Origin: Methanothrix sp.
GTDB lineage: Archaea; Halobacteriota; Methanosarcinia; Methanotrichales; Methanotrichaceae
Direction of reading: 5' to 3'
Length of the DNA: 44,267 nt
Assembly: GCA_025361645.1 (NCBI GenBank)
Contig: JANYKI010000095.1
Coordinates: 1-44,267 of the forward strand
In this document: piece by piece, positions 1 through 44,267 of the stretch
Layout: each line of letters opens with the position of its first letter
How positions within the stretch are numbered: the stretch's first letter is position 1
Notes under the pieces: generated by a model
What the model saw: only the letters and a program-made list of their open reading frames with translations
What the model was told of the DNA's origin: nothing
Databases searched by the model: none
Made by a program: the position numbers and the translations under genes

Positions 1-8
1 TTAGGAAT

Positions 9-258
9 GACGGGGTGCAGGGGCAGAGAATCCCTGCCTCTTCAGAGGCGGGATGAATCGTGCCCCGCCTTGATTACTTTCGCTCCACGGCATAGCTCTA
101 TATATTCCCAGATCTATATTGACTCGTCTGGTTTGCTGTCAGCAGTTGAAAAGACTCAAGCAGCGCGCACAAAACCACTCAAAATAATTGGGAATGGGAT
201 CCATTCCCTCGGTTGAAAGATCGTAGATGCCTGCGAATTTATTCGTGGGAGTGGTCAC
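9..258 (+). ncRNA. Omega-RNA-like IS200/IS605 right-end element without tnpB (copy 1)
   Basis: This 250-nt block is homologous along its whole length to 40298-40542. Its first ~45 nt encode the tail of a TnpB-like reading frame (DGVQGQRIPASSEAG then stop). A diverged linker follows, then a hairpin at 190-208 (GGGAATGG paired with CCATTCCC), then a terminal hairpin around 231-249 and the end GTGGTCAC at 251-258. In IS200/IS605 elements the omega (re)RNA covers the 3' end of tnpB plus the right end, and the guide is the flanking DNA just beyond; here that would start at 259. The two copies differ by compensatory changes in the stems, which supports a real RNA structure. The window starts only 8 nt upstream, so an adjacent tnpB cannot be excluded for this copy. 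It could also be a decayed IS right end. Confidence 0.65.
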
Positions 259-320
259 ATAGCAAGCAACTTGTGCTAGCTGTCCTTTCCGCCCCAATCC
301 CGGCCCCATGTTTCGAGCCT

Positions 321-1250
321 TCATTCTCCCAGGAACTTCTTTCGTGTCATGCGGCAAATGGCCAGCATCGCCGACAGGCACCCCTTGGAGTTGAAGCCGC
401 TGATCCGTGCGCCAGGGCAGGCGCTCCCGTGCCGGGCCGCCAGACTGCTCTTTGCTCTCTCGTAGCAGCCTCTCGCCACAGCTGTTCCTCCCGGCAGCTC
501 GATTCTCTCTAGGCCAAACTCTCGGGCAAAACCGTCCACCTTCTCGATGAACCCCGGCTCAAAGCACAGGCCCGTGTCTATCCTGGCCACCTTTGTCAAT
601 CCGGTTCCCTTCAGCATCGACCTCATATCCCGGCCTTTGCCCAATGCTGCGTCCTCCTGGCCCATCGCCCTCCAGTGGGAAGCCCACATGGGAGTCATGA
701 AGAGCGCCACGTCCTGGTGCTCGGCCAGAGCCCGATCATATTTTTTGTTTCCGCCCAGAGCAAGAGCAATGCAGTCATCGATCCTCACTCCGCTCTCCTC
801 GGTCAGGAAGTAGATCGGGCAGGCCAGATCGGATAGGTCGTGCTCCAGATCGGCCAGAGCGTTGCCGCATTTGCCGTAGAAGATCAGTATCCCATCCGAG
901 AATGCAGCTAGGCGGCGAATATTATCATATACGGCGGCCTTGAGCAGATCCAGGTCGGAGTGCAGCCCCAGACGAAGCGGGCTTACCACCACCACAAGCT
1001 TAGCCGCTTTGGGGTGAAAGCTGTGAGAAAAGATGCCGCCCGGCCTGCTCTGCCTCTCTTGGAGGTGCGGGGCAATGCTGTCCAGGCATAGCAGGAGGTG
1101 AGGGCGGTTTTGTGCCCTCAGCTTTGCGGAGAGGCTCAGAGCCTCCTTCCCGTCCACGAGGAGAAGCTCCCGGACCTCCCGATCGGCGGAGAGCAGGTGG
1201 ACTAGCTCGTCCTCCAGCATGCGGCAGGCGACTATGGACAGTACGGGCAT
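321..1250 (-). CDS. DUF1638-like protein
   Basis: A soluble protein of about 309 residues with no signal peptide. It opens with a short strand and a Cys (LSIVACRMLEDELVHLL), has a central glycine/cysteine stretch (FYGKCGNALADLEHDL) and a later FEPGFIEKVDGFAREFGLER segment. This layout resembles DUF1638 proteins, which are common in methanogens and often occur near corrinoid methyltransferases; their biochemical role is unknown to me. I chose the ATG at 1250 over a TTG at 1283 because the conserved-looking N-terminus starts there. The last ~40 residues are rich in Cys, Arg and Ser and look less protein-like, so the original C-terminus may have been altered. The gene is convergent with the omega-RNA-like element at 9-258. 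The family call is by eye and could be wrong. Confidence 0.55.
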   Translation of the reverse strand: MPVLSIVACRMLEDELVHLLSADREVRELLLVDGKEALSLSAKLRAQNRPHLLLCLDSIAPHLQERQSRPGGIFSHSFHPKAAKLVVVVSPLRLGLHSDLDLLKAAVYDNIRRLAAFSDGILIFYGKCGNALADLEHDLSDLACPIYFLTEESGVRIDDCIALALGGNKKYDRALAEHQDVALFMTPMWASHWRAMGQEDAALGKGRDMRSMLKGTGLTKVARIDTGLCFEPGFIEKVDGFAREFGLERIELPGGTAVARGCYERAKSSLAARHGSACPGARISGFNSKGCLSAMLAICRMTRKKFLGE

Positions 1251-1304
1251 TGGGATCTGGGGTTGGTGGGGAGAGGATATCAAGATATCCGAAGGCTGAT
1301 TGGT

Positions 1305-1484
1305 TTAGGGGTCAATATTCACAAAAATAGCATCTATCAGCTTGGTCCAATTACAGGGTTCAATTATATCATCTCCAAGTATATCTTTCATAACGGCTTC
1401 ATGGACACGGGCCTGATCATTATCATTCGTCAAACCCACTTCAGCATATGTCACTGGTCGGAAGATCTCTCCGGCTTCAGCAAC
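1305..1484 (-). pseudogene. Fragment of an unidentified protein gene
   Basis: Between the DUF1638-like gene and ariB the minus strand has an open stretch that starts right after a stop codon, has no good start, and ends at TAA (1305-1307). It encodes about 59 acidic, protein-like residues including RPVTYAEVGLTNDNDQARV and EPCNWTKLIDAIFVNIDP. A GTG at 1454 is the only candidate initiator and lacks a well-placed ribosome binding site. The composition is that of a real protein, so I read it as the remains of a truncated gene. The VTYAEVGLTN segment faintly resembles the N-terminus of clan AA aspartic-protease-like proteins, but that is too weak to name it. Confidence 0.35.
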
Positions 1485-1572
1485 CTATGATAGCGAATGA
1501 TACACAAGATTAACCTCATTGCTCTCATTATCAGATCGATCTTGTCCTATTCGTCTATCTCCATAACAAAAA

Positions 1573-2535
1573 TTATGCGGTGGAAAATGCGCATTCAATG
1601 TATGCACCATAATTGGATTTAATGAAAGATTTTAAGGAAGCAGGGCATCTCACAAACAGTGCTACTACCACAAAGGCATTTCCAATGCCAAGTTCGATAC
1701 GGATCTTTGGCGCTACTTGGTACTTCCTGCAAAGATTCGGAATTGCCTTGTGAATTGCTTTTGCACAATGAATTACGAACCACAAAACGTATTTTCCACG
1801 AATATATTTTTTAAGTCCTTCTTTTTTTCTAAACTCAGCTTCAGCAACTGCGAGATCTTCATTCGCCGCTCGTTGGGCGTCCACCTTCACTGCCGCATAC
1901 CGGACCCGGCTGTCCATTGAGCAAAATTCTGGCATCAGCCTGATATGACCATCCTCAAAAATGAAAAGATCCTTTGGATTGATGTTGTTCAGGCTAATGT
2001 TTGCACCAGCTCGCCTCCATAAAAGTATTTGGGCCATTACCGGAGACATCGCTTCACCAAACAACTTAAGATTACATTCGAATAAATCCTTTATTGAATC
2101 CATTTCAGCAGGACTGAGATCAATCACACCAAGGACTTCCTCAAGAATGCGTTTCATTGTCCCAAAGTTCGCAGCCTCATTTTCGATCGAGTAATTATCA
2201 GTTATGTAGAGATTTTCACTAGAACGGCTTTCTCCCTCTATAAAATCAGAAAGGTCGCGGTCAACAAAGAAACAAATACGTTTCTTTGGGAAGCGTAGCC
2301 AATCCATTTCGTCGAAAGCCCTCAGAACTTTATTTTTGTTGCCAGATATGATCAACTTTACATCCCATCCTTCTGGCAGGTTGCTCTCAATAAGCCCGCG
2401 GTAGAATGACGGATCTCCTTTTCCTTCTACGAATCCGTAAACGATTTGCTCTCTTGTCCTATAGCAAAGAAGGAACTCATGGTAAGCGACATTACTACTC
2501 TCCAGCGCAGATGCATGTGTTTCTAACATGTCCAT
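1573..2535 (-). CDS. ariB: DUF4435 (TOPRIM-like) nuclease, AriB-like PARIS effector
   Basis: A 320-residue protein with the DUF4435 signature: an N-terminal acidic residue in FVEGKGDPSFY (E37), the DRD motif in ICFFVDRDLSDF (D92, D94) and YSIENEAAN (E118). In the PARIS defence system the DUF4435 protein AriB is a TOPRIM-fold nuclease held inactive by the ATPase AriA and released when a phage anti-restriction protein is sensed; the E. coli version cuts a host tRNA. Three close ATGs are possible (2541, 2535, 2529). A GGGAG motif lies 8 nt before the one at 2535, so I prefer it; a TTG at 2556 would overlap the ariA stop. It is the second gene of a two-gene operon with the AAA ATPase directly upstream. 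The acidic motif residues are intact, so activity is plausible. It could belong to another ATPase/TOPRIM (OLD-like) system. Confidence 0.75.
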   Translation of the reverse strand: MDMLETHASALESSNVAYHEFLLCYRTREQIVYGFVEGKGDPSFYRGLIESNLPEGWDVKLIISGNKNKVLRAFDEMDWLRFPKKRICFFVDRDLSDFIEGESRSSENLYITDNYSIENEAANFGTMKRILEEVLGVIDLSPAEMDSIKDLFECNLKLFGEAMSPVMAQILLWRRAGANISLNNINPKDLFIFEDGHIRLMPEFCSMDSRVRYAAVKVDAQRAANEDLAVAEAEFRKKEGLKKYIRGKYVLWFVIHCAKAIHKAIPNLCRKYQVAPKIRIELGIGNAFVVVALFVRCPASLKSFIKSNYGAYIECAFSTA

Positions 2536-2552
2536 ATCCATAGCTCCCAGAA

Positions 2553-3902
2553 TCAAACGCTGACAAATTCACCCAGAGAATGGGCATATTGGTGCAGATC
2601 ATTGTCGTAGATGAAGGGTGAGTGAGTTGCGGCGATCAAGCCCACGCAAAATCCACCTTTGTGTATATCATTTAGAAAGCGACGCTGCCATGGAACCGAG
2701 AGCGATAACTCTGGTTCGTCTATCAGCACAAAGTAACTTTTCAATCCTGATAGATACACATGGCTGAAGAGAGATACAATCTGCTTTTCACCAGATGACA
2801 ATTCACTGAGTTCAATTAGCTCTTTTGGCATCTTATCGGTTCTCGGGACTATAGCGAAACTAAAGGTAGAACTATCATACACAAGGCGCTTGTCTATGAT
2901 ATATTCAGAACACAATGCGCAGAAGTCCGAAATTCGTTTCTCTTCTTCTCGCAACGACTCTTGAAATCTGAGCATTTTAAGGAAATAATGATAGATAATT
3001 TTACTATGTTCGGATGGTGAATCATTGGAGCGAGCTGAATCAATAACGCCAAACAATTGTTTTTTGTGCTCCTTTGTAAGAATACTCTCATCAATGCGAT
3101 CCAATACAGAGCGCACAGTGTCCTCAGAGACATCGGCAATCTCCTTCATGCCAACCGTTTCGTACTCTCGATTAACAACATCACCAAGGTAATGCAGTGT
3201 GAGGCTATTCAGATTCTTGCGAGCAAACTCCTTAAGTCTGCCCAACTCTCTATCTATCGCATTCTGGACATCTTTCATTCCAAACTCAACTAACTCGATA
3301 AACCCTTCGTCAGTTTCGCGAATTCGACCTTTCTGTCGATTACGGAGGTCGTCGGGATCGAAACCTTCGAAAATGCTCCGCAGTTCTCGCTCGATGCGAC
3401 GATATGTTGGAAGATAAAGAATTTGAGATGAGATAGCATTTCGCACCTTTCTAATATCCTTCATAGACGAACCCATTGTTCCTTCGGGGATGTCTTCAAC
3501 CATCTCAAATCTATGAATATATTCCTCGGGCATTCCATATTCTCGCATCATTAAGCGAGCTTTTTCCCATTGGCCTGCTATAATTAGGTCCTTTACCTTA
3601 TGCCGAAAAGCGGGCGGAAAATGCATAAGTATGCTACGGTCTGAACTTTTAAAATTCTTAACAAGTTCTTCATGAGTTACCGCATGATCGATCCCATTAA
3701 TCGTGATTACAATTCGATCGAATCGAAACTGTACAAGTGAAAACCAACTACCTGATAGGAAGTAAAATAGTATTCTAAGAAATGTTGTCTTTCCAGATCC
3801 GTTTTCGCCTACGAGAATTAGCGTATTATCGGTCACCTTGACATCTAGGTTCTTTATCCCGTGCAATCCTATAATTTGAATACGCTCCAAAGAATTACTC
3901 AT
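2553..3902 (-). CDS. ariA: AAA/ABC-type ATPase, AriA-like PARIS sensor
   Basis: A 449-residue SMC/ABC-like ATPase. It has a Walker A near residues 32-40 (GENGSGKTT), an ABC signature LSSGEKQ at about 368-374, a Walker B at about 392-397 (VLIDEP) and the switch histidine in AATHSPF near 427. A long helical insertion rich in charged residues separates the two halves of the nucleotide-binding domain, as in OLD-family and AriA ATPases. The start at 3902 is well supported: GGAGG sits 5 nt upstream, whereas the open frame extends to 3983 without a site. Its stop touches the next gene (possible TTGA overlap), so the DUF4435 partner is translationally coupled. The pairing of this ATPase with DUF4435 is the hallmark of PARIS; in that system AriA senses the trigger and sequesters AriB. 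I see no other defence component in this operon. Confidence 0.75.
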   Translation of the reverse strand: MSNSLERIQIIGLHGIKNLDVKVTDNTLILVGENGSGKTTFLRILFYFLSGSWFSLVQFRFDRIVITINGIDHAVTHEELVKNFKSSDRSILMHFPPAFRHKVKDLIIAGQWEKARLMMREYGMPEEYIHRFEMVEDIPEGTMGSSMKDIRKVRNAISSQILYLPTYRRIERELRSIFEGFDPDDLRNRQKGRIRETDEGFIELVEFGMKDVQNAIDRELGRLKEFARKNLNSLTLHYLGDVVNREYETVGMKEIADVSEDTVRSVLDRIDESILTKEHKKQLFGVIDSARSNDSPSEHSKIIYHYFLKMLRFQESLREEEKRISDFCALCSEYIIDKRLVYDSSTFSFAIVPRTDKMPKELIELSELSSGEKQIVSLFSHVYLSGLKSYFVLIDEPELSLSVPWQRRFLNDIHKGGFCVGLIAATHSPFIYDNDLHQYAHSLGEFVSV

Positions 3903-4471
3903 GTTTTCCTCCGACGATTGCTTGTAGGTCTTCCAGGAAATTGACTCCCTCACCAAATATCCCAAGGACCACCAGCCACACACGTTGTACGTATTGCCTA
4001 ATGCGCTCGGTTAAGATATGGACCATCTCTTTGCAGTTGGAATTAAGAAAACGTTGCGCTCAAATGTTCTGCTCATCGACACTCCTATATCCCTTTGTAT
4101 CTGTTGTTGTTTCCGCTTTAGGATTATAAACCTACCCCCATTTTCCGACAAAGAAGGAACATATTGTTTAGAACATGCTACAATGATTCTCTATACTCAT
4201 CACCCCACCAGCTTAGCCATCATCCATTGCCCGAATTTTTTCAAGGTTGGAAAACGCTGGAAATCCCTGCAGCGTCCTCATTACAGGAGACCGTTGCACC
4301 GCCACATTCCGTGCCTGGCCTTTGCTCCGCTGCACAGCCTTCTGTCGCTTCTCGCGTATGGCGGGATCTCCGATCAAGCCTAATTGAGATGCCAAAAAAG
4401 GGGAGGGGATCTGTGGGGCAAAATACTAAGAAAGAGCTGGAGTAAGCTTGAATACCCCAGTTCCTTTTGCC
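3903..4471. other. Intergenic region upstream of ariA; no gene recognised
   Basis: About 570 bases between the PARIS-like operon and the secreted protein gene. Several short open frames cross it on both strands, but their translations are low-complexity or Cys/His/Pro-rich and have no ribosome binding site, so I do not call them. Immediately before ariA is its GGAGG site (about 3908-3912). No clear hairpin with a T-run and no tRNA is visible. It probably holds the ariA promoter, but I cannot place a convincing TATA box. Confidence 0.4.
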
Positions 4472-5956
4472 CTACATCTTTGGATCGAATTTTATGGCTC
4501 TATCGTATACCATCTCCGAGCTGGACGGCCCGGTCTTTGTAGCTTTTTCCAGGTAGCTCCTCCAGGCGATCATGACCGGCTGATCCAGAGCTATGCCGTA
4601 TGCTCCCGGCCCGGTGGGAACCGCAAAGCAGTGAGGATCGCCATTGCAATTCCTGGCAATCTTGTAGACATAGAGGTATTTCGCATTGGGATTATCGGGG
4701 AGATATTCCTCTGCTGTTCCGTTGAAAACAGGATCTTCGATTGCCCCAACTCCATTCCACACATCTGCTCCATAAATAGCGAAGTTCGAATAGGTAGCCT
4801 TTCCTGTTGCTACATGGTTGACCCCGTAGACGATTATGAATTCGTTAGTATCGTTGCCCAGAGTGATTGCTGGATTTCGCAGGAAATCGTAGAAAAGCGT
4901 GAGATTGGGGAAGGGGGGTGTCTGCGAAGAGACCGTCTGGTTTCCTGACCACAGATAGAATGCATCGTTATTAGGGGCTACAGCATCTATTCCTCTCTGA
5001 ATGGCATCGCTTCCTAATGGGACTGCAATACTGGTTGGAAGCTCGGTGGCATTCGATCCGTTGTATTTGTCTAGAATTGCCGTTCTTAGCTTTTCGAGAT
5101 CATCAATAAGATCAAGCTCTGTCGCACCAGTTCCCCGTACTCTCAGCTTTGGATAATCATATGGGTCCAGCTTTGCAGATTCGTTGGGAGTTATTCGGAA
5201 GACCGTCGCAGGTGTATTATTGAGGTAGTCATTGCCAGCTTGTTTATCTTTGTACAAGGCTGGACGAATCAACATTACGAAGTTATCAGAGCTATCCTCC
5301 AGGCTCATATTCAGCATGGTTGAGGGAAACACCTGAGTGTTAAATATCTCGCTTGAATACCCTGCCCTAATAGCTGCAGCCTGGATGCGTTGATCAACGC
5401 CTCTGTCAGCCGTAGCGACTATAACCGTGGTTTGATTGAAGGGATTTCCAGCCGTACCATTGGGCGTTCCTTGTGTATTGATGACTAAGTTGTTAACCGT
5501 ATCAGCTAAGTTGGCAAAGATCCATCGATCCTCATTTCCATATGTCCTGGACAGCAAATAATGATCGAAACTGAAGTATCTGCACTCCGGTGGTGTTCTT
5601 CCTATGAAAACAATTGCTTCATCTGGACCAAGTGTCCAAAAAGCAGATGTGTCCTGGCCCATTCCGAGCGCTTTGGTTATTCTGGAAAATAGCTCAGGTA
5701 CTATGTGGCCGGGAGCTGGTGGAACAAAATATGTCAAGTATTTTGTGCTTGGATTGTTTCCATATGCAGAAGGCAATACTCCGTTATCGTATAATTTGAT
5801 TATATCCAGATAACCTATCCTGCCCTGTTGCACAGTGAATCCGTCCTGTTCTAAGGCTTGCCTAAAAGCTTCCACGTCACCTATGTTCACATTTTCGGCG
5901 TGTACTGCACCTACCGACATAGCGAACACGAATAGTACTAATATACAAATTCGCAT
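4472..5956 (-). CDS. Exported protein of unknown function
   Basis: A 494-residue protein with a typical signal peptide (about residues 1-20, cut near VHA-ENV). The mature part has many N-x-S/T sequons (NGT, NQT, NMS, NES, NGS, NAT, NLT), consistent with archaeal N-glycosylation outside the cell. It has no C-terminal membrane anchor, no catalytic motif I recognise, and two Cys close together near the end (NCNGDPHCF). AAGGAGGAT lies about 9 nt before the ATG at 5956, a strong ribosome binding site, so the start is secure. It stands alone between the PARIS-like operon and the SRP RNA gene. It may be an envelope or S-layer-associated protein, but this is only inferred from export and glycosylation sites. 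Confidence 0.72.
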   Translation of the reverse strand: MRICILVLFVFAMSVGAVHAENVNIGDVEAFRQALEQDGFTVQQGRIGYLDIIKLYDNGVLPSAYGNNPSTKYLTYFVPPAPGHIVPELFSRITKALGMGQDTSAFWTLGPDEAIVFIGRTPPECRYFSFDHYLLSRTYGNEDRWIFANLADTVNNLVINTQGTPNGTAGNPFNQTTVIVATADRGVDQRIQAAAIRAGYSSEIFNTQVFPSTMLNMSLEDSSDNFVMLIRPALYKDKQAGNDYLNNTPATVFRITPNESAKLDPYDYPKLRVRGTGATELDLIDDLEKLRTAILDKYNGSNATELPTSIAVPLGSDAIQRGIDAVAPNNDAFYLWSGNQTVSSQTPPFPNLTLFYDFLRNPAITLGNDTNEFIIVYGVNHVATGKATYSNFAIYGADVWNGVGAIEDPVFNGTAEEYLPDNPNAKYLYVYKIARNCNGDPHCFAVPTGPGAYGIALDQPVMIAWRSYLEKATKTGPSSSEMVYDRAIKFDPKM

Positions 5957-6251
5957 ATATTACGATCCTCCTTACTGCATATTATCATCAATATCTATTA
6001 AGACTTTGGCTTTATAGTCAAAGAAGTAAGGAACACGGGTTTTCGGCTTCAGGTATGGCAGTCTTAGCTCTAATCCCAGAGATTTTAAAAACGCGATCAA
6101 TGCTGCCCTGCTAATATTGGATTCGTATCAAATTCCAGTTGTGATCGATCCCAATTTATCCCAATTTTAGTCACCGATTTTCACAGCCTGGTAATGCCAT
6201 TACCCGTTGTTCTCGGCGAATATTCCAAAATAGAACTAATATACTTAGGAT

Positions 6252-6570
6252 AAAATGGCAGGCACGCCAACGGTTGCCAACGAGCCTGCATGCCAGTTAA
6301 TCCCGAAGCGTTCTCCTCCCCATATACCTGTAAGCGATAGTTACCCGCGGTGGGTCTGCTCCCTTCCGGGCCTGAACCGGTTCCCGCTATTATGGTACAC
6401 AGACCTTCCTTCAGGAAAATCCATGGACCGGTGCCATCCCTGCAGGACGGAGAATCATAGTTCGCAACTGGACTGAGCACACAGCACCCAGAGTCTTCCG
6501 TCAGCTTCGCCCCCCGCGTGTCGACGATTTCGGGTTATAGGTGACGCCGAACCACCCGGACTGCCCGCCA
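6252..6570 (-). ncRNA. ffs: Signal recognition particle RNA (7S RNA)
   Basis: The minus strand carries the universal SRP helix 8 core: TTCAGGCCCGGAAGGGAGCA (about 6355-6374) enclosed by complementary GCGGG...CCGC arms. Near the 5' end is the archaeal Alu-domain block, including GGTGGTTCGGCG and CTATAACCCGAAA. The ends pair to form helix 1: TGGCGGGCA (from 6570) with TGCCTGCCA (ending at 6256), followed by a TTTT run at 6252-6255. The length of about 315 nt fits archaeal SRP RNA (about 300 nt). The RNA scaffolds SRP19 and SRP54 for co-translational targeting of the exported and membrane proteins that are common here. The exact ends are set from the pairing and may be off by a few bases. Confidence 0.92.
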
Positions 6571-6593
6571 CTTTTAACATTGAGGTGAACAGC

Positions 6594-6600
6594 TAATAAA
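6594..6600 (-). promoter_or_regulatory. TATA box of the SRP RNA gene
   Basis: TTTATTA on the minus strand lies 24-30 nt before the inferred 5' end of the SRP RNA at 6570, the spacing expected of an archaeal TATA element. The gene for the wHTH protein starts at 6628 in the other direction, so this short gap also holds its promoter. Confidence 0.5.
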
Positions 6601-6627
6601 GCTAACGCCAAAAAGAGGTAGTAAATT

Positions 6628-6882
6628 ATGCCAGAAGACTTAGCCAGTAACATGGGATTCATCATGGGAACCAGGCATCGAGAGAGAGTTGTTCAGATCC
6701 TGGGCTCCAAGGGCAAGCTGTCCGCGGAAAAGGTCGCCAAATTCGAACACATCCCTGCAATATCCGTCAAGAAAATCCTGTCCGATATGGCGGATAGAAG
6801 CCTCGTCTTCGAGAATGAAGGCATCTGGTGCCTGACCGAAGCCGGCCAGGAGATCGAGAAAGAGATGAAGAAGAGGGCTTGA
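6628..6882 (+). CDS. Small winged-helix DNA-binding protein
   Basis: An 84-residue protein with the pattern of a winged helix: helix 1 (RERVVQILGSKG), helix-turn-helix (LSAEKVAKFEHIPAISVKKILSDM), a short hairpin wing (LVFENEGIWCLTEAG) and a C-terminal helix. GAGGT lies 8 nt before the ATG. The stop is 7 nt before the nitroreductase gene, so the two are probably co-transcribed and this protein may regulate the pair. It resembles short archaeal MarR/ArsR-like wHTH proteins, but no ligand-binding residues or metal-binding Cys pairs are visible, so its signal is unknown. A role as local repressor is inference. Confidence 0.7.
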   Translation: MPEDLASNMGFIMGTRHRERVVQILGSKGKLSAEKVAKFEHIPAISVKKILSDMADRSLVFENEGIWCLTEAGQEIEKEMKKRA

Positions 6883-6889
6883 TCTGCCA

Positions 6890-7396
6890 ATGGATCTGAT
6901 GCAGGCCATCCGGGCCCGCCGGAGCATAAGAAACTTCCTGGATAAATCGGTGGAAGAAGAGTTGCTTTTAGCTGTTCTGGAAGCTGGCAGGCTTGCGCCT
7001 TCCGCCCGAAATATGCAGGACTGGCGGTTCATAGTAGTAAGAGATGCCGCTACGCGTAGCCTGCTGGCCAAGGCCGCCAGAGACCAGCAATTTGTGGGCC
7101 AGGCCCCCGTGGTCATCGCCGCCTGCGGAACATCCGATCTGGTCATGACCTGCGGCCAGCCGGCCTATGCCATCGACGTCGCAGTCGCCCTGGATCACAT
7201 GACATTGGCCGCCGCAGCGCTGGGTCTGGGCACCTGCTGGATCGGTGCCTTCTACGAGGATAAGGTGAAGGAGATCCTGGGCGTGCCCCCGGAAATAAGG
7301 GTCGTTGCCCTGCTGCCCCTGGGCTATCCTGCCGAGGAGCCCGAGCCCCGGCCTCGCAAAAGCCTGGATGAGGTTATGGCCAGGGAGCAATGGTAA
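6890..7396 (+). CDS. Nitroreductase family FMN-dependent oxidoreductase
   Basis: A 168-residue compact nitroreductase. It opens with the FMN-phosphate-binding motif RARRSIRNF (about residues 8-16), continues with LAPSARNMQDWRF (flavin-contacting) and has the C-terminal LGLGTCWIGAF flavin motif near 118-128. Members use NAD(P)H to reduce nitro groups, quinones or other small electrophiles; the true substrate in methanogens is seldom known. There is no membrane segment. The length is at the short end of the family, as for many archaeal versions. It follows the wHTH gene after 7 nt, so the two likely form an operon in which expression responds to the wHTH protein. Confidence 0.9.
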   Translation: MDLMQAIRARRSIRNFLDKSVEEELLLAVLEAGRLAPSARNMQDWRFIVVRDAATRSLLAKAARDQQFVGQAPVVIAACGTSDLVMTCGQPAYAIDVAVALDHMTLAAAALGLGTCWIGAFYEDKVKEILGVPPEIRVVALLPLGYPAEEPEPRPRKSLDEVMAREQW

Positions 7397-7565
7397 CTGG
7401 TAGGGCTCTACTTTCGCCCTCCCGCGGAAAGCCAGTACCGCGGGGCCGAAATAGACCAATTTTTTGACTTCGCGGCTTCGCGCCTTCGCGTGAAACCGGA
7501 CCCTGTTGAATCTCACGCGAAGCCTTGACGGGCGCGAAGAACGACCGGCCGTTCACAACGGCGCA

Positions 7566-8549
7566 TTATCCTCTAACAATCAGCTCTTTCTTGCCCAGGA
7601 GATACTCCAGCTTCTCGATACAGCTCCAGGTCAAGATCAATTGAGAGAGGCCGATGGCATTGACGTACTGCTCGCGCCGATCGCTGATGACGGCATAGGT
7701 GCCCAGCGAGTCGCAGAGCTTCTTCTCCAGATCGGCAATCATGGACTGATGAATCTCGCCGTCCACTGTCATGATGCCCACCTTTTTCCCGTAGTAATCG
7801 TCTCGCTGAAACTCGATAGAAAAATCGTGCTCCGAGCTTCTCAGAATTTTGCTTAAATCAATGGTCAGACCGACCTGGGAAACAGGCTGATCCAGCATCT
7901 CTTGAATTAGCCGCACCGAGTACCAGTCGGGCTCGGGTCCCGGTTCCAGAAGAGAGGGATGAAACCTGGAATCCTGGATCTTTACCACGATCTCGGCGTA
8001 AATTTTTTGTATGTCCACATAGAGCTTGTAGTCCGGCTCGCGCTGCAGAATCTCGGCCATAACCTGGGCAGGTTCATAGCCCCGCTCGCCCACATCGCGG
8101 CGCACCTTCCACAGCCTCTTCACCGACCGCGAAGGATCGACAAAGATCTTGAAATCGATGAGACTGCGTAGCCTCGGCGTGAAAAAGGGATGCAGGCCCT
8201 CCACGATTATCACGGGAGCAGGACCGAAGGGCACCGTGCCGCATATCTCGCCTTTGCCGTGATCGTAGACCGGCTTGGCGATGGCCTCGCCGCGCCGCAA
8301 AGCCTCCAGATGATCCGCCAGCAGTTCCAGGTGGTTGGCCTCAGGGTGCAGAGGCGTAATATTGCGCTCTTTTCTCGCCTTTCGGTCCAGGCTGTGATAG
8401 TCGTCCATGGAGAAGGAGCAGACCATCTCCTCGCCCAGTATCCTCTTTATGCCGCGCGAGATGGTGGTCTTCCCTGAGCCGCTGTCCCCGGCAATTCCAA
8501 AGACGAATACCCTGCCTGACTCTTTGATTCTATCCATGATCGATTTCAT
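7566..8549 (-). CDS. prk: Archaeal phosphoribulokinase / uridine kinase-like protein
   Basis: A 327-residue P-loop kinase with Walker A at residues 20-28 (AGDSGSGKT), the SMDDYHSLDR segment and VIIVEGLHPFF, which are hallmarks of the phosphoribulokinase/uridine kinase family. Archaeal PRKs of methanogens make ribulose 1,5-bisphosphate from ribulose 5-phosphate and, with type III RuBisCO, feed the reductive hexulose-phosphate pathway. The C-terminal ~120 residues, beyond the kinase core, match the longer PRK-type proteins better than uridine kinases. The ATG at 8549 is preferred; a TTG at 8561 would overlap the upstream stop. It lies 8 bp after the C39-like gene in the same direction. A repurposed uridine kinase remains possible. 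Confidence 0.78.
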   Translation of the reverse strand: MKSIMDRIKESGRVFVFGIAGDSGSGKTTISRGIKRILGEEMVCSFSMDDYHSLDRKARKERNITPLHPEANHLELLADHLEALRRGEAIAKPVYDHGKGEICGTVPFGPAPVIIVEGLHPFFTPRLRSLIDFKIFVDPSRSVKRLWKVRRDVGERGYEPAQVMAEILQREPDYKLYVDIQKIYAEIVVKIQDSRFHPSLLEPGPEPDWYSVRLIQEMLDQPVSQVGLTIDLSKILRSSEHDFSIEFQRDDYYGKKVGIMTVDGEIHQSMIADLEKKLCDSLGTYAVISDRREQYVNAIGLSQLILTWSCIEKLEYLLGKKELIVRG

Positions 8550-8557
8550 TTTATTTC

Positions 8558-9244
8558 TCAATCAATGTGCCGAAAACCGGAGGAGGAGGCAGGCATCTCT
8601 CCGCGAATGGCGATTCCCATGTGAATCTGCTTTCCGGTATCTGTCTCGTCCAGGCCGCGCACATTGTGCCAGCGCGCCAGAAACTCCTCGCGAGGCATAA
8701 AGCCCCGATCTCCCAGGATGTAAGGGTCTTCTAAGGTCACATTGTTTTCATCGATACCAATTACTACCAGCCAATGCCCATTGTACCAGGTATCCGCCCA
8801 GGATTCATTGTACTGCGAGACGCTCCTCCAGGCCTGGCAGTCCACCATGACCGGTACTCCCTGTGCCACGTATTCTTCCAGATCGATCAAGGTCATGTTT
8901 TCTTTGTATTCGGGCTGCAGTCCAAGTGCCTCGGCCACCCTGATAATATCGTCGGGATAGGTTCCGGACTCTTCATTGGTGTTGAGCATCTCTCCCACGT
9001 CCTCTTCACCAATGTCTCTTCCCCAGTAGCCCAAAACCGCCTGCATGGCGGCAGCGCCGCAGGAGTATTCCGTGCTCTGCCGGGTATCGGGCATGCTGAA
9101 TAGGGCCAGGTTCATTGTGCCCATGGAGGTGCTGGCATTAATGCTTGCATTTGTAGAATTATTTACAGGATTTGCCTGTGCAGCCACCTGTCCCCAGGAT
9201 GTAGCTGCCAATAATATTATTAGCAACAATAAGGCTTTTCTCAT
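8558..9244 (-). CDS. Exported C39-like cysteine peptidase
   Basis: A 228-residue protein with a signal peptide (about residues 1-23, cut near VAAQA), a short Asn/Ser/Thr-rich linker with sequons, and one papain-like C39_2 domain. The catalytic Cys lies in EYSCGAAAMQAVLGYWG, the His in YNGHWLVVIGID and the Asp/Asn helper in LEDPYILG. C39-like domains occur in bacteriocin exporters and in stand-alone secreted proteases; no transporter or bacteriocin gene is next to it here, so it is probably a stand-alone extracellular peptidase. The gene is directly upstream of prk with only an 8-bp gap, although the two functions have no obvious link. Confidence 0.8.
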   Translation of the reverse strand: MRKALLLLIILLAATSWGQVAAQANPVNNSTNASINASTSMGTMNLALFSMPDTRQSTEYSCGAAAMQAVLGYWGRDIGEEDVGEMLNTNEESGTYPDDIIRVAEALGLQPEYKENMTLIDLEEYVAQGVPVMVDCQAWRSVSQYNESWADTWYNGHWLVVIGIDENNVTLEDPYILGDRGFMPREEFLARWHNVRGLDETDTGKQIHMGIAIRGEMPASSSGFRHID

Positions 9245-9289
9245 GGTAGCAATTTGGGTTTAACCTATATGATTTTTGTGATAGTAATC

Positions 9290-10219
9290 TTATTTATTCT
9301 GCTTCTCGGCCACCAGATCCTCGAAATCGCGGGTGGCGTCAATGCCCTCCAGCTCGCGCTTCTCGATCAAGGCCGTATCTTCGATGCACTCCAGCTTGGT
9401 CTCGCCGTCTACGATTACCACTGACTTGGTCCTGGCCACGGCAGAAAGGCTGCTCATGAGACGGGCCTTCTTGAGCATGCTCTGAGAAAATTTGCTCACG
9501 CTTGTCAGCACCACCAGCCCCTCGGTTCTGGTTATGGCATTGAAGGGGGCCTGGGCCGTGGGAACTACCTCAAAGCCGATCTCCAGAAGCCTGCGCAGGA
9601 TATTGTCTGTCACCGGCCCCTTATCCACCACGGCATTTCCGGGAAGGAAGGGGTCCACGGGCTGGATCAGCTCCTGCTCGAAGATCTCTTCCAGCTTGAT
9701 GGCCACATCCACCGTTGTGTCCATGTCCTCCACCTCATACTTGCTTATGGTGCGCCGGGAGACGCCAAGCTCTGACGCCAATGCACCTAACGAGATGCCG
9801 CGCGCAAGCCTTAGCTCCCTCATCCTGGTGCCGTCGATGCGCACATAAAGCCCACCGTGCGCCGCGTAGACCAAGGGCAGGGCATCATCCAGAAGGCAGT
9901 CCGCCAGGGTGTTGAGATTAAGCGTAGGAATGCCATAGCGAAAATAGACCGCGCCCCTTTCCAGGTACTGGTCCCGGGTCTTCTCGCCTACCAGTATGGG
10001 GCTGGCAAAAAGATGCTTGGCCAGACGGCGCACCTCTGTGGCTGTCTGCTCATTCAGGCCGTCGATATTGGAGAGGATCTTTATGAGCAGGAAAAGATCA
10101 CCCTTTCGGGCAGCAAGATCGAAGCTCCTGGGACGGAGATAGCAGCGATCCGATGTAGAAAATCCGGCCTGCCTTAGAACCTCCTCCACGCGCTCGGCGA
10201 GAAGTTCCTTATCCATCAT
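9290..10219 (-). CDS. Archaeal XRE-type transcriptional regulator
   Basis: A 309-residue protein of the conserved archaeal 'putative HTH-type transcriptional regulatory protein' family. The N-terminal ~120 residues form a nuclease-like/sensor region (FDLAARKGDLFLLIKILSNI). A Cro/CI helix-turn-helix follows at about 133-170 (MRELRLARGISLGALASELG, VSRRTISKYE). The C-terminal part contains ITRTEGLVVLTSVSKFS and resembles a second copy of the sensor fold. It is divergent from tiaS with only 36 bp between the two ATGs, and a TTAAATA element about 25 nt before its own ATG suggests a leaderless transcript. The target genes are not known; control of the divergent pair is an inference. Confidence 0.8.
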   Translation of the reverse strand: MMDKELLAERVEEVLRQAGFSTSDRCYLRPRSFDLAARKGDLFLLIKILSNIDGLNEQTATEVRRLAKHLFASPILVGEKTRDQYLERGAVYFRYGIPTLNLNTLADCLLDDALPLVYAAHGGLYVRIDGTRMRELRLARGISLGALASELGVSRRTISKYEVEDMDTTVDVAIKLEEIFEQELIQPVDPFLPGNAVVDKGPVTDNILRRLLEIGFEVVPTAQAPFNAITRTEGLVVLTSVSKFSQSMLKKARLMSSLSAVARTKSVVIVDGETKLECIEDTALIEKRELEGIDATRDFEDLVAEKQNK

Positions 10220-10255
10220 TATATATCTCAGTTTGACGGCTATTTAAGGCTGACT
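10219..10255. promoter_or_regulatory. Compact divergent promoter between the XRE gene and tiaS
   Basis: Only 36 bp separate the two start codons. TTATATAT (10219-10226) lies about 30-37 nt before the tiaS ATG, and TTAAATA (10241-10247, minus strand) lies 22-28 nt before the XRE ATG. Each TATA box sits at the edge of the other gene, so both transcripts would be leaderless or nearly so and the two initiation complexes should compete. Confidence 0.5.
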
Positions 10256-11503
10256 ATGTTCATTGGAATTGATGATACCGATTCTGAGAGGGGACTATGC
10301 ACCACATACCTCGCCGCGGTGCTGATGGAGAGGCTTCGGCCTTTGGGAAAGATAGCAGGCCTGCCAAAACTGATTCGTCTCAATCCCTGCGCCCGATACA
10401 AAACACGCGGCAACGCCGCCATAGCCATTGAGCTGGAGAGCGATTGCCCGGAGGAAGTCAGGGATGTAGCTTTAGAGACCGTGCAGGAACTCTCCGATTT
10501 TTCCGGAATGAATACCAACCCTGGCCTGGTGATCGCATCGCGGCGGACATTGCAGATGACGGCTTTCTACCAGCGTGCCGTTACAGAGATCCTGGAGATA
10601 AAAGATGCCAAAAAACTGCTGGATGAGGAGGGAATCTGGTACCGGGGCTTCAAGAAGGGGCGCGGCCTGATCGGAGCCCTGGCGGCCATTGGAGCCGTGC
10701 TCCCGGATTTCACCTACGAGCTGATCGCCTACCGGGAGCGAGCGCGCTGGGGCACGCTGCGTCGCATTGATGAGAGTTCCGTCTGGAGAGCGGATGCCCT
10801 TACCTATCCACGCACCTGGGATACGGTAGATCATCATAATAAAAGGATCGTCTTTGCCCCTCACTCAGCCGATCCGGTATTATTTGGCATAAGAGGCTCT
10901 GACCCAGAGGCTATCTTGGAGGCATTCCAGTCCATAAAATCGGAACCTGTCGAGAGAAGCGTGCTCTACCTGACCAACCAGGGCACAGATGCCCACATCC
11001 TGCAAGGCCTCTTGAGTGATGTCCTTGACTGCCAGAGCTACCAGCTGCACGGCTTTGTGGCAAAACCGGCGAAGGCGATTGCCGGCGGCCACCTCTTCTT
11101 CCCGCTGCAAGAAAATGATGCCCGCATTAACTGCGCCGCCTTTGAGCCCACCAAGAACTTTCGCGCCACAGTCAAGCAGCTTATTTTAGGCGATGAGCTG
11201 GAGGTCTACGGCTCGGTGCAAGATGGATCGCTCAACCTGGAGAAGATCAACATTCTGCATCTGGCAGATAAAGTGGAGACGTCTGCGCCCCTCTGTCCGG
11301 AGTGCCAGAGAAGAATGGAGTCCGCAGGCAAAGACCAAGGCTACCGCTGCCGCCGCTGCAAGACCCATGCCGAGGGCAGAGTGCGACTGCTCCTCCCCAG
11401 AGATCTGCAGACCGGCTACTACGAGGTGCCTCCCATCGCCCGCCGCCATCTCTCGAAACCCCTGGTGCGAATGGACCACGAGAAAGTACATCCTGGCAGA
11501 TAG
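10256..11503 (+). CDS. tiaS: tRNA(Ile2) 2-agmatinylcytidine synthetase TiaS
   Basis: A 415-residue archaeal enzyme that attaches agmatine to C34 of the tRNA(Ile) CAU anticodon, so that it reads AUA and not AUG. Visible parts are the N-terminal GIDDTDSERG motif (residues 4-13, catalytic Asp cluster), the conserved LPKLIRLNP and YKTRGNAAIAIE blocks, a central kinase-like domain, an OB-fold region (about 290-350) and a C-terminal zinc ribbon (CPEC...CRRC). Length and motif order match the family. The ATG at 10256 begins directly with the conserved MFIGIDDTD. A TATA box about 30 nt upstream suggests a leaderless mRNA. It is essential for AUA decoding in Archaea. Confidence 0.95.
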   Translation: MFIGIDDTDSERGLCTTYLAAVLMERLRPLGKIAGLPKLIRLNPCARYKTRGNAAIAIELESDCPEEVRDVALETVQELSDFSGMNTNPGLVIASRRTLQMTAFYQRAVTEILEIKDAKKLLDEEGIWYRGFKKGRGLIGALAAIGAVLPDFTYELIAYRERARWGTLRRIDESSVWRADALTYPRTWDTVDHHNKRIVFAPHSADPVLFGIRGSDPEAILEAFQSIKSEPVERSVLYLTNQGTDAHILQGLLSDVLDCQSYQLHGFVAKPAKAIAGGHLFFPLQENDARINCAAFEPTKNFRATVKQLILGDELEVYGSVQDGSLNLEKINILHLADKVETSAPLCPECQRRMESAGKDQGYRCRRCKTHAEGRVRLLLPRDLQTGYYEVPPIARRHLSKPLVRMDHEKVHPGR

Positions 11504-11705
11504 AGCGAATGAAGAATGGCGTAATGGAAAATGAGATCAAAAAAAGGGTTAGAAGGAACTTCTGTTCTTTACGCCCAGGTACCAAATTCAGTGGCCCGGT
11601 CCGCCTCCCTGAATATAGATATGTTGCGGTAATCCCTACAGAATGGTCGAAAAGTTTGGCAGGCGTTGCCGTTCGGGCAGCGCCAACCAGGGATCTCGAT
11701 TTTTC

Positions 11706-12326
11706 TTACTCACCAGCCACCCGGATTAACCAGTTTATCTTCATGGTCTCGTTTGTCTTTCCTGTCAATTCGAACGTAGCGGGCTTCATCTGGTTGCCTA
11801 TGAAGAAGAAGGAGTTGCTCGTTTCATTAGTTTGCTCCATCCCTATTCTCATGGATCCGCGGTCGTAGAAGACCACATAGAAGTCACCAGTTACCGGTAT
11901 TGAGGGAATCGTTATTCCCCTGGATAAAAAGCGGCCCTCGTGAGTGGATGCAAAGTACAGATTCTGCATATCGGCAAACTTGTAAAGCAGATTCAGGTCT
12001 TTATCCCTCACCTCGACAAGGAAGTTTCGGTCCGGCAGAAAAAGCTTTGTAGTGTTGTTGTATGTGGTCACACCGGTCACTTCTATTCCGCTAATCTTCC
12101 AACCGGCTTTTGGCGACGTAAACTTGACAGCTTCGCCTACAAAGAGGCCATTAACTGCGCCAAAATCCTGGAATGTGGTGTATGGCAGCAAGATCATTTT
12201 CGAGAGATTTCCGCTGTCCTCCTTGAGGACGGTTAGCTTGGAAACCGGTGCATTATTCTGAGCCATCACACCATTAATCATCGCAACGCAAAATAATACA
12301 GCCAAGAAAAATATAATTTTTTTCAA
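11706..12326 (-). CDS. Small exported protein of unknown function
   Basis: A protein of about 206 residues starting at a TTG (12326). The following LKKIIFFLAVLFCVAMINGVMAQ is a clear signal peptide, and a GGGGGT ribosome-binding-like motif lies about 7 nt upstream. A longer version from another TTG at 12350 would add eight residues before the signal. The mature part is beta-rich with several sequons (NLS, NNT, NET), and contains FTSPKAGWKISGIEVTG and FYVVFYDRGSMRIGM. This resembles the jelly-roll-like segments of archaeal secreted proteins. No catalytic motif is visible. It stands alone between tiaS and ppaC. Its function is unknown. Confidence 0.65.
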   Translation of the reverse strand: MKKIIFFLAVLFCVAMINGVMAQNNAPVSKLTVLKEDSGNLSKMILLPYTTFQDFGAVNGLFVGEAVKFTSPKAGWKISGIEVTGVTTYNNTTKLFLPDRNFLVEVRDKDLNLLYKFADMQNLYFASTHEGRFLSRGITIPSIPVTGDFYVVFYDRGSMRIGMEQTNETSNSFFFIGNQMKPATFELTGKTNETMKINWLIRVAGE

Positions 12327-12470
12327 GTAGTAACCCCCATAAAGATGCAATTTCTTGTAAAATATGATGAAGCAGGAAGCTGCGCCCTTGCAGATGCAGC
12401 TCTCCCCAAGAGATGAAGAGGGTGAAATTCAGGCCCCCTCATCTCTCTCGGTCTTCATCCGGCGATCCTT

Positions 12471-13406
12471 TTACTTCTTGAAGGCGCCTTCCAGGGGCGG
12501 GATGACCTGCTTCTTCCTAGAGAGGCACTTCTCCTTGTAGATGGAGTTATTGGCGAGCTTGCCGCCGAAAGCCTTCTCAAATCCTGCGGCTGCCGTCGCA
12601 TTTCCTACGAAGAGCAGATCGCTGGCTTCTTTCATGACGTCCGTGAGCATAAGCACGACCATGTCCAGCTTCTCTGCCTCTTTCATCTTATTCATCTCAT
12701 CGAGTATGGCTGCTCTCTTGGGTGCGAGATCAGCTAGATCCATGACCTCGACCTGGCCCACGCCGGACTTGGTGCCGGAGAAGTCAAACTTCTTGAAGTC
12801 GCCCATTAGAATGTCCTTGGCAGACTTGGAGGACATGTTGCTCTTGGCCTTTAAGAGTTCCATGCCAAACTTCATGGGATCGACGCCCGCGATCTTGGCC
12901 AGCTTCTCCACGGCAGCCTTGTCGCGAGGTGTGCAGGTCGGAGACTTGAAGAGCACAGTATCGGAGAGAATGGCTGACATCATCAGGCCGGCCATCTCCT
13001 TGCTGATGGCGATATTGTTCTGCTCATAGAGGTTCGCGATGATGCCGCCCGTCGCGCCCACCGGTTCATTGAGGAAGAATATGGGCTTGCCGGTAGCAAG
13101 GCCGCCGATCTTGTGGTGGTCTACGATCTCCACGATATTTTCCATTGAGAGCTTGTCCACAGCCTGAGCCATCTCATTGTGATCTACCAGGATGACCATC
13201 TTGTCGGTGGCATCGGTGAGCTTCTCAGGATAGGGAACTTTGAAGTAATCCAGCAGGAACTTTGTCTCGTCGTTGATGTCTCCGGCGGCGGCAGCGACGA
13301 CCTCTTTCATTCCCATGGCATTCTTCAGATTGGCATAAGCGATTGCAGATGTTACAGAATCGGTATCAGGACTCTTGTGTCCAACTACGTAGATCTTGTC
13401 GGTCAA
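12471..13406 (-). CDS. ppaC: Manganese-dependent inorganic pyrophosphatase (DHH family)
   Basis: A 311-residue class C pyrophosphatase that hydrolyses PPi to phosphate in the cytoplasm and pulls biosynthetic reactions forward. Metal ligands are visible: H10, D14 and D16 in VVGHKSPDTDS, the Asp in ILVDHNE, and the DHH motif in IVEIVDHHKIGG. The C-terminal DHHA2 domain ends with the phosphate-binding SRKKQVIPP. There is no CBS insert. I chose the TTG at 13406 because GAGGTG lies 6 nt upstream and the protein then starts a few residues before the first metal site, as in relatives; the GTG at 13415 would lie inside that binding site. Confidence 0.93.
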   Translation of the reverse strand: MTDKIYVVGHKSPDTDSVTSAIAYANLKNAMGMKEVVAAAAGDINDETKFLLDYFKVPYPEKLTDATDKMVILVDHNEMAQAVDKLSMENIVEIVDHHKIGGLATGKPIFFLNEPVGATGGIIANLYEQNNIAISKEMAGLMMSAILSDTVLFKSPTCTPRDKAAVEKLAKIAGVDPMKFGMELLKAKSNMSSKSAKDILMGDFKKFDFSGTKSGVGQVEVMDLADLAPKRAAILDEMNKMKEAEKLDMVVLMLTDVMKEASDLLFVGNATAAAGFEKAFGGKLANNSIYKEKCLSRKKQVIPPLEGAFKK

Positions 13407-13504
13407 GTGTTGCACCTCAGCATTGTTAATGTAGAACTTCGACTTAAAGCTTACTAGGCAGCAAAGACACCCCCCGGAAATTGTTGTATCTGGCTTGGGA
13501 AAAC

Positions 13505-13513
13505 TTTATAAAT
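13505..13513 (+). promoter_or_regulatory. Probable TATA box (TTTATAAAT)
   Basis: A near-palindromic TTTATAAAT lies in the 420-bp gap between ppaC and tmk. It could drive rightward transcription from about 13538 (the small ORF and perhaps tmk) or leftward transcription of ppaC with a leader of about 75 nt. Confidence 0.4.
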
Positions 13514-13635
13514 TCCGGCTGCATTCAAGTAATGTCCCTTTAGAGGGCTGACATGAGCTTAGAATATGTTCTGCTGTGAATGTTGGTGCAAGAAGGGGAC
13601 TACAGGCCGCGTTGATAGGTCCTTATGGTAGGATA

Positions 13636-13782
13636 ATGACTATCTGTCTACCTATGACCATGAGACAACCCAAATGCGGTACAGACGCCCGCTACGAGGG
13701 TTACTGGGCTGACTGCGGATACCCATCGGATGACGTACCAGAGTTAGTATCGGGCGACAAAATCTATTTTCCTGCAAACTGA
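13636..13782 (+). CDS. Possible small protein, 48 residues
   Basis: A short open frame with a GGTAGG-like ribosome binding site just before the ATG. The product includes MRQPKCGTDARYEGYWADC and then GYPSDDVPELVSGDKIYF, with a Cys pair that looks like a small metal- or disulfide-bearing fold. A longer version could start at 13576. It lies downstream of a TATA-like element and upstream of tmk in the same direction. I do not recognise the family, and the coding status is uncertain. Confidence 0.35.
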   Translation: MTICLPMTMRQPKCGTDARYEGYWADCGYPSDDVPELVSGDKIYFPAN

Positions 13783-13827
13783 TCACCAGCGATAATTTAA
13801 TCACTCTTTAGCTCAAAGCATACAGGT

Positions 13828-14475
13828 GTGAAGGGACTGCTCATCACCCTGGAGGGCATCGACGGCTCGGGAAAGAGCACCGCTGCCAAACATATTGCCG
13901 CAAGGCTGGCAGAGACAATGTCCGAAAGGAGGGTGGTGCTTACTGCCGAGCCTACGTCAGGAGAGGTGGGAAAGATCCTGAGAGCAGAACTGGCAAAAGC
14001 CTGCGGCGACGGGACAAAGCCCTCTGACGCAAAGATTATGCAAGAGCTTTTCCTCTTCATGGCGGACCACGCCCATCATCTCACCAAGACCGTCCTTCCC
14101 GCTCTGGAAACGGGTGCAATTGTCCTGTCCGATAGATATGCCGACTCCACCGCTGCCTACCAGGGCGTGACGCTGAGAGGAATTGTGCCCGATCCGGTGT
14201 CATGGATCCAGAGCATCTACCGACCCTGGAATTTGCGCCCCGACAAAACACTGTTCTTCGTCTTAGAGCCTCATGTCGCCCTGCAAAGAATGCAGTCGCG
14301 CCAGGGACGGCAGAAGTTCGAGAGGCTTGAATTCCTGCGATTGGTGGATGAGAACTTCCGGCGCATGGCCGCCCTTGAGCCGGAGCGATTTGTGCAGATA
14401 GACGCGAAGCAGGATGCAAAAGAGGTGGCGAAAGAGGCCATAAAAGCGATCCTCAATCTCATAAGCAGTGGCTAA
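13828..14475 (+). CDS. tmk: Thymidylate kinase
   Basis: A 215-residue dTMP kinase that makes dTDP for DNA synthesis. It has a P-loop at residues 9-17 (GIDGSGKST), the DRYADSTAAYQG motif that binds dTMP, and a LID segment RMQSRQGRQKFE with the Arg residues for phosphate transfer. Length and motifs are normal for the archaeal/bacterial family. The start is a GTG directly before KGLLITLEG. It is followed after about 90 bp by the left copy of the direct repeat that brackets the toxin-antitoxin pair, with no other gene in between. Confidence 0.92.
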   Translation: MKGLLITLEGIDGSGKSTAAKHIAARLAETMSERRVVLTAEPTSGEVGKILRAELAKACGDGTKPSDAKIMQELFLFMADHAHHLTKTVLPALETGAIVLSDRYADSTAAYQGVTLRGIVPDPVSWIQSIYRPWNLRPDKTLFFVLEPHVALQRMQSRQGRQKFERLEFLRLVDENFRRMAALEPERFVQIDAKQDAKEVAKEAIKAILNLISSG

Positions 14476-14565
14476 CCTCAATTCATGGTGGTTCCTCGCG
14501 ATTTCGAAGGATGCCGTGATTGCTCTTCCGCTTGCATTTGCATCATCTTCACTTTATGCACATGA

Positions 14566-14590
14566 GGCAACGGGCCTTACGCCCCTGCCC
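14566..14590 (+). repeat. Left 25-bp direct repeat bracketing the toxin-antitoxin pair
   Basis: GGCAACGGGCCTTACGCCCC plus TGCCC. The same 25 bases with one mismatch occur at 15376-15400, where they include the last codons and stop of alaS on the minus strand. On the minus strand the left copy also ends in a GCA-GGG-GCG-TAA pattern, so it looks like a copied piece of the alaS 3' end. Confidence 0.75.
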
Positions 14591-14636
14591 ATACAAAAAA
14601 TTGATTAGTGATCGATGAAATAGTAATTATCGTAAT

Positions 14637-14891
14637 ATGACAACGATAGCTATCCCAAGCGATATTCTCAATTCCATGAAGATCCCAAGAAGCGATCATG
14701 AGCAGGTATTAAAGCTCGAATTAGCCCTGGCGCTTTACCAGAGGGGCATTCTCGCTATGGGCCCGGCCCGGAGGCTGGCAGGGACCTCAAAACGGGAATT
14801 TCTCGAAGAGCTGGGTAATAGAAAGATAGAGCGGCATTACACTATGGAGGAACTGGAGGAGGACGTGGCCTTTGCCAAAGGTAGTCTGTAA
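14637..14891 (+). CDS. UPF0175 family antitoxin
   Basis: An 84-residue protein of the UPF0175 family. It has the N-terminal strand MTTIAIPSDILNSMKI, the typical ELALALYQRGILAMGPARRLAG helix-turn-helix-like region, and a C-terminal acidic helix (YTMEELEEDVAFAKG) that should bind the toxin. UPF0175 proteins are antitoxins or DNA-binding partners of PIN-like DUF3368 toxins. The next gene starts inside its 3' end (about a 20-bp overlap), so the two are translationally coupled. The module is enclosed by two 25-bp direct repeats. Confidence 0.82.
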   Translation: MTTIAIPSDILNSMKIPRSDHEQVLKLELALALYQRGILAMGPARRLAGTSKREFLEELGNRKIERHYTMEELEEDVAFAKGSL

Positions 14892-15360
14892 CTCGTCTCC
14901 GCTTATCCACCTCTCCAAAGCAGGTCGGCTCAGCCTTTTAAGGGATTTTTTCCAGGAGATATTAGTGCCTGATGAGGTTTTGATGGAATCGGTCGAGAAT
15001 AGCAGTGGCGCAGAGGATGCCAAAGAGATCGAGAATGCAGACTGGATTCTTCCTTTGGCAATTGTTGATATGGATCTGAAGAAGGCATTGAAACTAACTC
15101 TCGACGAGGGCGAAGCAGCTGCAATAGTATTGGCTTTGGAGCAAAAGGCAGATCTTGTTATTATGGACGATTACGACGGCAGAGCAATGGCCAAGGAGTA
15201 CAACCTCAAGGTTATCGGAACAATCGGCATTCTTCTCAAAGCGAAGCTAGAAGGAAAGACGATCTCGCTCAAACATGATCTCGATAATTTGAGAAAAAAT
15301 GGTTTTTGGTTGGGCGAAGAGCTTTACTTGAAACTCATAACGGAAGCAAACGAAGCCTAA
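14872..15360 (+). CDS. DUF3368 PIN-like toxin
   Basis: A 162-residue PIN-like ribonuclease. Acidic residues occur at the expected places: the N-terminal CNSSPLIHLSK (Asp of classic PIN replaced by Asn/Ser, as is normal in DUF3368), VPDEVLMESV, the central DEGEAAAIVLALE and VIMDDYDGRAMAK. The start is a TTG at 14872 with a GGAGGA ribosome binding site about 10 nt upstream. It overlaps the UPF0175 antitoxin gene. These pairs act as VapBC-like toxin-antitoxin modules; the RNA target is unknown. The gene ends 16 bp before the right direct repeat and runs toward the 3' end of alaS. Confidence 0.78.
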   Translation: MPKVVCNSSPLIHLSKAGRLSLLRDFFQEILVPDEVLMESVENSSGAEDAKEIENADWILPLAIVDMDLKKALKLTLDEGEAAAIVLALEQKADLVIMDDYDGRAMAKEYNLKVIGTIGILLKAKLEGKTISLKHDLDNLRKNGFWLGEELYLKLITEANEA

Positions 15361-15375
15361 TAAAATTAGATAGAG

Positions 15376-15400
15376 GGCAACGGGCCTTACGCCCCCGCCC
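15376..15400 (+). repeat. Right 25-bp direct repeat, overlapping the 3' end of alaS
   Basis: 24 of 25 bases match 14566-14590. The last 14 bases of this copy encode, on the minus strand, the end of AlaRS (RAGA and the stop). The two copies are 810 bp apart and flank the UPF0175/DUF3368 pair with little extra DNA, which suggests insertion at this site or a duplication of the junction. Confidence 0.75.
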
Positions 15401-18122
15401 TCATCGCCTCTCTTCCCGCCGCCAGGGCCTCGTCCAGCTTCTCGACGTTGGGCCCTCCACCCTGCGCCAGCTCGGGCCGCCCGCCGCCGCCTCCGCCCAG
15501 GGCCTTGGCCGCAGCCCGGATGATGCTGCCCGCCTTGACGCCCTTCGCCAGGCCCGACTGGCCCACGGCGGCCACGAGCTTGCCTGTCTCGCTGCCCAGC
15601 AAGGCGACATAGTCCTGCTCCGCCAGAAGGGCTGCCGCCTTGAGAAGCTCATCGATGTCGGCGCTGCCCATCTTCTGCACCACGATTCTTAGACCGTCCC
15701 AAATCTCGGCTTCAGCTACCAGCGTCTTGAGCCGCGCCTTTGCTAAGTCCTCCTTCAGTCGCTCGATCTCCTTCTGCTGGCCCTTCCACTCTTCAAAGAA
15801 GCGCTCCGCCGTGCGGGGCAGTTGATCGTTGGGCACCCGCAAGATGTCTGCGGCTCCGGAGAGCAGGTCGTCGCGCTCCTGGCCGGCCCGCACGGCCGCT
15901 TCGCCTGCAACAAACTCGATCCTCTCCACGCCGTCCTGAATGCGCTCGGCGCGCAGTATCTTGATCGCGCCGATCTGCCCCGTGTTGGTGACGTGCGTTC
16001 CGGCGCAGGCCTCGATGTCGCTGCCAACCCGCACCACGCGAATCTGATTTCCAGGAGGCACGCCTCCCTGGTACAGCTCAAAGCCGAAGAGCTTCTCCGC
16101 CTCCGTCCTGGGAAGGAACTGGGTGTGCACCGGCTCCATCTCCATCACCCGCCTGTTTGCTTCCAGCTCGATGGCCTGCAGCTCCTGGTCGGTGATGCGC
16201 TTGTAGTGGGATATGTCCAGCCGGGCCCGATCCTCGCTCTTCTGGGCTCCTGCCTGCCAGACGTGCTTGCCTAAAACGCGTTTTGCGGAGTCGTGCACCA
16301 GGTGAGTGGCCGTATGATGGCGGGCGTGCGCCAGCCTGCGACGCATGTCCACCTTGCCGGTGACCCGGTCGCCTTTCACCAGGCCGTGCCCCTCCGGCTT
16401 TGCTAACTTATGCAGCACAACGTCTCCCGACTTTTGCACATCCACTACCGGGAAGATCTGTCCTGCCTTCTCCAGAGTGCCGTGATCGGCCGGCTGGCCT
16501 CCGCCTTCGGGGTAGAGGAGCGTTTGGTCCAGGATGACGCTGCCCTCCTCGGTCACATCCAGCACCTGGGCCTCGAAGACCCACTCGTTGGGCTGCTCGT
16601 AGAATAAAAGCTGTGTCTTGCCGGGCAGGGTGGCCTTGGCTTCTACTTTCTCGGCCCGGATGCGCTTCTTGGCCACCAGTGAGTAGAAATTGTCCGGCAG
16701 CTCTACCAATGCCCCCATCTCCTCAGCCGACTCGCGAGCGATCTCAGGGGGAATGCCGTGCGTGTCGTAAAGGGAGATCATCTCCACCAGGGGGATGGGC
16801 AGGCCCATCTTTTTAAAGTACTCGGCGGTCTTCTTGACCAGACGCTTGCCCTTCTCCATGGTCTCGGCGTACTTCTGCTCTTCCTGGTCGAGGATCTCCT
16901 TGATGGTGACAAAGCGCTCCTGCCAGTCAGAATAGTCCAGCCGCTGGATCTGCATCTCCACCAATTCCGCCAGTGGCAGAGACAATTCCAGCTCTTTCAT
17001 CAGGCGCAATGTGCGGCGGATGACCAGCCTTGCCAGGTAGCCCGCCTTGACATTGGAGGGGATGATGCCGTCTCCAAACATGTAGGCCAGGCAGCGGGTA
17101 TGGTCCACTACGGCATAGATGCGCTCCATGGGCGCGATGGTCTTCTCCAGCTTCTCGGGCGAGATGCCGATGCTGCCCGCAATTTTCCTGCGCAGATCCA
17201 GCATGCTGTACTCGTCCAAATCCACCATTCCTGCAAGGCGGGCATTCTGGGCGAAGATCTCGGCATACTCTGCATCTTGCAGGTTGTGCTCGACGCCCGC
17301 CAGGTCGGCTACCTTCCTGACCAGATCGGGAAAAATTGCATCGTAAATGGTAGGCGAGCCTTTGGAGGCCCAGACAAACCTCTCCAGACCGTAGCCGGTG
17401 TCCACGATGTAGTTGTTCATCTTCTCATAAGACTCGTCCTTGATCTGGATGGCCCCTCCTGGCGCGGTTTTCAGGTCCATGAAGACCAGTGTGGCAAGCT
17501 CTAGACCCCCGACCATGACCTCCACGCTCGGTCCCGCGTTCCCGCCACCCGCCCAGGGATTCTCCTTGTAGGTCACAGCCAGCGGGTCCATGCCCAGACC
17601 GACCAGCAGCTCATCGCATAATTGAACCGTCCGATCCTTCCAGTAGTACTCCTTTTCGCGAGTGTTGAAGACGTGGTGGGCCATCATCTCGAAGGTGGTG
17701 AGATGCCGTCCGCTACGCCCTACCGAATCTAGATCATCCAGCCTAATGCAGGGCTGGCTGATGGTGAGGGGGTTGGCGGGCGGCGGCACCTGTCCAGAGG
17801 TCACAAAAGGCTGGAAATCGGCGATGGAGGCAATGGTGAGGTAAATGTCGTCTCGCCAGCGGGCCACCACAGGATACCTCTTGATGCGAGCGTGCCCTCG
17901 GGCCTCAAAGAAGCTGAGGTAGTGCTCGCGCATCTCGTCTATTGTGTGCTCGCGCTTGAATATGGGAGAGCCTATGAAGGTATAGGGATCGCAGGGCGGG
18001 TCCCCGCAGGTCTTCCTCTCGCCGTTCCTGGTCCAGAAGAATTTGCCACATTTGTCGCACTTCTTGCGCTGGAATCCCTCATCCACGAAGAAGTCCAATC
18101 GATACTCATCCTCGGAGAACAT
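15387..18122 (-). CDS. alaS: Alanyl-tRNA synthetase, archaeal type
   Basis: A 911-residue class II synthetase that charges tRNA(Ala). In order it has the archaeal N-terminal extension with a Cys cluster (KCDKCGKFFW...CGDPPCDPY), the catalytic core (LTISQPCIRLDDLDSVGRSG; MAHHVFN; GLERFVWASKGSPT), an oligomer/linker region, an editing domain with HTATHLVH and CAGTHV zinc/editing residues, and a C-terminal DHHA1 domain with the glycine run ALGGGGGGRPELAQGGG. The length is normal for Archaea. The ATG at 18122 is the natural start. The stop lies inside the right direct repeat, so the insertion of the toxin-antitoxin pair left the reading frame intact. Confidence 0.97.
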   Translation of the reverse strand: MFSEDEYRLDFFVDEGFQRKKCDKCGKFFWTRNGERKTCGDPPCDPYTFIGSPIFKREHTIDEMREHYLSFFEARGHARIKRYPVVARWRDDIYLTIASIADFQPFVTSGQVPPPANPLTISQPCIRLDDLDSVGRSGRHLTTFEMMAHHVFNTREKEYYWKDRTVQLCDELLVGLGMDPLAVTYKENPWAGGGNAGPSVEVMVGGLELATLVFMDLKTAPGGAIQIKDESYEKMNNYIVDTGYGLERFVWASKGSPTIYDAIFPDLVRKVADLAGVEHNLQDAEYAEIFAQNARLAGMVDLDEYSMLDLRRKIAGSIGISPEKLEKTIAPMERIYAVVDHTRCLAYMFGDGIIPSNVKAGYLARLVIRRTLRLMKELELSLPLAELVEMQIQRLDYSDWQERFVTIKEILDQEEQKYAETMEKGKRLVKKTAEYFKKMGLPIPLVEMISLYDTHGIPPEIARESAEEMGALVELPDNFYSLVAKKRIRAEKVEAKATLPGKTQLLFYEQPNEWVFEAQVLDVTEEGSVILDQTLLYPEGGGQPADHGTLEKAGQIFPVVDVQKSGDVVLHKLAKPEGHGLVKGDRVTGKVDMRRRLAHARHHTATHLVHDSAKRVLGKHVWQAGAQKSEDRARLDISHYKRITDQELQAIELEANRRVMEMEPVHTQFLPRTEAEKLFGFELYQGGVPPGNQIRVVRVGSDIEACAGTHVTNTGQIGAIKILRAERIQDGVERIEFVAGEAAVRAGQERDDLLSGAADILRVPNDQLPRTAERFFEEWKGQQKEIERLKEDLAKARLKTLVAEAEIWDGLRIVVQKMGSADIDELLKAAALLAEQDYVALLGSETGKLVAAVGQSGLAKGVKAGSIIRAAAKALGGGGGGRPELAQGGGPNVEKLDEALAAGREAMRAGA

Positions 18123-18224
18123 AGTTGATCAGCTTGAGTGCGGAAGTTGATACAGGAATGCTAAAAGGCTTTCTAAGGGTCGGGGAAAAGTACGGGCAAA
18201 GATTAGGTCCCGACGAAAATATTT

Positions 18225-18249
18225 GAATGGCCGTCTTTTCCGGCCATTC
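18225..18249 (-). terminator. Hairpin after gfcR, probable terminator
   Basis: GAATGGCCG and CGGCCATTC form a perfect 9-bp stem with a 7-nt loop, 16 nt after the gfcR stop on the minus strand. It is followed on that strand by an A/T-rich stretch (AAATATTTT). It separates the nob1-gfcR operon from alaS. Confidence 0.5.
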
Positions 18250-18264
18250 CATAATCGGTTTGAT

Positions 18265-18882
18265 CTAATTTACTCTCAAGACCTTCAAGAGCGAAACCAC
18301 GGGAACTCCCGCGATCTCGTCCGTGCCCTTCTTGTCGATCAGGACGGCGACTGCATTGATCTTGGCCCCGTGCTCATCCAGATACTCGACAGCCTCCTCC
18401 AGCGTCTGGCCGGATGTAATCACATCGTCGATGATGATGCACTCTTTGTCCATAACACCTGCGAAGTTAGCGCTCAGATTGCCGCGCGCCTTGCCGCTCT
18501 CTTTGGTGAGCATCTGCTTGCTAGGAGTGTAGACAGCCAGCTCCGCCGCCAGGCTATTGGCCACCATGCTGGCCAGAGGCAGGCCGCTTAAAGCTATGCC
18601 CACCACGACATCCACGCCGCAGTCGTTGTCGTCTAAAGTATCATAAATGATATCGGAGAGTGCTTCAGAGACGTGGTTCAGCCTAAAGGCACTCTTGCCG
18701 ATCATGGACCAGTCCACTGAGATATCTTTGGGCCCGGGCGATGTGCTCGTCTTCTCTGCATGAGTAAGCAGCCAGGTCACCGTCTCGCTGGAGACATTCA
18801 GCTCTTCTGAGATCTGGCCTTCAACCAGCCCTTCCGCCTTTAGTTCTGTTGCCTTCTTAATCAAAGTTTCAATATTCTTCAT
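18265..18882 (-). CDS. gfcR: Orotate phosphoribosyltransferase-like regulator GfcR
   Basis: A 205-residue protein with an N-terminal helix-turn-helix (about residues 8-40: KATELKAEGLVEGQISEELN and VSSETVTWLL) fused to a type I phosphoribosyltransferase fold with the PRPP motif CIIIDDVITSGQTL. This fusion is characteristic of GfcR (PyrE-like), a regulator of central carbon genes known in haloarchaea and widespread in methanogens; in methanogens its targets are less clear. The start at 18882 has GAGGTGC five nt upstream and overlaps the end of nob1 by 4 nt, so the two genes are coupled. The catalytic loop seems intact, so some PRTase activity is possible. Confidence 0.85.
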   Translation of the reverse strand: MKNIETLIKKATELKAEGLVEGQISEELNVSSETVTWLLTHAEKTSTSPGPKDISVDWSMIGKSAFRLNHVSEALSDIIYDTLDDNDCGVDVVVGIALSGLPLASMVANSLAAELAVYTPSKQMLTKESGKARGNLSANFAGVMDKECIIIDDVITSGQTLEEAVEYLDEHGAKINAVAVLIDKKGTDEIAGVPVVSLLKVLRVN

Positions 18883-19334
18883 CTTATGCACCTCTTTTTC
18901 TTTCTGGCAGGAGTTCCGCAATCCGCACAAGCTTCTCCCTCGAATTTGCTGCCGCAGCCCTGGCACCTCTGGACGTGTTTTAGCAATCTCTTTATCCTGG
19001 GCTGCCCGATGGTCTCGATCTTCAGGCCGAGGTGAAGAGCGACGTTTTGCAGAGCGTAGTCATCGGTAGCTAGAACTGCTCTATATTCCAGAGCTTTCGC
19101 CAGGACATCCAAATCAGCGGAAGACAGTGCTTTGAGGTCGCCGGTCTGTGTTGCGGCGCGCTCTGCTGCCTTTCGCGCCTGGGGAGAGGGGCTTTCCACC
19201 CTTGTATCGAAGATGTGAAGCAGGGACTTTGTCCTTATATCTTTGAGCTCCGCTTCTACCGCTGGGACGGTGATCAATTCCCCCGCTGGCCTTTTACCCC
19301 AGATGAATACCGAGGCATCCGCTACGACATACAC
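18879..19334 (-). CDS. nob1: Nob1-type PIN endonuclease with zinc ribbon
   Basis: A 151-residue PIN-domain nuclease that in Archaea and eukaryotes trims the 3' end of 16S/18S rRNA during small-subunit maturation. It has the first acidic residue in YVVADASVFIWG, the second in VPAVEAELKD, LSSADLDVLAKAL and LATDDYALQNVA, then a zinc ribbon (CQGCGSKFEGEACADCG) and a basic tail. The GTG at 19334 matches the family start (VYVVADASV); an in-frame TTG lies at 19382. TATAAC about 25 nt before the GTG suggests a leaderless start. It overlaps gfcR by 4 nt and is divergent from the EMC6-like/abce1 pair, so ribosome maturation and recycling genes face each other. Confidence 0.82.
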   Translation of the reverse strand: MYVVADASVFIWGKRPAGELITVPAVEAELKDIRTKSLLHIFDTRVESPSPQARKAAERAATQTGDLKALSSADLDVLAKALEYRAVLATDDYALQNVALHLGLKIETIGQPRIKRLLKHVQRCQGCGSKFEGEACADCGTPARKKKRCIR

Positions 19335-19399
19335 ATGCAGAGGCTCTTGAAAGTTATAGTACTTGGACTTTTCCCGGACCAAAACGCTATTATCATATA

Positions 19400-19828
19400 A
19401 TGAAATGCAAAGGTTGGATGGCCAAGAAAGAAAAAAAGGTTGGCAATAAGGAAGACCAACGGCTCGCGACCCTCGCGACTACTCAGGAAAAACCGAGCGA
19501 AAAGGTAGCCAGGCTACCGCCAAAAGTCAAGCCCAAGAGCGCAGCTGAACGCAGAAAGGACCGCATTGATGGAATAATCAAGACCGTGTATCCTTCTATC
19601 CTCGGAACCGTGGCGGGCTTTGCTTGCTATTATACAGGTGCGGCATTAGATCGTTATCCCTGGCATTTCGTGATGCTGTCTGTAATACTGCTTACCTATG
19701 TCATTCAAAAGTATACCTATACGTTCCTGAATATAGATGCAGCAAGCTTCAAGACCAAAGATTGGTTCTATGTGGAGTTCATGGTAGTCGATTTCTGGCT
19801 GGTTACCTGGACGCTTCTTCTCAACTGA
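19400..19828 (+). CDS. EMC6-like membrane protein
   Basis: A 142-residue protein with a charged, Lys-rich N-terminal tail of about 55 residues (a second start is possible at 19418) and three hydrophobic helices: VYPSILGTVAGFACYYTGAA, WHFVMLSVILLTYVIQKYTY and YVEFMVVDFWLVTWTLLL. Small three-helix proteins of this kind next to ABCE1 match the archaeal EMC6-like family, related to the eukaryotic EMC6 subunit of the membrane-protein insertase. The gene is 9 bp before abce1 and so is very likely in one operon with it. A role in membrane-protein insertion is inferred from the family, not shown here. Confidence 0.68.
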   Translation: MKCKGWMAKKEKKVGNKEDQRLATLATTQEKPSEKVARLPPKVKPKSAAERRKDRIDGIIKTVYPSILGTVAGFACYYTGAALDRYPWHFVMLSVILLTYVIQKYTYTFLNIDAASFKTKDWFYVEFMVVDFWLVTWTLLLN

Positions 19829-19837
19829 GGTATACCC

Positions 19838-21598
19838 ATGAGAATTGCCATCATCAACCGCGATCGTTGCCAGCCCCGCAAGTGCTCCAAAGAGTGCGAG
19901 TACTTCTGCCCACCGGTACGCACGGGCGACGAGACCATAGTCTTTGTGGACAGCAAGCCCCTCATAACCGAGAACCTTTGCGTGGGCTGCGGTATTTGTG
20001 TGCGCAAATGCCCCTTTGGGGCGATTACCATCACCAACCTGCCGGAAGAGATGGAGGATCCGGTGCACAGATATGGCCAGAACGGCTTTGCGCTTTATGG
20101 TCTGCCCGTGCCGGTTGAGGGCCGGGTCACCGGTCTTTTGGGCCCCAACGGCATAGGGAAAAGCACCGCCGTATCCATACTCTCTGGCATCCTGCGACCT
20201 AATTTGGGGAAGAATGCCACCTGGGATGATGTGTTCTCCCGCTTTGCGGGCAGCGCCCTGGGAGATTATCTGAAAAAGGTAGCCGATAAGGGTGTCAAGA
20301 CATCCTACAAGCCACAGTATGTAGATCGCATCCCCAAGAGCTATTCGGGGCTTGTTAGCGGTCTCTTGGAGAAAACGGACGAACGCGGTGCTCTCGCCGA
20401 TCTGGTGGAAGGACTCTCCCTAGGCAAGTTCATGGACCGGGAGATATCAAGCCTCTCCGGTGGAGAGTTGCAGCGAGTGGCCATCGCGGCGACGGTCGCG
20501 CGCGACGCGGATTTCTATTTCTTCGATGAGATCAGCCCCTTCCTGGATATTTACCAGCGCATCAACGTGGCCCGCATCCTGCAGAGCCTGGCCAAGGATA
20601 AGGCGGTCATGGTGGTGGAACATGACCTGGCCCTGCTTGACCTTCTGGCAGAAAACGTTCATCTCATTTACGGCGTGCCTGGGGCCTATGGTGTCATAAC
20701 CCGGACCAAAGGGGTAAGGGTGGGCATCAACCAATACCTGCGCGGCAACCTTCCTGAGGAGAATGTGCGCTTCCGGGATACATCCATTCGTTTTGATGTG
20801 CATGCTCCCCGCATCGACAAGGAGATCCCCACGCTCATCGCCTACGGGGCCTTTGAAGTGCAGTACTCATCCTTCCGGTTGGTGGCAGAGCCAGGTATAA
20901 TTCGTCGCGGCGAAGTGGTGGGCATCCTGGGTCCGAACGGTATTGGCAAGAGTACCTACATCAAGGTCCTGGCGGGAGTGGAAGAGCCGACATCAGGAAG
21001 CTTCGACAGCAAGCTTAAGGTCTCCTACAAGCCCCAGTACCTGAAAGCCGATTCCGACGTAACTGTGCAGGGGCTTTTGCGCAGCGTGACTCATGACTTT
21101 GACACCAGCTTCTATCAGACGGAGATTTTAAAGCCCATGGGCCTGGAGCCGTTTATGGATCAGGCCTTGACGGAGCTATCTGGTGGCGAGCTACAGCGCG
21201 TGGCCATAACCGCCTGCCTCAGCCGCGAAGCGGACCTCTATCTGCTGGATGAGCCGTCGGCGCATTTGGATGTGGAGCAGAGGATGCTAGCGGCCAAGGT
21301 CATGAGGCGCTTTGCCGAGTCCTCGGAGAAGACGGTGCTGGTCGTGGACCATGATATCTATCTCATCGATCTGCTCGCGGAACGGCTCATGGTCTTTGAG
21401 GGCACGGCGGGGGTTTTGGGCATTGCTCATACGCCTTTGGAGATGCGCGAGGGCATGAACGCCTTTCTCAAAGCCATAAACATCACCTTCCGTCGCGATG
21501 AGGAGACGCGGCGGCCGCGCGTTAACAAGCCGGAGTCAAGGCTGGAAAGAACGCAAAAGGAGCAGGGCGAGTACTACTATCCGGTTGAGGAAGCATAG
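19838..21598 (+). CDS. abce1: ABCE1/RLI ribosome-recycling ATPase
   Basis: A 586-residue twin ABC ATPase that splits terminated 70S ribosomes together with Pelota/aRF1. The N-terminus has eight Cys for two 4Fe-4S clusters: C11, C16, C20, C24, then C48, C51, C54 and C58. Two nucleotide-binding domains follow, each with GPNGIGKST, LSGGELQRVAI and a Walker B (FFDEISPFLD and LLDEPSAHLD), and a hinge region. The length is typical (about 590). The start is an ATG 9 bp after the EMC6-like stop. Core, highly conserved archaeal gene; all catalytic motifs are intact. Confidence 0.97.
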   Translation: MRIAIINRDRCQPRKCSKECEYFCPPVRTGDETIVFVDSKPLITENLCVGCGICVRKCPFGAITITNLPEEMEDPVHRYGQNGFALYGLPVPVEGRVTGLLGPNGIGKSTAVSILSGILRPNLGKNATWDDVFSRFAGSALGDYLKKVADKGVKTSYKPQYVDRIPKSYSGLVSGLLEKTDERGALADLVEGLSLGKFMDREISSLSGGELQRVAIAATVARDADFYFFDEISPFLDIYQRINVARILQSLAKDKAVMVVEHDLALLDLLAENVHLIYGVPGAYGVITRTKGVRVGINQYLRGNLPEENVRFRDTSIRFDVHAPRIDKEIPTLIAYGAFEVQYSSFRLVAEPGIIRRGEVVGILGPNGIGKSTYIKVLAGVEEPTSGSFDSKLKVSYKPQYLKADSDVTVQGLLRSVTHDFDTSFYQTEILKPMGLEPFMDQALTELSGGELQRVAITACLSREADLYLLDEPSAHLDVEQRMLAAKVMRRFAESSEKTVLVVDHDIYLIDLLAERLMVFEGTAGVLGIAHTPLEMREGMNAFLKAINITFRRDEETRRPRVNKPESRLERTQKEQGEYYYPVEEA

Positions 21599-21666
21599 TC
21601 CTGCCAAATGAATGAAAAAATAAGTGGATGTCAGGAAGTTTTCACTATTACCTTAAAATCCCGAAA

Positions 21667-23586
21667 TTATTTTTGAGCTTCCTGACTATTTATCTCACAC
21701 CTCAAGGGCACCTTTATTAATTCATTAAGGACACCTAATATGCCATAGGGATCTGTTGGCAAATCTGTAAAAGCACCCCACGGAATATTGACATTTTCAT
21801 TAAACGTTGTCCTATCGTTTTCATTTATGGGTACTTCAAAGGTAGCGATATCTAGTTCTGCAACATGACTGCCTGGCACCGTCCAGATGCTTAATTCGGC
21901 TATGCCTTCAACATCGGCCATATTTTTTAATTCCGCTCGGAATGATTCTGGCGGTCTCCAATTAAGTATATTCCAGGGATTGTCGATAATCGATGTGAAA
22001 TTTATGCCCTGATTTGAAAAGTCAACCAAGATAATATGAGGCCTCCGCTCTTCGTTAACTTCGGACATCAATTCTGCAGCCGTAAGGTTTGTAGGATCAA
22101 TATTCAATACTTCATCAAAGCATTTTTTGGCATTTTCAAATTGCCATAGCTTTAGGTTGCAGATCCCTAGCATCATCAATGCATCCATATCGGATTTATT
22201 CGTTTCTGTCAAATTTTCGAAATAATCTCTTGCATGAGCAAAGTCACTCCTATTGAGTGTCAGATTGTTTTTATACTCATCATCTGCCCTGTGCAAATAT
22301 GTGCTCTCTCTGGCCCATTCCACATCATTCAAGTCTATTTCCGGGTCTAATGGTGTAGAATGGGATATTTTTTCCTCTGCGATTGAATACATCTTTATAG
22401 CATTGTCATGCTGATGAGTTGCGTTCAATGCATGTGCATAAGTAAGCCATGCTCGGGGATAATCAGCAGGTGGGATCTTATCTTGATCTATAGACTCTCT
22501 GACGTAGGTTAAGGCAGCTTGATATTTACCATTTAGATAATGGACTTGAGCTATTCTCTCCTGAACAGGGCCGTTAAACCTGTCTTTCTTTAAAACTGCT
22601 TCATACGTTTCTTGGGCTTGATTAACAAGTCCGAGGCACAGTTGAGCATCGCCTCTGCCAATCCAAGCATCCGTATTATTCCCTTCTAGGGCGATGGCTT
22701 TGTCATATGCAGCCAGGGATTCGTTGCATTTACTTAGTTTGGCATAAGCAAGTCCCTTTCTCATCCATGCGGCGGCATTATTTGGGGCCAGTTCGGTGAG
22801 ATTAGTGAGAGTCTCCATAGCCTCATCATTTCTCTTTAGCAGTAACAACATCAGGCCTTTTTGGAAAAGCGCGTTCTCATTAATGGGATCTAGATCCAGG
22901 ACCTTTGAATAGCTCTTTTCTGCCTCAGCATACAACTTCAATGCCTCAAGGGTCTGGCTGCGGCCTAGCCATGCATCCACATTAGATGAGTTAATATTGA
23001 CTGATTGATTGTAAACCAAAATGGCATCCTCAAATCTTCCCAGCCTTTGCAGAGCTTTAGCTTCCAGATGCCAGCCTTCAGCATTATTAATGTCTATGTC
23101 CGTAGCCCTTTTGAAGCATTTTTGAGCATCTTCCCACATTTTCATGCGCGAAAAGACCTTTCCGCACTCAATCCACAGGGTTGGATTGGAAATGTTCTTC
23201 TCTACAGCATCCTCCATCATGGAACGAGCTTCATCGGTTCTATTTTGTTCGAGAAGGACTTCAGCCTTGACAACATAAGCTTGAGCATTTTCTTTATCCC
23301 ATACCATTGCCGCATCGCAACATTTTATTGCCTCTGAGTAATTGCTCATGCACGCTGCAGCCCGGCCTTTGCCAACCCAGGCATCGGAATTTGTCTGATT
23401 GAATGTTATGGCGGTTTGCAGCGCATAATAAGCTTCGCTGCAATTGCCCTGGGAAAGCAACTCTATGCCTTGATTGTAGCAGTCTTCAAGGTTTGAACAC
23501 ATAATTTCTGTAGAATTATTTTGGCCGCTAGAAATAAAAACAGTGGCCATTAAAAGAGCGATTCCTGCCCAGTAGAGTCTCCTCAT
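21667..23586 (-). CDS. Exported TPR-repeat protein
   Basis: A 639-residue protein with a signal peptide (about residues 1-21) followed by roughly a dozen TPR units of 34 residues (for example NSDAWVGKGRAAACMSNYSE and NNTDAWIGRGDAQLCLGLVN), with the usual W/G/Y/A/P spacing. A last, non-TPR domain of about 130 residues begins near PHIILVDFSNQGINFTS. There are many sequons. TPR arrays bind other proteins, so it is probably an extracytoplasmic scaffold. Codon use is more A/T-rich than in the core genes around it. It is convergent with abce1. I do not know its partner. Confidence 0.85.
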   Translation of the reverse strand: MRRLYWAGIALLMATVFISSGQNNSTEIMCSNLEDCYNQGIELLSQGNCSEAYYALQTAITFNQTNSDAWVGKGRAAACMSNYSEAIKCCDAAMVWDKENAQAYVVKAEVLLEQNRTDEARSMMEDAVEKNISNPTLWIECGKVFSRMKMWEDAQKCFKRATDIDINNAEGWHLEAKALQRLGRFEDAILVYNQSVNINSSNVDAWLGRSQTLEALKLYAEAEKSYSKVLDLDPINENALFQKGLMLLLLKRNDEAMETLTNLTELAPNNAAAWMRKGLAYAKLSKCNESLAAYDKAIALEGNNTDAWIGRGDAQLCLGLVNQAQETYEAVLKKDRFNGPVQERIAQVHYLNGKYQAALTYVRESIDQDKIPPADYPRAWLTYAHALNATHQHDNAIKMYSIAEEKISHSTPLDPEIDLNDVEWARESTYLHRADDEYKNNLTLNRSDFAHARDYFENLTETNKSDMDALMMLGICNLKLWQFENAKKCFDEVLNIDPTNLTAAELMSEVNEERRPHIILVDFSNQGINFTSIIDNPWNILNWRPPESFRAELKNMADVEGIAELSIWTVPGSHVAELDIATFEVPINENDRTTFNENVNIPWGAFTDLPTDPYGILGVLNELIKVPLRCEINSQEAQK

Positions 23587-23944
23587 CCTAACTTACCTCC
23601 TAACAATACTGAGTTTTACGTCGCTGTCGATAAATAGGTTTCATTGAAGAAAATTGATCAAAGTTAGGTGGGCGCCAATGCTTCTAATATATATATATAT
23701 AACTAATTATAATATTTTGGTCAGGACGTATCCAATTCTTGCTCAAAGCCCTGCCTCATTCTGCGGTTAGTACCGATCTTTGGCGCCGAAGAAGTCCCTC
23801 AAGAATAACGCCCTCAAGGGAAATTCTTATTTCTTTGCAGCACCTGCCAAATGTGCCTGCGGTTTGCACCCGCTGATCGCCCCTTGCAGATTCGCCTAGG
23901 TCCGGTGCGTTCAGCATTCATATGCTTTCGGCAGAGAAAAGGCG
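23587..23944. other. Divergent intergenic region with a (TA)n run
   Basis: About 360 bases between the TPR gene and the membrane protein gene. A run of alternating TA at about 23686-23702 is followed by further A/T-rich sequence and is the likely promoter region of the TPR gene and perhaps of the rightward gene. The rest (about 23740-23940) holds no convincing gene; open frames there are off-frame extensions. Confidence 0.4.
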
Positions 23945-24994
23945 ATGATGATGAAGCTATTCAACCGTCATTTAATGCGCAACCTGGAAGCAACCAGCCT
24001 GCTGGAGCTTTTCTTTGTCACATCAGTTTTTTCCGTTCTAGGCATCCGCTTCTTTTTGGCCTTGACCGGTTATCCCAGCCTCCACCCCGGCAATTTACAC
24101 ATCGCCCATGTCCTTTTGGGCGGAGTGCTCATGATGATCGCTCTGGTCATTGCTCTCGCTTACATCAACAAATCCGCTTATTATCTGGTGGCCGCCCTGG
24201 GGGGCTTTGGATTTGGGGCTTTCATAGACGAGCTGGGCAAGTTCATCACCGGCGACAACGACTACTTCTACCGGCCCGCCGTGACCCTGATTTATTTGGT
24301 ATTCGTTCTGCTCTACCTGGCCATAGAGAACTTTGTCAATAAGCCTGAACTCAGCGAGCAGGAGAAGCTGATCAATGTCCTGGAGATCGCCAAAGAGGTG
24401 GTCCTGGAAGACCTGGATCACCGGGAGCGAAGACGGGCGCTGGATCTGCTTAAAGAATGCTCCCCTTCTGATCCGGTGACAAAAGCCCTTCAAGAGCTGC
24501 TTAACGCCACAGAGTCTGTGCCAGTTCCAAGGCCTGACATCTACACTGCCGCCAAGTATCGGGGCAGAATGATCTACAGGAAGCTGGTGCAAAAATCCTG
24601 GTTCGTAAATGCGGTGATTGCGTTCTTCATCCTGCAAGCTCTGCTCGCCCTGGGTATGGACTTCTTTTTGCTCTATGTTAAGCTGGAATGGATGGTGGAT
24701 CTGCATACCGTCTTTCCCACGCTTTCGTTCTTCGATCTGGCCGGCCTTCTTTCGGCCACGCTGGCAGCAGCCCTGGTGATCGCCGCTGCCATAAGGATAA
24801 GAAGCAACCGACTGCAGTCCTACCTGCTCTTCAAGGACGCTGTCCTGGTGCAGATCTTTCTGGTGCAGGTATTCCTCTTTTACAGGGCTCAGTTTCTCGC
24901 CATCCTGGGATTGGCGGGCAACATCTGCGTTCTTTTCGTTCTCTATTATATGATCCGACAGGAGAAGGCGGCCAACGGTATCTGCGCCTCGTGA
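23945..24994 (+). CDS. Polytopic membrane protein of unknown function
   Basis: A 349-residue protein with about seven or eight hydrophobic helices in two groups. The first group includes LLELFFVTSVFSVLGIRFFLAL, VLLGGVLMMIALVIALAYI, YYLVAALGGFGFGAFIDELG and the YRPAVTLIYLVFVLLYLAIE helix; a charged cytoplasmic stretch of about 90 residues follows (about 120-210), then the second group (FVNAVIAFFILQALLALGMD onward). GFGFGAFIDELGKFITGDNDY joins a helix to an acidic loop and may be functionally important. It is alone in its direction. I do not recognise the family; it resembles uncharacterised archaeal integral membrane proteins. Confidence 0.75.
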   Translation: MMMKLFNRHLMRNLEATSLLELFFVTSVFSVLGIRFFLALTGYPSLHPGNLHIAHVLLGGVLMMIALVIALAYINKSAYYLVAALGGFGFGAFIDELGKFITGDNDYFYRPAVTLIYLVFVLLYLAIENFVNKPELSEQEKLINVLEIAKEVVLEDLDHRERRRALDLLKECSPSDPVTKALQELLNATESVPVPRPDIYTAAKYRGRMIYRKLVQKSWFVNAVIAFFILQALLALGMDFFLLYVKLEWMVDLHTVFPTLSFFDLAGLLSATLAAALVIAAAIRIRSNRLQSYLLFKDAVLVQIFLVQVFLFYRAQFLAILGLAGNICVLFVLYYMIRQEKAANGICAS

Positions 24995-25032
24995 CCTATC
25001 CACGTCATTTTGACACTTTCGATCGGCATCTA

Positions 25033-25323
25033 ATGGCCCATGAGCCAGCGGAAAATTTGCCAATTGGCACTACATATAGTGAATATGTGCATTATCAAAC
25101 ACAAAATGACGAAACGTATATTGGCGTGATAGAATTTTTAGAAAATGTTACGCTCGATTCATCCGGCGCAGTCGAAGCAAATGAGCTATATCCTGGTTTT
25201 GTGACCGCCGAAAATGGTACCGTTCGCTATTTTGGAAAAGTCAATGATAAGGCACTTTTGGTAGTCAATACGACCAACATAGAAATGGCGGCATATCTAA
25301 TCAAGAACCTTGAAGAGAAGTAA
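25033..25323 (+). pseudogene. Short ORF, probable 3' remnant of an exported protein gene
   Basis: A 96-residue frame from the ATG at 25033. The product (for example ENVTLDSSGAVEANELYPGF and TVRYFGKVNDKALLVVNTTN) looks like the C-terminal domain of a secreted archaeal protein and has sequons, but it has no signal peptide and no good ribosome binding site. The open frame extends upstream into the membrane protein gene only as an off-frame shadow. I read it as a truncated gene, though a small intact cytoplasmic protein cannot be excluded. Confidence 0.45.
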
Positions 25324-25433
25324 ATAGCTTCCGCACCTATCGGTCGGTTCATCATGTGACGGACGAGACCGCATGTTTTACCAGCGGACGATTTGCCTTA
25401 AAAGGATAATAGTAGTCAGATCTGGGTAGGAAC

Positions 25434-25520
25434 GTCCGCACGCCAGGGGGGGGCCGGAGGCCCGCTTGGTCGACTGTGCTTGCGGTCGAACGGGATCGCG
25501 GCCAGCTCCTGGGCGGGCAG
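25434..25520 (+). repeat. GC-rich dispersed repeat, copy 1 (short)
   Basis: Contains GCACGCCAGGGG..GGCCGGAGGCC followed by GCTTGCGGTCGAACGGGATCG, both shared with the copies at 26265, 27236 and 27645. It lies just before the NYN gene. This copy is partial. Confidence 0.6.
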
Positions 25521-25607
25521 GAAAAACGTGGGTGGGGCAAAGTCTCGCTCTCCAGTCAACAGTTAGCTTCTTAACCTCATGAAGGAATTTAGCGCTGCGG
25601 TGGTTCA

Positions 25608-26144
25608 TTGAAACGCCTAATGATATTCATCGATAATTCTAACATCTTCCGAGGATCACGCCGGGAAGGCATCAAATTTGATTACCAGAAGTTAGTGGAT
25701 TTCTTGGCGGATTCGGGCATTCAGAGGCTAGAAAAATACGACTTAACACGAGTCATAATGTACTGTGCTGTTGACAGATCTCAGCCGGATGATCGGGTCA
25801 TAGCCCAAGAAGCGCTATATTCTATCTTTAACAGTTTTATCAAGTTCGATGTCAAGACTTTTGACTTGAAATTGGTCCAAGCCGCTAATGGTGACATCAC
25901 TGATAAATACGAAAAGGGGGTAGACGTGGCCTTGGTTACCGATCTACTCTTGTTGGCATCACGAAATGCGTTCGACGTGGCCATCATATGCGCGGGAGAT
26001 GCGGATTTCTTCCGAGCTGTCGAAGGCGTAAAAGAAATGGGAAAGGAGATATACATCGCAAGCTTTGATAATAGTTGCGCAACAAAGCTCAAGGATGCTT
26101 CATTAGGTTATATTTCTTTAACAATGCACTCCACTAAAATTTAG
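25608..26144 (+). CDS. NYN-domain (LabA/DUF88-type) nuclease
   Basis: A 178-residue single-domain NYN protein of the PIN-like superfamily. Acidic metal-binding positions are visible in MIFIDNSNIFRG (first Asp), YEKGVDVALVTDLLLLA and AIICAGDADFFRAVEGV. These proteins are predicted or shown RNases and are frequent in toxin-antitoxin, defence and RNA-processing loci. The TTG start at 25608 is preceded by GGTGG at 5 nt; an ATG lies four codons later. It sits alone between two copies of the GC-rich repeat, which looks like a mobile or frequently rearranged neighbourhood. The substrate is unknown. Confidence 0.82.
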   Translation: MKRLMIFIDNSNIFRGSRREGIKFDYQKLVDFLADSGIQRLEKYDLTRVIMYCAVDRSQPDDRVIAQEALYSIFNSFIKFDVKTFDLKLVQAANGDITDKYEKGVDVALVTDLLLLASRNAFDVAIICAGDADFFRAVEGVKEMGKEIYIASFDNSCATKLKDASLGYISLTMHSTKI

Positions 26145-26153
26145 TATTTTTTA

Positions 26154-26205
26154 GCGGAGAGCGAGCACCTTATGGATGCCGAAGACCTTTTGGTTCACTC
26201 TCCGC
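26154..26205 (+). other. Long imperfect hairpin after the NYN gene
   Basis: GCGGAGAG (26154-26161) pairs with CTCTCCGC (26198-26205), and further weak pairing (GAGCACC with GGTTCAC) extends the stem. It begins 10 nt after the NYN stop and is preceded by a T-rich stretch. It may be a terminator or a small structured RNA. A tRNA fragment was considered but the middle does not fit. Confidence 0.4.
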
Positions 26206-26264
26206 GGGTTATTTCTAACACCACACAACGCACGTATGATATAAAACTTTTGCGTGATCGGCTA

Positions 26265-26455
26265 TAGATCGGCTCCGGCCAGGTCCGGGGCGGGCAGGAG
26301 CACGGTGGCGGGAGTCCCGCACGGTCCCCGCTTGCGGTCGGGCGGAGGCGCGTGTGGCCGCTCGTGGCCGGGCATGCCTGCTGACCGGGAGCTGCAGGGT
26401 CGGCAGGGATGCGGCTTGGCGGTGCAATCGGCAGGAATCCGATCGAGCAGAAATC
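26265..26455 (+). repeat. GC-rich dispersed repeat, copy 2
   Basis: About 190 bp. It shares CTTGCGGTCGGGCGG and GCTCGTGGCCGGGCATGCC with copy 4 and GGCAGGAATCCGATCGAGCA with copy 3. It lies between the NYN gene and the RelE-type toxin-antitoxin pair. Frames through it are Arg/Gly/Pro-rich and not credible as proteins. Confidence 0.65.
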
Positions 26456-26636
26456 TACAGGGCCAAACCTACGCCCGCAGGACCAAGGGGATATCGGGAA
26501 CCATCTTCTGATCGGAGGACTCGGTCAGGCCTTCCCACTAAACGCACATGTGGGCCAGGTCATTATGTGGAGGATACCATGCATGATCTTAGAGCCTCGC
26601 AAAAACATTTTTTAGACTGATAAAATAGTGCTTGGT

Positions 26637-26831
26637 TTAGCGTTGGCTAGCACGCCTGCGCCGTAATTCTTCTAATGTGATTCCCTCAGATTTATGCTTC
26701 TGCAAATACTCATATTGGGAATCAACGTATGCCGCCTCGCTATAATCTATCTTCTCTTCTTTTGCTTTTACGACGGCTGCCATCTCATGATCACCTGGCA
26801 TATTTAAGTTGTTTTTGATATATACCTTCAT
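26637..26831 (-). CDS. Small antitoxin of a RelE/ParE-type pair
   Basis: A 64-residue protein encoded directly after the toxin gene with a 4-nt overlap, so the toxin comes first in this operon. It is charged and helical in its C-terminal half (YVDSQYEYLQKHKSEGITLE followed by ELRRRRA), suited to wrapping around a toxin. The N-terminal MKVYIKNNLNMPGDHEMAAV has no recognisable DNA-binding motif, so self-regulation is uncertain. It is identified mainly by position and size. Some HigBA-like and archaeal RelBE pairs share this reversed order. Confidence 0.6.
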   Translation of the reverse strand: MKVYIKNNLNMPGDHEMAAVVKAKEEKIDYSEAAYVDSQYEYLQKHKSEGITLEELRRRRASQR

Positions 26832-27109
26832 CGGTAATCCGAATCTCCAGATCGAGGAAAGGCCTTGATGATGTATATCGCTTTCTCGGATTCATCAATG
26901 AAATATTCCAATCGTTGCCGTCCGATCCTCATTCGATACATTGCAGGCGATTTGAAACCACCAAGCTTCTTGATATCGGCAAGTGGGCGGCGCTGATATG
27001 GATTCTTCTTCAGCTCCTCAACATGCTCTTCTATCTGCTCGTAGGTGTCCTGATCCAGCTTAACCAGATATTTTTCAGCCTTTGGCAGAAATATCGTAGT
27101 ATAGGGCAT
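26828..27109 (-). CDS. RelE/ParE superfamily toxin
   Basis: A 93-residue protein starting at the ATG at 27109, which has GGAG about 9 nt upstream; in-frame ATGs further up (27136, 27124) lack a site. The fold signature is clear: MPYTTIFLPKAEKYLVKLD (strand, then helix), a helical hairpin with KKNPYQRRPLADIKKLGGFK, and the strands MYRMRIGRQRLEYFID and KAIYIIKAFPRSGDSDYR. RelE-type members cut mRNA on the ribosome using Arg/Lys/Tyr residues; ParE-type members inhibit gyrase. The basic, Arg-rich C-terminus suggests an mRNase, but this cannot be settled by eye. The antitoxin gene overlaps its end. Confidence 0.78.
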   Translation of the reverse strand: MPYTTIFLPKAEKYLVKLDQDTYEQIEEHVEELKKNPYQRRPLADIKKLGGFKSPAMYRMRIGRQRLEYFIDESEKAIYIIKAFPRSGDSDYR

Positions 27110-27235
27110 GGCCAAAAACTCCATACAAGTTATCATTCAATAGGATGTCGGCCCTCATTCCAGAACTGCTGTCTTCTTCTCACCTCTTCATGGTTTGGGA
27201 TGGTGCATTCAATAGTCTGTCAATGGGGTTTTCAT

Positions 27236-27430
27236 CGCTTGCGGTGCGGTCGAGCGGGATCGCGGGTGGCCGCTCGTGGCCGACTTGCCCGCGGGCGTGG
27301 AACTTCGGGGAGGGCGGCAGTTATGCAGCTTGGGCGGCGCGGCTGACCGGCAGGAATCCGATCGAGCAAGAGGGCAGGGACGCCCGCACTCCAGGGGAGC
27401 CGGAGGCCAGCTTGGCGGCATTGTTGCGAT
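27236..27430 (+). repeat. GC-rich dispersed repeat, copy 3
   Basis: Shares GGTCGAGCGGGATCGCGG with copy 1, GGCCGCTCGTGGCCG with copies 2 and 4, GGCAGGAATCCGATCGAGCA with copy 2, and GGGACGCCCGCAC..CCAGGGGAGCCGGAGGCC with copy 4. The block order relative to the others looks circularly permuted. Confidence 0.65.
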
Positions 27431-27644
27431 CGAGTATTATAATAATATTAAGTCAAGAATATCTAGATAGATTTATTCTTAGAAAAATATAAAGATTGTG
27501 TAGTGAACCCTTCCCTACTTCGTCCCATCTGCCTCAGGGCAGCCTCATCCTTTTCGGGAAGGACTTACAGCACTACTCAAGATAATATGCATCAAGCTTA
27601 ATATTTAAAGTTGACGAAGATGACAAGATCACAAGGCTCCGGTG

Positions 27645-27855
27645 GGCAGGCCTTGATCTCTCGTCGCATGCATCCCCGTCGAGCACGGATCGCAGGGACG
27701 CCCGCACGCCAGGGGAGCCGGAGGCCTGCGCGGTCAAGCTTGCGGTCGGGCGGGCGCGTGGGTGGACGCTCGTGGCCGGGCATGCCCGCTGGCCGGACTC
27801 TCGGGGGGCGGCAGGATCCGATCGAGCAGAGATGGCAGTGACGCCCGCGTACCGA
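27645..27855 (+). repeat. GC-rich dispersed repeat, copy 4
   Basis: Contains GGGACGCCCGCACGCCAGGG (27695), CTTGCGGTCGGGCGGGCG (27739), GCTCGTGGCCGGGCATGCCC and GATCCGATCGAGCAGAGATG, followed by a second GACGCCCGC. It therefore has parts of the start block at both ends, as if cut from a tandem array of about 150-bp units. It abuts the AT-rich island. Confidence 0.65.
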
Positions 27856-27949
27856 GGCGAAATAAATCAAAAGATGGATTAGGAAAACAATTGCAGTTGA
27901 GTCTCACGTACGCGGTCCATTAACCTTATTAGAGTTAAGAGTAGCATTG

Positions 27950-28465
27950 ATGGTCATGTCAGATGATAAAGAAAAATTGTTAAAGGAGTTTGGAGCTTTT
28001 ATATATACATTTTTAAAAAATATAAATGAGACCGGTAATATCCGATTTTTATCGATCATCATGCATCAATATTTAGATTATCATACAGATAATATTATCA
28101 AATCAAGTTTCAAGAATCCAAATGAAATCTTGAACGAAACTGTAGTTTTTGGATTCTATGAGAAATGCATATTACTCAAGGCAGTTGGAATTTTCGATGA
28201 AGATAACGGAGAAAAATTGCTGAGCAATATACGCATAATTAATTCAATAAGAAATATTTATGCGCACAATCTCTTGGATCTATCAACAGATGAAACTGTT
28301 CCTCTTAAAATTAAGGATAAAATTAATTCTATGTATAAATTTGGTGGAATAGACTTTAAAAAAGATGATTCCGATCTGTTTAAATTTAAGGAGCTGTGTC
28401 TTTCCACTATTGCGGAATTGAGCCGTATTCCAAGTAAGATCGAGGTTAATAAAATGAAGCTTTAA
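27950..28465 (+). CDS. Small all-alpha HEPN-like (MltR/DUF4145-type) protein
   Basis: A protein of about 171 residues, mostly helical and very A/T-rich in codon use. Its most telling segment is ILLKAVGIFDEDNGEKLLSN followed by IRIINSIRNIYAHNLLDLS. The RNIYAH is an Rx4H motif as in HEPN ribonucleases, and the context (FYEKCILLKA helix before, AHN after) resembles MltR/DUF4145 proteins. Such proteins are common in toxin-antitoxin and defence loci. Starts at 27947 (TTG), 27950 or 27956 are possible. It runs toward, and is convergent with, the HD/HEPN-like operon. No partner gene is adjacent on the same strand. RNase activity is inferred. Confidence 0.55.
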   Translation: MVMSDDKEKLLKEFGAFIYTFLKNINETGNIRFLSIIMHQYLDYHTDNIIKSSFKNPNEILNETVVFGFYEKCILLKAVGIFDEDNGEKLLSNIRIINSIRNIYAHNLLDLSTDETVPLKIKDKINSMYKFGGIDFKKDDSDLFKFKELCLSTIAELSRIPSKIEVNKMKL

Positions 28466-28480
28466 GATCTCCGAAGCTTC

Positions 28481-28513
28481 CTTTTTGGATCTTGGATCTA
28501 GATTTCCAAAAAG
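28481..28513. terminator. Hairpin between convergent genes
   Basis: CTTTTTGGA (28481-28489) and TCCAAAAAG (28505-28513) form a perfect 9-bp stem with a 15-nt loop in the gap between the HEPN-like gene and the HD gene. Its symmetry could serve as a terminator from both sides. Confidence 0.45.
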
Positions 28514-28539
28514 TTTAAATTATTTGTGTTATTAATAAT

Positions 28540-29580
28540 TTATTTCTCAGTAATTTGCTCTAAAATCTCCACCGGAATTATTTCTAAATTCGAATCTTCT
28601 CTCAGTTTATCTTCAATAGAAAGTGGGATGCTGTAAGATGCTAATATTTTCAGCAAGCCGCTACATTTGCTTTTAAAAACATCTATCACCATCTTTTGCA
28701 CAGAATCTCCATATTTTTTTATATCATCTGGATGTAACAGCAATTCAAAAACAATTATTCCTTCAATGATTTTTCCTTGGTTAGATACAAAATCCAAATA
28801 GATACGCGTTCTCTCGTGAAACCACCAATATCTGCCGTTTCCTGGATCTAATCGAAAATTCTTGTGGACTCCTTCAGGCACTCGCCGAAAATCAATGTCC
28901 AACTCATCAGCTAAGCGCAGAAGTGCAGCTATTAATTGAATCCTGGCATCCCTATCATGTTTACAGGGTTCAAAAACCGTTTCAATTATCGGCAACTTGC
29001 TATGATACATGCATATTTCCTTGAGACTTTGCACAAGAGATGGCTTAATTAATTTTGCGACATCATCAAGCCCAGAAACAGGATTCTCCCCTCGGTTAGT
29101 AAATGCGCATTGAATCCATGCTGCTGTCAAAAGGTGATGATTATTACGAATTTTTTCTTGTGCATCGTTAGAATAATTACTTGAGAATGCGGCATCAAAA
29201 ACCACACCAGTAAAATCAGCTTTAAGCACTTCAGCTTCTCTTTTTATGTGAGGAAACTTTATAATATCGCATTGCATTCCAATATCATGAAGAAATCCAC
29301 TAGCTAACAGCAAATAGCGCTCTACATCGGAAAGATCTGCCCCAGTTTTATCCCATAAAATCAGTAATAGGACTGTTGCCCAATCAAGTACACGTTCGCT
29401 ATGACTCTTGCCGTGATCGGTAAAATCATTAATTATATGCACATTTGGGATCCAGATGCTATCGATCGCTTTTTGAATAGCATGAAGATTGCCAAGAAGG
29501 TCTTCATTTTCAGGTTGATATTCCCTATAGAGAGATACTTTCTTTGGCGCTGGATAACGCTGATTCTTTGTAGGTATCAT
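28540..29580 (-). CDS. HD-domain protein of the HD-CE (conflict) type
   Basis: A 346-residue metal-dependent phosphohydrolase-like protein. HD motifs are clear: FTDHGKSHSERVLDWA (first His region), LLASGFLHDIGMQCD (HD pair), NHHLLTAAWI (His) and LRLADELDIDF (late Asp). This arrangement, with HGxSHSxRVL, matches the HD-CE group seen in defence and conflict systems, where it may hydrolyse nucleotides or signal molecules. The ATG at 29580 overlaps the upstream stop as ATGA, so the gene is translationally coupled to the 402-residue protein; a longer start at 29628 would overlap it by 52 nt. The last ~90 residues contain no further motif I recognise. Codon use is A/T-rich, unlike the core genes. 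Confidence 0.72.
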   Translation of the reverse strand: MIPTKNQRYPAPKKVSLYREYQPENEDLLGNLHAIQKAIDSIWIPNVHIINDFTDHGKSHSERVLDWATVLLLILWDKTGADLSDVERYLLLASGFLHDIGMQCDIIKFPHIKREAEVLKADFTGVVFDAAFSSNYSNDAQEKIRNNHHLLTAAWIQCAFTNRGENPVSGLDDVAKLIKPSLVQSLKEICMYHSKLPIIETVFEPCKHDRDARIQLIAALLRLADELDIDFRRVPEGVHKNFRLDPGNGRYWWFHERTRIYLDFVSNQGKIIEGIIVFELLLHPDDIKKYGDSVQKMVIDVFKSKCSGLLKILASYSIPLSIEDKLREDSNLEIIPVEILEQITEK

Positions 29581-30785
29581 GCAATAAGTGATTTGTATCC
29601 TACCCATTGTTTGGAAGTTCGATCCCAATAAAGACCATCAAAACTCAATATATTTAATAATAAATGTTCAATTATTGTTTCTAATTTCCTTTTATTTATC
29701 ACAAAATCTTCAAACGGAATTGAAGTTATGCCTCCCTGATTTAAAATCTCATCACGATATCTTATAAAATCCATATCACCATTGATAATATCAAAATGAT
29801 TATATAATTCTTCAATAAGCTCTTTAAATGCATAACAACCTCCTTCTGATCTAAAAATTTTATAACCTTCTATGTTATATTTCATTATATTCTTAGCAAA
29901 ATAGTATGCTAATCCACCCATGAATACACACCCTTGAAGATACCCAGCGTCAACATATCTGATATTTTTCATCATAATATAATTCAAGATTAACCCATCT
30001 AAGTTCAATACATCACGCAACGAGACTAGACTCGTAAAAGTTGAGTCGACTAACTCTGATAACGCACCAGGATAACTTAGGTAAAAAATGCTCCCACCGC
30101 TTCCACCTTCTTTGATGTATGAAGTTAATTCTATCAGTTCATCTCCTTGAGAATTATTAATATATGTAACTGGAAAGTTAATAACGTTAGATGCAGCAAA
30201 CTTGAATAACAACAGTAAATTATCGAAAATATCAATCCAAGTTACGTTATATTTTTCATATATATCCGCTACCTCAAAATATCCAACGCTACGAGGTATC
30301 TCTGGAATATTAGATTTAATAAGCATTAGATCTTTCAAACTATCTGTAGTGAACTTGACGGCAAACTCACTTAAACCAACAATCCGTGCGTCACCCGCGA
30401 AATTTATATCCGTAACAAATCTATAAATGTTAACCCGATCGGTACTAGATATTTTTCCACGTTTGCCTATCAATTTGATACCTATAGCTTTAAAATTAGC
30501 ATGAAGTGATCGCGGATCGTCACCCGCCTTAATAGTAACTTCTTCGTTAAATATCGAGAAATTTTCCCCAATAATATTCCAGCCGCTATCATCTTGAAAT
30601 ACAATCTCACAATTGTTAATATTTTCAGGATGCCTTGCATCTATTGTACCTTCTATGATAACATCTCCGACTCTCGACAAATAGGCAGATACATTATTGA
30701 TTGTGACATTTCCACCTGGTGTTTTTATGACACCTTTATCCGATGCAAACGATATTTTAGGTAGATGCAGAGGTTCATGAGCCAT
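29577..30785 (-). CDS. Beta-rich protein with degenerate HEPN-like C-terminus (ApeA-like layout)
   Basis: A 402-residue protein without signal or membrane segments. Residues 1-150 are strand-rich (GGNVTINNVSAYLSRVGDVI; CEIVFQDDSGWNIIG). A middle part has WIDIFDNLLLLFKFAASNVI and FPVTYINNSQGDELIELTSY. The C-terminal ~150 residues are helical and end FIRYRDEILNQGG...RKLETIIEHLLLNILSFDG. HEPN nucleases of the ApeA type have this plan, and a RxxxxH motif is expected at RDEILN; here the His is Asn (codon AAT, one base from CAT). It may be a non-catalytic sensor or have a different active site. It is the middle gene of a probable three-gene operon with the HD protein. Not firmly matched to a family. 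Confidence 0.5.
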   Translation of the reverse strand: MAHEPLHLPKISFASDKGVIKTPGGNVTINNVSAYLSRVGDVIIEGTIDARHPENINNCEIVFQDDSGWNIIGENFSIFNEEVTIKAGDDPRSLHANFKAIGIKLIGKRGKISSTDRVNIYRFVTDINFAGDARIVGLSEFAVKFTTDSLKDLMLIKSNIPEIPRSVGYFEVADIYEKYNVTWIDIFDNLLLLFKFAASNVINFPVTYINNSQGDELIELTSYIKEGGSGGSIFYLSYPGALSELVDSTFTSLVSLRDVLNLDGLILNYIMMKNIRYVDAGYLQGCVFMGGLAYYFAKNIMKYNIEGYKIFRSEGGCYAFKELIEELYNHFDIINGDMDFIRYRDEILNQGGITSIPFEDFVINKRKLETIIEHLLLNILSFDGLYWDRTSKQWVGYKSLIA

Positions 30786-30786
30786 A

Positions 30787-30951
30787 TCATAACTTCATTT
30801 CGCTTTGAGAATATAAGTATTCCTCTAAGTCTATCAGAGCCGCTTTCGACGAAAATAGCGTTTTTAGTCCTTGAGACGACGGACTTCGCGAAACTCGGAT
30901 GGCATGGACATTGTCCAAAAAATTAGATATGAATGCCGAAATCCGCTTCAT
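30787..30951 (-). CDS. Small ORF at the head of the HEPN-like/HD operon
   Basis: A 54-residue frame starting at an ATG that has AGGTGG six nt upstream; a longer version could start at 31002. The product MKRISAFISNFLDNVHAIRV...KAALIDLEEYLYSQSEMKL is helical with an acidic C-terminus. Its stop (TGA) is 1 nt before the ATG of the 402-residue gene, so coupling is likely. It also lies only 50-odd bp after the adenine deaminase stop. It could be a small regulator or antitoxin for the downstream genes, but nothing in the sequence proves this. Confidence 0.42.
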   Translation of the reverse strand: MKRISAFISNFLDNVHAIRVSRSPSSQGLKTLFSSKAALIDLEEYLYSQSEMKL

Positions 30952-31003
30952 GAGACGCCACCTGACGCTGAATGATCCTGATTCCTGGTCGAAAGGCTTC
31001 ATT

Positions 31004-32719
31004 TCATCTTTCTCCCAAAAACATCGGCACCAACCGAAACGCCTTCACATCCACCAGCCCCTTATCCGTCAGCTTCAGCTCCGGGATCACCGGCAGGCAG
31101 AGAAACGAGAGCGTCATGAACGGGTCCTCCAGCTTGCATCCCAGCCCGGCTGCGGCCGCAATGCACTCCGCTATCCCCTCCGCCACATCTCGCATGCACC
31201 TCTCCGAGAGCAGCCCGGCCACGGGCAGAGGCAGGCTCGCCAGCATCTTTCCATCTGCCACCGCCACCAGCCCGCCGCCCATCTCCTTGACGGCCAGAAC
31301 CGCGGCCAGCATATCTTCATCCGATACCCCGACGGCGACGATGTTGTGCGAGTCATGGGCCACGGAGGAGGCGATGGCGCCAGAGGCGAGGCCAAAGCCC
31401 TGCACCAGTCCCAGGCCCACGTTGCCTGTGGCTTTGTGCCTCTCCACCACCGCCATTTTCAGAATGTCCCGGTCTACGTCGGAGACGACCTTTCCATCTT
31501 TGATTTTGGGCAAAAGCGGCAGAGCCTTTGTGATGATCTGGTTTGGAACAACACCAATAACCCTAGCCGGGCCCCTCTCTGCCTTGATCTCAAAAGACCG
31601 CGGGCCAATCGGGCCGATCTGCATCGATTTATGCCCGGCATTGGCCGGAGCCTTTAGCGGAACTATGAGTTCGCCGTCCTTCGCCACCACTTTTCCGTCT
31701 TTGATGACCAAAACCACGCGGGTTTGCTCCAGCCCATCCAGAACGGCGATGTCTGCCCTGTAGCCGGGAGCGATGGCCCCTAAATCCGAGAGGCCGAAGT
31801 ACTGGGCGGCGTTGAGGCTGGAGATCTGCAGGGCGATGATGGGATCGAGGCCCTGCTCGATTGCCGTCTTCACCATGAAGTCGATATGCCCTTCTTGAAG
31901 GATGTCTGCCGGATGCCGGTCGTCCGAGACGAAGAGGAATTGGCGAGCGTTTTTGGCGGTGACCAGCGGCAGCAGATCGAGCAAATTTTTGGCAGCGCTG
32001 CCCTCTCGCAGCATGATGTACATACCAGAGCGAAGCTTCTCCCTGGCTTCATCAATTGTGGTGCACTCGTGATCGGAACGGATGCCGGCAGAGATGTAGG
32101 CGGAGAGGTCGCGCCCCGTCAGGCCGGGGGCGTGCCCGTCCACGGGCCGGCGGCCGGCCAGAGCCAGCTTCTTCATCATTTCCGGATCTCGGAAGATGAC
32201 CCCCGGATAGTTCATAACCTCGGCCAGGCCCAGGACCCTCTCTTCCGGCAAGAGCCCGGCCAGTGCGTCAGCACCCAGTGCCGCTCCTGCGCTCTCCAGA
32301 TTGGTGGCGGGAACGCAAGAGGGGAGCATGATAAAGACGTTCAAGGGAACATCTCTTGAGGACTCCAGCATGTAGCGAATGCCCGCCTCGCCCCACACAT
32401 TGGCGATCTCGTGCGGGTCGGCGACCACGGTTGTGGTGCCCCTGGGCACGACGGCGCGCGCGTACTCGGGCACAGTGACCATGCTGCTCTCGATATGCAC
32501 GTGGCTGTCGATAAATCCCGGCGCGATGATTTTGCCGTCCAGCTCCAGAGTCCGGCTGGCTCCGGCGCAGTCGAAGCCTACTATCCGGCCTTTATGAATG
32601 GCAACATCCGCCCGGTGCACCTCGCCGGAGAGAACATTGGCCACATTGCCCCCGGCCAGGAGTAGATCTACCTCGATTTCACCGTGCGCGGCAGCAATCA
32701 GTTCTTCCCAAGGGTTCAT
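31004..32719 (-). CDS. ade: Adenine deaminase
   Basis: A 571-residue amidohydrolase that converts adenine to hypoxanthine and ammonia in purine salvage. It has the metal-binding HVHIESSMVTVPEYARAV, PRGTTTVVADPHEIANVWG, the GHAPGLTGRDLSAYISAG and RSDHECTTIDEA motifs, DDRHPADI, and a C-terminal domain with SSVAHDSHNIVAVG. Length and motif order match bacterial and archaeal Ade. The ATG at 32719 has only a weak site. Upstream TATA-like sequence lies near 32787-32799 on the minus strand. The HEPN-like/HD operon follows closely, so read-through into it is possible. Confidence 0.95.
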   Translation of the reverse strand: MNPWEELIAAAHGEIEVDLLLAGGNVANVLSGEVHRADVAIHKGRIVGFDCAGASRTLELDGKIIAPGFIDSHVHIESSMVTVPEYARAVVPRGTTTVVADPHEIANVWGEAGIRYMLESSRDVPLNVFIMLPSCVPATNLESAGAALGADALAGLLPEERVLGLAEVMNYPGVIFRDPEMMKKLALAGRRPVDGHAPGLTGRDLSAYISAGIRSDHECTTIDEAREKLRSGMYIMLREGSAAKNLLDLLPLVTAKNARQFLFVSDDRHPADILQEGHIDFMVKTAIEQGLDPIIALQISSLNAAQYFGLSDLGAIAPGYRADIAVLDGLEQTRVVLVIKDGKVVAKDGELIVPLKAPANAGHKSMQIGPIGPRSFEIKAERGPARVIGVVPNQIITKALPLLPKIKDGKVVSDVDRDILKMAVVERHKATGNVGLGLVQGFGLASGAIASSVAHDSHNIVAVGVSDEDMLAAVLAVKEMGGGLVAVADGKMLASLPLPVAGLLSERCMRDVAEGIAECIAAAAGLGCKLEDPFMTLSFLCLPVIPELKLTDKGLVDVKAFRLVPMFLGER

Positions 32720-32866
32720 ACTACCAGGATTCTTGCAAGAATTACTTAAGATATTCTGGCATCATTATTGTTTGGGTTCGGCCAAATAGATAAATATAAA
32801 TAATAAATACCGCATGAAATTTGCGGTGGTACTAAATAAATTATGGATGGTGCATGGATATCACAG

Positions 32867-32880
32867 TTATATAAATAAAT
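32867..32880 (+). promoter_or_regulatory. TATA box for the OB-fold gene
   Basis: TTATATAAATAAAT lies about 62-75 nt before the ATG at 32942, predicting a leader of about 40 nt that carries the ribosome binding site GAGGT (9 nt before the ATG). Confidence 0.45.
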
Positions 32881-32941
32881 TTAAGTACTATCAATTACTA
32901 TGTTTTCACTTAAGTTCTAACGTATAAGAGGTAGAGTATCT

Positions 32942-33358
32942 ATGATTAAGAAACAGTTCGGTTGGATCGTCGGATTTGCCATACTGGTGTGTATGGCGTG
33001 CATGGCCGTTCAAGCTGCGGTAAATTATGAACAAGTAACCATCAAAGAAATCCAGGAAGGGAATTCCACTTTTATGGGTAAGGCGGTTGAGATTGAGGGA
33101 AAGATCATCAAAGAGTGCCCATCGAGAGGCTGCTGGTTCGTGCTGGATGATGGGACCGGAACCATGCTTGTCGATATAAAGCCCAACAACTTCACCATAC
33201 CAATGAAACTGGAGGGCAGCACGGCCAAGGTTTATGGAAATGTAACGGTGGTCGGGGAGAAGAAAAAGCTGACCTTTGATCCGGGAACGCCTTATGTAAT
33301 CGGCAAAAAAGTGGAGCTAACCGGCGAATTCAATTCACCGCTCATCTCTACAGGTTAA
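32942..33358 (+). CDS. Exported OB-fold protein (DUF4920-like), paralogue A
   Basis: A 138-residue protein with a signal peptide (about residues 1-26) and a single OB-fold-like domain. Key features are VEIEGKIIKECPSRGCWFVL, with a CPxxGCWF motif, then DDGTGTMLVDIKPNNFTIP and a KVYGNVTVVGEKKKLTFDPG strand pair. It is a clear paralogue of the product of 35267-35647 (same Cys motif and the following I-x-P-x-N-F block). The two genes stand on either side of the MacB-type ABC exporter, in opposite orientation. The function may be binding of a metal or peptide outside the membrane. Start supported by GAGGT. Confidence 0.75.
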   Translation: MIKKQFGWIVGFAILVCMACMAVQAAVNYEQVTIKEIQEGNSTFMGKAVEIEGKIIKECPSRGCWFVLDDGTGTMLVDIKPNNFTIPMKLEGSTAKVYGNVTVVGEKKKLTFDPGTPYVIGKKVELTGEFNSPLISTG

Positions 33359-33423
33359 TGATTTCAGCAGGCAGCGCAATATCTTAATCTTAATTCTCTT
33401 TTTCTTCATCTGCCGATTTTCCC

Positions 33424-34089
33424 TCACCCCACCATCTGCCCGTCTCGCAGAGTGTACGTCTTCGAAGTAAGTTTGGCCAGATCCATGTTATGGGTTACTA
33501 CGACCAGCGTCAATCCTCTTCGGTTGAGCTCCAAAAAGAGGTCGAAGATCATTTGCGATGTTGCAGAGTCCAGGTTGCCTGTGGGTTCGTCCGCCAGCAC
33601 AATCCTGGGATCGTTGATCAGGGCCCGGCCGATGGCCACGCGCTGCATCTCACCGCCGGAGAGCTGCCCGGGCAGATGGTCCGCTCTGTCTGCCAAACCG
33701 ACCATCTTCAGAACATCATCGATCCTATTATTATTCTTATTCTTATGGCTAAAGAGCAGCGGCAACTCGATGTTCTCTCGCGCCGTCAAAGTAGGCATGA
33801 GATAGAACTGCTGGAAAACAAAGCCGATGTTCTCCCGACGAAGCTTTACCAAACCACTCTCTTTCATGCCTCTGGTCTCGATTCCATTCAAGCGGAGGCT
33901 GCCTCCATCAGGCGTATCCAGACAGCCCAGCACATTGAGCAATGCCGTTTTTCCCGAGCCGGAAGGCCCGATGATGGAGAGGAAGTCTCCTTCTCCTACC
34001 GAGAAATCCACGTCCCTTAAGGCGTAAATCTCCTCACTGCCGCGACGGAAGATCTTTGTCAAACCCTGCCCCACGATAATGTCTTTCAT
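33424..34089 (-). CDS. ABC transporter ATPase, MacB/LolD type
   Basis: A 221-residue cytoplasmic ATPase with Walker A IGPSGSGKTALLN (about residues 37-49), Q-loop FVFQQFYLMP, signature QLSGGEMQRVAIGRAL, Walker B IVLADEPTGNLD and an H-loop VVTHNMD. These are the features of the LolD/MacB family that powers transport or mechanotransmission from an FtsX-like permease. Its start overlaps the permease stop by 4 nt, making it the third gene of the operon OB-fold protein - permease - ATPase. The substrate is unknown. Confidence 0.93.
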   Translation of the reverse strand: MKDIIVGQGLTKIFRRGSEEIYALRDVDFSVGEGDFLSIIGPSGSGKTALLNVLGCLDTPDGGSLRLNGIETRGMKESGLVKLRRENIGFVFQQFYLMPTLTARENIELPLLFSHKNKNNNRIDDVLKMVGLADRADHLPGQLSGGEMQRVAIGRALINDPRIVLADEPTGNLDSATSQMIFDLFLELNRRGLTLVVVTHNMDLAKLTSKTYTLRDGQMVG

Positions 34090-35270
34090 TCTACACCACT
34101 CCTGATGGCTTCCATGGGCGTGAGCCTTGAGGACGTGAAGGCCGGATACAGCCCGCAGAATAGGCCGAGGACGATGGAGAAGATGAGAGCGAATGCAATC
34201 AACTCAGGATTCAGCGATACCAGTGATGCCTTGGGTGAGTAAGGCAGCATTCCTTTTACGAAGCCCTCTATCAGGCTCGATCCCACGATTGCTGCAACAG
34301 TACCGATGATGCCGCCCATAAATGTGATAAGAACTGTCTCGGTCATTACCATCTTGCCGATATCCAGGCCCGAGGCCCCGATGGCCTTCATCATGCCGAA
34401 TTCTCGAGTTCGTTCATTCACAGACATAAGCAGGGTATTGATAATGCCAAATGCGCTGATGATTAAGGCAATAACAATTACCGTTAGCAATAGGGATCGA
34501 GCAGACCCAGCCAGGTTCATAATAGTCCCCATGATCTGGGTCATGGTGACCACCTGGATGTCGGGGATCTTCTCCATCTGTTCTGAGACCTTGGCAATTT
34601 TACTCACATCTTGAACCTTTACCGCGATAGTGGTGATCTTGCCGTCTTTTCGGAAGACTCGCTGCGCCTCAACCAGCGGCACGAAATGGAATTGGTCATC
34701 TTGATCTCCCGTTTTATCCAGGATGCCTACGATAGTGAAGTCTTTAAACGGACCGGCCATCATTACCGAGCCAACAGAATAGTTCTGTTTCTCTGCCAGT
34801 TCCCGTCCCACGATCATGACATTGGTCTCATTCTCTTTGAAGTATCTTCCTTCCACATTCCACCAGGGTTTCAGCTTCATCACATCGTTGATCAAAATTC
34901 CGAATACCACGTGGGGAGTGTCCTGCCCGGTCGAGGCATCTTTTCCAATGAACTGATGCATGAGCATGGGCGTTGCCATCTCCACACCAACGATGTCGCT
35001 CACATTTTTAAGGTCGTATGCAGATAGGTACTTGGGAATCACTCCCCCGTGCATGAGCAGAGCGGCAGCCTCATAAGGACAGCCCTTGGGCACAGCCAGG
35101 ATATGTACCCCCATGCTGTTTACCTCTTTGTTCAGCTCCTTTTCATATCCGGAATTCAGAGAAAGAAGGCTGAACAGGACGGTTATTGCTATGGCTACGC
35201 CCAAGACGGTTAGAAGCGTCCTGCTCTGCCTTCGCCGCAGGTTTTTCACCGCCAGGGTGAAGAAGTTCAT
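34086..35270 (-). CDS. ABC transporter permease, MacB/FtsX type
   Basis: A 394-residue permease with one N-terminal helix (TLLTVLGVAIAITVLFSLLS), a large extracytoplasmic domain (about residues 40-270, the MacB periplasmic-core type) and three C-terminal helices including LLLTVIVIALIISAFGIINT, the conserved MSVNERTREFGMMKAIGAS loop and LIAFALIFSIVLGLFCGLYP. This is the typical MacB/LolC half-transporter plan, working as a dimer with the ATPase encoded next to it. It overlaps the ATPase gene and the upstream OB-fold gene by 4 nt each, so all three are translationally coupled. In an archaeon without an outer membrane it probably acts on an extracytoplasmic or membrane-bound substrate. Confidence 0.93.
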   Translation of the reverse strand: MNFFTLAVKNLRRRQSRTLLTVLGVAIAITVLFSLLSLNSGYEKELNKEVNSMGVHILAVPKGCPYEAAALLMHGGVIPKYLSAYDLKNVSDIVGVEMATPMLMHQFIGKDASTGQDTPHVVFGILINDVMKLKPWWNVEGRYFKENETNVMIVGRELAEKQNYSVGSVMMAGPFKDFTIVGILDKTGDQDDQFHFVPLVEAQRVFRKDGKITTIAVKVQDVSKIAKVSEQMEKIPDIQVVTMTQIMGTIMNLAGSARSLLLTVIVIALIISAFGIINTLLMSVNERTREFGMMKAIGASGLDIGKMVMTETVLITFMGGIIGTVAAIVGSSLIEGFVKGMLPYSPKASLVSLNPELIAFALIFSIVLGLFCGLYPAFTSSRLTPMEAIRSGVE

Positions 35271-35647
35271 TTGAAGATCTCTCCATTGATCTCTACCATC
35301 TTGCCGATCATCATGGGATCATTGTCCTTGGTGGTTACCTCTCCATAAACCTTAACCCTAGACCCTGCCTCCTGAGGGATGACGAAGTTGCTTGGAAATA
35401 TATCAATAAATAGGCTAGCGCTTTCATCATTAACTATGAACCAGCATCCAGCAGGACATTCCGTCTCTATCTTTCCTTCTATCAATATATTTTTGCCTTC
35501 GTAGGCAGATATATTTTGAATAATATCCAGGATCTTTACAGCCTCTCCTTGAAGTTCAGCAGGCAGTTCCTTTGCAGCCGCTGCAGCATGCATCGCTAGC
35601 GCCACGGCGAAAAGGAGAATCAATGTTCTCAGTCCATTTTGTTTCAT
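35267..35647 (-). CDS. Exported OB-fold protein (DUF4920-like), paralogue B
   Basis: A 126-residue exported protein and first gene of the MacB-type operon. It has a signal peptide (about residues 1-25, Ala-rich) and the same core as the product of 32942-33358: ILIEGKIETECPAGCWFIVN, SLFIDIFPSNFVIP and RVKVYGEVTTKDNDP. The two Cys in CPxGCWF are conserved between the paralogues, so they may form a disulfide or bind a metal. The 4-nt overlap with the permease gene suggests that it works with the ABC exporter, perhaps as its extracytoplasmic partner. Function otherwise unknown. Confidence 0.76.
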   Translation of the reverse strand: MKQNGLRTLILLFAVALAMHAAAAAKELPAELQGEAVKILDIIQNISAYEGKNILIEGKIETECPAGCWFIVNDESASLFIDIFPSNFVIPQEAGSRVKVYGEVTTKDNDPMMIGKMVEINGEIFK

Positions 35648-36043
35648 CTTAAGTCACCCTATATTATCAAATTTAACAAATTAAGCATATCCTGCATGAT
35701 TCTTCGATATCATGCGGTGATTTAGGCCCGCACCATCTGCGTCCGTTTGAACATTCAGAATTCTCAGTAAGGCGGAGGAAGTTTTGCGCTCTGATTTGTC
35801 TATGCCTTCCACTGTGCAAAAAGAAAGCATCGTTGTAGGAAGCTGAAAGATACTCCGTTCCCTCATGTCCATACCAGTATCGTGGATATGAAACAATTTA
35901 AAGTTTTTGATTCTTTATGTAGCATGAATTGAGAATTAAGCAAATAACAGACGAATCCGGCATCTAAATCTTTAATATACGAAATAACAATTGATAATAT
36001 GATTGCTTTAGCACTTGGGTGCGCGATTGCTGATCGGATGAAA
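35648..36043. other. Intergenic region upstream of cdc48
   Basis: About 400 bases between the divergent OB-fold operon and cdc48. A 71-codon frame at 35681-35896 has no good start site and an unconvincing product, so it is not called. The second half is A/T-rich and contains the cdc48 promoter. No structured RNA is obvious. Confidence 0.4.
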
Positions 36044-36052
36044 TTTATAAAT
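36044..36052 (+). promoter_or_regulatory. TATA box of cdc48
   Basis: TTTATAAAT lies 30-38 nt before the TTG start at 36082. This predicts transcription from about 36077 and an almost leaderless mRNA, which would explain why no ribosome binding site precedes the start. Confidence 0.55.
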
Positions 36053-36081
36053 TATATCGATTAAATAACTAAAAGTGCTAA

Positions 36082-38340
<2,259 letters not shown>

Positions 38341-38375
38341 TGCATTTGATTAATTGATGGGGAAAGGTGAGGGGG

Positions 38376-38630
38376 ATGGGAAAGGTGTTCTCGGGAAGCA
38401 TTGCTGGAAAAGAGATCGTAAACATCGGTGGCATGGTGTTAGGCGAGCTGGAGGATATGATTTTTGAGGTGCAGACCGGAAAGCTGGTGGATCTGTTGGT
38501 AAAGCCGAACAAGGAGCTGAATCGCATGAAGTACAGGGAGGACGGAAAGTTTGTGCTCATACCCTTTGCTTCAGTGGTGGCCATCAAGGACTACATCGTG
38601 ATTGACGAGAGCCGGGCCATGAAGACGTGA
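38376..38630 (+). CDS. PRC-barrel domain protein
   Basis: An 84-residue single PRC-barrel protein: MGKVFSGSIAGKEIVNIGGM (entry strands), LGELEDMIFEVQTGKLVDLL (characteristic G-x-L-x-D core) and the closing KFVLIPFASVVAIKDYIVID. These small beta-barrels occur in RimM, photosynthetic H subunits and many short archaeal proteins, some of which take part in cell division (CdpB-like). GGTGAG lies 5 nt before the ATG at 38376; an alternative GTG at 38367 overlaps that site. It lies 35 bp after cdc48 and may be co-transcribed. Confidence 0.82.
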   Translation: MGKVFSGSIAGKEIVNIGGMVLGELEDMIFEVQTGKLVDLLVKPNKELNRMKYREDGKFVLIPFASVVAIKDYIVIDESRAMKT

Positions 38631-38660
38631 GATGAGGCTAGATTCACCTCAGAGTTTTCA

Positions 38661-38897
38661 ATGAAGATGTTACTATATCATGTGCGGCTTCGATGGGAAC
38701 CTGAAGATGAGGTATACACGGCATGGGCCCCATCACTTCCCGGATGTGTCACCTTTGGAAAAACCATAGAGGAAGCTTTGGAGATGGTAAGATACGCCAT
38801 CGAAATCTATGTTGAAACGCTTATTTCTCATGGTGAAGAGGTCCCAACTGACGAATCCGTAATAGAACGTACCATAGAGATTCAAGCTCATGCCTAA
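38661..38897 (+). CDS. HicB-like (UPF0150) protein without HicA
   Basis: A 78-residue protein with the HicB-type partial RNase H fold: YHVRLRWEPEDEVYTAWAPS, LPGCVTFGKTIEEALEMVRY and AIEIYVETLISHGEEVPTDE. In HicAB pairs the HicB antitoxin blocks the HicA mRNA-binding toxin, and the two genes are adjacent; no HicA-like frame is seen on either side here. It lies about 30 bp after the PRC-barrel gene in the same direction. Either its toxin was lost or it has another role. No DNA-binding extension is present. Confidence 0.78.
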   Translation: MKMLLYHVRLRWEPEDEVYTAWAPSLPGCVTFGKTIEEALEMVRYAIEIYVETLISHGEEVPTDESVIERTIEIQAHA

Positions 38898-38980
38898 GCT
38901 GCCATATCTCATTGATCTGCTTTAAACTCATGGGACTTCCTGGGAAAGGCTTTAATTTATTATCGATATAGCAAGTCTAG

Positions 38981-39525
38981 ATGACGAGAAACACATTCTA
39001 TTTAGCAGTCAGCATTCTGTTGCTGGCCGTGGCCGCAGGCTCTGCGTTTGCGGCAGGAGAGGATAGCGCGACCAAAGTTCTTTTGAATACCAGCATGGGC
39101 AACATCACAATCCGGCTTTTCGACGACATGCCCATTACGACAGGAAATTTCAAGAGCCTGGTGGAAAAGGGATTCTACGATGGAGTAATCTTCCACAGAG
39201 TCATCGACGGCTTCATGATTCAGGGCGGAGATCCGGAGGGCACAGGCTCAGGCGGACCGGGCTACAACATTGCAGATGAGTTCACTGATCACAACCGAAA
39301 CGATCGCGGGGCACCATCAGTATGGCCAATTCCGGGCCGAACACGGGCGGCAGCCAGTTCTTCATCAATCTGGTGGACAACAGCTTCCTGGACAGCAAGC
39401 ATCCCGCTTTTGGAAAGGTGATCGCGGGCATGGATGTGGTAGACGCCATAGGCAAGGTACAGAAAGACGCCAATGACCGACCACTCACCGAGGTAAAGAT
39501 AATCGAGGCGAAGATCGTCTCTTAA
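38981..39525 (+). pseudogene. Exported cyclophilin-type peptidyl-prolyl isomerase, frameshifted
   Basis: The first part has a signal peptide (about residues 1-24) and a cyclophilin domain ([39 protein letters not shown]). After NRNDRG (about 39308) the frame changes; the rest of the domain ([20 protein letters not shown] to the stop at 39525) is in another frame. The intact neighbour has CGCGGCACC where this gene has CGCGGGGCACC, i.e. two extra G. Restoring the frame gives a normal protein of about 180 residues. It may be a true pseudogene, a sequencing error in a short G run, or programmed frameshifting (unlikely). It is a tandem paralogue of 39811-40293, with an added export signal. Confidence 0.86.
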
Positions 39526-39634
39526 ATTTTTATTTTGTTTATTATAATACTGATAATAGTAATGATAGCCGATGAAAAATAGCAGTTGAAAAGGAAGGCT
39601 CCTCGTTGTATCGAGTGGGTAATAGAATAATCGA

Positions 39635-39769
39635 GTTCTCTGTGAGTCCTCCGTGTGCTCTGTGTCTGCGGTGGTGGTAGTATCGTCGGCCGTTTGGTAA
39701 TAACCAGCGGCTAACGACGTTTCAACCACAGAGTTCACATAGCTCACAGAAGGACGCACAGAGACGAAC
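39635..39769. repeat. Imperfect inverted repeat of the CACAGAG type
   Basis: The left arm (about 39635-39674, CTCTGTGAGTCCTCCGTGTG and onward) is the approximate reverse complement of the right arm (about 39726-39769, CCACAGAGTTCACATAGCTC and onward), separated by about 50 bp. Such CACAGAG-rich intergenic inverted repeats are typical of methanogen genomes. It lies in the gap between the two cyclophilin genes. Confidence 0.5.
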
Positions 39770-39810
39770 TAACAAAACGGAAAACCATAGTAACAGGAGA
39801 TGACAAAAAA

Positions 39811-40293
39811 ATGGCAGAAGGCAAATTAAATGCAGGCGGAGTTAAGGTACGGCTTATGACCAGCATGGGCGACATCACATTGCAGCTTTACGAGGACACG
39901 CCCATCACATCAGGAAACTTCCAAAAGCTGGTAGAGAAGGGATTTTATGACGGAGTCATCTTTCACCGCATCATAGACGGCTTCATGATTCAGGGCGGAG
40001 ACCCTACCGGCACGGGCTGTGGGGGACCTGGTTATGCCATCAAGGACGAGCTCAACCGCAAGAACAAGAACGATCGCGGCACCATCAGCATGGCCAACGC
40101 CGGGCCCAACACAGGAGGCAGCCAGTTCTTCATCAACCTGGTGGACAACAACTTCCTGGACAGCAAGCATCCGGTCTTCGGCAAAGTGGTGGAAGGCATG
40201 GATGTGGTGGATGCCATGGCCAAGGTGAAGAAGGGAGCCAATGACAAACCGGTGAAAGATGTGAAGATAGAGAGTGCGAAGGTGATAATTTAG
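39811..40293 (+). CDS. Cytoplasmic cyclophilin-type peptidyl-prolyl isomerase
   Basis: A 160-residue single-domain cyclophilin without a signal peptide. The active-site residues are clear: [19 protein letters not shown] (Arg and Gln of the site), [20 protein letters not shown] and FGKVVEGMDVVDAMAKVK. The enzyme speeds cis-trans isomerisation of Xaa-Pro bonds during folding. It is the intact paralogue of the frameshifted gene just upstream. GGAGA lies about 12 nt before the ATG. The stop codon is only 4 nt before the second omega-RNA-like element, so transcripts of this gene probably run into it. Confidence 0.94.
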   Translation: MAEGKLNAGGVKVRLMTSMGDITLQLYEDTPITSGNFQKLVEKGFYDGVIFHRIIDGFMIQGGDPTGTGCGGPGYAIKDELNRKNKNDRGTISMANAGPNTGGSQFFINLVDNNFLDSKHPVFGKVVEGMDVVDAMAKVKKGANDKPVKDVKIESAKVII

Positions 40294-40297
40294 AAAG

Positions 40298-40542
40298 GAC
40301 GGGGTGCGGGGGCAGAGAATCCCCGCCTCTTCAGAGGTGGGATGAATCGTGCCCCGCTGTGATTTCTGGGCTATAGACATCTATTTAACCTCAAAACGCA
40401 TAGTGTCAGATGTCAAGTTTGTTGCCAGCAGTTGAAAAGACTCAAGTGACAAACTAAAACATCTTAAACTAATTGGTATGGGATCACATACCATCGGTGA
40501 AAGTCCGTAGATGCCCGTGAATTTATTCATGGGAGTGGTCAC
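40298..40542 (+). ncRNA. Omega-RNA-like IS200/IS605 right-end element without tnpB (copy 2)
   Basis: A 245-nt homologue of copy 1 (9-258). It starts 4 nt after the cyclophilin stop, so there is no room for a tnpB gene. It encodes the same TnpB tail (DGVRGQRIPASSEVG, stop), then a linker, a hairpin at 40474-40493 (TGGTATG with CATACCA), and the terminal hairpin CCCGTGAAT/ATTCATGGG (about 40513-40533), and ends GTGGTCAC at 40542. Against copy 1 the hairpins show paired changes (for example A19-T35 to G308-C324 in 40 kb numbering, and G190-C208 to T40474-A40493). The putative guide would start at 40543. It lies 155 nt before thrS. Confidence 0.66.
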
Positions 40543-40697
40543 CGATCTGTTATTTCGTTCTTTAACATTTTTTAACAGGAAGATTTCATAGAAAGACTGA
40601 ACCCAGGCAGCACCTTTCCCTCTGCCCCAGTATTTGGGCTTCATGGAAACATTGAATTACATCCACATTTATCCCTTTAAAGGTCAGGTGACCCCTA

Positions 40698-42563
40698 TTG
40701 CAATTACTCTTAATCCACTCTGATTTCATTGAGTTCGAGGCCAAGAAGCCTACGAAGATGGCGGAAGAAATAGATGACTCGGCCAAGAAAGGCCGGCTGG
40801 AGGAAGCCCTCTGCGCCTTCATCGCCGTGGAGAAGTTCGACGAGGACGACCCGGATGCAGTCATAGCCGAAGGCGTCAAGCAGATCACGGACGTTGCCAA
40901 ACAGGTGCACGCCGCCCGCATCATGCTCTATCCCTACGCTCACTTGAGCTCTCAGCTCTCTTCTCCCGCGACGGCGGTAAGGATACTCAAAGGCATGCAT
41001 GAGACACTCTCCCCCAACTACGAGGTCATGCGCGCCCCCTTCGGCTGGTACAAGGCTTTTACCATCAGTTGCAAGGGCCATCCGCTCTCTGAGCTGTCCC
41101 GGTCCATCAGGCTCGGGGAAGGCGAGGTGGTCTCCGAGGCCCTTAAGTCCGAGGCCAAGGCCGTATCCTACTGGAAGGTGCTCGACTTGGAAGGCAACCT
41201 GATTGATGCCGACAAGTTCGACTTCACGGATCACGAGAACCTTCGGAAGTTCACCAACTACGAGATCTCCAAAGCTAGAGCCGTGGACCGAGTTCCTCCT
41301 CACGTGGAGCTGATGAGGCGCTTGGAGTTGGTGGACTACGAGCCGGGCTCCGATCCGGGCAACATGCGCTTCTATCCCAAGGGCCGGCTCATCAAATCGC
41401 TGCTGGAAAATTACGTGCTGGACAAGGCATCCGATATGGGCGCCATGGAGGTGGAGACGCCCATCATGTACGACATGGAGCACCCCACCCTCAAGAAGTA
41501 CCTGGACCGATTCCCGGCCCGACAGTATCAGATCGATTCCGATAAGAAGAAGCTCTTCCTGAGATTCGCGGCCTGCTTTGGCCAGTTTCTCATGGGCCAC
41601 GACATGACCATCTCCTACAAGGCCATGCCCCTCAAGATGTTCGAGATCACCCGATACTCTTTCCGGCGCGAGCAACGCGGTGAGCTCGTTGGCATCCGCC
41701 GCCTGAGAGCGTTTACCATGCCCGATATGCACACCCTGGCCCGCGATATGAATTCCGCCATGGAGGAATTCAGAAAGCAGTACCAGGCCAGCATATCCGT
41801 CCTCTCTGAGGTGGGCATCGATCTGGCCGACTACGAGGTGGCCATTCGCTTCACCAAAGACTTCTACAACGAGAACCGCGAGTTCATCGAGGGCCTGGTG
41901 GACATCGTCCATAAGCCCGTTCTCATCGAGATGTGGGATGAGAGGTTCTTTTACTTCGTGCTCAAGTTCGAGTTCAACTTCGTGGACACCCTGGACAAGG
42001 CCAGCGCTCTGGCCACAGTGCAGATCGATGTGGAGAATGCGGAGCGCTACGACATCACCTATATCGATGAAGCTGGAGAGAAACAGCAGCCCATTCTGCT
42101 CCACTGCTCCCCCTCCGGAGCCATCGAGCGGGTCATGTACGCCCTCCTGGAGAAAGCGGCCCGCCTCACCGAGGAAGGCAAGCTTCCCATGCTGCAGACC
42201 TGGCTTTCCCCAACGCAGATCCGGGTAATTCCCGTGGCGGAGAGGCACCAGGCCCGCGCCCAGGAGATCGCCACGGAGCTCGGGTTTAGGACGGACATCG
42301 ACGACCGCGACGAGACGGTAGGCAAGAAGATTCGTGATGCGGGCCGGGAGTGGATACCCTACGTAGTGGTTATCGGAGACGAGGAGCTGGAATCCGGCAA
42401 GCTCTCCGTTACCATTCGCGCCGAATCCACACCCAAGTCTCCCGCCAAGTCCAAGATGACTGTGGAATACCTGCGCCGAAGAGTCACCGCCGAGACCGCA
42501 GACAAGCCCTGGCGCAGACTGCCGCTGCCCATGAAGCTCACCGAGCGGCCCAAGTTCATCTAA
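40698..42563 (+). CDS. thrS: Threonyl-tRNA synthetase, archaeal type
   Basis: A 621-residue class II enzyme that charges tRNA(Thr). It has the archaeal N-terminal editing domain (about residues 1-140, D-aminoacyl-tRNA deacylase-like fold, starting [13 protein letters not shown]), the catalytic core with the zinc-site region [13 protein letters not shown], motif 2 [20 protein letters not shown] and a C-terminal anticodon-binding domain ([20 protein letters not shown]). The start is a TTG at 40698 with GGTGA 7 nt upstream. Its leader contains or follows the omega-RNA-like element. A long hairpin with a T-run follows the stop. Length and motifs are normal for the archaeal editing form. Confidence 0.97.
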
Positions 42564-42573
42564 ATTTGGGCAG

Positions 42574-42636
42574 AAGCCACACGACACAGGCGCAAAACTT
42601 GCGCCCGTGTCGTGTGGCTTAGATCTTTTCTTTTTT
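42574..42636 (+). terminator. Strong hairpin terminator of thrS
   Basis: AAGCCACACGACACAGGCGC and its complement form a stem of about 22 bp with one mismatch around a 3-nt loop (42574-42620), followed by TCTTTTCTTTTTT. It lies 11 nt after the thrS stop. Such a long hairpin is unusual for an archaeal terminator, where T-runs alone often suffice. Confidence 0.75.
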
Positions 42637-42657
42637 CATCAATATATATTATTACTA

Positions 42658-43797
42658 TTACGGCTCGGCCATGGGGTGCCGATCCACCCCCGGCCCGCCC
42701 GGCACATAGAAAATCCGTCCTAAATCGCTGTAGTAGTTGCCAGAGCGGCCGTTGTCCCAGCGGTTGCTCTGCCCCATGTCGTAGGCATTGTAACCATTGT
42801 CGATAAGATGGTTGGAAAAGAGGAGATTCCAGCCGGAGGAGAAGGATAGATAGATGCCGTATCCGTTTTCTTTTGCCGTATTATTTTGCAGAGTGTTATT
42901 GCTGCTGTGACCTGCCAGCTGCAAACCCTTCTCATTGAATGAAACGCTGTTGCCCTGCAAAACGTTGTCATTGCTATCATATGAGAGGTAAATGCCCCGA
43001 GAATTGTCCGAGGCCGTGTTTTCCCGGATGATGTTCTCCCGAGAGCTGTCCAGATAGATCCCAGCATCCCTATTTCGCACAGCATTATTCTTTTCTATCA
43101 GATTTCGGTTGCTGGACTCGGATAGGGAGATGCCGTACCAATCGTTGTAGCTGATGCGATTGCCCCGCAGCGTGTTACTGCTTGATGATCGCAGCGATAG
43201 GGAAGTGTCGCCATTGTTCATCAGATCATTGTCCAAAATGACGTTATCTCGGGAATAGGCGAGAAATATGCCGCAGTCGCTCTCTTCATTGATGTTGTTA
43301 TCGCGGATATTATTATTAATAATTGTATTTCGCTCGGAATCGTAGAGAGTGATGCCGTTGGTGTTGTTGTTTATATTATTGTTGGAAATGTTGTTGGAGC
43401 GGGAATGATCCAGACGAATGCCGTCCAGGCAACCACTAATTGTATTAGCTTTTATAATATTATTATCGGAAAGGACCTGGATGCCGGTGCGACGCGTGGT
43501 TCTAATGTCAAATCCCGATACATTTGCCCCGTCGGCTCGAATGATTATGGCACTATTCATTGCGCCGCCGTCCAGCAGAGGACGGCCAATGCCCACCAGG
43601 ATGATCGGTTTAGTTATGTTCAGGCTCTCTCGATAAACCCCGCTCTGCACAGATATGGTATCCCCGGAACTTGCCCCGTTTACGGCTGCCTGGATGCTCT
43701 CTGTGGAGCGAACGTTAATCGTAGCGGCGTCGAACAGTGGTGACAGAAAGATGATGGCTACTGCCAGCATGACTAAATGCTTTGCTCTATGCTTCAT
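42658..43797 (-). CDS. Exported parallel beta-helix (NosD/PbH1-type) protein
   Basis: A 379-residue protein with a signal peptide (about residues 1-24) and a NosD-like right-handed beta-helix built of about twelve rungs of 22-24 residues, with the repeated pattern G-I-x-L-x-x-S-x-x-N-x-I-x-x-N (for example GIRLDHSRSNNISNNNINNN). It starts with STESIQAAVNGASSGDTISV, the usual capping segment, and ends with a short domain containing WDNGRSGNYYSDL, typical of archaeal NosD-like proteins. These proteins are secreted or S-layer-associated and bind or cut polysaccharides; here no catalytic residues are evident, so an adhesive or structural role is more likely. Confidence 0.83.
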   Translation of the reverse strand: MKHRAKHLVMLAVAIIFLSPLFDAATINVRSTESIQAAVNGASSGDTISVQSGVYRESLNITKPIILVGIGRPLLDGGAMNSAIIIRADGANVSGFDIRTTRRTGIQVLSDNNIIKANTISGCLDGIRLDHSRSNNISNNNINNNTNGITLYDSERNTIINNNIRDNNINEESDCGIFLAYSRDNVILDNDLMNNGDTSLSLRSSSSNTLRGNRISYNDWYGISLSESSNRNLIEKNNAVRNRDAGIYLDSSRENIIRENTASDNSRGIYLSYDSNDNVLQGNSVSFNEKGLQLAGHSSNNTLQNNTAKENGYGIYLSFSSGWNLLFSNHLIDNGYNAYDMGQSNRWDNGRSGNYYSDLGRIFYVPGGPGVDRHPMAEP

Positions 43798-43910
43798 TGC
43801 CTATCCCCGATACTACTATGATTTTCTAATTTAAAAACCTGGCCTTTCTTAGAAGAGTCATTGTCGTCATAGGAAGGGTTTATGATGCCGAAAGTGCCAG
43901 TTAAATGCCA

Positions 43911-44267
43911 ATGATAGAGCAGCCCCGTTTCCTGCCTATGTCCCTGCCGGAAGCCCGAACGCTAGGGATAGAGCAGTTTGATGTCATTCTCATAAGTGGA
44001 GACGCTTACGTTGATCATCCCTCTTTTGCGGCTGCTCTCATCGGCCGGGTGCTCTGGGATGCCGGCTACAGCGTGGGCATCATCGCCCAGCCTGACTGCA
44101 AAAAGGGTGATGACTTTGGCAAGCTGGGCCGACCGCGCCTCTTCTTCGGCATATCCTCGGGAAACGTGGACTCCCTGGTGAACAACCTGACGCCCAATTT
44201 GAAGCGCCGAAGCTCGGATGTCTATTCGCCTGGCGGAGCCCTTCTCCGGCCGGACAGGGCTGCAATC
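43911..44267 (+). CDS. YgiQ-type radical SAM protein, N-terminal part (runs off the window)
   Basis: The open frame continues to the last base, giving the first 119 residues. The sequence FLPMSLPEARTLGIEQFDVI, LISGDAYVDHPSFAAALIGR, VGIIAQPDC and GRPRLFFGISSGNVDSLVNN is characteristic of the YgiQ family, a B12-binding-like N-terminal domain followed (outside the window) by a radical SAM core. The family function is poorly known; cobalamin-like or Fe-S chemistry is assumed. The ATG at 43911 gives the standard N-terminus; an ATG at 43905 is also possible. No convincing ribosome binding site precedes it. Confidence 0.87.
   Translation, partial: MIEQPRFLPMSLPEARTLGIEQFDVILISGDAYVDHPSFAAALIGRVLWDAGYSVGIIAQPDCKKGDDFGKLGRPRLFFGISSGNVDSLVNNLTPNLKRRSSDVYSPGGALLRPDRAAI

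Follow-up and report, generated by a model that had tools for sequence, protein, structure and literature searches.

ApeA-like HEPN proteins (HEPN_Apea, PF18739; ApeA_NTD1, PF18862; Anantharaman et al. 2013, PMC3710099) comprise a beta-rich N-terminus, a linker helix, and a C-terminal HEPN domain, and ApeA is described as a one-gene defense system. HEPN domains that have become inactive have been proposed to be kept as RNA-binding, receptor, or regulatory domains, as in Swt1, nematode HEPNs, and HEPN fused to MNT (PMC3710099). The second domain of relevance here, HD-CE (PF24391), occurs in fusions with NACHT, NB-ARC, TPR, or HATPase domains; our literature search for HD-CE returned only unrelated papers and no description of its substrate. 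A validated anti-phage protein with a comparable arrangement, in that a phosphoesterase effector is placed under a sensor module, is the metallophosphatase-NACHT protein DS-8 (DefensePredictor, PMC13092281).

We analyzed a 44,267-nt stretch of DNA (hereafter, the window) that lies in a 2.43-Mb genome of the genus Methanothrix. Here, a gene for an ApeA-like protein is followed by one for a stand-alone HD-CE protein (the HD gene and HD protein below), within the following set of features:

27430 to 30926 (approximate), no strand: variable insert beside adenine deaminase (ade), holding the pair and a convergent HEPN gene; same-genus comparison.
27947 to 28465, plus strand: 172-aa solo HEPN-like protein, RNIYAH motif intact; weak Csm6-HEPN match (E ~1e-3).
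28540 to 29580, minus strand: 346-aa stand-alone HD-CE phosphohydrolase; Pfam, alignment, and AlphaFold2.
29577 to 29580, minus strand: 4-nt ATGA stop/start overlap that couples the 402-aa and HD genes; sequence.
29577 to 30785, minus strand: 402-aa ApeA-like protein, with a beta-rich N-terminus (residues ~1-167), a linker helix (~183-199), and a degenerate HEPN (~255-393); hhalign to ApeA-like profiles and invariant columns.
30810 to 30818, minus strand: TATA-like box ACTTATATT, ~29 nt upstream of the 402-aa ATG; read by eye.
30787 to 30951, minus strand: 54-aa small ORF, judged no gene; chance-open test and ade-flank homology.

The preliminary description of this DNA had reported A/T-rich genes separated by a 1-nt gap and a 4-nt overlap, all of which are seen in the sequence, and had counted three genes in the operon. 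We find that the tightly coupled unit is real, but that it consists of two genes. Both have an AT-rich codon usage, with GC contents of 0.33 (402-aa gene) and 0.38 (HD gene, which likely starts at the ATG at 29580) against a window mean of 0.505, and GC3 of 0.26 and 0.31, respectively, against 0.72-0.74 in the neighboring ade (GC 0.61) and CDC48 (GC 0.58). The probability that frames of these lengths would lack a stop by chance was 7e-16 and 4e-12 for the 402-aa and HD genes, respectively. The 54-aa ORF, located across the 1-nt gap upstream of the 402-aa gene, could stay open by chance with a probability of 0.03 (one frame), carried no codon-position signal (GC1/2/3 of.40/.38/.44), and had no family match. 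Its 5' end is ade 3'-flank DNA common to another Methanothrix genome (G219), the homology stopping at ~30926, and there is a 1-nt length difference relative to G219 inside the ORF. We therefore rule it out as a third subunit, since it straddles the edge of the insert, is a chance frame, and has no coding signal. The TATA-like box (30818-30810) falls within this ORF, and its position suggests that it is the promoter of a two-gene transcript of the 402-aa and HD genes, an mRNA that is probably leaderless.

The kinship of the 402-aa protein is well supported by homology of its C-terminal part to ApeA-like HEPN proteins. The protein had no Pfam match up to E 10 and none in NCBIfam or PADLOC, so that, unlike the one-gene ApeA system, it does not reach the ApeA_NTD1 or HEPN_Apea cut-offs; its PHROGs match was non-significant. 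Searches of genomes from the same class and phylum returned three weak, separate matches, each located at residues ~320-391: a protein of Argoarchaeum (L003, RDNIIHG), for which the E of only ~1e-3 for one genome is little proof by itself, one (L108, RNQITHRG) that in its own right passes the Pfam HEPN_Apea model (E 4.6e-7), and a third (L122, RNQIVHSG). With hhalign, a seven-sequence ApeA-like profile built without the window protein matched at E 8e-6 (probability 84%, score 47.9), a score reached by 0 of 200 shuffles (maximum 28.0), with the reversed sequence at 12.8 and the HD protein at 13.2. A profile including the window protein was used to find further ApeA-like members, and a 14-member profile, again without it, matched residues 168-393 at E 1e-6 and a probability of 91%. 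The likeness to ApeA put forward in the preliminary description thus stands for the C-terminal HEPN; the beta-rich N-terminus is only weakly predicted, and residues 1-230 alone scored within the shuffles against the ApeA-like profile, with no detectable homology. The N-terminal beta strands appear in a single-sequence AlphaFold2 model that is itself poor (pLDDT 33).

For the 402-aa protein, no close homologue turned up in the genomes sampled from its class and phylum, in genome contigs, in viral contigs, or in plasmids. Matches to a phage rIIB-like protein (E 0.03), to L004 (by eye, an RND-type transporter), and to L123 were taken as chance, and a match of L082 to the Argoarchaeum protein involved a different segment that is not HEPN. 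The genome from which the window comes encodes two other ApeA-like proteins, one with an intact RDSLIH motif (L209, G000:C132:19298-20668) and a full ApeA_NTD1 plus HEPN_Apea protein with intact RNYLTH (L104, G000:C13:2633-3037 and around).

Regarding the HEPN active site, exactly four columns (Glu, Asn, Arg, and His) were invariant across all 16 of the 16 ApeA-like relatives. The 402-aa protein has G290, G316, R344, and N349 at these columns, retaining only Arg344, and lacks a segment in the stretch from the first helix to the Asn position, so that the region between the first and later helices is shortened relative to ApeA-like HEPN proteins. The His-to-Asn change noted in the preliminary description, by which RxxxxH reads RDEILN (residues 344-349, CGT GAT GAG ATT TTA AAT), is therefore confirmed but forms part of a broader loss. 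Because Glu, Asn, and His are lost and the segment is missing, a canonical RNase site is very unlikely as judged from the alignment, and the protein is probably a degenerate, non-cutting HEPN. Loss of the motif would by itself be no proof of inactivity, since the HEPNs of type IX retrons lack the canonical motif and use a distant His and Arg instead (PMC13405049). Two histidines, H330 and H374, are present in the 402-aa protein and are not conserved among relatives.

The HD-CE-like active site was correctly read as intact in the preliminary description. The HD protein matched Pfam HD-CE at E 9e-34 (117.8 bits against a gathering cut-off of 27), and in an alignment of 34 sequences, namely this protein and 33 relatives, H56, H98, D99, H148, H193, E226, and D228 were invariant. 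The whole conserved set is intact in the HD protein (T54, H56, H60, H98-D99, H148, H193, D225, E226, and D228). AlphaFold2 with the 34-sequence alignment gave a model with a pLDDT of 90.5 that was well folded to its end. Foldseek searches of this model against PDB gave a probability of 1.0 for exopolyphosphatase and 0.91-0.93 for PDE1B, with SAMHD1 lower and no match at E<=0.001, while a fold search against viral models gave weak HD hydrolases only. From the predicted model, the HD/PDE-type fold class is clear.

The closest HD-CE relatives (38-46% identity) share the same invariant His/Asp set but are mostly ~850-1560 aa in length, with HD-CE at the N-terminus. In the relatives that were scanned, HD-CE was followed by NA-iREase1 plus NACHT plus pentapeptide repeats, by NACHT plus WD40, or by NB-ARC, TPR, or HATPase. 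In contrast to these fusions, the window protein is stand-alone, ending at residue 346 with no NACHT or other fused domain in the Pfam scan. Because the architectures of the relatives vary in their sensor-type domains, HD-CE appears to be a plug-in effector that is combined with interchangeable sensors. DS-8 differs from the window pair in having another phosphoesterase fold, a NACHT in the same protein, and a bacterial origin.

A partner in trans is possible for HD-CE-like proteins, as two further loci show: in both, a stand-alone HD-CE-like gene overlaps a gene for a P-loop-type ATPase of ~610 aa, which may be another two-gene HD-CE system. One was in Ignavibacteria (L097, 534-3361) and the other in an archaeon of the same class (L140, 4947-7791); the HD-CE-like proteins are 335 and 346 aa, and the ATPases 607 and 614 aa, respectively. 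The window pair is likewise a stand-alone HD-CE gene overlapping a potential partner, but the ATPase is encoded downstream, whereas here the 402-aa gene, which has no Pfam match, lies upstream.

The pair is one insert at a site that is variable among Methanothrix genomes. Genomes of the same genus lack the insert and encode flanking proteins with 87-99% identity to those of the window: ade at 93% (G218) and 87% (G219), the NYN protein at 99% (G218) and 98% (G219), and the RelE-like pair at 97/95% (G219). Between ade and NYN, G218 carries an 804-aa TPR protein, and between the flanks G219 carries an AT-rich gene of 269 aa together with a RelE-like gene; on the same side of ade, the cargo is a PIN_8 protein in G217, near a transposase-like gene, and an AAA ATPase in G224, which matches PADLOC HEC-04 at E 1e-39. 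Given this other cargo in four genomes, the ade-adjacent site is variable and takes up defense-like genes. The 172-aa HEPN-like gene belongs to the same AT-rich insert, is convergent with the HD gene, and lies outside the operon. Characterization of the neighborhood as a defense island holds for ~25.4-31 kb only, the other window genes tested being mostly housekeeping (adenine deaminase, CDC48, ABCE1-like, and ABC transporter).

Several additional elements were observed around the insert. GC-rich intergenic repeats, for example TGCGGTCGGGCGG... and GGAATCCGATCGAGCA, were located among the small genes at 25426-25501, 26276-26449, 27245-27436, and 27679-27848. They form one family; within this genome, a copy used as query matched nowhere but at this site, and some relatives (G217, G218, G219, and G224) have such repeats at the same ade-adjacent site. 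The NYN-domain protein (25608-26144, plus strand) matched PADLOC HEC-09 at E 2e-11, and a ParE/RelE-type toxin gene (26828-27136) adjoins a candidate 64-aa partner (26637-26831), both on the minus strand.

We consider the locus to be, with a probability of roughly 0.5, a horizontally acquired two-gene antiviral module in which a disarmed ApeA-type sensor or scaffold controls an HD-CE effector. A functional pairing is argued for by the ATGA coupling, by the foreign origin that both genes share, and by the logic that HD-CE architectures follow. Since the stand-alone HD-CE protein is without its usual sensor part, the separate ApeA-like protein encoded upstream may supply it; the sensor role of the 402-aa protein is assigned by analogy. 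The proposed sequence of events is one in which a conflict module would have been gained by horizontal transfer, with an ApeA-family protein in which the HEPN RNase site had decayed while the HEPN scaffold and a divergent beta-rich N-terminus were kept. HEPN domains typically dimerise. The 402-aa protein would act as infection sensor and regulatory scaffold, holding quiet or recruiting the translationally coupled HD-CE, a putative metal-dependent phosphohydrolase. Once freed, HD-CE would destroy a phosphate-containing target, be it nucleotides, a nucleotide second messenger, or nucleic acid, such that virus growth would be stopped or the cell arrested. For the pair, it is the interaction, sensing, antiviral role, and substrate that we infer. 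Somewhat more tentative is the evolutionary part of this proposal, in which a dead ApeA-type HEPN would have turned from killer into infection sensor or scaffold over a separate HD-CE, an effector swap on an old sensor.

The preliminary description had joined the two proteins in one system and had taken their occurring apart in most genomes as grounds to reject it; among the relatives sampled, they do occur apart. None of the ~85 HD-CE loci fetched, some of which represent the same place twice, had an ApeA-like gene as a neighbor of HD-CE (the best match, at E 0.24, was to short frames), nor did 13 ApeA-like loci, taken together with several kb of flanking DNA, contain an HD-CE gene. The pairing is so far unique, which lowers but does not remove the claim of a functional link; a private pairing could still fit, since HD-CE relatives join many different sensor-type domains. 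The main rival explanation, which we regard as rather unlikely, gains from this uniqueness: the two would be independent cargo genes of a defense hotspot, adjacent by chance and sharing a transcript, the 402-aa gene being a decaying ApeA-type gene and HD-CE either acting solo or being the remnant of a larger, sensor-fused protein. It would account for the varied genes accumulated at the ade site, for the loss of three invariant HEPN residues as expected from decay, and for close HD-CE relatives usually being much longer proteins. However, both frames are intact (p ~1e-12 to 1e-16) and joined by the ATGA overlap. A remnant is further countered by the HD model being well folded to its end and by a spacing of only 74 bases from the HD stop (28540) to the end of the convergent gene (28465), a distance so short that no NACHT remnant lies there.

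We judge it improbable that the pair has a toxin-antitoxin-like or reset role, in which the 402-aa protein would still be an RNase or RNA binder through a non-canonical site and HD-CE would regulate it or hydrolyse its activating nucleotide. Non-canonical HEPN active sites exist (PMC13405049; discussed in PMC3710099), and R344, H330, and H374 remain in the protein, but the two histidines are not conserved among relatives, the invariant Glu and Asn are gone, and the N-terminal placement of HD-CE in the fusions of its relatives is the usual effector position. Lastly, the pair could have no defense role and consist of a metabolic HD phosphohydrolase and a protein that regulates it. This reading would agree with the diverse substrates of HD enzymes and with the lack of a convincing PADLOC match for either gene (best E 0.0017), but it is very unlikely given the NACHT, NB-ARC, and WD40 parts joined to HD-CE relatives and given that the insert is foreign, AT-rich, and located where the genomes vary.

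Taken as an antiviral module of sensor and effector, the pair is a good candidate for a variant of a known modular defense theme. If the proposed module is true, HD-CE would gain a small two-protein setting for activation and substrate assays, without a 1000-residue NACHT fusion, and the variable site beside adenine deaminase in Methanothrix would be a place to look for archaeal defense genes. The sensing half of ApeA-type proteins would then be separable from the cutting of RNA and open to re-use in driving a different effector.
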